Program-made: the position numbers and the translations under genes
The notes under the pieces: model-generated
The model's database searches: none
What the model saw: only the letters and a program-made list of their open reading frames with translations
Told to the model about the DNA's origin: nothing
In this document: piece after piece, positions 1 to 64,000 of the stretch
Layout of the letters: each line of letters begins with the position of its first letter
Position numbering within the stretch: the first letter of the stretch is position 1
Origin: Terrimicrobium sacchariphilum
Lineage (GTDB): Bacteria; Verrucomicrobiota; Verrucomicrobiia; Chthoniobacterales; Terrimicrobiaceae
Reading direction: 5' to 3'
Assembly: GCF_001613545.1 (NCBI RefSeq)
Contig: NZ_BDCO01000002.1
Span: forward strand, 3,534,001 to 3,598,000
DNA: 64,000 bases

Positions 1-806
1 CTATAGGCCCCCTGGTTCTGCCATGCCATCGTCCGGTAGATCATGCCAAAGATGATCATGAGCATGAACCAGAGGTTGAAATCCTTGATGGCAAAGGAGT
101 CGAACGGGTTCAGTAGCGACTCGCCAGCCGGGCGATTCTCCAGCACCTGGGATACCTCGCCCCAGCTGAACATCGTCATGAGAAAGGCGATCACGATGAC
201 AAAGATGACCATCGTGACCATGCCCTCGATGCAGTTGGTCACCATGAGCGTGATGAGGCCGCCGGAGAGCGTCAGCGACAGGCTGATGATCAGGAGCAGG
301 GCCATCAGCGGAATGTGCGTGGCGATTTGCCACCCAAACATGTTCACCGTCTGAGGAAGGCCGAGGAAATACGTCATGAATCTCGCCCCCACCACGGGGA
401 TGATGCCAAAGTTGGCCATGCCGGCGGCAAACCCGAGAAACCCGGTGAAGAGGCGGAACCGCTTGCTGTAGCGAATCTCAAAAAACTGCGCCAGCGTGAG
501 AGCGCGTGTCTCGCGGAAGCGATAGATCACCCATCCGCTGATCGTGACAATCAGCATGATGGGGATGCTCAGCCACGTCCACCACGAGAGAACGAAGCCG
601 GACCGCGATATCATCTCGAACGTTCCCACGAAGACCACCGCGCCCGCGCCCTGCTCTCCCTTTGCGACAGCCAGCAGGTAGCGACCGGCCATTCGTCCGC
701 CAGAGAGAAAGTCCGCGACCCCTTTCATGTAGCTTCGCGTGTAGACCGCGACAAAAAGGAGGCCAATAAGGGGTAGCGAGATCAGCAGCCAGTCGATCGT
801 ATGCAT
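1..806 (-). CDS. Sodium:solute symporter family protein (partial, C-terminus outside window)
   Basis: A membrane transporter of the SSS family that would couple sodium entry to uptake of a sugar or other small solute. The visible 268 residues start MHTIDWLLISLPL and contain successive hydrophobic segments separated by short loops, with the family-typical stretch FLSGGRMAGRYLLAVA near residues 33-48 and a GTFEMISRSGFVLSWW segment after it. The ATG at 806 is the first in frame and places the N-terminus directly in the first membrane helix. The gene runs off the left window edge. It lies 74 bp downstream of the secreted hydrolase gene on the same strand, so it probably imports sugars released by that locus; the substrate itself cannot be read from sequence. 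Confidence 0.85.
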   Translation of the reverse strand, partial: MHTIDWLLISLPLIGLLFVAVYTRSYMKGVADFLSGGRMAGRYLLAVAKGEQGAGAVVFVGTFEMISRSGFVLSWWTWLSIPIMLIVTISGWVIYRFRETRALTLAQFFEIRYSKRFRLFTGFLGFAAGMANFGIIPVVGARFMTYFLGLPQTVNMFGWQIATHIPLMALLLIISLSLTLSGGLITLMVTNCIEGMVTMVIFVIVIAFLMTMFSWGEVSQVLENRPAGESLLNPFDSFAIKDFNLWFMLMIIFGMIYRTMAWQNQGAY

Positions 807-880
807 GGAAAGTCAAGGAGTCGGAAAAACCCGACGGGAATGTGGGTGCGGTGGGAGAGACGTTGGAACCTTTCAGGGCA

Positions 881-2932
881 TCAGCTCTTGGCCGCGGCCG
901 TAGTCTCCGGCTCCCGTGCGGCGACCGTGACCTGAATCCATGCAGCGCGGGCTGTGACCCAGAGGGGAACCTCCAGGGTATTGTCCTCGGTCACGCGAAA
1001 TCCAACCAGGCGCGAACGATCCTCGTTGAGATCAGTCAATTCCACCGATACCACCCGCTGATCTGGGGGAACCTTCAGGCTGATCTGCGAGGCAAAGTCG
1101 ACGTCGCGCTTTTGCAGCTGGTTCATGCGCCAGAATCCGATGAGGTACGAACCACCTCGCGACCAGGAGAAGGACTTGATCTTTTCCGGCGCAACGGAGA
1201 AGGACACTGGCAGGTCGATCGCGGCCAGCGAGCCGACATCGCCAAAGGCTTCCGCGATGCGTCGATAGGCCAGGAAGGCGGGACGCAGGCGCGAGGTATC
1301 TTTGGCAACGATGCCAAAGTTTGCCTCGTAGTCGTAGTCCACCTCATCCTGCTTGAAGTCATACCAGTAGAAGCCCGCCACCGGCACGCCGCGCAGACGC
1401 AGGTTCAGGGCGAGCAGCACCTGGCGGGTGAGATAATCCGCCTGCCGGATTTCGCTATCGACCTTGCTGTAGCCCTGCTTGCTTACGGAGTATCCGATCT
1501 CGGTGATGTAGAAGGGGAGAGATTTGTTCTCCGGGGTCTTCGCGCGGCCGAGAGCCAGCCAGTCGCGGACTTCTTTCTCATAACCTTCCGGATCGAGACG
1601 ATCCTGCAACACATCGCCACCTTCCGGGGCGGAGGCACCGCGATACGGATGCGCGCTGATTCCATCGGCAAACTTGAGCAGTCCTTGCTCAAAGGCTTTT
1701 TCCGACCAGATCCGGGCGATGTCTTTTGGGCCTTCCACGAGCTCCTTGAGGTTTTCGTGTTCCCATGCCCCGCCCCATCCCGAGACAGATCCCACGACGA
1801 GATGGGTGTCCGGCGCAACCTCGCGTATGGCTTTGGCAAAGGCCCGCGCGGAGGCTACGAATTCCTCGATCGATCCATCCCAGAATCCCTTGAGATTGGG
1901 TTCATTGTGCAGTTCGACTGCGGTAACGGAGGGATGGTCTTTTGCTAATTGGCCGATCCACTTTGCGAAGGCGGCGACATTGGGATCGGATTTCTTGCCA
2001 AACATCGGGACCAGCAACACCGAGATGCCAGCCTCGTCGTACTGCTTCAGGCATTTCTCGACGTGGGCCCGGTTTTCCGCAGCGGTACGGTTGTTGCCGC
2101 CAGCGAAGGGCTTGTCCCCGACGAAGAACGGTTGGTAAAGCGGCTCCCGCACGGTTTGGATGCCGCTTTGCTGCAGCAGGGGAAGGATATACTCCTGGCC
2201 CCAATAAGCCGGTCGGGGAGCGCCATCAACCGTTCTGGCCTTGGCGGGGAAAAAAAAATCGGTGTGCATGAGGTGTCCACACACACCGAAGAAGGGGATC
2301 GCCGCCCTCGCCCGGCCCGGCAGACCCGGGCTGGGCAGAAACGCCACCTCGCGATAGCTTTCAGTGGGAACTAGGGCTTTTTTTTTTGTCGGTTGCTCAT
2401 CGCCTGCGGGCTGAGCGTCGAATGTCACCTCGGAGAGGACGATCTGGTTGTGATCCGTGACGAACTGAGTGCGGAGCTTCTTGGCCACGATCGGTGTCGC
2501 AAACTCCACGGACACCTTTTGGATCGCGCCAGATTCAAAGGGGATCTCGATTTCCGCCACCGGCTCGCCATTCAGGTCATCATCGGCATAAATCCGCACC
2601 CGGTCGGGATGGCTCTGTGGCAGGTCGGCCGCCGGATGGGTGATGACCACCTCCATGCCACTGAACTTAAGCAACTCGTCAAAGCTCCAGTCGATGCTGA
2701 GGTTTTTTACATCCCACGCACCGAAGACATTCTGCGGGCCGGTGGGACCAGAGTCCTTGTTGGTCAGCAGGGATTTGTTGGGGTCCGCCTCGATCAATTT
2801 GTCGAGACCCGGCTGCTCCGGATAGTCGTACGTGCCATAATAAGGCGAGCCAACCTCCGCCCAGGCAGTCGACAGCCCGAGAGCGATAGCAAAGGCTCCG
2901 GGGAGGGATTTTCGGAATAGGGAGTATTTCAT
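881..2932 (-). CDS. Secreted clan GH-A glycoside hydrolase with N-terminal discoidin-like domain
   Basis: A 683-residue exported enzyme. Residues 1-25 look like a signal peptide (hydrophobic GAFAIALGLSTAWA). Residues about 60-175 resemble an F5/8 type C (discoidin-like) beta-sandwich, a common carbohydrate-binding or adhesion module. The rest looks like a TIM barrel of clan GH-A: the acid/base candidate is E344 in ELHNEPN and the nucleophile candidate is E478 in FYITEIGYS. Arrangement resembles GH39/GH5-type enzymes, but I cannot fix the family. It is part of the leftward block with a PEP-CTERM protein, a prepilin-like protein and a symporter, consistent with outside-the-cell cleavage of a plant polysaccharide followed by import. 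Two homopolymer runs (around 2249-2259 and 2369-2380) are in frame and do not disrupt the gene. Confidence 0.8.
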   Translation of the reverse strand: MKYSLFRKSLPGAFAIALGLSTAWAEVGSPYYGTYDYPEQPGLDKLIEADPNKSLLTNKDSGPTGPQNVFGAWDVKNLSIDWSFDELLKFSGMEVVITHPAADLPQSHPDRVRIYADDDLNGEPVAEIEIPFESGAIQKVSVEFATPIVAKKLRTQFVTDHNQIVLSEVTFDAQPAGDEQPTKKKALVPTESYREVAFLPSPGLPGRARAAIPFFGVCGHLMHTDFFFPAKARTVDGAPRPAYWGQEYILPLLQQSGIQTVREPLYQPFFVGDKPFAGGNNRTAAENRAHVEKCLKQYDEAGISVLLVPMFGKKSDPNVAAFAKWIGQLAKDHPSVTAVELHNEPNLKGFWDGSIEEFVASARAFAKAIREVAPDTHLVVGSVSGWGGAWEHENLKELVEGPKDIARIWSEKAFEQGLLKFADGISAHPYRGASAPEGGDVLQDRLDPEGYEKEVRDWLALGRAKTPENKSLPFYITEIGYSVSKQGYSKVDSEIRQADYLTRQVLLALNLRLRGVPVAGFYWYDFKQDEVDYDYEANFGIVAKDTSRLRPAFLAYRRIAEAFGDVGSLAAIDLPVSFSVAPEKIKSFSWSRGGSYLIGFWRMNQLQKRDVDFASQISLKVPPDQRVVSVELTDLNEDRSRLVGFRVTEDNTLEVPLWVTARAAWIQVTVAAREPETTAAAKS

Positions 2933-2980
2933 GGAAATGCGGTAAATTTTGCGGATGGAATCCGTATCCGGATGGGAGTT

Positions 2981-3712
2981 TTACTTCTGGCCGTCATCCC
3001 AGAGGCCGCCCTGTCCCCAGCCATTCCAGCCAAAGGAAAAACCCTCAGGATTCTTCGGGTAGGCACGTCCCCACTGATTAGGCATGGATTCCACATGACC
3101 GTCGAGCAGCGCGACATTGGAGCGATCCTTGGGATGCCAGTAAACCGTGGGCGAACGCAGAAAGGTGGCATCGAAGGCAAGAATGACCTTTGATGGTTCC
3201 TCCACGGCGGCCAGGGTGCCAGGCACGGAATTGCCGGGCCGATATCCATTGGAGGCACTGAGGTAGGTCACGCCGCGTTCCGTGGAGTTGGCCACTTCGT
3301 AACTGTTGCCTGCCCATTTGAAGTTCGAGTTCTTGAGATCGTTCCCGCCAGCTCCTCCGATGTCTGCCGGGCAGTGAAAGACCTCGGCATTCGGCAGGTA
3401 GGGACCGAGTGTACGCTGGGAGAGGGAAGGCCCTCCCCACATGGGAGGATTGCCTCCCCAGCCGAGAAGGTTGTCCGTATCATAATTGCCGATACGTCCA
3501 TTGTGCTCACCAGCATACATGATGAAGGCCGCGCCGATCTGCCGCAGATTGGCGACACACTTGGTTTCCTTGCTCTTTGCCACGGCGTTTTTCATCCCGG
3601 GAATGAGCAGGGCAGCCAGGATCGCGATCACTCCGATGGCGGCGAGCAACTCTACCAGAGTGAAAGCTTCGCCAGGGTGGGATCGGCGAGTCATGCGACG
3701 GCCCGGGTTCAT
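2981..3712 (-). CDS. Prepilin-type N-terminal cleavage/methylation domain protein (DG-motif family)
   Basis: A 243-residue pseudopilin-like protein. The N-terminus has the type IV prepilin signature FTLVELLAAIGVIAILAALL at about residues 17-36, which a PilD-type peptidase would cut just before the Phe; the hydrophobic helix then anchors the protein. The C-terminal part has NVALLDGHVESMP, the conserved DG motif of a large paralogous family in Verrucomicrobiota and Planctomycetota. The first ATG (3712) is used; an internal ATG six residues later is possible. It lies 32 bp downstream of the PEP-CTERM gene and upstream of the hydrolase on the same strand. Whether it forms a secretion pseudopilus, a surface structure or is simply a secreted protein is unknown. 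Confidence 0.85.
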   Translation of the reverse strand: MNPGRRMTRRSHPGEAFTLVELLAAIGVIAILAALLIPGMKNAVAKSKETKCVANLRQIGAAFIMYAGEHNGRIGNYDTDNLLGWGGNPPMWGGPSLSQRTLGPYLPNAEVFHCPADIGGAGGNDLKNSNFKWAGNSYEVANSTERGVTYLSASNGYRPGNSVPGTLAAVEEPSKVILAFDATFLRSPTVYWHPKDRSNVALLDGHVESMPNQWGRAYPKNPEGFSFGWNGWGQGGLWDDGQK

Positions 3713-3744
3713 GAGGTGTTCTGGGGGGGGAGGAGGCAGGCTGT

Positions 3745-4467
3745 TTAGGCTGCCTTGCGTCGTTTAATAATAGCGATGAATGCGAGTCCCGCAATGATCA
3801 GGCCCCAGGTCTTGGGTTCCGGAACGGTTCCCCAAACCGCCATTTCGCCGAGCACCACCTGATGGTAGTAGGTCTGGCCGGGAAGCACGGGTTCTCCGGC
3901 ATTTGGAGCATAACGGTTGGTGTAAAACATCACGTATTGGGCGTTGACCGCAGCCGCCGGGTTGATCGTCAGGATCTGGTTGCTGCCATCGGATGGAGCG
4001 GGATCTGTCCAGCGACCGAAAAGTGTGTAGTTCACCCCATCAGTGCTGGTGTAGGCCTGGAACAAGCCGACACCCGCGGTATTGTTGGAGGAGTTGAACA
4101 GCGCGGAGATCGTGACGTACTCGATGCGGTAGACGTTGTTCAGATTAAAGATCGCGGTCTGTCCCACACTGGAGTCCCAAGCCGAGAAGGTGGCAAAGTT
4201 GCCGCCGCCGCTGGCGCTGGTTCCGTCCACCATCTTGGTAAACGAAGTGTCCTGCGCGAGGGTCTGGGAATCCGTGTTGCCCGGACCATTGCCAGCACTG
4301 GTATTAGTCCCCCAGGTGTAGGTAGCGCCGGTGGAGAGCTTTACGACACTGCCCGGATAGTCTCCGCTCGTATTGTTGTTGGACAAGAGCACCGCGGAGC
4401 ACGGAGTGACACCGGCAATCACGAAGGCAACTGCCGCAGTAAGGATGGAGGTGTTGATGATACGCAT
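3745..4467 (-). CDS. PEP-CTERM sorting domain-containing protein
   Basis: A 240-residue exported protein. The N-terminus MRIINTSILTAAVAFVIAG is a signal peptide; the C-terminus has VPEPKTWGLIIAGLAFIAII followed by the basic tail KRRKAA, the full PEP-CTERM tripartite sorting signal, so it should be processed by an exosortase at the cell envelope. The central part (about 30-200) resembles an F5/8 type C-like sandwich, with residues such as IFNLNNVYRIEYVTISALF. PEP-CTERM proteins in this phylum often accompany exopolysaccharide production. It is the first gene downstream of the LacI regulator in the same direction, so co-expression with the sugar-degrading genes is likely. No exosortase gene is present in the window. 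Confidence 0.9.
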   Translation of the reverse strand: MRIINTSILTAAVAFVIAGVTPCSAVLLSNNNTSGDYPGSVVKLSTGATYTWGTNTSAGNGPGNTDSQTLAQDTSFTKMVDGTSASGGGNFATFSAWDSSVGQTAIFNLNNVYRIEYVTISALFNSSNNTAGVGLFQAYTSTDGVNYTLFGRWTDPAPSDGSNQILTINPAAAVNAQYVMFYTNRYAPNAGEPVLPGQTYYHQVVLGEMAVWGTVPEPKTWGLIIAGLAFIAIIKRRKAA

Positions 4468-4507
4468 GTGGGGAGGGAGTTGAGTTGCTGGAGGGGACAG
4501 GGAAAAG

Positions 4508-5515
4508 TCAGCGAGACGGCGGCGCGCAGGACTGGCGCACGATCAATTCGTTCTCAAGAACCTGTGTGGGAAGCTCTTCGGACTTGCCTTTCAGCTTCAG
4601 GTCGACCGCGCGCGCGGCGTCGTAGCCCATGCGGCGAAGCGGTTGGCGTACCGTGGTGAGCGGCGGATTGTAAAAACGGCTGCCAGGATTGTCGTCATAC
4701 CCAACCACCGAGATATCCTCGGGCACCTTGAGCCCCATCTCGGCACAGCGGCAGATCGCGCCGCATGCCATCAGGTCATTAGTGGCAAAGATGGCCGTCA
4801 CGGAGGGATCGCGATCCAGGAGCCAGCCCGCCTGCTTGTATCCGGCGAACTCGCTCAGCCCGGAGGCATCGTGCTCGACGATGAGTCCGCTCGGCAGCTT
4901 AATCTCCGCCTCCTCCATGGCCTTCTTGAATCCTGCCAGGCGTTCCTGGTGGTCGACGTTTCCGTCAAGCTGACCGCAGAGAAACCCAATGCGACGATGA
5001 CCGAGGCGAATGAGATAGCGCGTCTGCTCATAGGCTCCCTGGAAACAGTTGCAGTCAATATAACCGACGCTCTTTTCCTCGCGGCGGGAGGTGACCAGTA
5101 CGAGCGGAATGCGCGCCGCCTTCATGGACTCGACATCATCCGCTTCGGCTGGCGAAATCATAACTGCACCGTTGCAGCGCTTTTTACGCAAGATCTCCGC
5201 CAGCGAAACCGACTCGCCGACCTGCTTCGGGCTAAAGTAAATCAGTGAGGTCTCAATGCCTGCCTCAAAGGCATAGGCCGACACGCCGGTAAATACCCGG
5301 GAGAAGAAACTGTCAAAGCTCGGCGCATCACTGCGTACCACGACACCTAAACGCGTGTTGCGGCGAACATTCCCGCGAGGCCGGTAACCGTTGCGCTCGA
5401 TCACCTCCATCGTCTTGCGGCGCACTTCGTCGCTCACGCCGTCCTCGTGATTCAAGATCCGGGAGACGGTCGCAACGGAAACTCCGGAGGCTTTTGCGAT
5501 CGCTGTAATGTTCAT
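4508..5515 (-). CDS. LacI family transcriptional regulator
   Basis: A 335-residue DNA-binding regulator. Residues 1-50 hold the LacI helix-turn-helix (ITAIAKASGVSVATVSRILN) with the hinge helix region following; residues about 58-330 are the periplasmic-binding-protein-like sugar sensor fold (LGVVVRSD at the start, IFATNDLMACGA and VVGYDDNPGSRFYNPPLTT further on). It should bind an operator as a dimer and respond to a sugar or sugar phosphate. It is divergent from the beta-mannosidase operon, and a perfect 16-bp palindrome (5556-5571) in the shared promoter region is the likely target. The leftward genes (PEP-CTERM, prepilin-like, hydrolase, symporter) follow it in the same direction. Confidence 0.93.
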   Translation of the reverse strand: MNITAIAKASGVSVATVSRILNHEDGVSDEVRRKTMEVIERNGYRPRGNVRRNTRLGVVVRSDAPSFDSFFSRVFTGVSAYAFEAGIETSLIYFSPKQVGESVSLAEILRKKRCNGAVMISPAEADDVESMKAARIPLVLVTSRREEKSVGYIDCNCFQGAYEQTRYLIRLGHRRIGFLCGQLDGNVDHQERLAGFKKAMEEAEIKLPSGLIVEHDASGLSEFAGYKQAGWLLDRDPSVTAIFATNDLMACGAICRCAEMGLKVPEDISVVGYDDNPGSRFYNPPLTTVRQPLRRMGYDAARAVDLKLKGKSEELPTQVLENELIVRQSCAPPSR

Positions 5516-5555
5516 TGGTGCGAAATAAATTCCATTTCTCCCGAAATGTCAAAAG

Positions 5556-5571
5556 AAAGTTACGTAACTTT
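5556..5571. promoter_or_regulatory. Perfect 16-bp palindrome, probable LacI-family operator
   Basis: The sequence AAAGTTACGTAACTTT is perfectly palindromic, with a central CG step as is usual for LacI-family operators. It lies 40 bp upstream of the start codon of the LacI-type gene and about 52 bp upstream of the beta-mannosidase start, so one repressor dimer could control both directions. The assignment to this regulator is inferred from position and symmetry. Confidence 0.6.
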
Positions 5572-5623
5572 TAAATGGATTTCCGAAAGAGCAGTGTTAC
5601 AGAGGTAGTTGTCTTTCCTGTTC

Positions 5624-8086
5624 ATGAATCTTTCCTCCTCCCCTTCGATACGGTGGTTTTTCTCGGAATCCGACGCGCCCAAGTGGCATGAAGCCGAGGT
5701 TCCCGGCTGTGTTCACACCGACCTGCTGCGACACAAACTGATCCCGCACCCCTTTCTGGAGCAAAACGAGGAGAAGGTGCAATGGATCGAAGAGCGAGCC
5801 TGGAGGTACCGCTGCGACTTTGACCTGGAGGAGGGAACCCTTGCATCGGAGCACGTTGAACTCGTAGCCGAGGGCCTCGATACGCTCGCGGAAGTGATCC
5901 TCAACGGCGAGATCATCTCGCACACCGAGAACATGTTCCTGGAGTACCGGTGGGACGTTCGCTCGCTGCTTAAGCCAAAGGGCAATCGCCTTGAGGTCGT
6001 TTTCTCCAGTCCGATGGAGTACATCCGGGCGCGGCAAAGCCCTAGCGACATGCCGGAGGCCAATGATCCGGTCGGCGGCTCATCGCACATCCGCAAGGAG
6101 CAGTGCTCTTTTGGCTGGGACTGGGGTCCGCGTCTCGCCACCTGCGGGATTTACAAACCGCTGCGCCTGCACGCGTGGTCGCGCAATCGTATCCGCTCGG
6201 TGCGCGTCGAGCAGCGACATGAAGCGGGAGACGTCACGATCATAATGCACCCAGATCTCGCAAGGAAAGGACAGGTCGCGGGAGTGATCCGGCGCCAGGG
6301 GAAAACGGTCGCCACGCTCAAGGACGGAGCCTTTCACATTCGCAAGCCCGAGCTGTGGTGGCCCGCCGGGCATGGATCGCAGCCGCTCTATGAGATCGAG
6401 ATCACGCTGATCGAGCGCGGAGAGGTGGTGGATACCTGGCAGCGACGCATCGGCCTGCGCACGATCGTGCTCGACCGGCATGCGGATGAGTTTGGTGAGA
6501 CGTTTCAATTTGTCGTCAACGGACGTGCGATTTTCGCCAAGGGGGCCAACTGGATTCCGGCGCATAGCTTTGTCACGGAGGTACGGCGGCAGGATTACGA
6601 CGATCTGCTGACTAGTGCCGTCGAGGCCAATATGAACATGATCCGCGTCTGGGGCGGCGGGATCTACGAGATGGAGGAGTTTTACGATCTCTGCGATGAA
6701 AAGGGGCTGCTCGTGTGGCAGGACTTCATGTTTGCCTGTGCGCTGTACCCCGGCACCAAGGAGTTCCTCCGGAGCGTCGAGCAGGAGGCCCGCCATCAGG
6801 TCGCGCGGCTCGCCCATCGAGCCTGCCTCGCACTCTGGTGCGGCAATAATGAGATCGAGCAATCACCCGCCGAGATTCTGAAAACCAAGCAGCGGAAGGC
6901 GGCCTACGAGAATGTCTTTTACCGAATTCTCCCGGATGCGGTGGCCAGATACGATGGGGTAACGGCCTACTGGCCATCGACTCCCCATAACCCCGCGGGG
7001 TATGAACTCGGCCACAACAGCGAGGACGCAGGCGACAGTCACTTCTGGGAAGTCTGGCACGCGCGCAAGCCGGTGAATACCTACGAGACCAAGCGGTTCC
7101 GCTTCTGCTCGGAATTTGGCATGCAGTCGTACAGTTCCCCGCAAGTGGCGCGCACCTTCTGCCCGACCGGCGAACTCAATGTTCTCAGCCCGGTGATGGA
7201 GGCCCACCAGAAAAATCCCGCGGGCAATCTCATCATTCTCGAGTACATCTCTCGCCGCTACCGTTTCCCGCTGGATTATGCCAGCCTCGCCTATCTCTCG
7301 CAGCTGAATCAGGCGTACTGCATGAAGGTCGGCGTGGAGCACTTTCGCCGCTCGATGCCTTGTACGATGGGCTCACTATATTGGCAGCTCAACGACACGT
7401 GGCCAGGCTTTTCCTGGAGCAGCCTGGAGTTTGGCGGACGCTGGAAGGCGCTGCACTATGCGGCGCGGCGTTTCTATGCTCCGGTGCTGGTCTCCGCCCG
7501 TCTGCTCGGCGACGAGACGCAGGAAAAGCACAATCGCCTGCGCAATACGATCCACGAGGTGGCACTGTATGCAGTCTCCGATCTCGCCAAGACAACAAAG
7601 GCTCGCCTGGAGTGGACTCTATACCACATCGATGGTCGGCAGGTTCTTTCCACCGGGCGCAATATCCGACTGGAGCCGGGAAGCTCGCGGCTCGTTGAAA
7701 AGCTCGACCTCTCGCATGAGATCGCCCGGTACGGGCGCAACGTCCTGTATCTGCGCGTCGCACTGCGCGTGGCGGGCGAGATTCTCTCCCAGGATACGGT
7801 GTTTCTCACGGCTCCGAAATTCATGGAGCTGCCACGAACGAGGATTCGTTACTCCGCCAGGCGGAAGACCGCAGGCCATTGGGAAATGGAGTTTCACAGC
7901 AAGGGGTTTCATCATCAGGTGGAATTTGATCTCGGGGATACTGCTTTTCGCGCCAGCGATAATTTCTTCGATCTTTATCCCGGTGAGAGTCACGCCGTCC
8001 AGGTGCGCCTGAGCGACGATCTCACCCTCGCCGAGCTCAAGCAGCGCCTCACGATACGCTCGCTCGTCGACACCTACGGAGAATAG
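5624..8086 (+). CDS. Beta-mannosidase (GH2 family)
   Basis: An 820-residue enzyme that removes terminal beta-linked mannose from oligosaccharides. The N-terminal part has the mannosidase-specific pattern WHEAEVPGCVHTDLL and a jelly roll (VPGCVHTDLL ... EHVELVAEGLDTLAEVILNG); the TIM barrel follows (NMNMIRVWGGGIYE). The acid/base candidate is E410 in ALWCGNNEIE and the nucleophile candidate E497 in FCSEFGMQSY. I see no signal peptide, so it is probably intracellular and acts on imported fragments. The ATG at 5624 is preferred; an upstream in-frame TTG at 5609 sits too close (3 nt) to the purine-rich AGAGG at 5601-5605, which itself is rather far from 5624, so the start is not certain. First gene of a four-gene overlapping operon. 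Confidence 0.93.
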   Translation: MNLSSSPSIRWFFSESDAPKWHEAEVPGCVHTDLLRHKLIPHPFLEQNEEKVQWIEERAWRYRCDFDLEEGTLASEHVELVAEGLDTLAEVILNGEIISHTENMFLEYRWDVRSLLKPKGNRLEVVFSSPMEYIRARQSPSDMPEANDPVGGSSHIRKEQCSFGWDWGPRLATCGIYKPLRLHAWSRNRIRSVRVEQRHEAGDVTIIMHPDLARKGQVAGVIRRQGKTVATLKDGAFHIRKPELWWPAGHGSQPLYEIEITLIERGEVVDTWQRRIGLRTIVLDRHADEFGETFQFVVNGRAIFAKGANWIPAHSFVTEVRRQDYDDLLTSAVEANMNMIRVWGGGIYEMEEFYDLCDEKGLLVWQDFMFACALYPGTKEFLRSVEQEARHQVARLAHRACLALWCGNNEIEQSPAEILKTKQRKAAYENVFYRILPDAVARYDGVTAYWPSTPHNPAGYELGHNSEDAGDSHFWEVWHARKPVNTYETKRFRFCSEFGMQSYSSPQVARTFCPTGELNVLSPVMEAHQKNPAGNLIILEYISRRYRFPLDYASLAYLSQLNQAYCMKVGVEHFRRSMPCTMGSLYWQLNDTWPGFSWSSLEFGGRWKALHYAARRFYAPVLVSARLLGDETQEKHNRLRNTIHEVALYAVSDLAKTTKARLEWTLYHIDGRQVLSTGRNIRLEPGSSRLVEKLDLSHEIARYGRNVLYLRVALRVAGEILSQDTVFLTAPKFMELPRTRIRYSARRKTAGHWEMEFHSKGFHHQVEFDLGDTAFRASDNFFDLYPGESHAVQVRLSDDLTLAELKQRLTIRSLVDTYGE

Positions 8087-8088
8087 CC

Positions 8089-10914
8089 GTGTCCAACACA
8101 CCCTTCGACGGTACGAAACGGATCTGGGCTGGGGATCACCAGGCCGGAGAGGTCAATTCCCATTTCCTCTTCGAGCGCGACATCACCCTGCCCGCCATTT
8201 CCGGGCAGGCGATGTTCGCGCTGGTGGCCGAGAGCCGCTACCGGCTGCGGGTGAATGGGGAGTGGATCGGGGACGGACCAGCGCGAAGCTATCCCGATCA
8301 TCGATATTATGACGATTGGGACATAACGAAGCACCTGCGCTCAGGCAGCAATCGCATCGAGATCGCCGTGACTCACTGGGGAGTGGATACCTTCCAATCC
8401 CTCAATACGCCTCCCTTTCTGCTCTGCTCGTTGCGCCTGGACGGCCAGACGGTACTGAAGAGCGATACGTCGTGGACGGCTCGGCGCGACACCAGAAATC
8501 TCCAGCACGTCCCGCGGGCCTGCTGCCAGCTCGGTTTTGAGGAGCATTACTCCGCCACGGCATTGGAGCAGGCAGGCTCTCCCGCGATCGAGGCACCGGG
8601 CGCAAGCGAGTCGTCATCTTCCCTTTTCCCTCGCCCAACCCGGCCGCTGACCCGCATTCCGCGCGACTTCCGTTACGCACTCGCGACCACCTGTGTGATG
8701 CCGATCGACCGCTCGTGGACATTTCCCGTGAGGCGGCTTTTTTCCCCGCAGCCGTTGGGTATCAACATCCTCGGCATGGCCGGAGTGCTGGGAGCAACCT
8801 TCTCCTGCTCAGCGAAAACCACAGCAGACTTCCATCTGCTCGGCCCGGTTGCCTCGGTGCAGGTGAATGGTGTTTCCCTCCCATTGGAAAAAGAGGACGA
8901 TCTGTTTCGGACCACCGTCCAGCTATCGCCCGGCGAATCCTGGATATCGATCGCCGTCTGCACGGAGTACGATCACGCGACCGAGCTGGCTTTCGGGTAC
9001 TGGGCGGACCACCCGATCGAGTGGCCCGCCTCGCCATGGCTCTCCAGCGGCCCCCTCTGGACCACCGACATCCTGACGAACAACTTCCTCAACCCGGCGG
9101 ACGAGGCCAGGCTGGTCCGGCCTTTCGCGCCATCGTTCGGAGGTATGTTTCAGGCGGATCAAAAGGAAACCAGCCGCGTTGTTTCACAGTTTACCCAGGC
9201 GAAGAATGAGGCGTCTTTCCGCTCTGTATCCGGAAGCAAGACCCGTGTATTGCCTCACTCTTCAGCAGTCACGAAGGATGCCTATTTTGCGATCCGCACC
9301 GATCGGGTGAAATCAGCTGAACCTCTCGCGGCAAGCCCCATTCCCACGCAAATCTCCCGTGCAGGCACCCGTCTCCTGATAGACCTCGGGGCGATGAGCG
9401 TCGGCTACTTTGAAATGGATTTTGATGCCCCGGCGGGAGCGGTGGTCGATGCCTATTTCTTCGAGCATCTGGAGCGAGATGATGACGGCTCGGCGACGAT
9501 TCAATATCTCTACCAGGAGTCGATCTCGTACCGCAATTCACTCCGATACACGGCGAGAGAGGGACGGAATCACTTCATTTCCCGACAGCGGCGCGGGATA
9601 CGATACGCCTTGCTCGTCTTCCGCGACGCGCCTGTGGTGATCCATGCGCTACGGGTCATTGAGTCGACCTATTCACCGGAAACCGTCGGCACGTTCTCCT
9701 GCTCCGACGAGGAGTTAAACAGGATCTTTGCCATCAGCCAGCGCACGCTCCTTCTTTGCATGGAGGATACCTACACCGATTGCCCGACGTATGAGCAGAC
9801 CTACTGGGTGGGGGATGCGCGAAACGAGGCGCTCTTCTCCGCGCACGCTTTTGGCGCGTATGACCTGTTGCGGCACAGCGCAGAGGTTGCGAGTCATTCG
9901 CTTCGAGGTTCCGCTTTGGTAGTCAGCCAGTGCCCGAGCGGGTGGGATGCGGTCATACCGTCCTTCAGCTTTCTCTGGGGCATCGGCGTGTGGGACACGT
10001 ATTGGCAGACCGGCGACGCCGACTGGCTGGCTCGCATTTTCCCAGCCGTCCTGAAGAATCTCGACGAGGCCTCCCGGCTCTGCACCGACCGTGGACTATT
10101 TTCCGCGAAAGCGTGGAATTTCTTCGATTGGACGCCCATCGACCAGAACCAGGAAACCGTGCTTCACAACAGCCTGCTGCTCGCCGGGGCGCTGGAAGCA
10201 GGGAAGCGTTGTGCGGAGGTCCTCGGGAAAGCCGGGGACGCCTCGCGCATCGCCTCCCGGCTGGCGGAACTGAGGTCCTCCATCAACCTTCTGTGGGATG
10301 ACCAGACCGGCTCTTTTCCGGATGCCATCCTGCCCGACGGAATGCCCAGCCGAAAAACCAGCCAGCACACGTCATTTCTGGCCCTCCTCTTCGGCGTTCT
10401 GCCTGAGAGCCGTCGCGACAGGGCCTTGGAAAATTGCCTGCGCCCTGCACCGGACATGGCCCCGGTCGGCAGTCCCAATGCTCTTTATTTTCTCCTCAGC
10501 GCCATACGGGAATCTCATCCCTCGGAGGTGATCAAAATGGTGCGCGATTTCTGGGGGAGAATGGTCGCCGCCGGGTCGACTACGGCGTGGGAAATGGTCA
10601 ATCAGGAGCAGTCAAGATTTCCCACCCGCAGTCACTGCCACGGTTGGTCCAGCTCCCCGGTCTGGCTGCTGCCAGTGCATTTTTTTGACCTTCGCCTCCT
10701 GGGCCCGGGCTGGAGCAAGGTCTCCATCGCTCCGCGCGTAGAGGACGTCACCCACGCTAGCGCCGTCGTCTGCACCCCGCACGGCCTGTTGCGGCTCGCC
10801 TGGAGGCTTTGTGCCGACGGGAAGGTGGAGACGTCGGTACAGGCCCCGGTCGGCGTGGAGGTCTCCGTCCGGCCACCCATTTTCCCCACCACTCCCTCAT
10901 ATGATCACCCCTAA
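8089..10914 (+). CDS. Alpha-L-rhamnosidase-like glycoside hydrolase (GH78-like)
   Basis: A 941-residue protein built like GH78 rhamnosidases: N-terminal beta-sandwich domains (RYRLRVNGEWIGDGPARSYP at about 45-65), a second sandwich near 420-520, then an (alpha/alpha)6 barrel beginning near 540 with the family landmark DCPTYEQTYWVGDARNE that supplies the acidic catalytic residues, and a C-terminal beta-sandwich (APRVEDV). No signal peptide is visible, so it is probably cytoplasmic. It starts with GTG two bases after the beta-mannosidase stop codon, so the two are translated together. The true substrate could be another sugar, because GH78-like proteins are divergent. Confidence 0.82.
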   Translation: MSNTPFDGTKRIWAGDHQAGEVNSHFLFERDITLPAISGQAMFALVAESRYRLRVNGEWIGDGPARSYPDHRYYDDWDITKHLRSGSNRIEIAVTHWGVDTFQSLNTPPFLLCSLRLDGQTVLKSDTSWTARRDTRNLQHVPRACCQLGFEEHYSATALEQAGSPAIEAPGASESSSSLFPRPTRPLTRIPRDFRYALATTCVMPIDRSWTFPVRRLFSPQPLGINILGMAGVLGATFSCSAKTTADFHLLGPVASVQVNGVSLPLEKEDDLFRTTVQLSPGESWISIAVCTEYDHATELAFGYWADHPIEWPASPWLSSGPLWTTDILTNNFLNPADEARLVRPFAPSFGGMFQADQKETSRVVSQFTQAKNEASFRSVSGSKTRVLPHSSAVTKDAYFAIRTDRVKSAEPLAASPIPTQISRAGTRLLIDLGAMSVGYFEMDFDAPAGAVVDAYFFEHLERDDDGSATIQYLYQESISYRNSLRYTAREGRNHFISRQRRGIRYALLVFRDAPVVIHALRVIESTYSPETVGTFSCSDEELNRIFAISQRTLLLCMEDTYTDCPTYEQTYWVGDARNEALFSAHAFGAYDLLRHSAEVASHSLRGSALVVSQCPSGWDAVIPSFSFLWGIGVWDTYWQTGDADWLARIFPAVLKNLDEASRLCTDRGLFSAKAWNFFDWTPIDQNQETVLHNSLLLAGALEAGKRCAEVLGKAGDASRIASRLAELRSSINLLWDDQTGSFPDAILPDGMPSRKTSQHTSFLALLFGVLPESRRDRALENCLRPAPDMAPVGSPNALYFLLSAIRESHPSEVIKMVRDFWGRMVAAGSTTAWEMVNQEQSRFPTRSHCHGWSSSPVWLLPVHFFDLRLLGPGWSKVSIAPRVEDVTHASAVVCTPHGLLRLAWRLCADGKVETSVQAPVGVEVSVRPPIFPTTPSYDHP

Positions 10915-11893
10915 CCGCTACTCCGTCATTCTCGGCAACCTCGGGAATACCTGCGACCGATTCCTCCCGACCGGCTATAAAGAATCCCGCCCCAAGGAGG
11001 AAATGATCCGCCAGGCTGCAGAGATCCCCGGTATCCAGGGCATCGAACTCGTCGGCTCCTGGGACATCACCGAAGCCAACGCCCGCGAGATGAAACACAC
11101 GCTGTCCGCAGCCAAACTGGAGTGCGTCTCGATCATCCCCGACCTTTTCTCCCAAAAACGCTGGGGAAATGGCAGCTTCAGCGCAAAGGACCCGGGAACA
11201 CGCCGCGAGGCGCTGGAAGAGACCCGCTCGGTCTGCCGCATCGCTCTCGATATCGGCTGCCCGTTGATCAACCTATGGCTGGGGCAGGATGGTTACGACT
11301 ACCCTCTCACGGCCGACTACCGCCGCCAGCGCAGCGACCTCATGGAGGGAATCCGCACCGTCGCCGCCGAGTATCCCGGTCTGCGATTTGCCCTGGAGTA
11401 CAAGCCGAAGGAGCCGCGCACCCATTCCTTCCAGGCGCGCGCGGCGGATACTCTGCTGATGGCGGTGGAGACCGGCCTGCCCAATGTGGGTGTATGCATC
11501 GACGTGGGCCACGCTCTCATGGCAGGAGAGAACGTCGCGGAATCTGCCGTGCTGCTCCAGCACCACGAAGAGCGGCTGTTCCACATGCATTTCAATGACA
11601 ACTACCGGACGTGGGATGACGACATGATCGTCGGTTCACTTCACACGGTGGAGTACCTCGAGCTACTGCACTGGCTGAAGGAGACCGGGTACTCGGGCTG
11701 GTACTCGATGGACCAGTATCCCTATCGCGAGGATGGCGCAGCGGCGGTGAGCGAGAGCGTCGCCTTTCTTCGTTCGCTTGAGAAATTGCTTACTGCGGGG
11801 AGGCAGGATGAAATCCGCCGCCTGATCGCCTCCGGCGATGCCACCCGGTCGACGCGTTGGATGCGCGAACTGCTCTTTGGAGCACTGTCGTGA
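10901..11893 (+). CDS. Sugar phosphate isomerase/epimerase (xylose isomerase-like TIM barrel)
   Basis: A 330-residue TIM-barrel protein of the AP-endonuclease-2/xylose-isomerase superfamily. Metal- and substrate-binding candidates are the Glu in FALEYKPKE, the Asp and His in GVCIDVGHALMAGE and the His in LFHMHFND. It probably interconverts a ketose and an aldose, or epimerises a sugar freed by the two preceding hydrolases. The ATG at 10901 is chosen because the conserved fold begins right after it; the in-frame upstream extension to 10811 is arginine-rich and lies within the previous gene. It overlaps the rhamnosidase-like gene by 14 bp. Confidence 0.82.
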   Translation: MITPNRYSVILGNLGNTCDRFLPTGYKESRPKEEMIRQAAEIPGIQGIELVGSWDITEANAREMKHTLSAAKLECVSIIPDLFSQKRWGNGSFSAKDPGTRREALEETRSVCRIALDIGCPLINLWLGQDGYDYPLTADYRRQRSDLMEGIRTVAAEYPGLRFALEYKPKEPRTHSFQARAADTLLMAVETGLPNVGVCIDVGHALMAGENVAESAVLLQHHEERLFHMHFNDNYRTWDDDMIVGSLHTVEYLELLHWLKETGYSGWYSMDQYPYREDGAAAVSESVAFLRSLEKLLTAGRQDEIRRLIASGDATRSTRWMRELLFGALS

Positions 11894-12600
11894 AGAGGTT
11901 TTTTGAGCGTATTGCCGAGAAGGCCCGTGATGTCTCCCAATCGCCGATCATCACGGTGGCTTTCGGAGACAGCGTCACTCAGGGCGTGATGGAGCATAAT
12001 TTCCTGGATAGCCGCCACGTCTACCATCGCGTCCTGCAATCAAGCCTCGAGGATTTTTTCCCCAATACGACCTTTTCCACCATCAACGCCGGAGTCTCCG
12101 GCGGCGGCTTACCTCAGGCGCTCGAGCGTCTCGACCGCGATGTCATCGCCTATCAGCCGGACCTGGTGTTAATCGCATTTGGCCTGAACGATTCGCTTAT
12201 GGGCGAGGCGGGGTTATCTTCATTCGGCGAGGGACTCAGCTCCATCGTTCACCGCATCCGGGAACAGAGTAGTGCAGACATCATACTGCTAACGCCACCA
12301 TTCATGGCTCGGAAGCCGAGTCATCGCATTCATCCCGAGCACCTGCCCATGACGGACAAAATCCTTGAGACGCAAAATAGCGGCATGCTCGGACGCTACG
12401 CAGACGAGGTCCGTCGTGTCGCAAGCCAATATCAGGTCCCATTGGCAGATATACACAAGGAATGGCAACGACTGGCGCGTTGCGACCTGGACACCGATCT
12501 CTGGCTCATCAACGGACTAAACCATCCCGATCAAAGAGGTCACAGACTAGCTGCGGCATCAATCTTTCATCTCTTGCTAAAGCATAGGCGTCCGTTGTAG
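11890..12600 (+). CDS. SGNH/GDSL hydrolase family protein
   Basis: A 236-residue esterase-fold protein. Block I is VAFGDSVTQGV with the catalytic Ser, block III is IAFGLNDSL, and the C-terminal Asp-His pair is in LNHPDQRGH. Such enzymes remove acetyl or other acyl groups from sugars, and a deacetylase role in hemicellulose or mannan breakdown fits the operon. The GTG at 11890 overlaps the previous stop codon as GTGA; an in-frame ATG at 11857 would give an 11-residue extension inside the isomerase gene. No signal peptide is seen. The last codons abut the integrase remnant on the other strand. Confidence 0.85.
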   Translation: MKRFFERIAEKARDVSQSPIITVAFGDSVTQGVMEHNFLDSRHVYHRVLQSSLEDFFPNTTFSTINAGVSGGGLPQALERLDRDVIAYQPDLVLIAFGLNDSLMGEAGLSSFGEGLSSIVHRIREQSSADIILLTPPFMARKPSHRIHPEHLPMTDKILETQNSGMLGRYADEVRRVASQYQVPLADIHKEWQRLARCDLDTDLWLINGLNHPDQRGHRLAAASIFHLLLKHRRPL

Positions 12601-12847
12601 CAACCTCTACGTTCGCCCGCGCTCGCTGCTCGTTTTTGACCTTCGAAAGCCGGGCCTCGGCCACGGAAAAATGGGACGTCTTGAGCGCCTTCCAAACTTC
12701 TTTGCCGTTGCTCCAGATTCGGGCATAGTAGCGGCTGCTCTCGCCTTGCCGAATGAGGTTCTGCCGGAGCTGTTTAGCCCATCTTTTTGGGGATCGTGGA
12801 GCCGGATTTCGCATCCGCACCGCAGAACAGCACCGTAGAAAAATCAA
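12601..12847 (-). pseudogene. Remnant of a tyrosine-type integrase (N-terminal part only)
   Basis: Read on the minus strand, this stretch encodes about 80 residues resembling the N-terminal arm/core-binding region of site-specific integrases common in Verrucomicrobiota, including SRYYARIWSNGKEVWKALKT and FSVAEARLSKVKNEQRARAN. The resemblance stops near 12605, where the SGNH hydrolase gene ends on the opposite strand; the core-binding end and the catalytic domain are absent. It lies just upstream of tRNA-Arg, a favoured integration site for such elements. I read it as a leftover of an excised or decayed element. The family call rests on recalled sequence pattern. Confidence 0.6.
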
Positions 12848-12894
12848 ACGGACGGCGAAAGCAGCCAGATAAAGACGTTGATTATCAACAATTT

Positions 12895-12970
12895 GCGCCC
12901 GTAGCTCAGTGGATAGAGCACCGGTCTTCTAAACCGATGGTCGCTGGTTCGATCCCAGCCGGGCGCGCCA
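12895..12970 (+). tRNA. tRNA-Arg(TCT)
   Basis: The full cloverleaf can be drawn by eye. The acceptor arm is GCGCCCG (12895-12901) paired with CGGGCGC (12960-12966). The D-arm is GCTC/GAGC, the anticodon loop is CTTCTAA with anticodon TCT at 12928-12930, and the T-arm is GCTGG-TTCGATC-CCAGC. The CCA end is encoded at 12968-12970, unlike the tRNA-Thr in this window. The outermost anticodon-stem pair is a C-A mismatch. Confidence 0.96.
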
Positions 12971-12997
12971 CTTTTGATCGTGACGAGTGGATTTCGC

Positions 12998-13279
12998 TCA
13001 GGAGCCGGCGATTTCTTTTTGGAGGGCGTTGATTTTGTCCTGCAGGGCCTTTTTGTCCTTCACGCTCGTGCTTTCGCGAAGTTGCCGTTGGTAGGTTTTC
13101 AGGATTTCCTTGCGATTCCGGACTTGTTCCGGAGTCAAACCATGGGGCTGGGGAGCTGCTGCGTTGAGGGATGGGACGGGGGGCGACTGCGCCGCCTCAT
13201 CCGCGGCGAGGAACTTCGTATAGATCAACCATGCGACGGTGACTATGACAACGGCGGCAAGCAGGTAGAAGGGCCTCAT
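12998..13279 (-). CDS. Small membrane-anchored protein with C-terminal coiled coil, unknown function
   Basis: 93 residues. Residues 4-22 (FYLLAAVVIVTVAWLIYTKF) form one membrane helix at the N-terminus; a Pro/Ala-rich linker follows; residues 50-90 are highly charged and heptad-like (VRNRKEILKTYQRQLRESTS), consistent with a coiled coil. I do not recognise a family. Its stop is 28 bp from the tRNA-Arg 3' end. It is divergent from the small secreted protein gene at 13437. Confidence 0.6.
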   Translation of the reverse strand: MRPFYLLAAVVIVTVAWLIYTKFLAADEAAQSPPVPSLNAAAPQPHGLTPEQVRNRKEILKTYQRQLRESTSVKDKKALQDKINALQKEIAGS

Positions 13280-13436
13280 ATCGTCGGTGGCGTGCCACCT
13301 GGTCGGCGGCGCGACGCGTATCTTCTCAAATTTGCCTCCGGGCTAAAGCGAAAAAGCGAAGGTCGCCCACTCACTTTTGTCGTGTTTTCCGGAAAATCGG
13401 GTGACAGACTGCCTTGAGGTAACCCCATTTCGCACG

Positions 13437-13757
13437 ATGAAAGCATTCGCCTTGGCAATCGCTCTGGTGCTGGCAGCTGGCACGTTGCAAGCAGGTGTAG
13501 ACACAGTTCCCACTGGAGGCTCAGCCTCAGGGGTTCCGAGGATTCCCCCGGAGATCCTGCTTGGGATCAAAAACCGCGTCGTTCTCTTCCATCCCGGACA
13601 GCCGAAGGTGCAGATGGAGCGTATCTGGGAGGAAATCGAGGCCTATCAGGCTCTGAAGCGCATTCCCAACAATCCCGCCAAGCGCGAAGCGGCCGAGAAG
13701 TATCCGTTTCACTACACCAAACAGCTCTATCTCGCGCAAAGGCCCCTCTGGGGGTAG
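13437..13757 (+). CDS. Small secreted protein of unknown function
   Basis: 106 residues starting MKAFALAIALVLAAGTLQAG, a clear signal peptide with a likely cut after TLQA. The mature part is short and charged (ERIWEEIEAYQALKRIPNNP) without a domain I know. The ATG at 13437 is chosen because it begins the signal peptide; the in-frame upstream extension to 13377 is not hydrophobic. A GAGGT at 13416-13420 is a distant ribosome-binding candidate. Confidence 0.6.
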   Translation: MKAFALAIALVLAAGTLQAGVDTVPTGGSASGVPRIPPEILLGIKNRVVLFHPGQPKVQMERIWEEIEAYQALKRIPNNPAKREAAEKYPFHYTKQLYLAQRPLWG

Positions 13758-13819
13758 GAAATCTCCCTGGCGACTGGGAAGCGCCCCAGCCGCCATTGTA
13801 AAGGAGAACGCAGAGCGGG

Positions 13820-14218
13820 CTACTTCTTGTAGACGGCGGAGTCGTCGAAAGCCTTCTCTTCCTTGATCGGGAGGGATTTCCCTTCCATATCAAGTTCCTG
13901 AAAGAAACAGCTCTGATAGCCGGTGTGGCAGGCTCCGCCGGTTTGCGAAATCTCGAAGAGGAGCACATCGCGGTCGCAGTCCACATACCAGCGGTGAATT
14001 TTCTGGGTGTGCCCGCTGGTTTCGCCCTTAAGCCAGAGTTTCTGCCGTGAGCGGCTCCAGTAGTGCATGAGCCCGGTGGAGAGGGATTTTTCGAGAGCTT
14101 CCCGGTTCAACCAGGCAAACATGAGGATGCGGCCGCGTGGTGCGCCTTCTCCTCCGGTATACTCCTGGAGGATGGCGGGAATGAGGCCATCTGAGGTAAA
14201 TTTGAAATCGAGTTCCAC
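13820..14218 (-). CDS. hisI: Phosphoribosyl-AMP cyclohydrolase
   Basis: Opens the adenine ring of phosphoribosyl-AMP in the third step of histidine biosynthesis. The family motifs are all present: YWSRSRQKLWLKGETSGHTQ, the CDRDVLLFE metal/substrate segment with CD, and the zinc-binding TGGACHTGYQSCF. At about 132 residues it is a stand-alone HisI, not fused to HisE. I choose the GTG at 14218 because the product then begins VELDFKFTSDGLIPAIL, matching where the family normally begins. An ATG at 14293 is in frame but would overlap the divergent gene by 33 bp. No other his gene is adjacent. Confidence 0.92.
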   Translation of the reverse strand: MELDFKFTSDGLIPAILQEYTGGEGAPRGRILMFAWLNREALEKSLSTGLMHYWSRSRQKLWLKGETSGHTQKIHRWYVDCDRDVLLFEISQTGGACHTGYQSCFFQELDMEGKSLPIKEEKAFDDSAVYKK

Positions 14219-14260
14219 TGTTGCAGGATTAAGCCATCGTGGGATAATCGCAAACTCCTC

Positions 14261-16147
14261 GTGAAACAATCCAAAGTGCCGAAACCATCTCAACAGTCTG
14301 CATCATCGCCCGCTTCCGTCGTTCCCGCGGGGCCGCGTTACCGGTACTACCAGACCCCTCCGGAGAAACTCTCCCTGCGCGCTGGCGACCTGCTTGCCAT
14401 CGTCCCGGATGCATACTGGGTCCGTGGCTATAATGCGGAAAAGCTGATCGATCTCCCGGCCACTGAGGTCCTGACCGGCCCCGTGCCAAAGGTCTCCATG
14501 AGCCGGCTGGCAGAAATCGCCCCGGAGTGTTTTCAGGCGGTTGGCGAGGATATCAAGGTCGCTCTGCCCATCGCCCGCCTGGCAAGGACGTACACTCTTG
14601 AAACCCATAGTGAGGTCATCAAGGAACCCGCACCGCTCATCGACATCGTCCTGCCCTCGAGCGACGATGATCAAAAGGAGAGCAATGATTTCGCGCCGAA
14701 GGAATCCAAAGACGCACTTGAGGACAAAAAGGTCACGAGCCGCCTGACTCCCTTCAAGCTTCGCCCTGACACGGAAGACCTGCTGCCCCTGCCACCAAAA
14801 GCCCCTGAGGCAAAATCGGAAACGCCATCGACCACTGAGTCAAAGCCGGAATCCACGGCACATGCCCAGGAACACGCAAAACCTGAGGCTCCGAAACAAG
14901 AGCCTCAGCCAAAACCAGGCTCCGACTCCGGCGACTCATTGGAGAAAACGGGTTCCCTGAGCCGACCGGCCCGGCCCCTCCCACCGCGACGCCCGGAGAC
15001 CCCGGCTATCGGGAGCGAGACCGTTGCTCCGCCGCCTCCAGCGCCAGCGGCCGAAACACTCGCGCCTGCCACACCGCCTCCAGCCCCGATACCTGCTCCG
15101 GTGCAGCCGCAGCACCCTCCAGCCAAAACGATTTTTTCCATGCTGCCGATCTTCAAGCGCAAGGCAGCACCTCCGCCGACGCCCATCTCGACTACTCCTC
15201 CCGCTCCTCCTACCCCGATCACAAAGCGGGCGAGAGTCGAGTTGCCCCCGCCGAAGATTCACATCGCACCTCCGGCTCCTCTCAGTGGCGAGCATCCCTT
15301 GCCCGCGGGCTTTACCCCGCCGCCTCCTCCGCCTCCGGTCGATCCTCTTCCCAAGCCGGATACCGATCCTGAAGTCGAAAAAGCCGAGACCCAAAAGGGC
15401 GAAATCGCCGTCAAGGAGTCGATCAAATCCCCGGGGGACACGGTAAAGTCTGTCGAATCCGCCAAACCGCCGATCACGGAAGTGTCGGTACCTCCGGATG
15501 CCCCGATCGCTCCGGCCTCCGAGTCGCCCTCCAGGAGCGAGCAAACGCCGACACTCGAGCCGGCAAAGCCCGAACCCATCAAGGCGGAACCCGTCGCTAA
15601 GGCAGAGCCGATGAAGCCGGAGTCTCCCATCCCTCAGCCTTTGGCAAAAGCCTCTCCAGCGGTGCTGGTCGAGACCGAGCATCTGCCGAAAAAGGGTCCT
15701 GACGCCGTGGGCAACCAGGACGAGATCCAATCCATCTTTCTTACCGAGGAGTACCTGTCGGTCGATCGCATCGTCCAGTTGTGCGGAGCACTGCCGGGCA
15801 TCAACTCATGCGTGCTATCCCATGGTGCGAGTGTTATCGCATCGCACAATGTCCCGGACTCCATCGATCTCGTCTCCCTCAGCGCCCATGCGCTGGAGAT
15901 GCTGCGAGCGATGCGGGAATCCTCCGCCAAGATGGGCATTGGCGCAGTGCCCGCCGTGACGATCCACTCGGAGAAAGGCCCGATCACCTTCTTCCATCAG
16001 GAGGATCTGTGCCTGCTCGTGCTGCACAAAGACCGGGGCTTCATCCCCGGCGTACGTGAGAAGCTCCAGCTGGTCATCGAAGCTCTTGGCAAAGCCAACC
16101 TGCCCAAACCCCTGCCATCGTCGCACCCCGCGACGCTCGAAGGGTGA
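14261..16147 (+). CDS. Proline-rich protein with C-terminal roadblock/LC7-like domain
   Basis: A 628-residue protein in three parts. Residues about 20-110 form a compact region (RYRYYQTPPEKLSLRAGDLL) with no family I recognise. Residues about 110-490 are low-complexity and very rich in Pro, Ala, Lys and Glu (for example PPPPPPPVDPLP and repeated KPEP-like units), likely disordered. Residues about 495-625 resemble a roadblock/LC7 domain (VQLCGALPGINSCVLSHGAS followed by ALEMLRAMRESSAKMG), a fold that binds small GTPases in gliding or polarity complexes. It starts with GTG and is 39 bp upstream of the ExbB-like gene, so it may belong to that envelope-energising operon. Confidence 0.7.
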   Translation: MKQSKVPKPSQQSASSPASVVPAGPRYRYYQTPPEKLSLRAGDLLAIVPDAYWVRGYNAEKLIDLPATEVLTGPVPKVSMSRLAEIAPECFQAVGEDIKVALPIARLARTYTLETHSEVIKEPAPLIDIVLPSSDDDQKESNDFAPKESKDALEDKKVTSRLTPFKLRPDTEDLLPLPPKAPEAKSETPSTTESKPESTAHAQEHAKPEAPKQEPQPKPGSDSGDSLEKTGSLSRPARPLPPRRPETPAIGSETVAPPPPAPAAETLAPATPPPAPIPAPVQPQHPPAKTIFSMLPIFKRKAAPPPTPISTTPPAPPTPITKRARVELPPPKIHIAPPAPLSGEHPLPAGFTPPPPPPPVDPLPKPDTDPEVEKAETQKGEIAVKESIKSPGDTVKSVESAKPPITEVSVPPDAPIAPASESPSRSEQTPTLEPAKPEPIKAEPVAKAEPMKPESPIPQPLAKASPAVLVETEHLPKKGPDAVGNQDEIQSIFLTEEYLSVDRIVQLCGALPGINSCVLSHGASVIASHNVPDSIDLVSLSAHALEMLRAMRESSAKMGIGAVPAVTIHSEKGPITFFHQEDLCLLVLHKDRGFIPGVREKLQLVIEALGKANLPKPLPSSHPATLEG

Positions 16148-16186
16148 ATTGAACTTTTCCGCGGCACCGGATAAACCGAAGCGACG

Positions 16187-16819
16187 ATGTTGGATCTTTT
16201 GCAAAAAGGCGGCCCGATCATGTGGCTGATCGTAGTGTGCAGCGTGGTAGCCCTGGGGGTGTTCCTCGAGCGGCTTCTCTACCTGCACCGGGCCTCCATC
16301 GCCGTGGGGGATCTGCTCCGGGGCTTGGCCAACATCCTGCGCAAGGGTGACTATGCTGAAGCGCTGCAGGAGTGCGCCACCACACCCGGCCCGGTGGCCC
16401 GCGTAGCGCACGCCGTAATCCTCCGCCACACTCGCCCGCGTACCGAACTGCGCGAGATCGCCGAGGAGGCGGGTCAACTGGAAGTCCCCAAGCTTGAGCG
16501 CAATCTTCCACTCCTTGCCACCATCGCCTACGGCACTCCACTGCTGGGGCTACTCGGCACGCTGCTGGGATTACTCAGCGCTTTCGAAACCATAGCCGCC
16601 CAGAGCGGCTATGCGACCGCAGCCGACATTGCCGACGGCGTGTATCTGAGTCTGCTCACCTCCGCCTCCTCGCTGGCGGTGGCCATTCCGGCCTTCGTCG
16701 CCTACAGTTATCTCTCGGCCCGCGTGAATGCGCTTATTCATGACATGGAGCGCACGGGCATTGAGATCCTGGGCATCCTCGATGAGGTGCAGGGCCGCAA
16801 ACCGACCTCCGCCTCGTGA
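16187..16819 (+). CDS. MotA/TolQ/ExbB proton channel family protein
   Basis: A 210-residue inner-membrane proton channel subunit. The N-terminal helix GGPIMWLIVVCSVVALGVFLE is typical of ExbB/TolQ, followed by a cytoplasmic region (residues 35-120) and two further helices near 125-150 (TIAYGTPLLGLLGTLLGLLS) and 160-190 (SLLTSASSLAVAIPAFVAYS). It pairs with the ExbD-like product, whose GTG start overlaps its stop (GTGA). Together with the TonB-like protein it should convert proton-motive force into work at the outer membrane, such as uptake through TonB-dependent receptors. Confidence 0.9.
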   Translation: MLDLLQKGGPIMWLIVVCSVVALGVFLERLLYLHRASIAVGDLLRGLANILRKGDYAEALQECATTPGPVARVAHAVILRHTRPRTELREIAEEAGQLEVPKLERNLPLLATIAYGTPLLGLLGTLLGLLSAFETIAAQSGYATAADIADGVYLSLLTSASSLAVAIPAFVAYSYLSARVNALIHDMERTGIEILGILDEVQGRKPTSAS

Positions 16820-17226
16820 AACTCCGGCGGACAGCCGCCCCCATCCCGGGGGTTCTGTACCTCGCGCCAGGCATTCAACTCGCGCTGGTGCTGATCGTGT
16901 TTCTGCTCATCAGCTCGAGCTTCCTGCTCCAGCCCGGCGTCGCCGTCAACCTGCCCAAGTCGCCTTTCATCCTTTCCCCGCAACGCAATCCACGCGTCAT
17001 TGCCATCACTCCCCCGCCTCTTTCGGCGATCTATTTTGAAAACCAGCAGGTGAGCGAGGCCGAGTTGCGCACGCGACTCTCGTCGCTGAAGGGGCGCACA
17101 CAGACGATCGTAATCAAGGCCGACAAGCGGGCCTTCTATGACCAGATCTCCGCGGTGATGAATATCGCTCTCGAGTTGGGATTCCCCGTCGTCCTCGCCT
17201 CCACCGAGCAGACTCCTGGCTTGTGA
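16816..17226 (+). CDS. ExbD/TolR family protein
   Basis: A 136-residue single-span protein: short cytoplasmic N-terminus, membrane helix near residues 18-40 (LAPGIQLALVLIVFLLISSS), then a periplasmic domain with VIKADKRAFYDQISAVMNIA, the usual ExbD/TolR fold. The conserved membrane Asp of ExbD is not evident in the helix as read (GIQLALVLIV), which is odd and may indicate a divergent subfamily. GTG start overlapping the ExbB stop codon, and its own stop overlaps the next start (GTGA), so the three are translationally coupled. Confidence 0.82.
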   Translation: MKLRRTAAPIPGVLYLAPGIQLALVLIVFLLISSSFLLQPGVAVNLPKSPFILSPQRNPRVIAITPPPLSAIYFENQQVSEAELRTRLSSLKGRTQTIVIKADKRAFYDQISAVMNIALELGFPVVLASTEQTPGL

Positions 17227-17945
17227 AGCTGTCGCTTTCCCACTTTGAGTGGCCCTCGCGGCACAATATCCACATTGCCCTTCCCCTGATGATCGTGGTG
17301 GCCTTCCTCCTCCACGCCGCGTGCATCGTGGTCTTCCAGATCACTGATGTGAAGGCACCCCGGCGCGCCGACCGTTCCGCCCAGGTCTTTTTCCTCCGCA
17401 CCGACTCGACCGAGGCCGGAGGGATTCGTGCCCTGCTCGATGCCTCGGACCCCTCACTTTTTTCCCCCGAGCAACGCGGAGAGCGGGAAGCCTGGCGGTC
17501 ACCGGAGACTACCTACACTGCCAGCTACGAGGCCAATCCTCCAGCGCTTGACGCGCTGCCCGCCGCCCAGCTCAAAACCCCGCCCCTTGCCATCGATCCG
17601 CTCTCGCGAGAAGCCGGCCCCCCGAAGTTCCCCGTTCAACCAGGGTTGCCCACCGCGGTAAGATTCTCCGGCGATCTCGCCACTCGCGCCTTCACACCTC
17701 CTGAGAAGTTCGAATTCGTCGCCCCGACCAAGATCGTCCTACGTCCCATCGAGGTGCTGGTCGGCGTGGATGCCGATGGCAGGGTGGTCCACATCGCCCC
17801 GCTGGAAGAGTCCTCGGGCAACGAAATCCTCGATCGCTGTGCCATCGAGTACCTCGCGCGCGGCCGATTCGCCCCGGGTGCCGCGGGCTGGGGAGTTGCG
17901 CGTTTCCTCTGGGGGAACGATATTCGACGCTCCACCGACTCATGA
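17223..17945 (+). CDS. TonB-like energy transducer
   Basis: A 240-residue protein with one N-terminal membrane helix (residues 19-38, IALPLMIVVAFLLHAACIVV), a Pro-rich periplasmic stretch, and a C-terminal TonB-like domain (VLVGVDADGRVVHIAPLEES and AIEYLARGRFAPG). It would transmit energy from the ExbB/ExbD pair to outer-membrane receptors. GTG start overlaps the ExbD stop. The C-terminal similarity is modest but position makes the assignment good. Confidence 0.75.
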   Translation: MKLSLSHFEWPSRHNIHIALPLMIVVAFLLHAACIVVFQITDVKAPRRADRSAQVFFLRTDSTEAGGIRALLDASDPSLFSPEQRGEREAWRSPETTYTASYEANPPALDALPAAQLKTPPLAIDPLSREAGPPKFPVQPGLPTAVRFSGDLATRAFTPPEKFEFVAPTKIVLRPIEVLVGVDADGRVVHIAPLEESSGNEILDRCAIEYLARGRFAPGAAGWGVARFLWGNDIRRSTDS

Positions 17946-18181
17946 TCCGTCTGTCCCTGCCCACCCTCGTCTTTGTGTACGCTGCGGTCTTCCTCGCAGG
18001 GATTTTTGTAATCTGGATGTCTTACGAACTGGTCCGAAAGGCCCGGACAAGGCGCGCCCTGAGGGGGCGGCTGAAATGCGCGGTGTGCGGAATGGAGTTC
18101 TCCGATGCCTCCAAGGCGGAACTGCCCCGCTGCCCCGGCTGCGGCGGCCTGACCGAGCGAGACAAGGTTCGCACCTTCTAG
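17942..18181 (+). CDS. Small membrane protein with zinc-ribbon-like CxxC pairs
   Basis: 79 residues: a membrane helix (residues 6-28, LPTLVFVYAAVFLAGIFVIW), a basic stretch (VRKARTRRALRGR) and a four-cysteine ribbon formed by CAVCGMEF and CPGCGG, which probably binds zinc. The ATG overlaps the TonB-like gene stop (ATGA). No family known to me; its coupling to the Exb/Ton-like set suggests an accessory role there. Confidence 0.75.
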   Translation: MIRLSLPTLVFVYAAVFLAGIFVIWMSYELVRKARTRRALRGRLKCAVCGMEFSDASKAELPRCPGCGGLTERDKVRTF

Positions 18182-18309
18182 CCTTGCAAAACGTGCGGCG
18201 AGCACCGAGTTTCCTACCGCCGAAAGGCAGCGAAATAAAGATTGCCAACCGCAAGGGCTTCCCGCTGTCTTAGAACTCCCCTCGGGGATCAACCTTTTTA
18301 TCTACCGAA

Positions 18310-19557
18310 ATGAGCGAACGCAGAGTTGTAGTCACCGGATTGGGCGTTGTCAGCCCCGTGGGCAGCGATATTGAAACCTTCTGGAAGAGCCTTACCGAGG
18401 GACGCAGCGGCGTTCAGCGCTATACCGCCTTTGATTCCGAGATCTACGACTGCAAGATCGCCGGCGAGGTACGGGATTTCGAGCCCGCCAAGCACTTCAA
18501 GTCCCCGAAGGACGCCCGTCGTACCGACCGCTTCACCCAGCTCGCCATGGCTGCGGCCAAGAGCGCCCTGGCCGACTCTGGCATCGACCTCGACTCCGTG
18601 GACCGCGAGCGCTTCGGCGTGATGATTGGCTCCGGGATCGGCGGCCTCAAGAGCATGGAGGACGAGTGTCGCCGCCTTTTCGAGCGCGGCCCGTCCCGCG
18701 TCTCCCCTTTCACCATCGCCATGATGATCAGCAACATGGCCAGCGGTCTCGTCTCCATGGAGTACGACCTTCGCGGGCCCAATATGTCGATCGTCACGGC
18801 CTGCGCCACCGCCAATCACTCGATCGGCGAGGCCTGGCGCATGATCAAGTTTGACGATGCCGACTTCTTCATCGCAGGCGGCACGGAAGCGACCATCACC
18901 CAGCTCGGCATGTCCGGTTTTGCCGCCATGCGCGCCCTTTCTCTCCGCAATGACGAGCCTGAAAAGGCCTCGCGTCCATTTGACAAGGACCGCGACGGAT
19001 TCGTAATGGGCGAAGGTGCCGGTCTCGTAATCCTCGAGGAGCTGGAGCACGCCAAGAAGCGGGGAGCGCACATCTATTGTGAGCTCGCAGGCTACGGCCT
19101 CAGCGCCGATGCCTACCACATGACCCAGCCCCTCCCTGAGGGCGAAGGCGCCGCTCGTTGCATGAAGAGCGCCATGCGTCATGCCAAGATCAATCCTGAG
19201 CAGATCGACTACATCAACGCCCATGGCACCTCGACCCCGATCGGTGACCTTTGCGAGACCAAGGCGATCAAGCTGGCCCTCGGCGACCACGCCAAGAAGA
19301 CGATGGTAAGCTCGACCAAGTCCATGACCGGCCACCTTCTCGGTGCGGCGGGTGGGGTGGAGTTCGCCGCCTGCGCGCTGGCCATCAAGCACGGGATCAT
19401 TCCGCCGACCATCAATCTCGATGAACCCGACCCGGAATGCGATCTCGACTACGTGCCAAAGATCGCCCGCGAAAAGAAGGTCACCGTGGCAATGAGCAAT
19501 TCCTTCGGTTTCGGCGGTCACAACGCCACCCTGCTCGCCACGGAATTCAACAGGTAA
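18310..19557 (+). CDS. fabF: Beta-ketoacyl-ACP synthase II
   Basis: Condenses malonyl-ACP with acyl-ACP in the elongation cycle of type II fatty acid synthesis. The 415-residue length is normal. Catalytic Cys165 is in [10 protein letters not shown]; the two histidines are in [11 protein letters not shown] and [11 protein letters not shown]. No acpP precedes it, which is unusual since fabF commonly follows acpP. A GC-rich hairpin (19582-19610) lies about 25 bp after the stop codon. Confidence 0.97.
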
Positions 19558-19581
19558 TCAACATCCCTTTCCTCCCCGATT

Positions 19582-19610
19582 CGCGGGGCAGGCCTCCGGG
19601 TCGCCCCGCG
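19582..19610. other. GC-rich hairpin downstream of fabF
   Basis: CGCGGGGC (19582-19589) and GCCCCGCG (19603-19610) form an 8-bp perfect stem with a 13-nt loop. No U-run follows, so it is not a textbook intrinsic terminator, though it could stabilise the fabF mRNA end. The 303-bp gene-free stretch 19558-19860 otherwise holds only the terminator at 19803. Confidence 0.45.
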
Positions 19611-19802
19611 TACGAGGGAGGGGTTAAATTTTTCCCTCCAAAAGCACGCCCTTCCAACCGGAAGTCGCGCAGCTCTGAGGCGTACCGCTCTCCGAGAACC
19701 TCAAAGAGAAAAGGACATGCCCTATTTAGGGCGAGCTCGAGATCACTCTCCCTCGCCCAATAATGCGAGCTCACACGCGAGTGCGTGGTCTGAGAAAAAC
19801 CC

Positions 19803-19837
19803 GGGCTGGACGCCTTTCGCCCAGCCCTTTTCAGTTT
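19803..19837. terminator. Bidirectional intrinsic terminator between fabF and lipoprotein genes
   Basis: GGGCTGG (19803-19809) and CCAGCCC (19821-19827) form a 7-bp stem followed by TTTTCAGTTTT on the plus strand; the complement of the upstream GAGAAAAACCC also gives a U-run on the minus strand. It lies between convergent genes and may serve both. Confidence 0.7.
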
Positions 19838-19860
19838 TCCTACGTTCGTTTCCTGAGTCC

Positions 19861-20277
19861 CTAGCGGCGCTCGAGGCGGAAATCGCCCCGATTCCACTTC
19901 TGGTAGGGGATGCTGCGCGAGTAGCGTCCCTTGAGGGAATACTCACCATCGCGCTCGAGGATCACACTGTAGTAATCCCAGCCATCCTGGCTGGCGACGA
20001 GATAGGCCTTGTTGCCACTCACGACGCCTTTGATGGCGTAATTACCCAGATTACCGGTCACACGACGACCCTCCTGCGAGAAGGAGGCGTAGCCCCAGTC
20101 ACCCGAGTGCCAGTTGCCGCCGATATTGATCTCCGCAGGCATCGTCTGGTCCGAGAGCCATTCCCGACCCTTGGCATTGTTGCGCGAGTAACGTTCGTCA
20201 CTGATCTCCGAGAACACTCCGCACCCGGACAGACCGAGCACGGCTGCCAGGGAGACAATCGAAAGCAGGCGTTTCAT
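19861..20277 (-). CDS. Small lipoprotein, tandem paralogue 2
   Basis: 138 residues. The signal peptide ends in a lipobox, LSGC, with lipidated Cys19. The body (GNWHSGDWGYASFSQEGRRV to GVVSGNKAYLVASQDGWDYY) aligns by eye with the neighbouring gene product at about 20281-20703 (GLWYSPQWG and VVGKSAYLVLIDDDWTEY), so they are paralogues from a tandem duplication. I do not recognise a named family; likely an envelope lipoprotein. It is 3 bp downstream of its paralogue on the same strand and should be co-transcribed. Confidence 0.75.
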   Translation of the reverse strand: MKRLLSIVSLAAVLGLSGCGVFSEISDERYSRNNAKGREWLSDQTMPAEINIGGNWHSGDWGYASFSQEGRRVTGNLGNYAIKGVVSGNKAYLVASQDGWDYYSVILERDGEYSLKGRYSRSIPYQKWNRGDFRLERR

Positions 20278-20280
20278 ACG

Positions 20281-20703
20281 CTATCTATCGATCCTGTAGA
20301 GTTCCAAGGGTGTCTTGTCCTTGTCGGAAAATGGCACGCTGGACGAATAAAAGCCGGTGAGCTTCTCGGTGCTCTGGCGCTGGAGCTCCACCGTGTATTC
20401 GGTCCAGTCGTCATCGATGAGGACGAGGTAGGCGCTCTTGCCCACGACCCAACCCTGCACCCGATAGGCATCCTGGAAGATACCGGTCAGCTCGCCCTTG
20501 GGCGTCTGATTCAGCACGACCACACCCCACTGGGGCGAGTACCAGAGACCCTCGACATTCGTACGCGGGGATCCTGTGTTTTTACTCTGCAGGTAGGCCG
20601 CGGTGGCTTTGCCATTCGCGTCATATTTCGCCTGCAACATACCGCAAGCATTCAGGGAGAACGCGAGCACAACGGCGCCGAGGAAAGTCGCCAAGGTTTT
20701 CAT
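20281..20703 (-). CDS. Small lipoprotein, tandem paralogue 1
   Basis: 140 residues from the ATG at 20703, chosen because it begins the signal peptide MKTLATFLGAVVLAF; a second ATG 12 bp upstream (20715) is possible. The lipobox is LNAC with Cys19. The body matches the adjacent downstream gene product (GLWYSPQWGVVVLNQ, AYLVLIDDDWTEYTVELQR, LTGFYSSSVPFS). Function unknown. Confidence 0.75.
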   Translation of the reverse strand: MKTLATFLGAVVLAFSLNACGMLQAKYDANGKATAAYLQSKNTGSPRTNVEGLWYSPQWGVVVLNQTPKGELTGIFQDAYRVQGWVVGKSAYLVLIDDDWTEYTVELQRQSTEKLTGFYSSSVPFSDKDKTPLELYRIDR

Positions 20704-20757
20704 GCGGGGTAGCAAACACCCGATGCTCGCGCTTCGCGAGCAAAAAAGCAGGTCGAA

Positions 20758-20958
20758 CTATCGCCGAAAAAGATTCAGCACCACTGTCAGCACGATGCTG
20801 ATGAGGATGCACGTGACGATAGGAAATCCAAAGGAGAAGCCTCCTCTCTCGACAAAGATATCGCCAGGCAGACGAAACCCTTTACCCCACCAAAGCAGTC
20901 CGCCGATCACCGCCAGCACCACTCCGGCAATCACCAGCATCTTGCCCATCTCCTGCAT
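20758..20958 (-). CDS. DUF2905-type two-helix membrane protein
   Basis: 66 residues with two membrane helices around residues 6-25 and 43-63 and the connecting signature FRLPGDIFVERGGFSFGFPI, followed by the basic end NLFRR. This matches the DUF2905 family, small inner-membrane proteins of unknown role. Length is typical for the family. It lies upstream of the lipoprotein pair on the same strand. Confidence 0.85.
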   Translation of the reverse strand: MQEMGKMLVIAGVVLAVIGGLLWWGKGFRLPGDIFVERGGFSFGFPIVTCILISIVLTVVLNLFRR

Positions 20959-20997
20959 AAGAATAAATCAGGCGGATTCCCGATAGGTGCAAGCCGG

Positions 20998-21480
20998 TCA
21001 GGCCGCAGCCTCGTCGCTCATTACGCCGCCGCCCAGCTCGATACCGAAGAAATCCCGCAGCACACTGGCGTAGACCTCACGCTTCATCTCAGGCACCCAA
21101 TTCAGGTCAAACGCAGCCGGCCGGATCCAGCGCGCGGCGCGGAACTCGTCAGACTCCCCGTCAAAGCGCACTTTCGCGTCGGGATTGATCAGACGGCCCA
21201 GGAAATAATACTGCTCCTGCCCGTCGAATCCCTCCTTTTTGCGGCCATTGACAAAAAGATACCGGTATGGACCCCGCGAAGAAAGAACCTCGTAATCGGA
21301 GCGCTTCAGGCAGAGTTCCTCCTCCACTTCGCGGTAGAGCGCGTCGATGAAAGCCTCCCCGCTCTTTACCCCGCCCTGGGCAAATTGCCAGCACCCGGCC
21401 CAATCGCTGCGTTCGCACACGAGGATCTCCCCGGCAGCGTTGCTCAGGATGAAGGCGACATTCGGGCGATAATTGGGCAT
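20998..21480 (-). CDS. Nudix hydrolase, RNA pyrophosphohydrolase-like (RppH type)
   Basis: 160 residues from the ATG at 21480 (MPNYRPNVAFILSN), the usual RppH-like N-terminus. The Nudix box is QGGVKSGEAFIDALYREVEEEL, with the REVEEEL metal-binding glutamates. The WAGCWQFAQGGV segment is also typical. Such enzymes trim 5' pyrophosphates from mRNA or dinucleoside polyphosphates. The in-frame extension upstream to 21618 is glutamine/arginine-rich and probably not translated. It is divergent from the secreted protein gene at 21541. Confidence 0.85.
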   Translation of the reverse strand: MPNYRPNVAFILSNAAGEILVCERSDWAGCWQFAQGGVKSGEAFIDALYREVEEELCLKRSDYEVLSSRGPYRYLFVNGRKKEGFDGQEQYYFLGRLINPDAKVRFDGESDEFRAARWIRPAAFDLNWVPEMKREVYASVLRDFFGIELGGGVMSDEAAA

Positions 21481-21540
21481 GCGGCTATCTATCGGCAGAT
21501 TCTGATTTGCGCGAGAGGGAAAAAGCTGGGATTCTGGGGA

Positions 21541-22086
21541 ATGCTCAATCTGCGGCACTGCTTGCTGGCGACCGCATCGGTGCTGGCTCTCGCCAGCTTG
21601 CCGGATCTTTGCGCGCAAACGGCCAGCCCATCGGCATCTCCCTCCGCCTCAGCCACTCCCGCGATGACCAATCGCGACTTCCTTTGGCTCCAGCTCCCGG
21701 GAGGCGACTTCCTCATCAAGCTCTCAAATATCAGCACGCTCAGCACCCACGAGTACGTGGTCGACGGCGCCGCACGGGTTTATGAGGCCAATATCGGCAC
21801 CTTCGGGTCCGAACTGGCCCGATTTTACTACATCGAGCCCAACGTGCCCCAAGCCCCCGATGGGATCGGGCAGAGCACGATCAATTTCGCCAAAGCCAAG
21901 ATCGATGAAGCCATGGAGCGCACCGAGACCAGCGACGTCTGGCGCAAGGTGACGAAAAACTACCCCACCACGACCCATGCCCACACGGTGGAATACCGGC
22001 TCGCTTCCCGCGATCAGCTCAACCGACTTTTCGATATAGTGCAAAATGCCATGATGTCCGGACGCGGAGGACGATTCAAACCTTGA
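21541..22086 (+). CDS. Secreted protein of unknown function, coupled to purF
   Basis: 181 residues. MLNLRHCLLATASVLALASL followed by PDLCAQ is a signal peptide; the mature part starts with an Ala/Ser/Pro repeat (ASPSASPSASATP), then a beta-rich domain (DFLWLQLPGGDFLIKLSNIS, HEYVVDGAARVYEANIG). I do not recognise a family. Its stop codon overlaps the TTG start of purF (TTGA), so the two are translated together although the functions look unrelated. Confidence 0.7.
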   Translation: MLNLRHCLLATASVLALASLPDLCAQTASPSASPSASATPAMTNRDFLWLQLPGGDFLIKLSNISTLSTHEYVVDGAARVYEANIGTFGSELARFYYIEPNVPQAPDGIGQSTINFAKAKIDEAMERTETSDVWRKVTKNYPTTTHAHTVEYRLASRDQLNRLFDIVQNAMMSGRGGRFKP

Positions 22087-23570
22087 AAGACTCACAAAAA
22101 CCTAGCAAGTTGCCGCCTCTTCAAGCCTTGCCGTTGAAACACAAACCCACTCATGAGTGCGGCGTATTCGCCGTTTTTGGGCATCCCGACGCCGCCCTGC
22201 TGACCTATTACGGACTCTTTGCGCTCCAGCATCGCGGCCAGGAAAGCGCCGGTATTGTCTCGGCCAAGGGGTCGGACAGCACCTTCCAGCAGCACAAAGG
22301 CATGGGCCTCGTCTCGCAGGTGTTCAAGATGGACGACCTCGATGAGCTCAAGGGGACGCGTGCCATCGGCCACGTGCGCTACTCGACCACCGGGTCCAGC
22401 ACCGCCAAGAACGCCCAGCCTTTTGTGGTGGATACGAATCGCGGCCAGCTCGCTGTGGCCCACAATGGCAATCTCGTCAACGCTGCGCAGCTCCGCGTCG
22501 AGCTCGAGGCCAAGGGTTCCATCTTCCAAACCACGGTCGACAGCGAAATCGTCCTCCACCTGCTGGCCCAGCCGCGGGGAGACGGCGGTGCGTTGGCTGC
22601 CCTCCGCCGCATTGAAGGCGCCTTTTCCATCGTGCTCATGAGCGAGCGCGAAATCATCGGCTTCCGCGATCCGCACGGCTTTCGCCCGCTGTGTCTGGGC
22701 AAGAAAGATGGTGCCTACGTGCTGGCATCCGAGAGCTGCGCCTTTGATCTCATCCAGGCGCAATTCGTTCGCGATATCGAGCCGGGCGAGGTGGTCATCA
22801 TCGACAATGGCGGCATCCGCTCCGAGTTCCCCTTCCGGGAGACTCGCAGCGCATTCTGCATCTTCGAGTACGTCTATTTCGCCCGGCCCGACAGCAACAT
22901 CGCAGGCGTCAACGTCTCCGACGTGCGCGTGCGCATGGGCCGCGAACTCGCCCGCCTGCATCCCGCCGAAGCCGATCTCGTGGTTCCCGTACCCGACTCC
23001 GGCATCTTTGCCGCCCTCGGCTTCTCCGAGGAACTCGGTATCCCGTACTACCCGGCCTTTGTGCGAAACCACTACATCGGTCGCACCTTCATCCAGCCAT
23101 CGCAGAGCATCCGCGACTTCAACGTCCGCGTGAAGCTCAACCTCATCACCGAGATCGTGAAGGACAAGCGCGTCGTGGTCGTGGACGACTCCATCGTGCG
23201 CGGCACCACCGCCCGCTCCCGCGTGGTCACGCTCCGGGAGGCTGGAGCCAAGGAGGTGCACATGCGCATCAGTTGCCCGCCACACCGCTTTGCCTGTTAC
23301 TACGGCATTGACTTTCCCAACCCCGACAAGCTCCTCGCCAACCAGTGTACCATGGAGGAAATCCGCAAGTATCTCGGGGCGGACTCCATCGGCTACCTCG
23401 ACCTCGAGGGAATGATCCGCGCCACCAAGCGGCCTGGGAACGACTTTTGTACGGCATGTTTCAGCGGGGACTACCCCGTGGGATTCGATGCCGAATTCGA
23501 CAAACTCATCATGGAAAAAAGAGCCCGCCGCGTGCGCCTGCTCGATAACGAGGAACCCCGCCTGATATGA
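22083..23570 (+). CDS. purF: Amidophosphoribosyltransferase
   Basis: Catalyses the first committed step of purine synthesis, PRPP plus glutamine to phosphoribosylamine. 495 residues. A short propeptide precedes the catalytic Cys26 in HECGVFAVFG, which would become the N-terminal nucleophile. The phosphoribosyl-binding segment VVVDDSIVRGTTARSRV is present, and later cysteines in SCPPHRFACYYG and DFCTACFSGDYP match the Fe-S-cluster type. The TTG start overlaps the upstream stop, and the stop overlaps the purM start by 4 bp. Confidence 0.97.
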   Translation: MKDSQKPSKLPPLQALPLKHKPTHECGVFAVFGHPDAALLTYYGLFALQHRGQESAGIVSAKGSDSTFQQHKGMGLVSQVFKMDDLDELKGTRAIGHVRYSTTGSSTAKNAQPFVVDTNRGQLAVAHNGNLVNAAQLRVELEAKGSIFQTTVDSEIVLHLLAQPRGDGGALAALRRIEGAFSIVLMSEREIIGFRDPHGFRPLCLGKKDGAYVLASESCAFDLIQAQFVRDIEPGEVVIIDNGGIRSEFPFRETRSAFCIFEYVYFARPDSNIAGVNVSDVRVRMGRELARLHPAEADLVVPVPDSGIFAALGFSEELGIPYYPAFVRNHYIGRTFIQPSQSIRDFNVRVKLNLITEIVKDKRVVVVDDSIVRGTTARSRVVTLREAGAKEVHMRISCPPHRFACYYGIDFPNPDKLLANQCTMEEIRKYLGADSIGYLDLEGMIRATKRPGNDFCTACFSGDYPVGFDAEFDKLIMEKRARRVRLLDNEEPRLI

Positions 23571-24589
23571 AGCAGGTCAAAGTAAAAGCCTACGCCCGGG
23601 CGGGCGTGGATGTGGATTTAGGAAACGTCGTCAAAAGCGGCATTCAGGCGCTGGTGCGCTCGACTCATGGCCCGCAGGTGCTCGGCAAGATCGGCGGCTT
23701 CGGCGGTCTCTTCCGCGCGGACTTCGGGAAAATGAAGGACCCCGTGCTCGTCGCCAGCGTCGATGGCGTCGGCACCAAGCTCAAGGTCGCCTTCATGGTC
23801 AACAAACACGACACCGTCGGCCAGGATCTCGTCAATCACTGCATCAACGACATCGCCGTCGTCGGGGCGCAGCCGCTTTTCTTCCTTGATTACGTCGCCG
23901 CCGCCTCGCTCGAGCCCCCGGTCTTCCGCCAGCTCCTCACCGGTTTTGCCAAGGCCTGCCGCGCCGGAAGCTGTGCTCTCATCGGCGGCGAGACCGCCCA
24001 GATGCCCGGCATGTACCAGGCAGGAGAATACGACGTCGCCGGCACCATCGTCGGCGTGGTCGACCGTCCCAAGATGCTCGACGGCTCCAAGGTCCGCGTG
24101 GGCGATGTCCTCATCGGCCTCCCCTCGACCGGCCTGCACACCAATGGTTATTCGCTCGCCCGCAAGGTTCTCTTTGAGACCATGGGCTTGAAAGTGAACT
24201 CCCGCCTCCCCGAGCTCAAGCTCCCGATCGGCGAGGAACTCCTCCGCGTGCACAAGAATTACCAGCCCCTCATGGCCTCGCTGCCGGACGGGCTGCTCCA
24301 CGCCGCAGCGCACATCACCGGCGGCGGCCTCATCGACAACCTCCCGCGCGTCCTGCCCAAGGGCACGCAGGCCAACATCCGCCGCGATTCTTGGAAGGTG
24401 CCAGCCCTCTTCCAGATCATCGAAGCCGGAGGCAAGGTCGATCCGCTCGAGATGTACCAGGTCTTCAATATGGGCATCGGCATGGTTCTCATCGTCGATA
24501 AGAAGCGCCAGGCCGAGACGGTGAAACTCACCCGTGGCAAAGTGATCGGCGAGATCGTCGAAGGCGATCAGACTGTCACCATCATCTAG
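23567..24589 (+). CDS. purM: Phosphoribosylformylglycinamidine cyclo-ligase
   Basis: Closes the imidazole ring of aminoimidazole ribonucleotide in purine synthesis using ATP. 340 residues, normal for PurM. Family signatures include SVDGVGTKLKVAF near residue 65, the DLVNHCINDIAVVGAQPLFF segment and TGGGLIDNLPRVLP near 245. The ATG overlaps the purF stop (ATGA). Transcription probably ends at the strong hairpin 24617-24655. Confidence 0.97.
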   Translation: MKQVKVKAYARAGVDVDLGNVVKSGIQALVRSTHGPQVLGKIGGFGGLFRADFGKMKDPVLVASVDGVGTKLKVAFMVNKHDTVGQDLVNHCINDIAVVGAQPLFFLDYVAAASLEPPVFRQLLTGFAKACRAGSCALIGGETAQMPGMYQAGEYDVAGTIVGVVDRPKMLDGSKVRVGDVLIGLPSTGLHTNGYSLARKVLFETMGLKVNSRLPELKLPIGEELLRVHKNYQPLMASLPDGLLHAAAHITGGGLIDNLPRVLPKGTQANIRRDSWKVPALFQIIEAGGKVDPLEMYQVFNMGIGMVLIVDKKRQAETVKLTRGKVIGEIVEGDQTVTII

Positions 24590-24616
24590 TTCCCCAGAAG
24601 GATTTCCCTTCCGAGA

Positions 24617-24655
24617 AACCTGCCTCCGCCCCGTGCTGAGGCAGGTTTTTTATTT
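24617..24655. terminator. Intrinsic terminator after purM
   Basis: AACCTGCCTC (24617-24626) pairs perfectly with GAGGCAGGTT (24638-24647), an 11-nt loop between, followed by a T-rich run to 24655. It ends the purF-purM transcript. It overlaps the last codon of the convergent GH9 gene, so it may also act in the other direction, though the minus-strand tail has fewer U residues. Confidence 0.85.
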
Positions 24656-26809
24656 GGGCGGAAAGACCGCCATCGGCTTGCCGCCATTCAACATCACCAT
24701 ACGGGCGAGAGCGCCAGTGAGGCCGCCATTGTAATCGAGCGCCACCTCGTTCTGGCGAACGTCGCGGCGATTATCCTCATAGTCAAAATCGTCGAGGCTC
24801 GAAGGGCCACCTACCAACGCTCCGTAAAGGATGTGTGCGTTGTTTGCCGGGTTATTGATGTCGTTGTCGGGCGAATCGTGCGAAGCTCGATGATGGGGAT
24901 TCATCGGCGGGTTATTTCCAAAGCCGACAAGGTAGCTCCGCCTGGCGGGATTGTCGCCGAGGATATAGTTGATCTGCCGCTTCGCAAACCGGTGGTACAT
25001 GTAGCGGTAATCCGCCACGCGATCGCTGTACACAAAGGCAAGGAATGCCGCATTTGCCGCGTAGCGCAAAGGGCCCCATTCATTGTGCCAGGCCAGTCCG
25101 CCCGGGGTATATCGCACCCGCGGGCCGAACCGCCCATCCGTCCAGTAGTCGAGAAACTGCTCGGCGTCCCTCTTGTAAATGTCCTTGCGTGTGATGCGCG
25201 CCATCAGCACCGCGAGCGCGGGCCGCTTGTCATCCCAGCAGGCCGCTGCACCGGTCAACCGCCCTTGAATAGAGTCCTTGTAAATCGCCGTAGCGTCATC
25301 GAGATAACGCTTCTCCCCAGTGGCCGAGTAGAGCCATGCCGCGGCCCAGGCCACCTCATCCTGGTATCCGTAGCGCGAGGGATAAAACTCCTTCGCCGCC
25401 GGGACAGAATCGCTGTACGACCCGGGGAAGGCCACCGCAAAATCATAGAGTTCGCGCGCGTGCCGCAGCAGGAGGGCCGCGTAGGCTGGGTCCTCCTTGA
25501 GAAATAGAATCGACGCGGAGGCCAGCGCTGCCGATGCCTCGCCAGCGAGATCTGAACCGGGAGCCTTTACGGTGATTTTGTAGGATGGACGCTTCATCGT
25601 CATCCGCTCCGGCGGCCCCCAGTAGGCGTGGTCAAGCCGCCCATCTCCCACCTGCGCATAGAGTTCGTTGGGCGCGACGTGCGCCTTGATCAACCAGTCC
25701 GTCCCCCACCGCACAGTATCGAGAAGCGCGCTCCATTGACCTGCCTTTTCATACCCGGCCCGGTACTCCAGCCCGCCCCACGAGAGAATCGATAACGCCG
25801 AACTGAGCGGAAAGGTAAACTTCATATGGTCGCCGGCGTCGTAGTATCCGCCCGTGAGATCTACGCCCTTGTCCGCCCCGTCACTGAGCCCGGAATCCCG
25901 CCGCCACGCCACCCGGGTGTCCCCAAGCTTGCCCGAGCGTTGCGCCTCGTAAAAATACAGCGACATCTGGAGAGCTGCGGCGTAGTTGAAATCCGGTCGG
26001 CTTTGCGATCCTGAGCGCGCACGGAAAAGCATGCGTCGAGGCGGATCAAGCTTCAGACCCGGCTCCGCCCACAGGGTCAATCGCAACTCCCCCTTGGGCG
26101 GGATGGGCAATACTGAGTCCGAGTCCAGCCGATGGTTGGCTCCCGCCTGGGCAGTTTGCGTGCCACCTTGCACGGCGGTGATTCGCCGGGGGAAATCGAG
26201 AAAGATCGTCCAGTCGCGCAAGGTCTCCCAACTGTTATTCCTGATCAGGACCTCCGATTCCATCTTGTGGCCGTAATCCTGCACGACGCGATAGATCAGC
26301 TCCACCGCTCCATAACGGAGCCGGGCCAGAGCGGGACTGCCATTCCCTGCCAGAGGCTCCGGCTGGGTACTACGCCCAAATCGCGGCTCCCCCAGCAGGA
26401 AAATGTCGTCCGGCTTTTCCTCCGCGTTGCTTGCTGGAACACGTTTCGTATCGACCTTCACCCGACGTGGGAGATATCCACCCGGCGACATGCGGAGTTC
26501 CACCGTAGCCGAGCGGTCCGGTGCGATGACGCTGTTCCACTCCACCGGCCGCACAAGGTACTGTGTCCCGTCCTGATCGATGACCGTCGCCCCTGAGATG
26601 CCCTCGATCTTGCCTGGATAATCAAACCTCAGCGTCCAGCCGTCGATGTCCTGGCCGGTCGGGTTGTCGATGGTAAACTCCCCTGTCACTCCGGAACCCC
26701 AGTCATTCACCGTCCGCCACGTCGCGCGTGGCTGCAGGGGCTTGAAGATCTCCCCGATCATCAGCACGCAGATGACGAGGAGAAATCCGAGAATGAGACG
26801 GCGAAACAT
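24650..26809 (-). CDS. GH9 cellulase with N-terminal membrane anchor and two beta-sandwich modules
   Basis: 719 residues. The N-terminus MFRRLILGFLLVICVLMIGE is a membrane anchor or uncleaved signal. Two immunoglobulin-like or CBM2-like sandwiches follow: about 30-125 (TVNDWGSGVTGEFTIDNPTG) and about 160-270 (MESEVLIRNNSWETLRDWTI). The GH9 (alpha/alpha)6 barrel then carries YDAGDHMKFTFPLS with the catalytic aspartates, the NPHHRASHDSP loop, and the DNRRDVRQNEVALDYN end with the catalytic Glu. It cleaves beta-1,4-glucans at the cell surface. The ATG at 26809 is chosen because the longer in-frame ORF lies in the neighbouring gene. It is 29 bp downstream of the GDP-fucose synthase gene. Confidence 0.9.
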   Translation of the reverse strand: MFRRLILGFLLVICVLMIGEIFKPLQPRATWRTVNDWGSGVTGEFTIDNPTGQDIDGWTLRFDYPGKIEGISGATVIDQDGTQYLVRPVEWNSVIAPDRSATVELRMSPGGYLPRRVKVDTKRVPASNAEEKPDDIFLLGEPRFGRSTQPEPLAGNGSPALARLRYGAVELIYRVVQDYGHKMESEVLIRNNSWETLRDWTIFLDFPRRITAVQGGTQTAQAGANHRLDSDSVLPIPPKGELRLTLWAEPGLKLDPPRRMLFRARSGSQSRPDFNYAAALQMSLYFYEAQRSGKLGDTRVAWRRDSGLSDGADKGVDLTGGYYDAGDHMKFTFPLSSALSILSWGGLEYRAGYEKAGQWSALLDTVRWGTDWLIKAHVAPNELYAQVGDGRLDHAYWGPPERMTMKRPSYKITVKAPGSDLAGEASAALASASILFLKEDPAYAALLLRHARELYDFAVAFPGSYSDSVPAAKEFYPSRYGYQDEVAWAAAWLYSATGEKRYLDDATAIYKDSIQGRLTGAAACWDDKRPALAVLMARITRKDIYKRDAEQFLDYWTDGRFGPRVRYTPGGLAWHNEWGPLRYAANAAFLAFVYSDRVADYRYMYHRFAKRQINYILGDNPARRSYLVGFGNNPPMNPHHRASHDSPDNDINNPANNAHILYGALVGGPSSLDDFDYEDNRRDVRQNEVALDYNGGLTGALARMVMLNGGKPMAVFPPK

Positions 26810-26838
26810 TCCAGCCGCGGGTCTATGTCCGGCGGCGA

Positions 26839-27771
26839 TTACCGCGAACCGTGTTGCAGATACCAGTCGTAGGCTCCGCGAATGCCCTCGCGCAGCGGAA
26901 TGCGGGGCTTCCAGCCCATGGAAAGCAGCTTCGACATGTCGAGCAGCTTGCGGGGAGTGCCATCGGGTTTCGTCGTATCGAAGACCAGCTCGCCCTGGAA
27001 CCCGAGCACGTCGCAGACCGTCTCGGCCAGTTCGCGGATGGTCACATCCTCGCCGCAACCGATGTTTACGATCTCCGGCTCGTTGTAATTCTCCAGCAGG
27101 AACAAACACGCCTCGGAGAGATCGTCGACGTGGAGGAATTCCCGCCGGGGCGAACCCGTGCCCCACACGACATACGACTTGTCGCCCCGCAACTTGGCCT
27201 CGTGGACCTTGCGGATCAGGGCGGGCAGCACGTGGGACGTGTGCAGGTCAAAGTTGTCATTCGGGCCGTAGAGATTCGTCGGCATGCCGGAGATGAAATT
27301 CTTCCCGTACTGCTTTGCGTAAGCCTGGCAGAGCTTGATGCCCGCGATCTTGGCCAGGGCATAGGCGTCGTTCGTTGGCTCGAGCGGACCGGAGAGCAGC
27401 GAATCCTCGGTGATCGGCTGCGTGGCCAGCTTGGGGTAAATACAGGAGCTGCCGAGAAAGAGCAGCTTATCGACGCCGAAGTCCGCCGCCGCCTCAATGA
27501 TGTTGTTCTGGATCGTGATGTTCTGGAGCAGGAACTCCACCGGTTGCTCGCTGTTCGCAATGATGCCGCCGACCTTTGCCGCGGCGTCCACCACGAGGCG
27601 AGGGCGCTCGGTTTCAAAAAAGCTCCGCACCGCAGCACGATCCAGCAGGTCGAGTTCGGTGCGAGTCCGCGTAAGGATACGGGTATACCCCCCGCGCTCC
27701 AGGGCGCGTACGATGCCGCTTCCCACCATCCCCCGGTGGCCTGCCACGTAGACTGGTACGTCTTTACTCAT
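26839..27771 (-). CDS. fcl: GDP-L-fucose synthase
   Basis: A short-chain-dehydrogenase-type epimerase/reductase that makes GDP-L-fucose from GDP-4-keto-6-deoxymannose. 310 residues. The Rossmann motif is VAGHRGMVGSGIVRAL, the LFLGSSCIYPKLATQPI segment is family-typical and the catalytic Tyr-x3-Lys is in DAYALAKIAG. The second usual partner, GDP-mannose 4,6-dehydratase, is not present in the window. It precedes the GH9 gene by 29 bp on the same strand. Confidence 0.95.
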   Translation of the reverse strand: MSKDVPVYVAGHRGMVGSGIVRALERGGYTRILTRTRTELDLLDRAAVRSFFETERPRLVVDAAAKVGGIIANSEQPVEFLLQNITIQNNIIEAAADFGVDKLLFLGSSCIYPKLATQPITEDSLLSGPLEPTNDAYALAKIAGIKLCQAYAKQYGKNFISGMPTNLYGPNDNFDLHTSHVLPALIRKVHEAKLRGDKSYVVWGTGSPRREFLHVDDLSEACLFLLENYNEPEIVNIGCGEDVTIRELAETVCDVLGFQGELVFDTTKPDGTPRKLLDMSKLLSMGWKPRIPLREGIRGAYDWYLQHGSR

Positions 27772-27820
27772 GCAGCCTCCTAGTTATCCGTACAGATACG
27801 GATTGGCAATCGGGGTGTTG

Positions 27821-28219
27821 TCAGGATTTGTCCCGCACCCACGCGCGAGGGTGTCGCTGAAAGCCCACTCCGCCGTAGTACGTGTCGGCTTTCGGGGCGG
27901 CGAGGAGGATGATTTTGCAATGCGGTCCCAGTCGCTGCGCGGTGGCCTCGATGAGCTGCCTGCCGATGCCCTGTCGCTGGTACGCCTCATCGACCGCGAG
28001 GTCGGAAATATAGCAGCAGTAGGCAAAATCCGTCACCGACCGCGCGATGCCCACGAGCAACTCGCCATCCCACGCCGTCGCGAGGAGCGAGGCATTGGTC
28101 AGCATGGCGTCCAGCGTATCCTCGCGGTCGAGCGGACGTCGCTCGCCCAGGGTGGAACGCACCAGGACGTCGCGGAATTGCCCGACCGTGATCGTCTCCG
28201 TGGCGGAGTACCGGATCAT
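27821..28219 (-). CDS. GNAT family N-acetyltransferase
   Basis: 132 residues with the acetyl-CoA site CCYISDLAVDEAYQRQGIGR followed by QLIEATAQRL and YYGGVGFQRH near the end, the normal GNAT layout. Substrate unknown. The ATG (28219) overlaps the stop of the LysR-type gene by 4 bp (ATGA), so the two are coupled; the in-frame extension upstream into LysR is not used. Confidence 0.85.
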   Translation of the reverse strand: MIRYSATETITVGQFRDVLVRSTLGERRPLDREDTLDAMLTNASLLATAWDGELLVGIARSVTDFAYCCYISDLAVDEAYQRQGIGRQLIEATAQRLGPHCKIILLAAPKADTYYGGVGFQRHPRAWVRDKS

Positions 28220-29136
28220 GCAGCGGCGAGCTGGCGCGAGGCCGCCCGGGTGAGGCGCACAGCCACGCAGGCCTCGGCGAAGGCCAGCAGCTCCGGGCGG
28301 CAATCGTCCTTTCTCCGCACCAGGGCAGAAACCTCCGCAGGCACCGAGGGTTGCAGGGTCAGAAAGACAGCGTGCGGGTGCGGCAGATGATCCGCGTCGT
28401 CCGGCATGAGCGTCACGCCTTTGCCGGAGGAGACGAGCGCGATGGCGGCCGCGAGATTGTGCGCCTGCTGCTCGATGCAGGGAGCGAACCCTGCTCCCTC
28501 GCAGGCTTGGCGGATCGCCTCATTGCGCCCAGGAAAGGTCTGCTCGCAGAAGCCGATGAATTTTTCCTCCTCCAGCTCGGTGAGCTTCACCTTCTTGCGT
28601 AAGGCGTACTGGTGGTGATCCGAGACCACGGCGGCCAGCGGCGTGCGGTTCAGCTCGGTGACGTGAAATTCCTTCGCCACCTCGGGGCAGGGCTGGCCGA
28701 CGAGGGCGATGTCGATCTTCGCATCGCGCAGAGCGGGAATCTGGTCGCCGGGCGAGAGTTCGATGAGATCGACAACCACATCGGGGTACGTCTCGCCAAA
28801 GGCCCTCAGGGCCGGCGTCACCACCACGGAGAGCATCGGCGCGATGTAGCCGACCACGATTTTCACCGGGGCGGGATTGCGAAAAGCCTGCAAACGGTCC
28901 ACCGCCTCGCGGCTTCGGCGCAGAATGTCCCGCGCCTGGGGCAGGAAGGCCTCACCTGCGGGCGTAAGCCGGAGTCCGCCGGACTCGCGCACAAACAACT
29001 CCACGCCGAGCTCATCCTCCAGGTCGTGAATCTGCCGGCTGACGGCGGGTTGGGAAATGCGCAGCCGGGACGAGGCGCGGCTGATGTTCAGCTCCTCGGC
29101 CGCAGTGACGAAATAGCGCAGGTGGCGAAGTTCCAT
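28216..29136 (-). CDS. LysR family transcriptional regulator
   Basis: 306 residues from the ATG at 29136 (MELRHLRYFVTAAEELN), the standard LysR N-terminus with the helix-turn-helix RASSRLRISQPAVSRQIHDL. The effector-binding domain follows (VVGYIAPMLSVVVTPALRAF near 95, KVKLTELEEEKFIGFCEQTF near 190). It is divergent from the pirin gene, and a T-N11-A type inverted repeat lies between them. The in-frame upstream extension is discarded because it runs back into the pirin side. Confidence 0.93.
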   Translation of the reverse strand: MELRHLRYFVTAAEELNISRASSRLRISQPAVSRQIHDLEDELGVELFVRESGGLRLTPAGEAFLPQARDILRRSREAVDRLQAFRNPAPVKIVVGYIAPMLSVVVTPALRAFGETYPDVVVDLIELSPGDQIPALRDAKIDIALVGQPCPEVAKEFHVTELNRTPLAAVVSDHHQYALRKKVKLTELEEEKFIGFCEQTFPGRNEAIRQACEGAGFAPCIEQQAHNLAAAIALVSSGKGVTLMPDDADHLPHPHAVFLTLQPSVPAEVSALVRRKDDCRPELLAFAEACVAVRLTRAASRQLAAA

Positions 29137-29151
29137 GCCGGTAAGGGACCG

Positions 29152-29166
29152 ATAACCCAAAGTTAT
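29152..29166. promoter_or_regulatory. LysR-type T-N11-A inverted repeat
   Basis: ATAAC (29152-29156) and GTTAT (29162-29166) are an exact inverted repeat with a 5-nt spacer. The T at 29153 and A at 29165 fit the T-N11-A rule of LysR-family sites. It lies 15 bp upstream of the lysR start and 57 bp upstream of the pirin start, so it likely serves autoregulation and pirin control. Confidence 0.5.
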
Positions 29167-29223
29167 ACTCTTTCCAACGACGAAGTATGAGCGCCCGCGC
29201 TGCAGCCATGCGACGCTCATTCC

Positions 29224-29976
29224 ATGCAGACGACAACCTTCAAGACCAATCAAACCGCCAGCGGCGACGAAACCACGCCCCGCGTGACCAAGCTCGCCGC
29301 CGACCGGCGCGGTCGCACGAAGTTCGGCTGGCTCGACAGCCGCCACAGCTTTTCCTTTGGCGAATACTTCGACCCCGACCACATGGGCTACCGCTCGCTG
29401 CGCGTCATCAATGACGACATCGTCTCGCCCGGTGTAGGCTTCGGGATGCACCCGCACCGCGACGCCGAGATCTTCACCTACGTCATCTCCGGCGCGCTCC
29501 AGCACCGCGACAGCATGGGCAACCAGGGCGTCATCCGCCCCGGCAACCTGCAATACATGAGCGCAGGCGACGGCGTCCTGCACAGCGAGATGAACGCCTC
29601 GCCGTCCGAGGCCGTCCACTTCCTGCAAATCTGGCTGCGCCCGAATGAACACGGCGGCTCGCCGCGCTACTCCGAGCGCCCGCTCGGCGACGCGGCCCGG
29701 CCCGACGCGCTCACCCTGCTCTTCGCTCCCGAAGCCCGCGACGGCGCGGTGGCGATCCGCCAGGACGCCGAGATTTCCTTCGGCAAGCTCGGAGCAGGCA
29801 AAACCTTAAGCATCGACGTCCCGGAAGGTCGCGGCGTCTGGGTCCACCAGATCACCGGCGAACTCACCACCGCAGGCGAATGCCTCACTCCCGGCGACGC
29901 CGTCTCGATCGAAGGCGCCACGAAGCTCGACCTCACCGCCCGCCGCGACGCCGAGTTCCTCGTCTTCGTCCTGTAA
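29224..29976 (+). CDS. Pirin family protein
   Basis: 250 residues of the cupin superfamily. The metal-binding segment is GMHPHRDAEIFTYVISG in the N-terminal cupin and HSEMNAS further on. Bacterial pirins often have quercetin dioxygenase activity or respond to oxidative stress, but substrate cannot be told. The DSRHSFSFGEYFDPDHMGY segment is strongly family-typical. Divergent from a LysR-type gene that probably controls it. Confidence 0.92.
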   Translation: MQTTTFKTNQTASGDETTPRVTKLAADRRGRTKFGWLDSRHSFSFGEYFDPDHMGYRSLRVINDDIVSPGVGFGMHPHRDAEIFTYVISGALQHRDSMGNQGVIRPGNLQYMSAGDGVLHSEMNASPSEAVHFLQIWLRPNEHGGSPRYSERPLGDAARPDALTLLFAPEARDGAVAIRQDAEISFGKLGAGKTLSIDVPEGRGVWVHQITGELTTAGECLTPGDAVSIEGATKLDLTARRDAEFLVFVL

Positions 29977-30000
29977 GCAAAAACCTAAACTAAAGAAATC

Positions 30001-30037
30001 GCCGCCAGCAGCCGTACATTGGTTCGCTGGCGGCTTT
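30001..30037. terminator. Hairpin between convergent genes
   Basis: GCCGCCAGC (30001-30009) and GCTGGCGGC (30026-30034) form a 9-bp perfect stem with a 16-nt loop, followed by a short TTT. It separates the pirin gene from the convergent hypothetical gene and may terminate both. The U-run is short, so confidence is moderate. Confidence 0.55.
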
Positions 30038-30061
30038 GCGTTCGGTTCACTCGCCGAAAAA

Positions 30062-30409
30062 TCAGCCGCGCGATTGGGTGACGATTTCGAGTTCCAATCC
30101 GCACTCCGCCACGAGACGAGCGAGCTTATTCGTTATCCGCAGCATCGAGTCTTCGATGGCAGCGACAGAAAGAAACAGTACGAACTCCGTGCACCCACCG
30201 GCCAGGCTGGCAAGCTTTGAGCGATTTGCCTCCAGCTCACGCCGAATCTGCTCAAGCTGGACATCCGCATCCCTGTCCGGCTCCACCGCAAGCTCCCAAA
30301 CCCAGAGCCCAAGGTCCGCACGTACCAACTCAAAAAGTGGTGCCGCCTCCCGCTCATCGCGCACGCAGCGGACCAGCGCATTGTCGATGATCGTCCTATC
30401 CTGACTCAC
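30062..30409 (-). CDS. Hypothetical protein
   Basis: 115 residues from GTG 30409 (VSQDRTIIDNALVRCV), chosen because the fold-like sequence begins there; a TTG at 30472 would add 21 residues. The protein is rich in Glu, Arg and Leu with an amphipathic helical stretch (DVQLEQIRRELEANRSKLAS) and a C-terminal helix (ITNKLARLVAECGLELEI). No membrane segment or signal peptide. I do not recognise a family. Confidence 0.5.
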   Translation of the reverse strand: MSQDRTIIDNALVRCVRDEREAAPLFELVRADLGLWVWELAVEPDRDADVQLEQIRRELEANRSKLASLAGGCTEFVLFLSVAAIEDSMLRITNKLARLVAECGLELEIVTQSRG

Positions 30410-30484
30410 CCCCGGAGTAAAATCCGACGTCGCCGGGAAAGAAAGCCAAGACCCTCCCTTGAGACGCCACAAGCACTTGCAGCC

Positions 30485-30513
30485 CTTGGCGTTCTTTGCG
30501 TCCTTCTGTAAAA
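30485..30513. repeat. Dispersed repeat unit, copy 1
   Basis: The 29-bp stretch here matches 42181-42209 at 25 of 29 positions (hand aligned); the shared core is TTTGCG-N-CCTTCTGTAAAA. A weaker third copy is at 54463-54480. All three lie in intergenic DNA. Confidence 0.5.
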
Positions 30514-30610
30514 CTCCTCTGCCTTCCCCTTCGTTTCCTTCGCTTCCTTTTGTTCAAATTCCTTCCGTTCCCCGATTGCACACCGCCCGCAGTGCGCCCA
30601 CTGTATCCCC

Positions 30611-31402
30611 ATGCCTGAACTCGCCGAGGTTGAATATTTCCGTAAGCAATGGGACGCCGGGATCGGCGGCAAAATCCTCCGCGTCGCCACGCACCCGAAG
30701 GCCCGCCTCTTTCGCGGCATCGACATGCCCACGATGGAGCAGACCCTCACCGGCGCAAAGCTCCTCGGCTCCGCCGCGCATGGGAAGCAGATGCTCTTTC
30801 GCTTCAGCACCGCCACGCTCGGCGTCCACCTCGGCATGACCGGCAAGCTCCACACCGCCGACCCCGACTTCGAGCCCGCCAAGCACGACCACCTCGTCCT
30901 TTACGAAAAATCCGTCGCGCTCATCTTCACCGACTTCCGCCTCTTTGGCCGCGTCCTGTTCAGTCCCGGCAAGGCGGACCCGGACTGGTGGACCGCCCTG
31001 CCTCCGCAAGTCACCGCTCCGGATTTTACCAAGGACGCCGTCGCCGCCTTCCTCGCCCGCCGCAAGCAGGCCCCGATCAAAGCCGTGCTCCTCATGCAGG
31101 AGCGCTTCCCCGGCATCGGCAACTGGATGGCCGACGAAATCCTCTGGCGCGCCCACCTCCTCCCCTCCCGCCGCAGCGGCACCCTCACCCCGGAGGAAAC
31201 CACCATCCTCTGGAAAGAAACCCGCGAAGTCTCCCGTCAGGCCCTCAAAACGATCGGCGAACGCTGGGAAGACCCGCCGGACACCTGGCTCTTCCATCAC
31301 CGCTGGGAAAAAGACCACGCCTGCCCCCGCTGCGGCCTCGACCTCCACCGCGCCCAAGTCGGCGGCCGCACCACCTGCTGGTGCGCCAAGTGCCAGCACT
31401 AG
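30611..31402 (+). CDS. mutM: Fpg/MutM-type DNA glycosylase
   Basis: Removes oxidised purines such as 8-oxoguanine and cuts the abasic site. 263 residues. The N-terminal catalytic segment after Met is PELAEVEYFRKQ; the strand region HLGMTGKLHT, the helix-two-turn-helix part FPGIGNWMADEIL, and the C-terminal four-cysteine zinc finger CPRCGLDLH...CAKC are all present. The last 230 bp are repeated at 32691-32920. The AT-poor pyrimidine-rich leader upstream has no obvious strong ribosome-binding site. Confidence 0.93.
   Translation: MPELAEVEYFRKQWDAGIGGKILRVATHPKARLFRGIDMPTMEQTLTGAKLLGSAAHGKQMLFRFSTATLGVHLGMTGKLHTADPDFEPAKHDHLVLYEKSVALIFTDFRLFGRVLFSPGKADPDWWTALPPQVTAPDFTKDAVAAFLARRKQAPIKAVLLMQERFPGIGNWMADEILWRAHLLPSRRSGTLTPEETTILWKETREVSRQALKTIGERWEDPPDTWLFHHRWEKDHACPRCGLDLHRAQVGGRTTCWCAKCQH
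31173..31402 (+). repeat. 230-bp direct repeat, copy A (mutM 3' end)
   Basis: This stretch covers the zinc-finger end of mutM including its stop codon. It is aligned without gaps to 32691-32920 with 15 mismatches out of 230 by my hand count. The two copies bracket 31403-32690, which carries the oxidoreductase and HxlR genes. Confidence 0.9.
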
Positions 31403-31440
31403 GCAGTCAATACATTCCGCGTTATTGCCCGGGAACAGCC

Positions 31441-32208
31441 CTATGCAATATGCGCGGGGAAACCGGTCACCCCGGGAGCCACATCATCCCTGAGCGTATG
31501 CCGGTCGGGAAAGTCTCCTCCGTTCTGTGAGCGAAAAGGGATGGGCTCGTCGGTGAAAAGCCCCTCGACGCGATGCTGCCAGCCTGCTTTGACCACCTCG
31601 ATTTCCTCTGCGGTCTTAAGGTGGGCGGCTCCATATACGGCGTGAATCGGCAGGACAGCCATGCCGGGGTAAAAGAGCGCGCCGTGCGTCAGAGGGAAGA
31701 GAATGTGATCGAGCGGCCCATTGATCCCACGCGGGCCATAGTCCACCTCCGGACCGCCGAGCGTCACGGAGACAAGAGCCCTCTTTCCCTTCAGCATCCC
31801 GTCGCCGTACCGGAACCGGTTCGTGCCATCCTCAAATCCATAGCCAAACCCATAGGCGTAAACCCGCTCGATCCACCCCTTCAGAATCGCCGGGACACCA
31901 AACCACCACAGAGGAAATTGGAGGATCACCGCATCCGCCGATATAAGTTTTGCCTGTTCCGCGACGACATCGGCCGTCTGATTTCCGCTCGCGTAAGCAT
32001 GCCCAGACTCCTCAATGAAGGACAGCCGCTCCGGGTTCGCCCGGACGGGAAAATCATCGGCGTCAAAGACCGCCTTCCATTTCATTCCATAAAGGTCCGA
32101 AAGCACGACGTCATGACCCTCTTTCTCAAGGGTCTCAACAGAGACTTGCACGAGCTGGCGGGTCAGCGATGTTGGCTCCGGATGCGCAAAGACGATCAAT
32201 ACCTGCAT
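31441..32208 (-). CDS. NAD(P)H-dependent oxidoreductase (flavodoxin-like fold)
   Basis: 255 residues of the NAD(P)H quinone reductase/MdaB-like family. The flavin-binding N-terminus is VLIVFAHPEPTSLTRQL, followed by VVLSDLYGMKWKA and QFPLWWFGVPAILKGWIERV, the family hallmark, then VSVTLGGPEVDYGP. It probably reduces quinones or other electrophiles. It is divergent from an HxlR-type regulator, the common control arrangement for such enzymes. Confidence 0.92.
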   Translation of the reverse strand: MQVLIVFAHPEPTSLTRQLVQVSVETLEKEGHDVVLSDLYGMKWKAVFDADDFPVRANPERLSFIEESGHAYASGNQTADVVAEQAKLISADAVILQFPLWWFGVPAILKGWIERVYAYGFGYGFEDGTNRFRYGDGMLKGKRALVSVTLGGPEVDYGPRGINGPLDHILFPLTHGALFYPGMAVLPIHAVYGAAHLKTAEEIEVVKAGWQHRVEGLFTDEPIPFRSQNGGDFPDRHTLRDDVAPGVTGFPAHIA

Positions 32209-32248
32209 GCCGACATCCTACAAATCGGCGGGCGCAAAACTAGTCCCC

Positions 32249-32277
32249 ACCTTTTTGTAACCTACCAACCAAAAGGT
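32249..32277. promoter_or_regulatory. Inverted repeat in the oxidoreductase/hxlR divergent promoter
   Basis: ACCTTTT (32249-32255) and AAAAGGT (32271-32277) are a perfect 7-bp inverted repeat with a 15-nt spacer. The right arm runs into a -10-like TATAAA (32277-32282). It is a good candidate binding site for the HxlR-type protein, by position only. Confidence 0.45.
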
Positions 32278-32291
32278 ATAAATTTCAGAAA

Positions 32292-32684
32292 ATGAACTAC
32301 ATCGATTGCCCGGTTACCCGCACTTTGAATGTAATGGGAGGCCGATGGAAACCTGTTCTGCTCCATTACCTGATGGAAAAACCGAGACGGGCTGGAGAAC
32401 TGACGCGCCTCATTCCCCAAGCCAGCCCGAAGATGCTTACCCAACAACTCCGCGAACTCGAAACCGACAACATCGTCCATCGCAAGGTGTACCACCAGGT
32501 TCCGCCGAAGGTGGAATATTCGCTCACCGATTTCGGAGAGTCCCTCCGCCCGGTCATGGACGCGCTCTGCGCCTGGGGAAAGATTCACGCTTCCAAGGTG
32601 GAGGCGGCGGAGAAAAGCGCGGATACTTTGCGTCAAGTCACTGCCGGACATTGCCCCGCTCGGGAGTCCAGCCAGCTCCCATAA
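32292..32684 (+). CDS. HxlR family transcriptional regulator
   Basis: 130 residues. The N-terminus MNYIDCPVTRTLNVMGGRWK has the conserved Cys and GRWK of HxlR regulators; the winged helix follows (TRLIPQASPKMLTQQLRELE) and the wing is VEYSLTDFGESLRPVMDALC. Cys6 is the usual redox or electrophile sensor residue in this family. It is divergent from the oxidoreductase gene it probably controls and ends 6 bp before the second mutM repeat copy. Confidence 0.93.
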   Translation: MNYIDCPVTRTLNVMGGRWKPVLLHYLMEKPRRAGELTRLIPQASPKMLTQQLRELETDNIVHRKVYHQVPPKVEYSLTDFGESLRPVMDALCAWGKIHASKVEAAEKSADTLRQVTAGHCPARESSQLP

Positions 32685-32690
32685 CCGATA

Positions 32691-32920
32691 GCAGCGGCAC
32701 CCTCACCCCGGAGGAAACCGCCACCCTCTGGAAAGAAACCCGCGAAGTCTCCCTCCAGGCCCTCAAAACGATCGGCGAACGCTGGGAAGACCCGCCGGAC
32801 ACCTGGCTCTTTAATCACCGCTGGGAAAAAGACCACTCCTGCCCCCGCTGCGGCCTCGATCTCCACCGCGCCCAAGTCGGCGGCAGAACCACCTGCTGGT
32901 GTGCAAAGTGCCAGCAATGA
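32691..32920 (+). pseudogene. Truncated duplicate of the mutM 3' end (direct repeat, copy B)
   Basis: This copy encodes 75 residues of the Fpg H2TH end and zinc finger (SGTLTPEETATLWKETREVS; CPRCGLDLH...CAKC) with its own stop TGA. Compared with copy A there are 15 mismatches in 230; about half are silent and the frame is intact, so it looks more like a diverged allele than a decaying copy. It has no start codon or catalytic N-terminus. The AT-rich island begins at its end. Confidence 0.85.
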
Positions 32921-33002
32921 AATCAACCTTCTTGCAAACAATAGCTTAAATCTTCTTTATGAGGTACTGATATACGTAAATATACACACCAACTATCCCC
33001 CC

Positions 33003-34001
33003 ATGTGCCAAATCGAGGAAAAGCTAAAAGACATATCGGACAGTCTAAAAAAAGGCACTGCACCTCAAAAAGAGACCGTCAGAACCTTCTTGTCGTGGTT
33101 TGGATCTGAGCGGAGAGGATGGCGAACCGTAACCTGGATAAGAGAAACGCTGAAAAAATACGACCTCATCACTTATCCAGATTTCGAATCTACTTACATA
33201 GACGAATATATTTCCTTTTTTATCTCCAAGGGAGACGAATCAACATACACTACGCCCACACTTTCTGACCCAACCTACAGAGTCGGTCGACTGCCTGCAG
33301 CAAACAATCGCCCGTCATCCGTCAAACCCGACAGCACCTTACAGCAAATCATTACGATAATGCTTACAAGCGACTACTCTCAAGTCCCAGTAATGACAAG
33401 CTCCCGAGATGTCAAAGGCATCGTGAGCTGGAAGACAATCGGCAGTCGGCTCGCTCTTAAAAAAACTTGCGCTTTCGCACGAGACTGCATGGAGCCCGCT
33501 CAAACGATATCCTCTGAGGCCTCGTTATTCTCTGCAATCTCAATAATTACAACATCCGATTACGTTCTCGTTCGCTCCAGTGATCATCAAATTTCAGGAA
33601 TAATAACTGCGAGCGATTTTAACGAGCAATTCCAAATATTAGCGGAGCCGTTTATTTTGATTGGCGAAATTGAAAATGGAATACGTCGCATGCTGTATGG
33701 TAAATTTACTCTACCTGAACTAAAAATCGCAAAATCCCCAAGCGATGAACAGCGAGAGATTAACGGCATCTCCGATTTGACATTTGGCGAATACATTCAC
33801 CTTCTTGAACAAGAAAAATATTGGAAAAAGCTAAACCTTGAAATAGATCGCTCCGAATTCGTCAAACAACTCGATAAAATCAGGCTGATTCGCAACGACG
33901 TAATGCACTTCGATCCTGATGGTTTAGATCAGACGGATCTCTGTTCATTGAGAGAGTTCGCACAATTTCTCCGCAGATTACGTGATGTCGGCGCAATGTA
34001 G
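33003..34001 (+). CDS. CBS-domain protein with C-terminal HEPN-like domain (candidate nucleotide-gated RNase)
   Basis: 332 residues, no signal peptide. Residues 20-75 form an uncharacterised N-terminal module (TFLSWFGSERRGWRTVTWIR ending PDFESTYIDEYI). Residues about 104-152 and 158-210 look like a CBS pair (STLQQIITIMLTSDYSQVPV; ASLFSAISIITTSDYVLVRS), a fold that binds adenosine nucleotides. Residues about 212-330 are helical and contain IRNDVMHFD, in which R297-N-D-V-M-H302 fits the R-N-x3-H ribonuclease motif of HEPN domains. The ATG at 33003 is used; a GTG at 32901 inside mutM copy B is in frame but unlikely. It is 28 bp upstream of the nucleotidase gene. Activity is inferred. Confidence 0.7.
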   Translation: MCQIEEKLKDISDSLKKGTAPQKETVRTFLSWFGSERRGWRTVTWIRETLKKYDLITYPDFESTYIDEYISFFISKGDESTYTTPTLSDPTYRVGRLPAANNRPSSVKPDSTLQQIITIMLTSDYSQVPVMTSSRDVKGIVSWKTIGSRLALKKTCAFARDCMEPAQTISSEASLFSAISIITTSDYVLVRSSDHQISGIITASDFNEQFQILAEPFILIGEIENGIRRMLYGKFTLPELKIAKSPSDEQREINGISDLTFGEYIHLLEQEKYWKKLNLEIDRSEFVKQLDKIRLIRNDVMHFDPDGLDQTDLCSLREFAQFLRRLRDVGAM

Positions 34002-34029
34002 TTTATAAAACTAAAACAACCCCACCGCA

Positions 34030-34968
34030 GTGGCTTACCCGATAGAGAAGAAACTAGTTATCGCCATCTCCAGCAGCGCAGTGTTCAACATGACCGATGC
34101 TGACCAAGTTTTTCGAGAACAAGGCGAAGAAACCTATCGAGAGCATCAGCGCACCCACCTAGATATTCCGTTTTCAAAAGGTGTCGCATTTCCCTTCATC
34201 AGAAGGTTACTACATTTAAATCAGGTTTTCAAAAAAGAACTGCCAGTTGAAGTTGTTGTATTGTCGAGAAACGACCCAGATTCTGGAAGGCGCTTTTTCG
34301 CAAGTTGTGAGCACTATAAACTCAATATCTCGCGAGGTGCATTTTTGTGCGGAAAAGATCCATACCCATACATTGAATCATTTAACGCCTCATTGTTCTT
34401 GAGCGCAAATGACAACGATGTTCGCGGAGCCCTAAATGCCGGAATGCCCGCTGGCCTTGTACTTCCAACGAAGGCGCCAGACACCCCAGACTCTGACGAG
34501 TTACGCGTGGCTTTTGACTTTGATGGAGTTCTCGCAGGCGATGAAGCAGAACAGGTATATCAAGAAAAGGGACTCGATCTGTTTCATAATGCGGAAGTAA
34601 TAAACGCCAACAAGCCATTAAAGCCTGGCCCACTTCATGACCTTGCTAAAAAGCTATCGTATTGGCAAAAATTTGAAGCAAAAAGAAAAAAGGAAGATTC
34701 AAATTTTAGGCCACTACTTAGAGTTGCTATCGTCACCGCTAGAAACGCCCCAGCTCACGCGCGATTTGTAAGAACTCTGGAAGAGTGGGGGCTAACGGCA
34801 ACGGAAACATTCTTTATGGGCGGGATTGATAAGAGCCGCGTACTCCGTGTCTTCAAACCCCATCTATTTCTTGATGACCAGATCTCTCACCTAAAAGGAG
34901 TTGCCGACGAGATCCCCTGCGTACACATCCCTTTCGGGATCGTTAATCGAAAACAAGCAACAAGCTAG
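34030..34968 (+). CDS. Cytosolic 5'-nucleotidase (cN-I-like)
   Basis: 312 residues of the 5'-nucleotidase family related to vertebrate cN-I enzymes, which dephosphorylate AMP and deoxynucleoside monophosphates. The N-terminus KKLVIAISSSAVFNMTDADQ and VEVVVLSRNDPDSGRRFF are family signatures. HAD-type catalytic motifs are AFDFDGVLAG (D163, D165), the VTARNAP segment and FLDDQ. Start is GTG 34030 because the fold begins directly after it. No signal peptide, so it should act in the cytoplasm. It shares the AT-rich composition and direction of the CBS-HEPN gene. Confidence 0.82.
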   Translation: MAYPIEKKLVIAISSSAVFNMTDADQVFREQGEETYREHQRTHLDIPFSKGVAFPFIRRLLHLNQVFKKELPVEVVVLSRNDPDSGRRFFASCEHYKLNISRGAFLCGKDPYPYIESFNASLFLSANDNDVRGALNAGMPAGLVLPTKAPDTPDSDELRVAFDFDGVLAGDEAEQVYQEKGLDLFHNAEVINANKPLKPGPLHDLAKKLSYWQKFEAKRKKEDSNFRPLLRVAIVTARNAPAHARFVRTLEEWGLTATETFFMGGIDKSRVLRVFKPHLFLDDQISHLKGVADEIPCVHIPFGIVNRKQATS

Positions 34969-34978
34969 ATTTTCAAAG

Positions 34979-35143
34979 ATGCCGGACCTGCACTTTGAAT
35001 TGGCAAGCGTACCCCGCCAAGTGGGGATCATCATGATTCTCTACCACACCAACCACGGGCGGCAGGCTGCGGAGGTCTTCTTTTTCAATCGGGCCGGGCT
35101 CGTCTGTCGCGCGGCGGCGCATTACACCGACTTGGTGAATTGA
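34979..35143 (+). pseudogene. C-terminal fragment of an NTF2/SnoaL-like protein
   Basis: After the island, composition returns to host style and this frame encodes about 54 residues (PDLHFELASVPRQVG, then GRQAAEVFFFNRAGLVCRAA and HYTD), matching the end of SnoaL/NTF2-like proteins where the last strands read AEVF-x-F-x-x-x-G and AAHY. The N-terminal two thirds are missing. I read it as the right-hand edge of the island insertion or deletion. Family assignment is by recalled pattern. Confidence 0.45.
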
Positions 35144-35162
35144 CCGCTCCGCTACCCTTCCC

Positions 35163-37622
35163 CTACGGCGTCTCCAGGCGGTTCGAGCCGGGGGCGAGGT
35201 TGGTGACGGTGGAAGGGTTGAAGACGATGCCGACGGGATTGGGCGGGGTGAGGACGTTTCGCCAGGTGTTGCCGCCGAGGGCGAGGTCGTCGGAGAGGAT
35301 GGCCTGCAGTGCTCCCGCGAAGGGCGTGACGTTGGCCAGGGCCTGATTGTACTCGATGCGGCTGTTTTTCACGATGACGTTGCTCGTCGAGGTCAGCGAG
35401 ATGGCGGGGCCGGGGGAATTGTAGAATTTGTTGTTATCAAAGGTGAGGTTGGTAAACAGCGGCACGTCCGCCGGACCCCACGGGATCGTCGCCCCGACAT
35501 AGACCACGGCTCCGGCCCAGCGCCCGATCTGGTTCGTGTTCTCAAAGGTGTTGTTGCTCACCAGGACATTCGACGCACCGCGCCCCTCCATGTACGCCGT
35601 GTCAACGATCTCCGTGGTGATCTGGATGCTCGTCGCCGAGACATTGCGGAAGTAAGTCGAGTCGATCGTCGCGTTCTTCGCCGAGAGCAGTACGCCGCGA
35701 CCATTCGTGTACATGATCGTATTGGCCGCGATGCGCACGTTCTTTGTCTCAAACCGCGTATTGTTGGCAATCGAGAGCGGTGACAGGCTGGACGGCACGG
35801 GGCTGGCGAAGGTGACGACCATCGTCGTATTGACGTGTTCCGGATCACCATTCGGGCTGCTGTAGGTGGGCGTGCCCGTGACGGTCAGTTCCACTCCGGC
35901 AGGCGTGTAGTCGGAGTTGTAAAACCGGATGACATCGCCGCTCTTCACTCGCAGCTGATGCCTCGGGCAGTTGCGGAATTGCAGCTGGTTGCCCGTGCCG
36001 GGATTCACCAGCCCGCCCTGCCAGCAGTTGTCATGCAGATTGATCGCATCGTCGCCGAGCCCGGTGAAGGCGCACCCCTGGATGGCGATGTCGCCCTTCG
36101 ACTCGCCGGAGTGAATGCCATCCGCCCCGGTGATGAGCGGCTGCCGGGAACCCGCGCGCCGCAGGAATTTGCAGTTCGTCCACTTCAGGTGATGGCTCTC
36201 CTCGGTGTTCAGCCATCCCATGCCGGGCACGCCGTAAAAGTTCACCGTGTCGAAGAGCACATGCGACGACGACGCGAGCTTGAAGCCGATCATCTCGTAG
36301 TACAGGTGTTTGATGCAATAGCTCGTGCCGACCGTGAGCGAAAGCGGATTAGTGAATACCGCAGTGATCTGGTTCGCGCTGGCCGTGAGCGCAGGCTGCG
36401 GCGTGTCCTTGAGCAGGAAGAAGTCCGGGCTGTTGCGATACAGGTACGTCGTATCCATGGGATGCATGGAATGCCAGAAAGCCTGCGCCGTCCGCAGCGT
36501 CTGCGCCGCATCCTGATCGTCAAACTGAAGCACCGCCGTCTTCTTGTCCGAGGAAAGGCTCACCAGCCGCCCGAGGCTGGCGATGGGCTTGTAGTCGGAG
36601 TTCCAGTCGATATTGAGATTCTTCACTACGAGCCGGTTGCATGCATTCACCATGAAGTGCGCGCCGTTGTAGAGCTTCTGAAAGATGAATGTCGCGCCCT
36701 GCCCGTCGATGGTCAGGTCATTCGTGCTGTCGATATTGAGCTGCGCGTTGGACTCAAAGCGATACGTCCCCGGCGGGATCGCGAGCTTCTTGGTTCCCGC
36801 CGTGTTTTTCGCCGTGGTGAGCCAGGTCTGGAGCTTGGTCGAGTTGGCCGCCGCCACCGCCGAGGTCACAGGCGTCGCGCCATCGGCCACGAGATCGGAC
36901 GCCGTGAGCACCGTCACCGTGCCAGACGCCGGAGGCGAGATGGTAATGGCGGGCGACCCCGTGGCCGCACTCACCCCCGCTGGCAGCACCGAGGTCGCCG
37001 CGCCATTCAGGACCGCTGGCTCCCGCGTCAGGTCCCAGCCCTCCTTGATCACGAGGCTGTCGATGATGATGGTCCCCGTGCGCTTGCAGCCAAAATAGAA
37101 ATGCCAGGTGCCACCGGCCACCGGCGGAAACTCGATGGGAAACTCGATGCGCCGCGGCCCGTCCGCGCTCTCGGAGACAAACCTCTGCCACTGCTCCGGC
37201 ACACCCGCCATCGCGCGGCCATTCACATCGAGGCACCGCGCGAACATCCAGAAGTACTGCGGGAGCACCGTCGCCGTCACCACCTCAAAATCCAGCACCG
37301 CGCGAAACTGGTTCGTCGCCGTCGTGAGATACGAGCGAGGCACATCGAGGAAGTAATTCCACTCGTTCACGCTCGGCTCCGTGATTTGCAGGCTCTGCCC
37401 CGTGCCGTCCGATCCCGTCACCCAGTCGGTGGTGAAATTGTAGTTCTGTGGATTGTCATGCTGCCGCTGGTAAAGCAGCGCCGTATTCCACGTCCAGTCC
37501 GCTGCCAGCGCCGGGGAGGCTCCCACGCTGAGGCTGACGAGTAGACCGAGCAAGGCTGCGGATCGGGACAATGCAAGACGCGACAAGGCCGGGACCGCGC
37601 CTGCGGCGAGGGATGTTTTCAT
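35163..37622 (-). CDS. Large secreted right-handed beta-helix protein, GH110-like
   Basis: 819 residues. A long signal peptide runs to about residue 41 (LLGLLVSLSVGASPALAADW). Residues about 42-195 form a beta-sandwich-like region (WQRFVSESADGPRRIEFPIE). From about 270 a right-handed parallel beta-helix follows (LNIDSTNDLTIDGQGATFIF, then many NNTF- and NSRI-type turns). The segments TGADGIHSGES and GLGDDAINLHDN resemble the active-site region of GH110 alpha-galactosidases. It may attack galactosyl-containing polysaccharides or be a polysaccharide lyase. It stands alone, with no same-strand neighbour closer than 130 bp. Confidence 0.7.
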   Translation of the reverse strand: MKTSLAAGAVPALSRLALSRSAALLGLLVSLSVGASPALAADWTWNTALLYQRQHDNPQNYNFTTDWVTGSDGTGQSLQITEPSVNEWNYFLDVPRSYLTTATNQFRAVLDFEVVTATVLPQYFWMFARCLDVNGRAMAGVPEQWQRFVSESADGPRRIEFPIEFPPVAGGTWHFYFGCKRTGTIIIDSLVIKEGWDLTREPAVLNGAATSVLPAGVSAATGSPAITISPPASGTVTVLTASDLVADGATPVTSAVAAANSTKLQTWLTTAKNTAGTKKLAIPPGTYRFESNAQLNIDSTNDLTIDGQGATFIFQKLYNGAHFMVNACNRLVVKNLNIDWNSDYKPIASLGRLVSLSSDKKTAVLQFDDQDAAQTLRTAQAFWHSMHPMDTTYLYRNSPDFFLLKDTPQPALTASANQITAVFTNPLSLTVGTSYCIKHLYYEMIGFKLASSSHVLFDTVNFYGVPGMGWLNTEESHHLKWTNCKFLRRAGSRQPLITGADGIHSGESKGDIAIQGCAFTGLGDDAINLHDNCWQGGLVNPGTGNQLQFRNCPRHQLRVKSGDVIRFYNSDYTPAGVELTVTGTPTYSSPNGDPEHVNTTMVVTFASPVPSSLSPLSIANNTRFETKNVRIAANTIMYTNGRGVLLSAKNATIDSTYFRNVSATSIQITTEIVDTAYMEGRGASNVLVSNNTFENTNQIGRWAGAVVYVGATIPWGPADVPLFTNLTFDNNKFYNSPGPAISLTSTSNVIVKNSRIEYNQALANVTPFAGALQAILSDDLALGGNTWRNVLTPPNPVGIVFNPSTVTNLAPGSNRLETP

Positions 37623-37757
37623 GGTTCCGGGGAGAGAGGATGAAATCTGGAGGTGAAAATCTAATCCGGATGTGATTTATACGGGAAACGCCGCATCTGT
37701 CAATGGGATTGAAACGTCACAGCGCGGATGCCGACAGCCTGACGCCGCTGCCAGACT

Positions 37758-38258
37758 TCATTCGCGGGCTCCCTGGGGCGCGATATCGCTCTGGAAGATC
37801 TGGAGCACATAGGCGAAATCCGACGGTCGCACCGTGCTCATTCCGAGCAGCAAAAACCGCCCCTCGCGCAAGGCGAATGTCCGCTGCAGCAGCTCCGCGG
37901 GATCGAAGCGAATGTAGCTATAGACGGAGGACTCCTCGCTCGATACGACGAAATGGATGGTTTTGTCGGGATGACCTTTCTTTTGCGTGAGGAGCAGGAG
38001 ATTCACCGCAGACGCCCTTTTCGGCAAAGGCAGGTCCGACACCTTGCCCTGTGCCTGAGCTTCGATCCAGACCCAGTTCGCGCGATCAAAGGTGACGCGA
38101 TACTTCTCCACCTCGTAATCCGCCTCCTTCAGATCCATCTCGCGAAAGATCCGGATATCATCCTTCGCCACCGGCACAGGGAAATACCCCACAGCGCCCT
38201 GTCCGGTCAGGCAGGACGTCACAAGCAGGACACAGGCCAGCGCGATCTGTCGAATCAC
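37758..38258 (-). CDS. Putative lipoprotein of unknown function
   Basis: 166 residues. MIRQIALACVLLVTSCLTGQ suggests a lipoprotein signal with a V-T-S-C lipobox (Cys16), though a normal signal peptide is possible. The mature region is beta-rich and charged (VEKYRVTFDRANWVWIEAQA, HFVVSSEESSVYSYIRFDPA). I recognise no family. It is 135 bp from the beta-helix protein gene. Confidence 0.6.
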   Translation of the reverse strand: MIRQIALACVLLVTSCLTGQGAVGYFPVPVAKDDIRIFREMDLKEADYEVEKYRVTFDRANWVWIEAQAQGKVSDLPLPKRASAVNLLLLTQKKGHPDKTIHFVVSSEESSVYSYIRFDPAELLQRTFALREGRFLLLGMSTVRPSDFAYVLQIFQSDIAPQGARE

Positions 38259-38425
38259 TCAGCCAGCATGGGATTTTTCCCAAAAGCGCGCAACATCGGG
38301 GAATTTGCCCGGCGCAAGTTCACCCGCTCATTCCACAAAACGAACCGGTGGCTTTCCTCCATCATCGGAGGCGGCGAACTGAAGCATCACCGGAAAAACC
38401 GGGAGCCTTCAGCGCCAGCCCGGAC

Positions 38426-38890
38426 CTAAGAGTGAATCACAGCTTCGGGTGCCGCGATACCTCCCAGCCCGGAAGGCTCATCATTCCGATGCGCCAGCGC
38501 CACCATCTCCCGGCGATAAACGCGGAAGCCGTTGGCGCGGAAGACCTGCTGCTCATCCACAAAGGGCATCGCGTAAACCGGCTGGCCGGAAAAATGAGTC
38601 AATACAGCCCGGAGGAGCAGACCGCCGATCGCCTCGCGGTCGTACTCGGGATGACAAATCAAGCTGTCGATGAAGACCGTGCCCAGCCCATTCGAGATGG
38701 CGCTGGCATAACCGACGAGAAGGTGCTGCGAGGTACGCACATGAGCCGCGAAATCGACCGCCGCAAAATGCCCCGCCAGGCGCTCCCCGGTAAAGTCACC
38801 GGCGTCGCCCCATAGGTTCAGCGCAGCAAGCTGTCCAAATTCCCATGGCTCGATGTTTCGGTCGGTGTGAAGGGAGTAGATTTGGTCCAT
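38426..38890 (-). CDS. GNAT-like acetyltransferase
   Basis: 154 residues from the ATG at 38890 (MDQIYSLHTDRNIEPWEFGQ). The region TVFIDSLICHPEYDREAIGG followed by LLLRAVLTHFSGQP and an end with ANGFRVYRREMVAL matches the later half of a GNAT fold, where the acetyl-CoA loop is degenerate (YDREAIGG). Substrate unknown. The in-frame extension upstream to 39088 is arginine-rich and not supported. Confidence 0.6.
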   Translation of the reverse strand: MDQIYSLHTDRNIEPWEFGQLAALNLWGDAGDFTGERLAGHFAAVDFAAHVRTSQHLLVGYASAISNGLGTVFIDSLICHPEYDREAIGGLLLRAVLTHFSGQPVYAMPFVDEQQVFRANGFRVYRREMVALAHRNDEPSGLGGIAAPEAVIHS

Positions 38891-39093
38891 GGGCGGAATG
38901 GTGATCGGATACAGACTCTTGCCGAACAGGGTTCCAAGAGCAATCCAGAGCCCTTCTGGACCAACCCGTCTTGTCTTTGATCCCTTCCTGCAAAGCCGAA
39001 ATTCCAAGCGCTTCGCGGAAGGGTACGTATCCCCGAGACTCTCGACCGCGCCACCATCGTTCATCGAACGACCGGTGGCTCCCTTCACACTCC

Positions 39094-39957
39094 CTAAAAA
39101 ACCAGCCCTTCCAGATACGCCCGGTAGGAGTTCCTTGGCAGGGAGTCGATGAGCTTCGCAAAGCCCGCGTCGTCGATGAAGCCGCGATAGCGGGCGATCT
39201 CCTCCAGGCAGGCGACTTTCACGCCCTGGCGATGCTCCAACGTCGCGATGTAGTTGCTCGCCTCCATGAGGCTGTCGGGTGTGCCGGTATCGAGCCAGGC
39301 GACACCCCGGCCGAGAGGCTCGACGTAGAGCTGGCCACGGCTCATGTAGGCGCGGTTCACGTCGGTGATCTCCAGCTCGCCGCGCGGGGACGGCTTGAGG
39401 GAACGGGTCACGTCGACGATCTGGTTGTCGTAAACGTAGAAGCCCGGCACGGCGTAGTTGCTCCGGGGTTGTTTTGGCTTTTCCTCGATGGAGATGGCGC
39501 GGCCGTCGGCATCAAACTCGATCACACCGTAACGCTCCGGGTCCTTTACCGGACAGGCGCAGATCGACGCCCCCTCCGTGCGGGCCAGCGCAGCGCGCAC
39601 GAAGTCGAGCTTCCCGTGGAAAATATTGTCGCCGAGGATGAGCGCGGCTCCGTCGCCCGCGAGGAAGGACTCGCCAAGCAGGAACGCCTGTGCGATGCCA
39701 TCGGGCTTTGCCTGCTCCACGTACTCGATGTGCAAGCCGAGCCGCGAGCCGTCGCCAAAGAGCATCTGAAACATCGGCAGGTCCTTCGGAGTGGAGATGA
39801 TCAGGATATCCCGGATGCCGCCCAGCATGAGGACGGAGAGCGGGTAGTAGATCATCGGCTTGTCGTAAATGGGCAGGAGCTGCTTGCAGACGATGCGGGT
39901 GAGGGGATCGAGCCGGGTGCCTGAGCCTCCGGCGAGAATGATGCCTTTGCGAGCCAT
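39094..39957 (-). CDS. rmlA: Glucose-1-phosphate thymidylyltransferase
   Basis: Makes dTDP-glucose, the entry step of dTDP-rhamnose synthesis. 287 residues, the normal length. Motifs: the nucleotide-binding GIILAGGSGTRLDPLT, KQLLPIYDKPMIYYPLSVLM, LGDNIFHG and the EKPKQPRSNYAVPGFYVYD segment. The ATG at 39957 is used because MARKGIILAGG is the standard start. rmlB, rmlC and rmlD are not in the window. Confidence 0.96.
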   Translation of the reverse strand: MARKGIILAGGSGTRLDPLTRIVCKQLLPIYDKPMIYYPLSVLMLGGIRDILIISTPKDLPMFQMLFGDGSRLGLHIEYVEQAKPDGIAQAFLLGESFLAGDGAALILGDNIFHGKLDFVRAALARTEGASICACPVKDPERYGVIEFDADGRAISIEEKPKQPRSNYAVPGFYVYDNQIVDVTRSLKPSPRGELEITDVNRAYMSRGQLYVEPLGRGVAWLDTGTPDSLMEASNYIATLEHRQGVKVACLEEIARYRGFIDDAGFAKLIDSLPRNSYRAYLEGLVF

Positions 39958-40053
39958 GGAACCCACAGAATAAGAGGACCTTGCCCCCAAGGGGGAGAGA
40001 AAATTCACGATCTGCGCATCGCCGTTGCGAGCGGCGGCGTATCCGTCTACCGT

Positions 40054-41220
40054 ATGCCCACCATGACGATCGCCGAACAAATCGCCGCCCGTAAGTTCCC
40101 CCCATTCAGCCTTTCGGGTCTCCTCAAGTCCACTTTCGCGCCGGAACCCGGCCAGCGCGTCTGCATCCTGATCGATCTCGCCAACCCGCAGGACATCAAG
40201 GACTTCAAGTTCCTCGAAGATCCCAGCCTCACCATTCAGCGCAATGCCATCACCCATTTCTACGAAGGCTTGAAAAACGGCGCCCTCGCCGAGCTCGGCC
40301 TCACCGGCGGCGAGATTTTCGCCTATGAAGTGACCGGCGGCAGCAATCTCGATCTGCCCGATACCGCATTCACTCCGGAGGGCAAGGAGGTTAGCCTGTC
40401 GAAGGACGTTTACCCGAACTACGACATCATCCTCTGCATCTCGACCTACTCCGCCACCGCGCCGCTCACCGCTTTTGCGAAGCAGTATGGCTTCCGCGGC
40501 GCGACACTCCATGGGCTGAATCCGATCATCCTTTCCACCGGTCTCGCCGTGAACTACGACGACGTGAGCCGCGAGGCCGAGCTCCTGCGCCTCGGCATGA
40601 CCCGCGCGGATTGGGTCGAGATCGACTTTGAAGTCGCGGGCCAGAAGCACACCCTGCACCTGGATCTCGGCCAGCAGGAGGCGCAAAAAAGCCACGGCCT
40701 CTGCCGCGGCAAGGAGCCCGATGTCGCCAACCTCCCGGCCGGTGAGATTTACTACGTACCAACCGGCGCGTCCGGTTCGTTCCCGATGAAGTACGAGGAC
40801 GGCACCATCGGCATCATGCGCGTGGCCGACGGTCGCGTGCAGAAGGCCGACTTCCTCTCGGGCAACGCCAAGACAGTCGAGGAACACAATGCCAAGCTCG
40901 CCAGCGATCCCGTCACGGGGGAACTCGGCGAACTCGGCTTCGGCACGCAGCTCCTGCCCTTCTCGGGCCGCGACATCCAGGACGAAAAGGTGCGCGGCAC
41001 CATCCACGTCGCCACCGGACGCAGCGACCATCTCGGCGGCAGTCTCACGCCGGAAAAATTCGCCAATCACAAGAACGCGACCCACGACGACATCCTCTTC
41101 GCGCCGCACAAGACGCCGGAGATTCGCGTTGTGCAGGCCCGCATGTTCCGCAATGGCGAAACCACCGTGCTCATCGAGGACTTCGAGCCCTCGGCGTACC
41201 TGAACGGCCTTCTCGCTTGA
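40054..41220 (+). CDS. M29-like aminopeptidase family protein
   Basis: 388 residues. The order ANLPAGEIYYVPTGASG, GELGFGTQLLP and GTIHVATGRSDHLGG follows the metal-binding and active-site order of thermophilic M29 aminopeptidases; expected metal ligands are the Glu in the first and second and the His in the third segment. Some spacing is atypical, so it may be a relative without peptidase activity. Either ATG 40054 or 40063 could be the start. Its stop overlaps the next gene start (TTGA). Confidence 0.7.
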   Translation: MPTMTIAEQIAARKFPPFSLSGLLKSTFAPEPGQRVCILIDLANPQDIKDFKFLEDPSLTIQRNAITHFYEGLKNGALAELGLTGGEIFAYEVTGGSNLDLPDTAFTPEGKEVSLSKDVYPNYDIILCISTYSATAPLTAFAKQYGFRGATLHGLNPIILSTGLAVNYDDVSREAELLRLGMTRADWVEIDFEVAGQKHTLHLDLGQQEAQKSHGLCRGKEPDVANLPAGEIYYVPTGASGSFPMKYEDGTIGIMRVADGRVQKADFLSGNAKTVEEHNAKLASDPVTGELGELGFGTQLLPFSGRDIQDEKVRGTIHVATGRSDHLGGSLTPEKFANHKNATHDDILFAPHKTPEIRVVQARMFRNGETTVLIEDFEPSAYLNGLLA

Positions 41221-41969
41221 GCGCGAATCCCTACGAGTCCGACCGGTTTCTCGACGAGTATCTCCTCTTCCACTACGGAACGGCGGAGGAGATCCTCGGT
41301 GATGTGCCAGCACCGCGCGAGGCGCTGGACTTCGCCGTACGGAGCGTGACGTCCCTTATCGATCCGCCGGAGTCCCGCCTGCCTGTCGCGCTCGACATCG
41401 GGTGCGCCGTCGGGCGCTCGACCTTTGAGCTGACGCTCTTTGCCGACGCGGTCACCGGCATCGACTACTCCCACCGATTCATCCAGGCCGCCCAACACTT
41501 GCAGGCCCAGGGCAGCATAGAGGCCGGGAAAATCGTCGAGGGCGACATCAGCGAGCGCTTCCTCGCCGCCGTACCACCGGGTGTGATTCGCTCCCGGGCG
41601 CGCTTTTTCCAAGGCGACGCTATGGCGCTGCCTCAGGACCTCTGCCCGGCGGATATCGTGCTTGCCGCCAATCTCATCTGCCGCCTGCCCGACCCGGCCA
41701 TCTTTCTCGCCCGACTTCCCTCGCTGGTAAAACCTGGCGGCCAGCTCCTGCTCACGACGCCATTTACGTGGCTCGACACCTACACGCCCCGTGACAAGTG
41801 GCTGGGCGGTCGACCTGGCGGCCCGAGTGGCTTCGAGGCACTGCAGACGAGACTGGAGGAGCACTTCGATCTGGAGCACACGATCGACTTGCCATTTCTC
41901 ATCAGGGAACACTCCCGGAAGTTCCAATACGGCATCGCGCTCGGCTCCCGCTGGCGGCGAAAGCCCTGA
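41217..41969 (+). CDS. Stand-alone 4-mercaptohistidine N1-methyltransferase (OvoA C-terminal type)
   Basis: 250 residues of the SAM-dependent methyltransferase fold that forms the C-terminal domain of OvoA and completes ovothiol A. The match is strong: NPYESDRFLDEYLLFHYG at the start, the SAM site ALDIGCAVGRSTFELTLF, VTGIDYSHRFIQAAQHL, then VLAANLICRLPDPAIFLARL, TTPFTWLDTYTPRDKWLGG and IREHSRKFQYGIAL. The sulfoxide synthase half is not fused here and not next to it in the window. The TTG start overlaps the M29-like gene stop. Confidence 0.85.
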   Translation: MSANPYESDRFLDEYLLFHYGTAEEILGDVPAPREALDFAVRSVTSLIDPPESRLPVALDIGCAVGRSTFELTLFADAVTGIDYSHRFIQAAQHLQAQGSIEAGKIVEGDISERFLAAVPPGVIRSRARFFQGDAMALPQDLCPADIVLAANLICRLPDPAIFLARLPSLVKPGGQLLLTTPFTWLDTYTPRDKWLGGRPGGPSGFEALQTRLEEHFDLEHTIDLPFLIREHSRKFQYGIALGSRWRRKP

Positions 41970-42180
41970 GGGATTACGATTCCCACCCGACAGGGAAAAT
42001 CCCGATCACGCTCAGGAAGCAGGCGCATTCAGAGCGCCAGATGCTCCGCATGATGGCTGGCGAGGTCAAGCAAGCTGCCAGACGCCTGCCGCCTGCGGGC
42101 GAGCTTTACGACATCGACAAATAACTCGCTCCAACTCGCCAGATCGATTCGTTCCCGAAAATCTCGAAGACCGCCAAAGC

Positions 42181-42209
42181 CTTCGCGCCCTTTGCGACCT
42201 TCTGTAAAA
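42181..42209. repeat. Dispersed repeat unit, copy 2
   Basis: Matches 30485-30513 at 25 of 29 positions. It ends just before the stop of the convergent ROK-family gene. The preceding gap 41970-42180 shows no gene I can support. Confidence 0.5.
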
Positions 42210-42211
42210 GG

Positions 42212-43111
42212 TCAGTCGATCGTCAGCATGGCAGCGCCGAAGACTCCGGCGCTGTCGCCCAGCGTAGGCTTCAGGAAGGCCGTGCGGACTTCGTGATTGA
42301 AGACAAACTTCGCCACCTCGGCGCGGGTCCTTTCGTCGTAAAGCAGGTCGATATTGCCCACGCCGCCCCCGATGACCACGGCATGCGGATCGATGATATT
42401 GATCACCACCGCGATGGCTTCGGCAAATTTCGTGCGCAGGCGCTCCAGCGTTGCCACGGCGGCGGGTTCGCCTGCTGCGGCTCGCTGGGAAATCTCGGGA
42501 AGGCGGATCTTCTGGCCGGTTTCCCCCGCGTAATAGCGCTCGAGAGACGGGCCGGCTATCACCTGCTCATTACAGCCGGATTTGCCGCAGTAGCAGGGCT
42601 CCGTTTCGCCGGGTAGGCGATTGTGCCCCCACTCCCCGCCGATGCCATGCAGGCCCTCGATGATATGCTGGTTGACCACGACTCCACCGCCGCAACCTGT
42701 ACCGAGGATGAGTCCCATCACGACGGGAGCGCCCTTGGCTGCGCCAAGGGTGGCTTCAGCCAGCGCAAAGCAGTTCGCGTCATTGGCCAGCCGTACTTCG
42801 ATGCCGAGCGCCTTGGCGATGTCCGCCCGCAGAGGCTGACCGTTCAGGCAGAGCGTATTGGAATTCTTTTGCAAGCCGGTCGATGGCTCGCTGGCTCCGG
42901 GCGTTCCGATGCCAATGGCGGCAGGCCGCTTGATGCCGGACTCCTCCTCGAGCATCGTGACCACCTTCGCGATCTGCGAGATGATATGCTCGTAACCCTG
43001 CGCTGATTCTGTTGGGACTCGGAGGCGATGAAGGGCTTTATCCGGTTTGGCCGGATCAAGAATTGCGCCTTCGATTTTTGTGCCGCCGAGGTCGATGCCC
43101 CAAAGATTCAT
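42212..43111 (-). CDS. ROK family sugar kinase
   Basis: 299 residues. The phosphate-binding DLGGTKIEGAIL is at residues 7-18, the ROK signature GTGCGGGVVV is at about 140, and the zinc-finger-like segment CYCGKSGCNEQV with the preceding GEWGHNRLPGE supplies the ROK zinc site. It phosphorylates a hexose or N-acetylhexosamine; the exact substrate is not determined by sequence. It lies 45 bp downstream of dnaN on the same strand. Confidence 0.93.
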   Translation of the reverse strand: MNLWGIDLGGTKIEGAILDPAKPDKALHRLRVPTESAQGYEHIISQIAKVVTMLEEESGIKRPAAIGIGTPGASEPSTGLQKNSNTLCLNGQPLRADIAKALGIEVRLANDANCFALAEATLGAAKGAPVVMGLILGTGCGGGVVVNQHIIEGLHGIGGEWGHNRLPGETEPCYCGKSGCNEQVIAGPSLERYYAGETGQKIRLPEISQRAAAGEPAAVATLERLRTKFAEAIAVVINIIDPHAVVIGGGVGNIDLLYDERTRAEVAKFVFNHEVRTAFLKPTLGDSAGVFGAAMLTID

Positions 43112-43156
43112 GGATACAGGGAGAGGAAAGCTAACAGATAGAAACGGGTGCTCCGA

Positions 43157-44254
43157 TCACACCGAGACACGCATCGGCATGAGGACGTAGAGGAACGGCG
43201 TATTGATTTTGATCACGCCAGGGCTCATTTCGTCGATCAACTCGAGGTAGATCTCGTCGTTGGTCAGGTTGCGAAGCGGGTCGATCACAAACTCCGGATT
43301 GAAGGCGATCGAGAAATCGCGGCCACGGTAAACGATGGCCATCGACTCGCGGGCTTCACCGACTTCCGGGGTGTTCGCGGTGATATCGAGATTGTTCTTG
43401 GAAAAGGCGAGACGCACCGAGCTGGTCTTGTCGCTGCTGAGGAGCGAGACGCGTCGGATGCTGGTGAGGAAGGCTTCGCGCTCGAGCGTGATGCGCTCCT
43501 TGGCTTCTCCCGGGATGACCTGGCGGTAGTTCGGGTAGTTGCCCTCCACGAGTTTGGAAACGAGCTGTCCACCGGCAACCTCGAAGGAAACGAGATTCTC
43601 CGCCACGGAGATCTGAACCTCACCCTCTTCACCGAGGAGGCGTTGGATTTCCGTCACGGCCTTGGTCGGAACGATAAAATCGCGCTCGTGACTCTGCGGG
43701 AACTCCATGTCGCTGTCGAAGAGCGCCAAACGGCGGCCATCGGTAGCGACCAGCGTGAGCTTGTTGTCCTTGAACGAGAAAAGGATGCCGTTGAGTACGT
43801 AACGGGTCTCGTCCACCGAGATGGCGTACGAGGTCTTGCGCAGGCCGTCGCGCAGGTCGTGCTGCTTGATGGAGTAGGTCTTCGCATCCTTGAAGGACGG
43901 GAAAGCCGGGAACTCCTCCTTGGCCAGACCGAAAATCTTGAAGAAGCTCGATCCGCAGCGGAGCGTTGAGATATTCTTGGCGTCGGTCTCGATCGTGATC
44001 TCCGAGGAGGGCAACTCGCGCACGATGGCGGCGAGGCGGCGGGCCGGCAGCGTCGTCGCGCCGGGCTTCTCGATCTGAGCCGCGATCTCGCAACGGATGG
44101 CGACCTCGAGGTCCGTGGTGGTCAAACGCAGACCGGTCTCTGTTGTCTCCAGCAGCGCGTTAGTCAATACCGGCAAGGTGCTGCGCGTGCTGACTACGTT
44201 CTGGATGCGTTGCAGGCCGTCTAGGAGGGCTTCTTTCGTGACAGAGAACTTCAT
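43157..44254 (-). CDS. dnaN: DNA polymerase III subunit beta (sliding clamp)
   Basis: Forms the ring clamp that holds the replicative polymerase on DNA. 365 residues from the ATG at 44254 (MKFSVTKEALLDGLQRIQNV), the usual clamp N-terminus; an ATG 18 bp further upstream is less likely. The three-fold domain pattern is present, with the end NTPFLYVLMPMRVSV typical of DnaN (VLMPMRV). It follows dnaA on the same strand with a 143-bp gap up to the dnaA stop. Confidence 0.97.
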   Translation of the reverse strand: MKFSVTKEALLDGLQRIQNVVSTRSTLPVLTNALLETTETGLRLTTTDLEVAIRCEIAAQIEKPGATTLPARRLAAIVRELPSSEITIETDAKNISTLRCGSSFFKIFGLAKEEFPAFPSFKDAKTYSIKQHDLRDGLRKTSYAISVDETRYVLNGILFSFKDNKLTLVATDGRRLALFDSDMEFPQSHERDFIVPTKAVTEIQRLLGEEGEVQISVAENLVSFEVAGGQLVSKLVEGNYPNYRQVIPGEAKERITLEREAFLTSIRRVSLLSSDKTSSVRLAFSKNNLDITANTPEVGEARESMAIVYRGRDFSIAFNPEFVIDPLRNLTNDEIYLELIDEMSPGVIKINTPFLYVLMPMRVSV

Positions 44255-44415
44255 GATCTCGATGGAAAACAAGTGATTTATGGATCGCCTCGACGGAAGT
44301 CAAACACCATCGCAAAGGGTGCCTGCCGCCGGAGCGTGCCGGAGACGGCATTTTTCCGCCTCCGGAGGGTGGCCGGGAAACCTGTGGTAAGGAACTTCTC
44401 GGCCATTGTGAATGG

Positions 44416-45804
44416 CTATCGCTGGAGCTGGCTGTCCAGCATCTTGATCGTGTGACGAGTCTTCTCGTCCTCATCGATGCGGCGCTTGATCAGCTTGCAG
44501 GCATGAATCACGGTACCGTGATCCTTGCCGCCGAAGGCGTCGCCAATGTCGTTGAGCGAGGAGTTCGTCAGTTCACGGGCGAGATACATGGCGACCTGGC
44601 GCGGGAAGGCGATATTCGCCGGGCGGCGCTTGCTCGTCATGTCGGCCAGGCGCACGTCATAGTGCTCGGCCACCTTGCGCTGGATCTGCTCGATCGTCAC
44701 CGCACGACGCGCCTGTTCCTGGAAGATGTCGCGCAGCAGGTTCTCGATCACGTCCCGGCTGATCTCGCGATCGCTCAGGGACTTGTACGAGGCCACCCTC
44801 ATAAGCGCGCCTTCCAGGCGTCGCACGTTATTGCGAATGCGGTCGGCGAGGAACTCGATCACCCAGGGCTCGACATTGATGTGAAGACCCTCCGCCTTCT
44901 TTTTCAGAATGGCGATCCGGGTTTCCATATCCGGGGGCTGTAGCTCCGCCGTCATGCCCCACTCAAAGCGGGAAACCAGACGCTGCTCGAGCTTCTCGAT
45001 CTCGCTGGCAGGACGGTCGCTGGAGAGCACGATCTGCTTGTGCCCATCGTGCAGGGTGTTGAAAGTATGGAAAAACTCCTCCTGCGAGCGCTCCTTGCCC
45101 GCGAGGAACTGGATGTCGTCGATCATCAGCACGTCCGCCTGACGATACTTCTTGCGGAACTTCACCAGCGTGCCGTGCTGGATGGCGTCGATGAATTCGT
45201 TGGTGAATTGCTCGCTCGAAAGATACACGACGCGAGCCGATTTCTGGTTGGCCAGCACGTAGTGGCCGATGGATTGCAGGAGGTGGGTCTTGCCCAGTCC
45301 GCTGCCGCCGTAGACGAAGAACGGATTGTAGGTTTTCGCCGGGGATTTGGCTACCGCAATGGCCGCGCCATGCGCGAACTGGTTGTTGGAGCCAACGACG
45401 AAGGTTTCAAAAGTATTGCGAGAATTCAAACCACTGGCAGATCCGCTCACACCGGAGGAAGCCGGGGCCGAGGGGCGCTCACGTACGGTCACCTTGGGAG
45501 CCGGAGCCTCCTGGGGTGCCGCAGAGTTCGCTGCCATGGCCGCGCCATCCTCCCGACTGGGAGCGACAAATTGGATTTTCCGCGCCGAACCGAGCACTTC
45601 GGTGGCCGCGTCCTGCACGAGAGGCAGGTAGTTGCTTTCGATGAAAAACTGGTGAATCGGGTTTGGCACGCTCAGCACCATGCGGATGCCGTCGTCACTC
45701 ACGATATCCACGCCATGAAACCAGCGCTCGTACCCGTCGGCGCTGATGCGCTGGCGGATCACCTCGGAGATCGATGACCAATTCTGCCCGCAATTCGATG
45801 TCAT
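44416..45804 (-). CDS. dnaA: Chromosomal replication initiator protein
   Basis: Binds and opens the origin. 462 residues, normal. Domain I covers about residues 1-80, a low-complexity Ala/Pro linker about 85-125, and the AAA+ domain from about 128. Walker A GGSGLGKTHLLQ is at about 166-177, Walker B DVLMIDDIQFLAGKE follows, and the DnaA-box-binding helix-turn-helix is near the end (FGGKDHGTVIHACKLIKRRI). It is followed by dnaN on the same strand. The ATG at 45804 sits next to a DnaA-box-like site at 45811. Confidence 0.98.
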   Translation of the reverse strand: MTSNCGQNWSSISEVIRQRISADGYERWFHGVDIVSDDGIRMVLSVPNPIHQFFIESNYLPLVQDAATEVLGSARKIQFVAPSREDGAAMAANSAAPQEAPAPKVTVRERPSAPASSGVSGSASGLNSRNTFETFVVGSNNQFAHGAAIAVAKSPAKTYNPFFVYGGSGLGKTHLLQSIGHYVLANQKSARVVYLSSEQFTNEFIDAIQHGTLVKFRKKYRQADVLMIDDIQFLAGKERSQEEFFHTFNTLHDGHKQIVLSSDRPASEIEKLEQRLVSRFEWGMTAELQPPDMETRIAILKKKAEGLHINVEPWVIEFLADRIRNNVRRLEGALMRVASYKSLSDREISRDVIENLLRDIFQEQARRAVTIEQIQRKVAEHYDVRLADMTSKRRPANIAFPRQVAMYLARELTNSSLNDIGDAFGGKDHGTVIHACKLIKRRIDEDEKTRHTIKMLDSQLQR

Positions 45805-45810
45805 AGAAAG

Positions 45811-46097
45811 TTATACACTGGTTTCCCCGGCGTACTTCCGTCCATTACGACTAGGATCGGCAGTTTTGGCTGGCCCAGTAAAAGAGCAAAAAGGGCAAAC
45901 CATGCCAAGCGATTTTTCCGAGACTTTTGGAGAAATAAGATTCATAACCAAATACAAATCAATTAGTTACAAACCAATCCCCTCGAGATGACTTTTCGCA
46001 GAAAAATTTCCCGCCCCAAGGCAGGTTTTGCGTCGCCGGGAGACGACTTGCGGAAGGTGTTGGTGGGGGTTTTCAATCTCTTCACAAGTTATTCACA
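45811..46097. other. Possible origin region upstream of dnaA
   Basis: The 496-bp gene-free stretch 45805-46300 contains TTATTCACA (46089-46097), a full DnaA-box match, and TTATACACT (45811-45819), one mismatch away. The part 45905-45985 is AT-rich compared with the flanking genes and could serve as the unwinding element. Two boxes are few for an origin, so the assignment rests mainly on the neighbouring dnaA gene. Confidence 0.4.
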
Positions 46098-46300
46098 GCA
46101 CCCATTTCCCTAGGTGCCGCATGCGGCGCCAGAGTAATTTTTGCCCCCCCCTGCCTCAAGAAAAAATGGCAGGATCGTCACACAAAAAGATTGGCATTTT
46201 CCCCGAAAAATCTTGACCCTCCCGCCCCCTTTGATGGCTTCAAGGCCTGCGCCGGTGATCGATGTATTTCCTCACCTTTCCCCGCCCCTTTTGGGACGAG

Positions 46301-47932
46301 TCAAAGTTGGGCCGGATCGCTCTCTCGACGTGGAAAGAGGATTGCCAGAAGGAAAGTCACCGTGCAGCCGATGAAGACGTAGTAGGGCCATGCGATGGCA
46401 GGCCACCAGGCAGGCATCAGGGTGCCAAAGTCCCAGTTCACCGGCTGAAAATGGAGATCGGGCTGAAAGTGGAGGCTCACCCCAGGCAGATTGACCTTGC
46501 CGAGGAACAGCACGGCAACCACCCCGAGGAGCATCGCGACAACATTGGCCACGTCATTTCCCCGCTTCTCAGTCAAAACGCCAAGGAGAAACACGCCGAG
46601 GAGCGATCCGTATCCGTAACCGAGGACCCCGAGCGCAAGAGGAATGATCGTGATATTCGTCTCCAGCACGGTGTAGGCCGCGCCCGTGGCGACGAGGATC
46701 ATCAAAAGGCCGAAAACCGCTGTCGAGATACGAGCGGCCCGGATCGACTGCTGCTCGGTGGCTTGGGGCCGAATGTAGGGCTGATAAAAGTCGCGGATAA
46801 AGGCCGTGGCCAGCGCATTGAGCGCGGCCGAGGTGGACCCCATCATGGTGGCAAAAACGCCTGCGATAATAATCCCCCGGATGCCCACCGGCATCTCGTG
46901 AATGATGTAGTACGCAAAAACCTCGTTGTGCGCCGAAGGGAGCGAGGAGTCGGGCGTCACCTGATATCTGACCCACAGGAGCATGCCCACGCCAAGAAAG
47001 GCGAGCACGATCGGAATATCGGCGAGCCCGCTCAAGACGAGGCTGAAACGCGACTTTGCCACGTTTTCCGCTGTCAGCATGCGCTGCACCATGTCCTGGT
47101 CCGTGCCATGGGTGGCCATTGTCAGAAAGGTCGAGCCAATGAGCGCGGCCATGATCGTATAGGGATTCTCCAGCATCCCCCTCAGGGCGTCGCCAAAGGG
47201 CTTGGCGGCATCCCAGCCCGTCTGGAACATCGAGGTATCCTGAGTTGAAAGCTGCCGATGGACCTCGCCGAGGCCGCCGGGAATGTGATTCAGGATGGTA
47301 AAGAGGGCAAAAACCACCGCCCCCAGCATGAGGCAGGCCTGAATGAGATCGGTCCAGACGACGGCTTTGATTCCCCCGATCGCGGTGTAAAAGGTCGTGA
47401 CCAGCGTGATGAAAACGATGCCCCAGAAATAGGTCTCCAGAGTCACCGGCGCGCCCGGGAAAAGGAATCTCCAGATCACCACGAGAATCACCCCCCCGAG
47501 ATACAGACGCACCCCGATACCCAGGACGCGACCAAGGAGGAAAATGCTGCTTGCCGTATCCTTCGTACGCGGTCCGAAACGAATCGTGAGAAATTCGTAG
47601 ATGCTCTGCACCTTGTACCGGAAATAAGGAGCGATGAAGAGCCACGCGATGATGATGCGGGCGAGGACCGTTCCGATAGCGAGCTGCGCGTAGGCAAAAC
47701 TCCGTGTTTTGAATCCTTCCGCCGGCGTGCCCAGGAACGTCGCTGCGCTCGTCTCGGCAGCAACGATCGACGCGAGTACGGCCCACCACGGGATCTTGTG
47801 CCCGCCCAGGGCAAAATCCTGCAAGCTCTTGTTATTACGTCCGGCGTAAAGGCCGATGCCGACGATGACGAGAAAGTACAGAAGGATGACAACGCCATCG
47901 ATGGCGAGTCCCCAGCCGCTTGCGCCACTCAT
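46301..47932 (-). CDS. Sodium:solute symporter family protein
   Basis: 543 residues with many hydrophobic helices. GLYAGRNNKSLQDFALGGHK near residue 30 and WWAVLASIVAAETSAATFLG are typical SSS features, and MMGSTSAALNALATAFIRDF near 360 matches the sodium-site helix. Substrate unknown. The ATG overlaps the argA stop by 4 bp (ATGA), so expression is coupled with amino-acid acetyltransferase, although functions need not be linked. Confidence 0.93.
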   Translation of the reverse strand: MSGASGWGLAIDGVVILLYFLVIVGIGLYAGRNNKSLQDFALGGHKIPWWAVLASIVAAETSAATFLGTPAEGFKTRSFAYAQLAIGTVLARIIIAWLFIAPYFRYKVQSIYEFLTIRFGPRTKDTASSIFLLGRVLGIGVRLYLGGVILVVIWRFLFPGAPVTLETYFWGIVFITLVTTFYTAIGGIKAVVWTDLIQACLMLGAVVFALFTILNHIPGGLGEVHRQLSTQDTSMFQTGWDAAKPFGDALRGMLENPYTIMAALIGSTFLTMATHGTDQDMVQRMLTAENVAKSRFSLVLSGLADIPIVLAFLGVGMLLWVRYQVTPDSSLPSAHNEVFAYYIIHEMPVGIRGIIIAGVFATMMGSTSAALNALATAFIRDFYQPYIRPQATEQQSIRAARISTAVFGLLMILVATGAAYTVLETNITIIPLALGVLGYGYGSLLGVFLLGVLTEKRGNDVANVVAMLLGVVAVLFLGKVNLPGVSLHFQPDLHFQPVNWDFGTLMPAWWPAIAWPYYVFIGCTVTFLLAILFPRRESDPAQL

Positions 47933-49209
47933 GCCGAGAAGATCTTCTCCAATACGCGGGAGTTTCGCCCGCTGGTTTCATACTTGATCCTCCGCACGGC
48001 AGGCAGCCGCTCCGGCGCAACTTCCACGAAACCGCCTTTTTGCTGGAGGTAATGCACCGCCTGGGTCGAAAGGGCGAAGATGCGCTTGAGGCCCTTTTCC
48101 CGGGCGATGTTCTCAACGAAGGCCATGAGCTTGCGCCCGTAGCCCTGGTTCTCATGCGTCTTGCTCACGTAGAGGCAGGCCAGCTCTCCCGACGCGTCCT
48201 CGGGGTAGACATGCAGGGCCACACAGGCCACCGGGGTCCGGTCGACCTCGAGCAGCCAGTAATCTTCGATCTTCTCTGTGATTTCGGTACGTGTGCGCCG
48301 AACGAGTTCCTCATTCTTCACCGATTGCCGGATGAGTGACATCACGGCCCGGACGTCCTTTTTGAAAATCCGGCGGATCTGCTGGTATTCGTTGGAATAC
48401 ACCATGGTGCCGAAGCCCTCGTGGCTGAAAATCTCCGTAAGCAGCGCCTCGTTCACGCTACCATCGAGCACGTGGACGCGCAGTACGCCCTGCACGCAGG
48501 CGCGGGCGGCGCAGTCGAGTTTCGACCAGATGCTGGGCGCAAGGTCGTCCTTCCGCCGCTTGAGCAGGTCATTGGTCTCCGCCACGGAAACCTGCCGCGG
48601 CAGCCCCTCTCCCGCAAAGGCGGAGTGCGGCGCGAGATAAATGATCTTCGAAGCTCCGAGCTCCTCGGCCACCTCCACGGCGGCTGCATCGGAGTTCACC
48701 CGGAATGTCCGACCCTCGCCGTCGAACCCGAGCGGTGGGATGATCGGGCAAATACCTTCATCAAGCAGGAGCTTGAGCGCCTTCACGTCCACGCGCTCCA
48801 CCCGCCCGGTATATTGCTGGTCGACGCCGCCGAGGATGCCGGCGGGATGGGCGATCATGGCGTTGATGTAGGCGGCCCGCAGGTCCACGGCGGAAAGCCC
48901 CTCCATGATCTCGTTCGTCAGCCGGATCGCCGCGTCGATGCTCACCTGGAGAGTTGCCGTGTCGGTCACCCCCGTACCATCGGCATTGCTTAACTTGACC
49001 CCTCGCGCCGCCGCCAGCTCGGTGATCTGGTGGGCCGCGCCATGGACGAGCACCACCTTGATGCTCAAGGATCGCAGCACCGCCAGATCCAGCAGGATGT
49101 TGGGAAAATTATCGGAGGCCGCCACTTCGCCATCGATGGCAATGACGAACACCCGCTCGCGGAAGCGAGGGACATACTGGAGAATTTCGCGGAGATCGGA
49201 GACGTTCAC
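47929..49209 (-). CDS. argA: Amino-acid N-acetyltransferase (N-acetylglutamate synthase)
   Basis: Acetylates glutamate in the first step of arginine synthesis. 426 residues: an N-terminal amino-acid-kinase-like domain (VLVHGAAHQITELAAARGVK; NSDAAAVEVAEELGASKIIY) and a C-terminal GNAT domain (CLYVSKTHENQGYGRKLMAF). This is the ArgA-type fusion. It starts with an ATG 27 bp after the alpha/beta hydrolase gene stop and overlaps the next gene by 4 bp. Confidence 0.93.
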   Translation of the reverse strand: MNVSDLREILQYVPRFRERVFVIAIDGEVAASDNFPNILLDLAVLRSLSIKVVLVHGAAHQITELAAARGVKLSNADGTGVTDTATLQVSIDAAIRLTNEIMEGLSAVDLRAAYINAMIAHPAGILGGVDQQYTGRVERVDVKALKLLLDEGICPIIPPLGFDGEGRTFRVNSDAAAVEVAEELGASKIIYLAPHSAFAGEGLPRQVSVAETNDLLKRRKDDLAPSIWSKLDCAARACVQGVLRVHVLDGSVNEALLTEIFSHEGFGTMVYSNEYQQIRRIFKKDVRAVMSLIRQSVKNEELVRRTRTEITEKIEDYWLLEVDRTPVACVALHVYPEDASGELACLYVSKTHENQGYGRKLMAFVENIAREKGLKRIFALSTQAVHYLQQKGGFVEVAPERLPAVRRIKYETSGRNSRVLEKIFSA

Positions 49210-49236
49210 TTCTTTACGAGGTCGGCCAATACCACG

Positions 49237-50229
49237 TCAGGCCACACCCTCAAGCCGAAAGTCACCATCAATCTCGGAAGTCAGGAGTTCCGTGATGCGC
49301 TCGGGAGCCTCCAAGGCTGCCAGAATGCCGCAATCCGGCACCTGCACCATCCGCACGTTCTCAATCTTTTTTGCAATCTCCAATCCAGTCTCGATGGGAA
49401 ATCCCGTCGCCTTGTCCGGCCAAAGGATCGTCACGGGATGCAGCACCCGGCTCAACCTTGACTCGATGTCAAAGGCCAGCCGCCCGCGCAAAAATCCAAA
49501 AATCGCATGTTCGGCTCCCGCCTGCCGGGCGCAGGTGGAAAGCACGCGCACCATCTCCTCATTCACCCGTGAAGGATCGCCCAGGGCAAAACGGGAAAGC
49601 CATCCCCGGATGAATGGCGGACGCGAAAGATAATTCTGATAAACAAAGCGGTTCAAGCCAGGCAGACCGACCAGCGCCACCATGCCGGCGGCGCGCCATT
49701 TGCCGGATTCCTTCAATCCTGTAGGCAGCAGTACGACAAGGCGCGAGATGCGCTCGGGATGGCGCGAGGCGAGCAGCAACGCGATGCCTGCCGTCAATCC
49801 ACTGGCGACGATCACGGGCTGACGACCGGGACATGTCTCGAGCAGGAACTCAGCCAGGCTCTCGGCGTAGTCCGTGGCGTCCATCGGTACGCCGGGCCGC
49901 TCGCTTTCTCCAAAGCCGACCAGATCCGGGACGATCACCTCATGACCCATGGTGAAATGCGGGTACACCTTGCTCCACTCGTACGACGATGCACCGAGAT
50001 AGATGCCGTGCAAAAATACCAGAGGCTCCCCGGAACCGGAAATGTGATAAACCATCTCGCCATGCGATGTGCTCGCCACTCGGGTGGCAAAGATGGCAGG
50101 CGAAATATCGTCGGGGATGGGTTCGCGCGGGGTTCGCCGCATGCCATATCGCACTGCCAGCGCCACCGCACCCATCACGCCCACTCCGATGCCTATCCCC
50201 AGCACCGGCTTTCGCTTCCAGAAGTTCAC
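49237..50229 (-). CDS. Alpha/beta hydrolase with N-terminal membrane anchor
   Basis: 330 residues. An N-terminal hydrophobic helix (residues 9-27, VLGIGIGVGVMGAVALAVRY) probably anchors it. The hydrolase core has GEPLVFLHGIYLGASSYEWS (oxyanion region), VPDLVGFGESERPG and VIVASGLTAGIALLLASRHP, where the expected nucleophile position is S-G-L-T rather than the G-x-S-x-G elbow; the usual elbow is degenerate. The end carries QVPDCGILAALEAPERIT, where the catalytic His would be expected but is not seen. So it may lack activity. Confidence 0.7.
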   Translation of the reverse strand: MNFWKRKPVLGIGIGVGVMGAVALAVRYGMRRTPREPIPDDISPAIFATRVASTSHGEMVYHISGSGEPLVFLHGIYLGASSYEWSKVYPHFTMGHEVIVPDLVGFGESERPGVPMDATDYAESLAEFLLETCPGRQPVIVASGLTAGIALLLASRHPERISRLVVLLPTGLKESGKWRAAGMVALVGLPGLNRFVYQNYLSRPPFIRGWLSRFALGDPSRVNEEMVRVLSTCARQAGAEHAIFGFLRGRLAFDIESRLSRVLHPVTILWPDKATGFPIETGLEIAKKIENVRMVQVPDCGILAALEAPERITELLTSEIDGDFRLEGVA

Positions 50230-50373
50230 TTCCCCCTCAGGGTGCTATCGACTCGCCCAAAGCGCAATCAGATTTGAGCACACCTCGCAGGCTAAAGCCT
50301 GGGAAGGCAGATGGGGAACAGCCGTGAGCGGACTGCTCCCCAGGCGCCAGTAATGCTGAACTTTCTAAAGACC

Positions 50374-51744
50374 TTAGGGCTTGCCGATGGCGTGGACCTC
50401 AAAGCCGATCTCACGGAGCTTCGCCCGGTCGAGGATATTGCGACCGTCGAAGGCGAACGCGGGCTTCTTCATGCCCGTGAAAATGCGATCGTAGTCAAAG
50501 CTCTTGAACTCATCCCATTCTGTCAAGACGGCCAGGGCGTGGGCTTGATCGAGGGCCGCGTAAGGGTCGTCCACCACGGAGAGACGGGCGAGCTGCGACT
50601 CCGGCACGCCGGCGTAGACGAGGTCGTCGCGGATGCCTTTCTCTGTCACCTGCGGATCGTAGACCGCCACCTCAGCCTGCTCGGCGAGCAGCGAAGCGCA
50701 GACGCGGATCGCAGCGGATTCGCGCGTGTCGTTCGTGTCCTTCTTGAAGGCAAACCCGAGGACGGCGATTTTCTTCCCGGAGATGGTATTGAACATTGTA
50801 CGGATCATGCTGCGTACGAAGCGATCCTTCTGCCAGTCATTGATCTTGACCACGCTTTCCCAATACTCGGCCACTTCCTTCAGGCCGTAGTATTCGCAGA
50901 GGTAGACAAGATTTAGAATGTCCTTCTGGAAGCACGATCCGCCGAAGCCGACGGACGCCTTGAGGAATTTCGGCCCGATGCGCGTATCCTTGCCGGCGGC
51001 GAAGGCCACCTCATCGATGTCTGCACCCGTCGCCTCGCAAAGCGCGGAGATCGAGTTCACCGAGGAAATACGCTGTGCCAGGAGGGCGTTGGAGACGAGC
51101 TTGGTCAGTTCGGAAGACCACAGGTTCGTCGTGAGGATGCGCTCGCGCGGCACCCAGGCATTGTACACCTTGACCAGCGTCTCGACCGCAGCCTGTCCGC
51201 TCGGCGTATCGTCACCACCGATGAGCACGCGATCCGGGGCCTCAAGGTCGCTGATGGCGGTACCCTCGGCGAGAAACTCTGGATTCGACAACACCTCAAA
51301 GCGGTATCCGTTGCTGTTGGAATGCAGGACGCGCTTGAGCGACTCCGCCGTGCGCACTGGGAGAGTCGATTTTTCCACGATGATCTTGTCGCCTTGAGCG
51401 ACCTCGGCGATGCGTCGGGCGCACAGCTCGAGATAACGCAGATCCGCCGCGCGACCAGCGCCCACGCCGTATGTCTTCGTCGGCGTGTTCACACTTACGA
51501 AAATAATATCTGCATCGCGGATCGCCTGATCGACGTCTGTGGAAAAAAACAGGTTCTTGCCACGGCACTCGCGAACAACCTCTTCGAGACCCGGCTCGTA
51601 GACTGGCAGTTCGGCGGAGTTCCACGCATCGATGCGCGCCTGATTGATATCGACGACCGTCACTTTGCAGAAGGTCGCCTTCTTTGCGATCATGGCCATT
51701 GTCGGTCCCCCGACATAGCCCGCTCCGATACAGCAGATATTCAT
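50374..51744 (-). CDS. ugd: UDP-glucose 6-dehydrogenase
   Basis: Oxidises UDP-glucose to UDP-glucuronate with NAD. 456 residues. The Rossmann start is [20 protein letters not shown], the catalytic-Cys region is [20 protein letters not shown], and [12 protein letters not shown] plus [20 protein letters not shown] match the longer animal-type form. It lies 60 bp downstream of the UDP-xylose synthase gene on the same strand, so the pair makes UDP-xylose from UDP-glucose. Confidence 0.97.
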
Positions 51745-51804
51745 AGTTTGGTGAATCTGGGAAATTGGTTAGTGTCTCAATTGGGTGGGGCTTCGTCCAG
51801 CGCG

Positions 51805-52746
51805 TTAGCCTGCCTGGATCTCCTTGCGGAAGTACTCGACTGTACGCCGCAAGCCCTCGACCAGCGGCACGGTCGGCTCCCAACCCAGGTATTTCTTCGC
51901 AAGCGTGATGTCGGGCCGGCGCTGCTTCGGATCATCCGAGGGCAGCGGCAGATGGACGATTTTAGAAGATCCACCTACGATCTCGAGGACGAGTTTCGCC
52001 AGTTCCAGCATCGTAAACTCGCCCGGATTGCCGATGTTCACCGGCCCTACGGTGAGCTCCTGGTTCATGAGCCGGAGGAATCCCTCGATGAGATCGTCCA
52101 CGTAGCAAAATGACCGGGTCTGCGAGCCATCGCCGTAGATGGTGATGTCCTCACCGCGCAGGGCCTGCACGATGAAGTTCGACACGACGCGCCCGTCATT
52201 CGGGTGCATGCGCGGACCGTAGGTGTTGAAGATGCGGACCACGCGGATGTCGACCTTGTTCTCCCGATGGTAATCGAAAAACAGTGTCTCGGCGCAGCGC
52301 TTGCCCTCGTCGTAGCACGAGCGGCGACCGATCGGATTCACATTGCCCCAATAGTCCTCGGTCTGCGGATGTATGTTCGGGTCGCCGTAAACCTCGGAGG
52401 TTGAGGCCTGAAAGACACGCGCTTTCGTGCGCTTGGCCAAGCCGAGGCAGTTGATCGCCCCCATCACTGAGGTCTTGATGGTCTTGATCGGATTGTACTG
52501 GTAGTGCGGCGGCGAGGCTGGGCAGGCGAGATTGTAGATCTGATCGACCTCAAATTTGAATGGGTCGATCACATCATGCCGGATCAACTCAAAGCGCGGA
52601 TTGCCAAGCAGATGCTCGATATTGGATTTCCGGCCCGTGAAAAAATTGTCGAGGCACAACACGTCATGCCCGCCAGCGATCAACCGATCGCAAAGGTGAG
52701 AGCCTAAAAAACCCGCTCCGCCAGTAACCAGGATACGCAACGACAT
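51805..52746 (-). CDS. UDP-glucuronate decarboxylase (UDP-xylose synthase)
   Basis: A 313-residue SDR enzyme. The nucleotide motif is [36 protein letters not shown] and [20 protein letters not shown] are hallmarks of this family; the catalytic Tyr-x3-Lys is in [11 protein letters not shown]. It converts UDP-glucuronate to UDP-xylose, acting after the Ugd enzyme encoded next to it. Used for surface or extracellular polysaccharide. Confidence 0.95.
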
Positions 52747-52959
52747 AAAGTGAAGTGTTTAAAAGTGGATTCCCCGCCCCGCATTCATTCGGGTGGTAGC
52801 GATGTCATAAATATGCTCGAGCGCCCGATGACAAGCTTCCGTGTTTGAACCCCTCTCTCCTCCATGCATTCCATGCCCTTTGTTCCCGGCCGGTGCGTTA
52901 TGCATTTTTCCGGCGTGTTCGGCGCTTCTTTAGCCATGGGTAGTGGATGGAATCAACCC

Positions 52960-53736
52960 TCAAATCGCAATCTCTCCGCGCATGTAGGTGACACACCGTC
53001 CTCCGATCCGCACCCGGTCATCAACCAGTTCGCACCACAGCTCGCCCCCGCGGGAGGAGACCTGCCTCGCAAAAAATGTGGTTTTTCCCAGCCGCTCGGC
53101 CCAATACGGCGCAAGCGTACAATGAGCCGACCCCGTCACCGGGTCCTCGGGAATGCCGCACCCCGGGGCAAAGAAGCGCGAGACAAAGTCGCAGTCGTGC
53201 CCCGGCGCAGTCACGATCACCCCGCGGGCATCCAGAGCGGCTATCGCTGCCATGTCCGGACTCAAGGACAGGATGTCCTCCGCCCGATCGTAAACGCAGA
53301 GAAAATCCTCTGCCTTGTGAACCTCGCATGGATCGGCTCCCAGCGCCTCGGTCAGCATCCTCGTGGCCGTTGCGGATTTTCCCGGGAGTGTCGGGAAATC
53401 CAGCACCAGGCGATCTCCTTCCGCCGATACGCCGAGTATCCCGCTTGCGGAATCAAAATGAAGTGGAGCATGGCAACGAGCCTCGGTCACAAGCACATGC
53501 GCTGCCGCCAGCGTGGCATGGCCGCACAGGTCCACCTCCACCGTCGGCGTGAACCAGCGAATGGAAAACTCCTCCCCATGCGGCAGCACAAAGGCAGTTT
53601 CCGAAAGGTTGTTTTCAAATGCGATTCGCTGCAACGTCGCGTCATCAGTCGTCTCACGTAGCAAACACACACCCGCCGGATTCCCCCGGAACATCTCCGA
53701 AGCAAACGCATCCACATGGAAATAAGGAACCTTCAC
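52960..53736 (-). CDS. PhzF family phenazine-biosynthesis-like isomerase
   Basis: 258 residues with the DAP-epimerase-like double fold. The N-terminus VPYFHVDAFASEMFRGNPAG has the family glutamine/asparagine-Pro-Ala pattern, then NLSETAFVLPHGEEFSIRWF with the conserved Glu and EVDLCGHATLAAAHVL near residue 68, and GIPEDPVTGSAHCTLAPYWA near 215. Reaction unknown; PhzF relatives catalyse isomerisation in diverse pathways. Confidence 0.92.
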   Translation of the reverse strand: MKVPYFHVDAFASEMFRGNPAGVCLLRETTDDATLQRIAFENNLSETAFVLPHGEEFSIRWFTPTVEVDLCGHATLAAAHVLVTEARCHAPLHFDSASGILGVSAEGDRLVLDFPTLPGKSATATRMLTEALGADPCEVHKAEDFLCVYDRAEDILSLSPDMAAIAALDARGVIVTAPGHDCDFVSRFFAPGCGIPEDPVTGSAHCTLAPYWAERLGKTTFFARQVSSRGGELWCELVDDRVRIGGRCVTYMRGEIAI

Positions 53737-53943
53737 CAGAGATATCGTAGAGTGACTTGAGGACGGAAGAAAGCGAAGTAAACCAAGGGGGAGACAGAAG
53801 TTCTTTTGCAGAAGGACACCAGTCTACCCGGTGCTTGAGGGAACGGCTCGGCTCAAACACAGCGTTGCGGATGTCGAGACCGCATGAACCCCAGGGATTA
53901 CGATGGTTGTCCATCATTGACCCGTGGCACTGAACGCAATTAA

Positions 53944-53962
53944 GGAGGATCTCATTTCCTCC
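53944..53962 (+). promoter_or_regulatory. Hairpin pairing the Shine-Dalgarno sequence of the downstream VOC gene
   Basis: GGAGGA (53944-53949) pairs perfectly with TCCTCC (53957-53962) across a 7-nt loop, and GGAGG is the only Shine-Dalgarno-like sequence upstream of the ATG at 53966. With 17 nt between GGAGG and the ATG the spacing is long, but the hairpin would both hide the site and shorten the distance. Confidence 0.5.
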
Positions 53963-53965
53963 AAC

Positions 53966-54355
53966 ATGCAATTCGCCTACACGATCCTGTACGTATCAAA
54001 TGTCGCTGCCTCTCTCGCCCATTATGAAGCAGCCTACGGATTTACCACTCGGTTCCTGCATGAAAGCAGCACGTACGGGGAACTGGAAACCGGGGCGACC
54101 ACGCTCGGCTTTGCGGCGCGAGAACTCGGTGAGGAGAATTTTCCGGGCGGCGTGGAAACTCCGGATTGCAAGCGTCGCCCCTTTCCAAGTGAGATTGCTT
54201 TCGCCACGCCCGATGTGGACAGCGCCTACCAGCGCGCCATTGCCGCCGGGGCCATCGCAGTGGCACCTCCCAAGCTGAAGCCCTGGGGCCAGACCGTCGC
54301 CTATGTTCGCGACATCGACGGCCATCTCCTCGAGCTTTGTACCCCGATCGGTTAG
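53966..54355 (+). CDS. VOC family (glyoxalase-like) protein
   Basis: 129 residues from the ATG at 53966 (MQFAYTILYVSNVAASLAHY), the standard VOC N-terminus; an in-frame GTG at 53924 would add 14 residues without fold support. The beta-alpha-beta-beta-beta repeats are visible, with SEIAFATPDVDSAYQRAIAA and KPWGQTVAYVRDIDGHLLEL, the latter providing the conserved Asp-Gly-His and Glu metal side. Specific reaction unknown. Confidence 0.88.
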   Translation: MQFAYTILYVSNVAASLAHYEAAYGFTTRFLHESSTYGELETGATTLGFAARELGEENFPGGVETPDCKRRPFPSEIAFATPDVDSAYQRAIAAGAIAVAPPKLKPWGQTVAYVRDIDGHLLELCTPIG

Positions 54356-54462
54356 CCCGTCGAGCACCCTTTCCAAGGGGAATATAACCGGCGGCGGAGT
54401 CCACCCAAACCGGAGCCGAGTGCCGTCTCCGAGCTTCGCTCGTCCCTAAAGAGGTCGCCATC

Positions 54463-54480
54463 CTTGCGTCCTTCTGCAAG
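54463..54480. repeat. Dispersed repeat unit, weak copy 3
   Basis: The stretch matches the core of copies at 30485 and 42181 (GCGTCCTTCTG then CAAG) with a shorter aligned length. It lies between the VOC gene and the convergent gluQRS gene. Confidence 0.35.
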
Positions 54481-54514
54481 AGACTGCTGATCTCGCAATC
54501 TCGCCTTCTTCTCG

Positions 54515-55366
54515 CTAAAACATCCCATTTTTTAACCGGTCCCAGAGACTCTGGGGAGTCGCTCCCTGTTCCCTCAGCGTCCGTAAAGCCAGCGCTCCGG
54601 TGCGTTTCGCCAGACGCCGTCCGAGTTCGTCGACGACCAGGGGGCAGTGGTAAAATCCCGGAGCTGGCGCCCCAAGCGCCCGGCAAAGCAATAGCTGCCG
54701 CGCCGTGGAGGTCAGCAGGTCTGCGCCACGCACCACCTCCGTGATGCCCATCGCGATGTCGTCGACCACCACAGCCAGTTCGTAGGCCGGGACATTGTCA
54801 CGGTTCCAGATCAGGAAATCGCCGAAATCCACTCCGGCCACACGCCGAGTCTGGCCGAAGTGTCCATCCACAAACTCCACCGCCTCGCCATCCGGCACGC
54901 GGAACCGCCAGTTCGTTCCCGCCGGGTCCGCCCATTCGCGCGCCTGCGCGACGGGAACACGCCATCCCGGCGGAAAAACCGGCTCCTCCTCATGCGGTGC
55001 CAGCGCCGACGTCGCCACCTCCTTGCGCGAGCGAGCACAGGGATAAATCCATCCGCCGTCGCGCAGGGCTCGCCATGCCGCGAGAAAATGCGGGCGGCGT
55101 TCGCTCTGCCGGTACGGCCCGCAGGGTCCGCCGACATCCGGCCCCTCGGTCCAGGTGAGCCCGAGCCAGCGCAAGTCCTCCAGCGCCGCGTCGCAATACT
55201 CCGGCTTGCAACGCAGCGGGTCCAGATCCTCCAGCCGGAAAACCATCGTCCCGCCAGCCGCCTCACACCGCTCCGCCGCCCGGCGAAACGTCGCCGCATG
55301 CCCGACATGCAAGTAGCCCGTCGGCGTGGGCGCAATGCGCCCGCGATATGTGCATCCGCCGCTCAT
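54515..55366 (-). CDS. gluQRS: Glutamyl-Q tRNA(Asp) synthetase
   Basis: A catalytic fragment of a glutamyl-tRNA synthetase that adds glutamate to queuosine in tRNA-Asp. 283 residues from the ATG at 55366 (MSGGCTYRGRIAPTPTGYLH). The class I motif GYLHVGHA is at about residue 17, RLEDLDPLRCKPEY follows, and the zinc region has CARSRKEV. The KRTGALALRTL end corresponds to the KMSKS region in altered form. It lacks the anticodon-binding domain, as expected. queA is also nearby. Confidence 0.93.
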   Translation of the reverse strand: MSGGCTYRGRIAPTPTGYLHVGHAATFRRAAERCEAAGGTMVFRLEDLDPLRCKPEYCDAALEDLRWLGLTWTEGPDVGGPCGPYRQSERRPHFLAAWRALRDGGWIYPCARSRKEVATSALAPHEEEPVFPPGWRVPVAQAREWADPAGTNWRFRVPDGEAVEFVDGHFGQTRRVAGVDFGDFLIWNRDNVPAYELAVVVDDIAMGITEVVRGADLLTSTARQLLLCRALGAPAPGFYHCPLVVDELGRRLAKRTGALALRTLREQGATPQSLWDRLKNGMF

Positions 55367-55401
55367 CGGAACCCGGGCGAAAATCCAGGTAGTCCGCCTC
55401 C

Positions 55402-55716
55402 TTATTTCAGGTACGAGCAGACGTATTGGCAAAGCCCCTTCGTCACCGCGATGGTGAATCCCGAGTTTGCCGCCACGTCAAATTCCTCGCCCGCCGAGAA
55501 CGTCTTGTACTCCGTCGTCCCGTCGAACATCACATTGCACGCCCCGTCGGTGATCTTCATGTTCTCCGCCGCCTCGGTGCCGAAGTGATACGACCCCTCC
55601 CGGATGATCCCGAGCGTCTTGCGCTCGCCATCGGGGAAAATGATCGCATGCGACACCACGCCGCCATCGAAGTACACATTGGCCTTGGCCACCGCCGTCA
55701 CGGGAGAAAATTCCAT
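55402..55716 (-). CDS. ppnP: Pyrimidine/purine nucleoside phosphorylase (PpnP type)
   Basis: 104 residues of the single-cupin PpnP family (formerly DUF1255), which cleaves nucleosides with phosphate. The pattern SPVTAVAKANVYFDGGVVSH, then TLGIIREGSYHFGTEAAENM and ALVVLP-equivalent FSAGEEFDVAANSGFTIAV is characteristic, ending QYVCSYLK. It lies 35 bp upstream of gluQRS on the same strand. Confidence 0.92.
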   Translation of the reverse strand: MEFSPVTAVAKANVYFDGGVVSHAIIFPDGERKTLGIIREGSYHFGTEAAENMKITDGACNVMFDGTTEYKTFSAGEEFDVAANSGFTIAVTKGLCQYVCSYLK

Positions 55717-55759
55717 ATCCCATCAACCCTGCCCCGAGCCATTCCGGGGAGCAAGAAAA

Positions 55760-55831
55760 AGCCGGCACTCGGGATCGAACCGAGGACCGACGGTTTACAA
55801 AACCGTTGCTCTACCGCTGAGCTATGCCGGC
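55760..55831 (-). tRNA. tRNA-Thr(TGT)
   Basis: On the minus strand the acceptor stem is GCCGGCA (55831-55825) paired with TGCCGGC (55767-55761). The D-arm is GCTC/GAGC. The anticodon loop TTTGTAA carries TGT, and the T-arm is CTCGG-TTCGATC-CCGAG. CCA is not encoded. Confidence 0.95.
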
Positions 55832-56110
55832 AAAAGAGGGCAGAAGATGGCACGTTTTTTCTCCGGCGGCAAGGGATTCCAACCAAGGTCCGGCGTTGAT
55901 ATCCTGTGATGCCAAATCACGGCCACGAACCGAATCAAGTGCGGAGTGACTCATGGAAGCTTTCCGCAGGACGAGTTTTCGTACGTCCAGAATTTCCACC
56001 CACCGATCATCGGCACGACAAGCCCATAATCAGCTCTCCATAAACTGCTAAGGAATTTTTCCAAGGAGTGGCACGACGGCTGCGACATCCGGTTCATCCA
56101 ACATATTTTT

Positions 56111-56635
56111 ATGGAAACCGAAACTCTGTCCGAATCGAGCTACACCTCCGTCATCAATGCCCCCATTGAAAAAATCGACCTTGCAGACTGGCTCTTCAGC
56201 TTACCGGATGCCGAGTATCAGCGCTGCTCGCCTGCCCATATCGCAGCGGGGACTTCGCGTACTGAAGATGGCAAGCGCATGTCGCTCAATGTCGAGTGCA
56301 TAGGCGGCAGCATAGTCGTGCAGCATTATGTCGAGGACATCGCCGAGCCGCACCATTGCCGCGTGATCTCACTTTCCGATGTATTTTCGCCAAACGGTCG
56401 TACCAAGGTAAAGGTCACGTGGGAGTTGTCGGTTAAGAAAATCGATACGGAAACATGCGAGTTCACGAATCATGTCCATGGAGACGCCACGCCGGAGTTC
56501 CATGCCTTCCTGGATTCACATGGTCTGCCTTACGAGTCCGCCCAGCAGGCCCGCCAACTCGCTTCAGCCGCGCACAATCGCATCGAAACGCCATTGTTCG
56601 CGAAGAGCATCGAGAATCACGCCCTTCGACGCTGA
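56111..56635 (+). CDS. Hypothetical protein, SRPBCC-like
   Basis: 174 residues, no signal peptide. The start METETLSESSYTSVINAPIE has the alternation of a START/SRPBCC N-terminal strand (SVINAPIEKIDLADWLFSLP), and a later beta-rich part (RTKVKVTWELSVKKIDTETC) with a C-terminal helix (AQQARQLASAAHNRIET) fits that fold. I do not know a specific family. The upstream gap 55832-56110 shows nothing further. Confidence 0.6.
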   Translation: METETLSESSYTSVINAPIEKIDLADWLFSLPDAEYQRCSPAHIAAGTSRTEDGKRMSLNVECIGGSIVVQHYVEDIAEPHHCRVISLSDVFSPNGRTKVKVTWELSVKKIDTETCEFTNHVHGDATPEFHAFLDSHGLPYESAQQARQLASAAHNRIETPLFAKSIENHALRR

Positions 56636-56661
56636 ATAATCCGGGTCAGGAACTAAGTGGC

Positions 56662-57357
56662 TTACGGATCGAAGTATGTATACCCCGTTCCGTCTTCCTT
56701 CACGCCTTCGTAGCGGACGGTCATGCGGGTGGGGTCGAAGGCTTTGAAGCCAGCCACGTGTCCATCGGCGAAGAGAATCTGAACGACCTTTCCGCCAGAA
56801 CTGCGGAAGGCAGGATTGTTGTCGCCATAGTCGTCCTTGTCAGCGTCGTTGTCGGCGAAGTACCCATGACCCCCGACCTCCCCGCCGAGGACATGCATCG
56901 CCGGGCGCTGGATACGGTTGAGATTCATGGGAGCGAAGACCACCTCGCCCGAGCTTGATTCCTTTGAGGCGGCATATCCGGCCGCGAAGCTACCGAGGAA
57001 AAAGCTGTTGGTATGAAACGCGCAAACCGGGGCGCTAAAGACCTTGCGGGTACCGACGGAATCGGCGGTGACCTCCTCAAAGCCGATGTAGGAGTCGAGC
57101 TGCTGCTGCCAGGCGAGCGGATCGCCGTCGCGGGTACTTTGATACGGCACTGTGCCATGTGCGGCAGGAAGAAGCTGCTGGTGATCGGAGGCGTAACTCA
57201 GGAGCGCCGCACCGATCTGACGGAGATTGGCCACGACCTTGCCTTCGTTGCCACGGGCGAGAATTCCCTGCATCGCAGGCATGAGCAGCACGGCGAGGAT
57301 GCCGATGATCGCCACCACGATGAGCAGCTCGACCAAGGTAAAGGCTCGGGTTTTCAT
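56662..57357 (-). CDS. Prepilin-type N-terminal cleavage/methylation domain protein
   Basis: 231 residues from the ATG at 57357. The prepilin signature is near the very N-terminus (RAFTLVELLIVVAIIGILAV) and the C-terminal DG motif is in VQILFADGHVAGF. This is the same family as the product at 2981-3712. The region upstream to 57605 has no gene. Role unknown, as for its paralogue. Confidence 0.88.
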   Translation of the reverse strand: MKTRAFTLVELLIVVAIIGILAVLLMPAMQGILARGNEGKVVANLRQIGAALLSYASDHQQLLPAAHGTVPYQSTRDGDPLAWQQQLDSYIGFEEVTADSVGTRKVFSAPVCAFHTNSFFLGSFAAGYAASKESSSGEVVFAPMNLNRIQRPAMHVLGGEVGGHGYFADNDADKDDYGDNNPAFRSSGGKVVQILFADGHVAGFKAFDPTRMTVRYEGVKEDGTGYTYFDP

Positions 57358-57605
57358 GAAGGAAGAGCGTATTGATTTCTTTCGCCCCGAAATTGGCAAG
57401 CAATCGCCGCTCGCTCCTCGACAAAATTCTCCCCGGTCCATGGCAATTCCTGTCGGAAATGGCTCGTCCCAAGCCGTCAATACGAAGCGAATCGCCAAGA
57501 GACTGGCCGGCTCTCCCAGCTACACCGAATTCCGACATACGCACCCGTACGGCATGGTGAGACGCCAGCGGGATGGGCATTCATCACCTCGGGTGAACCC
57601 GAGGG

Positions 57606-58574
57606 CTACACGACAAGCATGCAATCGCCGTAACTGAAGAACCGATAACGCTCCCGCACCGCCTCCTCGTAGGCTCGGCGAATAAGGTCGGTTCCGGCCA
57701 GGGCGGAGACGAGCATGATAAGGGTGGACTTTGGGAGGTGAAAATTCGTCAGAAGCGCTCCGACATGTTTGAAGTGATACCCCGGGTGAATGAATATCGC
57801 GGTCGATCCGGAGTGGGGCTGAATCGGCCCGGCGGGCTGGCTCTCGAGCACGCGCGAGGCGGTGGTGCCAATGGCGACGATCCGTTTCGCAGCATTGATG
57901 GCCTGCGCGGCCTCGGGCGAGATACTGTAGCGTTCCTCGTGCATCACGTGATCAGCCACGCGGTCGACCTTCACCGGCAGGAACGTGCCGATGCCGACAT
58001 GCAGGGTGAGAAAGGCGTGGGGCAGCGTGGAAAGAAGCTCGGGGGTGAAATGCAAGCCTGCAGTGGGAGCGGCGACGGACCCCGGCTCGTCAGCAAAGAC
58101 CGTCTGGTAGCGCACGTCATCCTCGGCATCCGCCTCGCGCCGGAAATAGGGCGGAATGGGCATCGCGCCATGTGTCTGGAGATCGGGCGGGGAGGCAAAC
58201 TCCACGACGCGCTCGCCATCGGGCAGGATATCGCGCACGGTGGCCACCGTACCGGCAATCTCCATGGACATGCCGATACGCAGGCGGCGACCGGGTTTGC
58301 CCAGGCACTTCCAGGCGGAGGAGTCAACTGGCTCCAGAAGCAGCAATTCCGTGCGCTGGTCAGGCGTGCGCAGGCGGGCCTTGATCACGCGCGAATCATT
58401 GAGCACCACGAGGTCCCCCGGCGCGAGGTAGGAGGGAAAGTCGCGGAAGGAACGGTGCGTGATCTCCCCGGTCGAGCGGTCGACCACCATCATGCGCGAG
58501 CCATCGCGGTCAGGCAGCGGGCGCGAGGCGATCAGCTCGGGCGGGAGGTCAAAGTCAAAGTCGGATACCAGCAT
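57606..58574 (-). CDS. queA: tRNA preQ1(34) S-adenosylmethionine ribosyltransferase-isomerase
   Basis: Transfers the ribosyl group of SAM onto preQ1 in tRNA, giving epoxyqueuosine. 322 residues. Typical regions are VSDFDFDLPPELIASRPLPD at the start, GDLVVLNDSRVIKARL, GLHFTPELL and HVGIGTFLPVK near the middle, and FHLPKSTLIMLVSALAG near the end. With gluQRS 2.2 kb away it suggests a full queuosine pathway. Confidence 0.96.
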   Translation of the reverse strand: MLVSDFDFDLPPELIASRPLPDRDGSRMMVVDRSTGEITHRSFRDFPSYLAPGDLVVLNDSRVIKARLRTPDQRTELLLLEPVDSSAWKCLGKPGRRLRIGMSMEIAGTVATVRDILPDGERVVEFASPPDLQTHGAMPIPPYFRREADAEDDVRYQTVFADEPGSVAAPTAGLHFTPELLSTLPHAFLTLHVGIGTFLPVKVDRVADHVMHEERYSISPEAAQAINAAKRIVAIGTTASRVLESQPAGPIQPHSGSTAIFIHPGYHFKHVGALLTNFHLPKSTLIMLVSALAGTDLIRRAYEEAVRERYRFFSYGDCMLVV

Positions 58575-58605
58575 GGAACGAGCGCGGGAGCTTGGCGTCG
58601 GACGC

Positions 58606-59178
58606 TCAAAGAGTCGAGCCGATCATCTTGCGCAGGCGCATCATGCCGCGCCGGATGCGAGCCTTCACCGTACCGACAGGCTCCTGCAGCCGGGTGGCGA
58701 TCTCCTGCTGGGTGAGACCGCCAAAGTACGCCATCTCGATGGCCTCCCGCTGGTCGCGGTTCAGCTTCAGCACGGCGTTGCGTATGAGCTCACCCTTTTC
58801 GCTGGTGTCGAGATCCTCGAAAGGTTCACGCTGGGTGAGGAGATCGTCGGGAGCGGTCTCCCGCTGCACCTCGTCATGCAGACGGAAACGTCTTTGCAGG
58901 GAGCGCAGTCGGTCGATGGCCTTGTTCCGTGCCATGGTGATAGCCCAGGTGAGCGGCTTTCCACGTGCCGGATCATACATGGGAGCCTTTTCCCACAGCA
59001 TGAAAAAAACCTCCTGGGCACAATCTTCCGCATCAGCGGGATCATTGAGGACATGCAGGACGGTCGAGTAAATGAGGCCGGAGAACCGATCATAAAATGC
59101 CTCGAAACTCGCTCGGTCCCCCATGCCGATCTTGCGAATCATCTCCTCGATCTCGGCTATGTCAGATTCCGGGCTCAT
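58606..59178 (-). CDS. ECF-type RNA polymerase sigma factor
   Basis: 190 residues. Region 2 is FYDRFSGLIYSTVLHVLNDP to AEDCAQEVFFMLWEKAP and the SigK-like TWAITMARNKAIDRLRSL; region 4 is LNRDQREAIEMAYFGGLTQQ with EIATRLQEPVGTVKARIRRG. Linker (about 100-130) is acidic. No anti-sigma gene follows; downstream is queA and upstream hemL. Its trigger and target promoters are unknown. Confidence 0.92.
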   Translation of the reverse strand: MSPESDIAEIEEMIRKIGMGDRASFEAFYDRFSGLIYSTVLHVLNDPADAEDCAQEVFFMLWEKAPMYDPARGKPLTWAITMARNKAIDRLRSLQRRFRLHDEVQRETAPDDLLTQREPFEDLDTSEKGELIRNAVLKLNRDQREAIEMAYFGGLTQQEIATRLQEPVGTVKARIRRGMMRLRKMIGSTL

Positions 59179-59230
59179 CGCGCCGTTATTCTAGGCCTCG
59201 GGAGCCCGTTTTGTCATGTCGATTTTGCGC

Positions 59231-60514
59231 CTAGATCCCGGCAACCGCGAGAGCCTCCACCATGACGCGGCGGGTTTCCTCGATGTCCTCCGGCGTATGT
59301 GCCAGTGAAAGGAATCCCGCCTCGAATTGCGAAGGGGCGAAGTAAACGCCACGATCCAGCGCCGCGTGGAAGAAGCGGGCAAACTTCTCACGATCAGCAA
59401 GTTTTGCCTCAGCGAGATTTCGCACCGGGCCGGGGTGAAAGTAGAGACAGAACATCGACCCGATACGCTGAAACGTGAGCGGCTTGCCTGCAATGGCCTC
59501 GCGCACGCCCTCCTCCATGAGGTTGCCGAGCCGCTCGAGTTCGCTCCACCCCCCGCGGGCGACGAGCTCGTTGAGCTGGGTGAGGCCCGCAGCCATGGCG
59601 ACAGGATTGCCGGACAATGTTCCTGCCTGGTACACGGGTCCGTCAGGCGAAAGATGATCCATGATGTCCGCACGGCCGCCGAAGGCCCCCACGGGAAGGC
59701 CGCCGCCAATGATTTTTCCGAGTGTCGTCAGGTCGGGAACGATCCCGTAAATTTCCTGCGCTCCTCCAGGCGAAAGGCGGAAACCGGTCATCACCTCGTC
59801 AAAGATCAGCACCGTACCAGATTCGGTACAGAGCGAGCGTAGCAGCTCAAGGAAACCGGGTTCCGGCAGGTAAAGCCCCGCATTGGCTGGAACGGGCTCA
59901 AGGATTACCGCGGCGATCTCGCCCTTGTTGGCAGCAAAGGCCTGTCGCACGGCTGCCGGGTCATTGAAAGGAACGGTAATCGTCAGATCGGCAAAGGCGG
60001 ACGGGATGCCCGCACTATCCGGCGTACCGTGGGTCAGCGCTCCGCTGCCCGCCTTGACCAGGAGAGAGTCGACATGCCCATGGTAGCACCCCTCGAACTT
60101 GATCACCTTGTCGCGCTTCGTAAATCCGCGTGCGAGCCGCACCGCGCTCATGGTCGCCTCTGTCCCACTGTTGACCATGCGGACCTTCTCGATCGAGGGC
60201 ACGAGATCCTTGATCGTTCTGGCCATCTCGACCTCGTAGGGATTGGGAATGCCAAAGCTGAGCCCGCGCGAGGCGGCACCACAGACAGCGGCGATGACGG
60301 AATCCGGCGCATGGCCGAGGATCGCCGGCCCCCAGGTCCCAACGTAATCGATCAACTCCTCGCCATCGACGGTGAGGATGTGTGATCCCTCCGCCTCCGC
60401 GACAAAGAATGGCTCCCCCCCCACGCCTCGAAACGCCCGCACCGGGGAATTTACCCCCCCCGGGATGTGCCGTAGCGCCTCGGTGAACAACTCGTGGGAA
60501 TTCTGAGTGACCAT
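59231..60514 (-). CDS. hemL: Glutamate-1-semialdehyde 2,1-aminomutase
   Basis: Makes 5-aminolevulinate in the C5 heme pathway using PLP. 427 residues. PLP Lys lies in [18 protein letters not shown]; preceding segments [39 protein letters not shown] and [16 protein letters not shown] are the family markers. It starts ATG at 60514. hemA is not in the window. Confidence 0.97.
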
Positions 60515-60635
60515 GCGCGATGAATACGCAGCTTTTCCCCACGGGGGTACAAAAAACTGTCTCCCTCCGGCGCATCCCCGGCAACCGTACGGAAATCTGC
60601 TTCGACACGGTCGGAAAACCGGTTACACTCCCCCC

Positions 60636-61016
60636 ATGGTGAAACGACTGCTGCACACGCGCTATCGCGTGAGCGACCTCGAGAAGACGGTGCATTTCTA
60701 CAAAGACGTCCTCGGGCTGGAAGAAACCCGGCGCTCCCAGAGTGGGCGAGGCTCGCAACTCGTTTTCTTCAAGGCTCCCGGCAGCGAGGAAGAGATCGAG
60801 ATTTGCAAATACGACGCCAGCGGTCCTGTGCAGGTCGGTCCCGACCTCACCCATCTCGCTTTTGAGGTGGAGGACATGGATGCCTTTGCCAAACACGCCT
60901 CCGCCCTGGGTTACCCGCTGAGCGACGGCCCCCACACCACATCGAGCGGTTCCGTCATCGCCTTTGTCGACGCCCCCGAGGGGTATGAAGTCGAGCTGAT
61001 CCAGCACGCCAAGTAG
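60636..61016 (+). CDS. VOC family (glyoxalase I-like) protein
   Basis: 126 residues from the ATG at 60636 (MVKRLLHTRYRVSDLEKTVHF), the usual lactoylglutathione-lyase-like N-terminus, with HTRYRVSDLEKTVHFYKDVL and DLTHLAFEVEDMDAFAKHAS plus SVIAFVDAPEGYEVELIQHA, so the metal ligands His, Glu, His, Glu are in place. It may detoxify methylglyoxal. The BrnT-like gene follows 24 bp later. Confidence 0.9.
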   Translation: MVKRLLHTRYRVSDLEKTVHFYKDVLGLEETRRSQSGRGSQLVFFKAPGSEEEIEICKYDASGPVQVGPDLTHLAFEVEDMDAFAKHASALGYPLSDGPHTTSSGSVIAFVDAPEGYEVELIQHAK

Positions 61017-61040
61017 ATTTTCACCCCCCAAGACACCGCA

Positions 61041-61319
61041 ATGGAGTTCGACTGGATCAATGCCCCCGCCGACCTCGGGGATCTTACCCCCCGTGAGGTT
61101 GAAGAAACTTTCGAGGACCCCTTCAGCATCCGGCTTCTGCCGGAGTTGGATGATTCCAGCGATGCGCGTTATTTCATCCTGGGCCGCGCGGTTTCGGGAA
61201 AACTGCTTTTCACCGTCTTCTGGACCGATGGCAAACGCTATCGCATCATCCAGTCGCGCATCATGACCGAAGCCGAAGCAGGCTTCTACGAGCGTAAAAA
61301 CGCGGAACTGAATAACTGA
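61041..61319 (+). CDS. BrnT-like toxin of a type II toxin-antitoxin pair
   Basis: 92 residues. The core FTVFWTDGKRYRIIQSRIMT and ARYFILGRAVSGKLL follow the BrnT ribonuclease family, which is normally followed by an antitoxin. The N-terminal part (MEFDWINAPADLGDLTPREV) keeps the family's EFDW start but lacks the usual K-x-x-x-N-x-x-K-H-G-V stretch, so it may be degenerate. The next gene begins 4 bp later. Confidence 0.65.
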   Translation: MEFDWINAPADLGDLTPREVEETFEDPFSIRLLPELDDSSDARYFILGRAVSGKLLFTVFWTDGKRYRIIQSRIMTEAEAGFYERKNAELNN

Positions 61320-61323
61320 CATC

Positions 61324-61602
61324 ATGAGGGTTCTCAGCAAATGGAGCGACGTTCCGACTTTTTCGGACGAGCGGGAAGAAGCGGAGTTTTGGAAAGAGAC
61401 GTCCCTCGATCTGAGGCTCATGAATGCCTCGATGCTCAAAACGGACAACCGCGACTCCACGACGATCACCCTGCGGTTTGACCCCCGCATGCTCGCTCGC
61501 ATCAAGCGTCTCGCTCGCTCGCGGTATCTCAATTACCAGAGCATGATCAAACAATGGCTCAGCGAACGCTTGGAGAAAGAACTCAAGGACCTCGAGTCCT
61601 GA
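61324..61602 (+). CDS. BrnA/CopG-like antitoxin
   Basis: 92 residues. The start SKWSDVPTFSDEREEAEFWK matches the conserved head of CopG/BrnA-type antitoxins that accompany BrnT, and the DNA-binding ribbon-helix-helix follows (TTITLRFDPRMLARIKRLAR) with SRYLNYQSMIKQWLSERLEK. It likely binds the toxin through its N-terminus and represses the promoter. Four bases separate it from the toxin stop. Confidence 0.7.
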   Translation: MRVLSKWSDVPTFSDEREEAEFWKETSLDLRLMNASMLKTDNRDSTTITLRFDPRMLARIKRLARSRYLNYQSMIKQWLSERLEKELKDLES

Positions 61603-61615
61603 GGACATAAAAAAA

Positions 61616-61637
61616 GCCAGTTTCGCTGAAAACTGGC
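61616..61637 (-). terminator. Intrinsic-type terminator hairpin reading leftward
   Basis: GCCAGTTT (61616-61623) pairs with AAACTGGC (61630-61637), an 8-bp stem with a 6-nt loop. The A-run at 61609-61615 becomes the U-tail on the minus strand, so it ends leftward transcription from the kinase-MurQ gene about 260 bp away. The TA stop is at 61602, so it also insulates that operon. Confidence 0.65.
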
Positions 61638-61690
61638 GTGTGCGTAACAGGCCGGAAAATCCTCCAGCATCGTTTCCTTTTCCTCTCCTC

Positions 61691-61813
61691 TTGGCACCCT
61701 GTCCACCTTTGCCAAAAGGAGAAGAATAAAGAGAAACGAACAGCCCGGTCGTTTTGATTACCCTTGCCGGTGGTATCCCCCCTTACCATTCGGCTCCCTC
61801 GACCGGGCTGTTC
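61691..61813. other. Structured non-coding element with nested inverted repeats
   Basis: GAACAGCCCGGTCG (61738-61751) and CGACCGGGCTGTTC (61800-61813) are a perfect 14-bp inverted repeat. Inside are a shorter possible pairing (TGGTA with TACCA) and GCCG/CGGC ends, so the 76-nt unit could fold compactly. Next to it TTGGCA (61691-61696) and TGCCAA (61710-61715) form another 6-bp pair. It lies between the TA pair and the kinase-MurQ gene, in a 295-bp stretch without genes. Function unknown. Confidence 0.55.
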
Positions 61814-61897
61814 TGTTGAGAGAAGTATAGCAGAGACCGTGCCAACTCTGAAAATACGGCAGCTTGGGGAGGAAATTTGGGTGGCTGGAGTCCCGCT

Positions 61898-63652
61898 TCA
61901 GGGGGAAATGTGGCTTTTTGTACGCAAGATGGCCTCTCGAATGTCCCAATTCGTGCAGCTCAGAAGGTCGAGGGCTTGCTCGAAGTCGATTTTCGCACAG
62001 TCCGCCACGATCTGAGCTGCACGGCGGCGAAGCTTCTCATTGGTCGGCTTCAAACAGGACATAGAATTCCCGTCCACCCTTCCCAGGCGCACCATCACAC
62101 AGGTGGAAAGGATATTCAGGGCGACCTTCGTGGCGGTGCCTGCCTTGAGACGGGTCGAGCCGGTGATGATTTCCGGCCCGGTAGGCAGATCGATCTCGAC
62201 ATCGGCATGCCCGACGGCACGGTCCCTCCGGGGATTGCAGGTGAGAAATATCGTGCCCGCTCCGAGACGCCTCGCCTCGGCCAGAGCGCCTAATACGTAG
62301 GGAGTGCGACCGCTTGCCGTGATCCCGCAGACCACATCGGAATCCCGCACTCCGCGATCCCTCAATGCAAGTGCTCCGGCCTCGCGGGAATCTTCCGCGC
62401 TTTCTGAACTCCGCATCACTGCCGCCACGCCTCCAGCGAGGACTCCCTGCACCAGTTCCGGCTCAACGCCAAAGGTCGGCGGCATTTCACTCGCATCGAG
62501 CAGCCCGAGCCGACCGCTCGTACCAGCTCCGATGTAAAACAACCTCCCACCGGCTTGAAGCGAGGCGGTCAGGAGATCCACCGCAATGGCGAGTTCCGGC
62601 ACACAGTGGCGGACGGCCTCCTCAACGGCCCGCTCCTCCGTGGCAAAAAGCTCCACGAGTTTTCGCGTGGGGAGGAGACCAAGATCCGCCGAACGCGGGT
62701 TGGGCTGCTCGGTTACCGCCTGGGCCACCTCGGATTCCGCGACGGTCTGGACGCGGACGGGGTCTGGCATGTGCCCCGCCGCGAGATAGACGGATCCCAT
62801 GCTTCCCGGTGTCGTGCAGACATCGATATCGGCGGTAGGCCAAGCCTTGCGAAACTCTTGCTCGAACAGGTCTCTGTATATTGGCTGGCCAGTAAAAACC
62901 CCTCCTTGCAGGCGCACCACCGGAGAGTGAAACTCCAACCTCCGCGCCACGCTGCCGGCCAGTCGTGCCAGTGCCGCCGCGCCCCGCCGCAAGATGCGCG
63001 CTACCGAAAACTCTTCCGCATGGCGGAAGACGACCGGCGTGATCCGTGCGAGGTCACTCTTGTGCGCGGCCTGCGCCCATACGGTGAGTTCTGCCAGCGT
63101 ATTGATACCGAGAAGCTGAAGCGTCTCGGCAGCCAGCGGGGTGATTTCCCTCGCGGTATCGTAGTCGTACAGGATACGTCGGAGGGCATTGATGGCGATG
63201 TCGTACCCGCCGCCCGAGTCTCCCAGGAGATGCCCCCAGCCGCCCGCCCGATCCTCGATCCCGCCAGCGCGCCCAGTTACCGCCGAACCCGTACCCGCGA
63301 TCACAGCGATGCCATCGTGATCCTGAAAGGCGGCGGCAAAACCGGACTCCCGGTCACTCCCGACCCGCACTGTCGCATGCGGCCAGACGGAATCCGCCAC
63401 CTCGCGCAAAACCTCGCGATCGCGCTCCGTCGCACATCCGGCCAGAAATACCCCCACCCGGCTCGCGTCCGCCGGCATCACAGAGAGAAGATGCCGGAGC
63501 TCCTCCAGGCTCAGGAGCCTCAGGCTGCCCGGACCGAGTACGCCTTCGGTGATCGAAACGAGCGACTCGTTTTCTTTCTCACAGAGAATCCACCGGGTTT
63601 TTGTCGCGCCGCCCTCGATTCCGAGGATTAAATTCTTGGAAAACGCGCCCAC
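61898..63652 (-). CDS. Fusion of BadF/BcrA-type sugar kinase and N-acetylmuramic acid 6-phosphate etherase
   Basis: 584 residues with two enzymes in one chain. Residues 1-300 are a BadF/BcrA-type ATPase (LILGIEGGATKTRWILCEKE and VIAGTGSAVTGRAGG with the phosphate loops), related to N-acetylglucosamine kinases. Residues about 310-584 are MurQ (LFYIGAGTSGRLGLLDASEM and CGITASGRTPYVLGALAEAR), which splits MurNAc-6-phosphate into GlcNAc-6-phosphate and lactate. Together this suggests phosphorylation and lactyl removal for cell-wall sugar recycling. The start ATG at 63652 is the first in frame. The two domains are joined by a short linker and no frameshift is seen. Confidence 0.88.
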   Translation of the reverse strand: MGAFSKNLILGIEGGATKTRWILCEKENESLVSITEGVLGPGSLRLLSLEELRHLLSVMPADASRVGVFLAGCATERDREVLREVADSVWPHATVRVGSDRESGFAAAFQDHDGIAVIAGTGSAVTGRAGGIEDRAGGWGHLLGDSGGGYDIAINALRRILYDYDTAREITPLAAETLQLLGINTLAELTVWAQAAHKSDLARITPVVFRHAEEFSVARILRRGAAALARLAGSVARRLEFHSPVVRLQGGVFTGQPIYRDLFEQEFRKAWPTADIDVCTTPGSMGSVYLAAGHMPDPVRVQTVAESEVAQAVTEQPNPRSADLGLLPTRKLVELFATEERAVEEAVRHCVPELAIAVDLLTASLQAGGRLFYIGAGTSGRLGLLDASEMPPTFGVEPELVQGVLAGGVAAVMRSSESAEDSREAGALALRDRGVRDSDVVCGITASGRTPYVLGALAEARRLGAGTIFLTCNPRRDRAVGHADVEIDLPTGPEIITGSTRLKAGTATKVALNILSTCVMVRLGRVDGNSMSCLKPTNEKLRRRAAQIVADCAKIDFEQALDLLSCTNWDIREAILRTKSHISP

Positions 63653-63673
63653 GCCGTAAATGTATCTGCGAAG

Positions 63674-64000
63674 TTGAAGGCTGACCTTAAATTTTTTCGT
63701 ATCATCGTCTCCTGGCTCGGCGTCCTGCTATGGTGCGTAACTCTCTGGATTCTCTCCTCCATCCCGGGGGGAAAGCTGCCGGAGGTTGACGTCCCCAACA
63801 TCGATAAGTTTGTCCACTTCGGCTACTTCATGGCTGGCGCGGCACTACTGGCCAATGCCTTTCATCAGTCGACCGCTTTGTCCGGACGGAAGCTCTTTCT
63901 CGTTGTCGTCGCGACGGTGATGCTGGTCGGCGCGGCAGATGAGATCCACCAACTCTTCACACCCAACCGCTCAGGCAGCGATTTCGGTGACTGGATCGCT
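63674..64000 (+). CDS. VanZ family protein (partial, C-terminus outside window)
   Basis: 109 residues are visible from TTG 63674 (LKADLKFFRIIVSWLGVLLW). A membrane helix is followed by WILSSIPGGKLPEVDVPNID, KFVHFGYFMAGAALLANAF and ADEIHQLFTPNRSGSDFGDW, where the His/Glu-His and Ser-Asp set is the VanZ-like signature. It is divergent from the kinase-MurQ gene by 21 bp. The TTG start is inferred because no ATG is available in frame before the fold. Confidence 0.75.
   Translation, partial: MKADLKFFRIIVSWLGVLLWCVTLWILSSIPGGKLPEVDVPNIDKFVHFGYFMAGAALLANAFHQSTALSGRKLFLVVVATVMLVGAADEIHQLFTPNRSGSDFGDWIA

Follow-up and report, generated by a model that had tools for sequence, protein, structure and literature searches.

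A DS-11-family gene beside a 5'-nucleotidase gene in an AT-rich island of Terrimicrobium sacchariphilum

Gene content and setting of the locus

The window, the 64,000-nucleotide stretch of a T. sacchariphilum contig that we analysed, contains two complete open reading frames that lie 28 bp apart on the plus strand, the first encoding a CBS-domain protein and the second a predicted 5'-nucleotidase (Table 1). The GC content of the upstream gene is 43.7% and that of the nucleotidase gene 46.0% (GC3 of 0.45 and 0.43, respectively), compared with a GC content of ~0.60 and a GC3 of ~0.7 for nearly all other genes in the window and with 60% GC for the genome. A preliminary description of this DNA had placed two neighbouring genes in an AT-rich island, a reading that these figures (one strand, a 28 bp gap, 44–46% GC against 60%) bear out, and the motifs it had picked out (WFGSERRG, PDFESTYID, R297/H302 within RNDVMH, and D163/D165 of the nucleotidase) all lie where it had placed them. 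Chance does not account for them, given the invariance of R297, N298, H302 and F303 in 74 of 74 homologues and the score of 394.6 bits that the nucleotidase reaches with PF06189. Homologues also favour the start codon chosen there for the upstream gene, the ATG at 33003; a longer reading frame of 366 aa, from the GTG at 32901, is only an upstream lengthening that crosses the tail of the mutM 3' duplication. A scan for promoters and terminators gave no more than shuffled sequence did.

Table 1 Features of the locus (positions in the window)
Feature	Position	Strand	Details	Basis
Island between flanks conserved in a congener	32691..35160	.	Congener G438 has 1148 bp of other DNA instead	Comparison with congener
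Second copy of mutM (fpg) 3' end, 226 bp	32691..32916	+	Left island edge, directly upstream of DS-11 gene	94.7% identical to 31173-31398
DS-11-family gene	33003..34001	+	332 aa, ATG start	ORF call, NF053863 match
DS-11-specific N-terminal module	33003..33239 (residues ~1-75)	+	WFGxxRRG...TxPDFExxxID signature	Homologue alignment
CBS pair	residues ~90-215	+	Two stretches	PF00571, 1.9e-10
Y125 codon, equivalent of DS-11 Y157	33375..33377	+		F/Y in 74/74 homologues
CBS2 GIITASD motif	33597..33617	+	G199, T202, D205	Three residues invariant in 74 homologues
Predicted C-terminal HEPN domain	residues ~205-332	+		HEPN_Swt1 matches in family, invariant motif
RNDVMH, predicted HEPN catalytic motif	33891..33908	+	R297, N298, H302	R, N, H invariant in 74/74 homologues
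PF06189 5'-nucleotidase gene	34030..34968	+	312 aa, GTG start, D163/D165; HAD fold, cN-I type; PADLOC candidate PDC-S08	Profile matches

Comparison of the upstream protein with profile collections identified it as a member of the DS-11 family. Specifically, residues 27–323 match the NCBIfam model NF053863 (DS11_antiphage, 'CBS domain-containing anti-phage protein') over its full length (model positions 1–305 of 305) with a score of 400.8 bits, the cut-off being 260; Pfam returned the CBS pair only, and none of the PADLOC models matched. DS-11, reported in the DefensePredictor study (Science 2026, PMC13092281), is a one-protein CBS-HEPN phage-defence system, and in the E. coli protein either the CBS substitution Y157A or mutation of the HEPN catalytic residues abolishes defence (PMC13092281). 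The window protein and DS-11 have in common an N-terminal module, a CBS pair, the RNxxxH HEPN motif and an aromatic residue at the adenine contact, and the score is far above the curated cut-off; they differ in that the window protein has ~43% identity to the member from E. coli and in that a nucleotidase gene adjoins its gene. This divergence, together with an identity of at most 64% to any of the homologues found, counts against the assignment. Nonetheless, we consider it very probable that the upstream gene encodes a DS-11 anti-phage protein that works alone as a CBS-gated HEPN RNase and for which the nucleotidase is not an obligatory partner. Phage defence by the window copy is predicted through its family membership; the experimental defence is that of E. 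coli DS-11.

The downstream protein matches both Pfam PF06189 (394.6 bits) and the PADLOC model PDLC04900, which represents the candidate PDC-S08 (421.3 bits), over its full length, and its D163 and D165 correspond to the conserved DxD pair of the HAD fold. A sequence search found no solved structure of a relative. Although the window nucleotidase thus resembles other members of PF06189/PDC-S08, no pairing of this family with a CBS-HEPN protein is known, and it has no proven role in defence. The preliminary description had proposed that the two genes make up an undescribed defence or stress system. A role in defence is upheld through the DS-11 family, but the system is not a new one: the CBS-HEPN protein is DS-11, which with its defence role is already published and modelled in NCBIfam, and the nucleotidase belongs to a candidate family that PADLOC already lists.

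The left flank of the island (mutM and genes for a flavodoxin-like reductase and an HxlR regulator) is conserved in two genomes of the same genus, and the right flank (a gene for a beta-helix protein) in one of these congeners, G438. The intact mutM gene of the window encodes ETTILWKE where the stray copy and both congeners have ETATLWKE, and because the latter form is common to them the stray copy may derive from a related strain that carried the island behind mutM. In addition, the window DS-11 groups inside a beta/gamma-proteobacterial clade (support 0.986), and its identity to the DS-11 homologues of two Verrucomicrobia-named genomes is just ~41%. The replacement DNA in the congener, the stray mutM copy and the proteobacterial placement of DS-11 lead us to suggest that the island is best read as laterally acquired. 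The presence of the flanks in congeners that lack the island also agrees with acquisition. Between mutM and the reductase gene, one congener locus (L176, in G438:C3, 9188–9843) carries a different insertion of ~650 bp with a lipoprotein-like open reading frame, and the neighbourhood of mutM therefore looks like a variable spot.

Sensor and effector domains of the upstream protein

The CBS pair named in the preliminary description was recovered as two PF00571 matches, and in an AlphaFold2 model of the whole protein (mean pLDDT 92.8) this part resembles solved CBS pairs, many of which contain AMP, ADP, ATP, Ap4A, c-di-AMP or SAM (VIA-align Z up to 16.5). CBS domains bind AMP and ATP. The second CBS domain contains GIITASD, which we take to be the canonical ribose/phosphate-binding motif of CBS domains. 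Because the first CBS domain lacks the G-x-x-T-x-x-D form, we infer that each protomer has one canonical nucleotide site, formed by the half with G199, T202 and D205 together with the aromatic residue at position 125. Tyrosine 157 is the predicted adenine contact of the DS-11 CBS domain, and the authors of that study propose an adenine derivative as the regulator of the HEPN nuclease (PMC13092281). We placed Y157 by means of a 365-aa E. coli homologue with a tyrosine at position 157, in DYSQLPVM, rather than by means of the published DS-11 sequence.

The N-terminal module appears to be peculiar to DS-11. In 31 of 32 genomes a profile of the module hit nothing but the DS-11 gene, once per genome; in the remaining genome DS-11 is split over two frames. 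We considered whether the module might be a general sensor common to other defence proteins and rejected the idea, since the 32 genomes and the plasmids gave DS-11 only. The module is absent from DS-11 homologues of 262–287 aa in relatives of Geobacter (L076, L078, L085, L086 and L089) and from the homologue in genome G030 (L002). Several of the short homologues in Geobacter relatives have neighbours in common and may have a different role.

In the C-terminal domain, R297, N298 and H302 of the predicted HEPN catalytic motif, along with F303, show no variation across the 74 aligned homologues. Sequence similarity supports a HEPN domain: PF18731 (HEPN_Swt1) matches 34 of these 74 proteins, with 2e-5 as the best value, although it does not match the one from the window. 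CBS domains took up the results of fold searches with the whole model, and we therefore modelled the C-terminal domain by itself (mean pLDDT 90.8) and searched with that. Foldseek returned nothing significant for it (best E 0.69). VIA-align placed a Csm6 structure first (Z 8.4 over 102 residues, 3.4 Å), which is the closest solved structure to this domain, with a second Csm6 (Z 6.6), HEPN-MNT (6.1), AbiA (6.1) and MntA-HepT (5.6) among the top matches, a list to be read with the caution that helical bundles reach middling Z by chance. The resemblance in fold to HEPN proteins is suggestive but not decisive, and the modest best Z and the Foldseek result are points against reading the domain as the HEPN domain of DS-11. 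Taking the family matches and the invariant residues together with these, we hold the HEPN assignment with moderate confidence. The CBS-HEPN architecture that had first been read at this locus is supported accordingly, by PF00571 for its CBS part and by the family sequence matches and the RNxxxH residues for its HEPN part. The arrangement is reminiscent of Csm6/Csx1, the CARF-HEPN RNases of type III CRISPR systems, in which a nucleotide-binding regulatory domain is likewise fused to a HEPN RNase; their sensor, however, is a CARF domain rather than a CBS pair, and the window protein is not a member of that family.

Neighbourhoods of the DS-11 and nucleotidase genes

The preliminary description had presented the two genes as a module, a reading said to fall if their homologues did not co-occur beyond chance. 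We compared 88 further DS-11 loci, drawn from many phyla: 80 from GTDB (the best 80 of 160 confirmed, found in a scan that relied on conserved peptide patterns), four from IMG/VR, three from plasmids and one from genome G030. In 84 of the 88 the sequence continues for at least 1 kb downstream. The nucleotidase was found by tblastn at 0 of these 88 loci, of which the GTDB part is the best 80 of 160, and by a family profile HMM at 0 of 87 (all but G030, with the same GTDB part). It was absent from two further viral DS-11 loci as well. Conversely, DS-11 was found at none of the 47 nucleotidase loci outside the window. The 166 immediate neighbours of DS-11 include no family more than three times and no recurring partner. 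In the loci compared, the homologues are thus not adjacent; the module reading falls by the measure set for it, and we reject the CBS-HEPN protein and the nucleotidase as a conserved two-gene system on these gene neighbourhoods.

As far as the collections show, the adjacency of DS-11 and the nucleotidase in the window is unique. Because the nucleotidase is absent from the 88 other loci examined, we regard it as probably a chance neighbour, and on present evidence the pairing is new but incidental; judged by its neighbourhoods, DS-11 would act as a one-protein system. Against a stand-alone DS-11 with a chance neighbour stands the arrangement of the genes in the window, which are co-directional, 28 bp apart and alike in their atypical GC content, such that co-transcription here is possible. 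The same features (adjacency, one strand, the short gap and the shared low GC) could be taken to favour a lineage-specific, two-component form of DS-11, in which the nucleotidase would break down the adenine nucleotide bound by the CBS pair, or AMP derived from that nucleotide, and so provide an off-switch or a threshold for the RNase. PF06189 includes AMP-preferring cN-I enzymes, which would suit a CBS ligand of this kind, and there is precedent for a related pairing in DS-9, a defence system in which a HAD phosphatase is paired with a different enzyme (PMC13092281). If this were true, DS-11 would have recruited an AMP-type 5'-nucleotidase that clears the ligand of its sensor. We think it very improbable, given the neighbourhood counts on both sides; moreover, E. 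coli DS-11 defends alone (PMC13092281), and 37 of 50 DS-11 genomes have no nucleotidase match at all, the other 13 carrying a PDC-S08 gene somewhere but never beside DS-11.

What the nucleotidase does, if it is not a partner of DS-11, can be read in two ways. In the phylum sample, 48 of the 388 genomes have a member of PF06189/PDC-S08, and the neighbours of the family's genes form no recurring context, of defence or otherwise. Since the known chemistry of PF06189 is nucleotide turnover, the gene may encode a metabolic salvage or overflow enzyme that was carried along by chance and has no role in defence, a reading to which we give about an even chance; its place in an acquired, AT-rich island shared with a defence gene is untypical of a housekeeping copy. 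It is also possible, though we think it rather unlikely, that two defence genes, each working alone and unrelated to the other, share an integration spot and make up a small defence island, with the nucleotidase itself acting against phages, for example by nucleotide depletion. The listing as PDC-S08 and the presence of members on many plasmids favour a separate defence gene of this kind, as does the member on the E. coli plasmid pMTY18781-2 (L122, 5001–5966), which has the gene for the anti-phage sirtuin Dsr1 on one side and that for a phosphorothioate-dependent restriction enzyme on the other, close to an integrase gene. The breadth of the family and its lack of a recurring context weigh against it, another plasmid member is surrounded by metabolic genes, and we found no experimental validation of PDC-S08 in defence. 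A search of viral contigs for the nucleotidase gave no match. In either case the nucleotidase is probably an independent mobile gene, and possibly a separate defence gene, that shares the acquired island with DS-11 without being its partner.

Predicted mode of action and distribution of DS-11

For the preferred reading, a stand-alone DS-11, we propose the following. The protein would work alone, probably as a homodimer, with its CBS pair binding what is presumably an adenine nucleotide at the one canonical site per protomer. Phage infection would change the CBS ligand, upon which the C-terminal HEPN domains would act as an RNase on a putative RNA target, through R297 and H302, and keep the phage from growing, a shutdown of translation being the probable means. 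The nucleotidase, as a separate mobile PF06189 gene, would lie outside this mechanism. That nucleotides gate an RNase had been suggested in the preliminary description; for the window protein such gating is supported as a predicted function, with an adenine nucleotide as the presumed ligand and this copy presumably active.

These findings extend DS-11, a recently validated defence protein, to another bacterial lineage and remove a tempting two-gene hypothesis for a CBS-HEPN protein and a nucleotidase. The survey depicts DS-11 as a stand-alone mobile gene, and the conservation across phyla of its invariant HEPN site and its adenine pocket narrows the range of possible triggers.

In the phylum sample only the window's own genome, among 388, has a match above the NF053863 cut-off, and G030 has a second, shorter homologue that is stand-alone and falls below the cut-off (245 bits); at E 0.001 the phylum-wide search was dominated by unrelated CBS proteins, and we used only the match above the cut-off and the long sub-threshold match in G030. 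Of 5426 complete genomes, 127 carry a near-identical E. coli member, two of the matches listed being annotated already as 'CBS domain-containing anti-phage protein', and at the two E. coli loci that we read a tyrosine recombinase adjoins DS-11 and the nucleotidase is absent. No DS-11 was found in a search of a phage collection. At three loci (L031, L033 and L034) a DS-11 homologue is a single cargo gene inside an apparent cluster of prophage structural genes, and at two others (L099, from Salmonella enterica subsp. diarizonae, and L041) the DS-11 reading frame appears broken.

A scan of 146 DS-11 neighbours with PADLOC models (threshold 1e-10) matched 65 families, Thoeris, AbiE, Dnd and restriction genes among them; a scan of 46 window genes matched two. 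This suggests that the surroundings of DS-11 are rich in defence genes, although it is only a rough comparison of family counts, not of proteins, made without a matched control. One of the 46 window reading frames matches PDLC01990 (CARF_Beta-galactosidase fusion, 4.6e-22); because the window encodes glycoside hydrolases, this match probably reflects the enzyme part of the model rather than a CARF defence protein.
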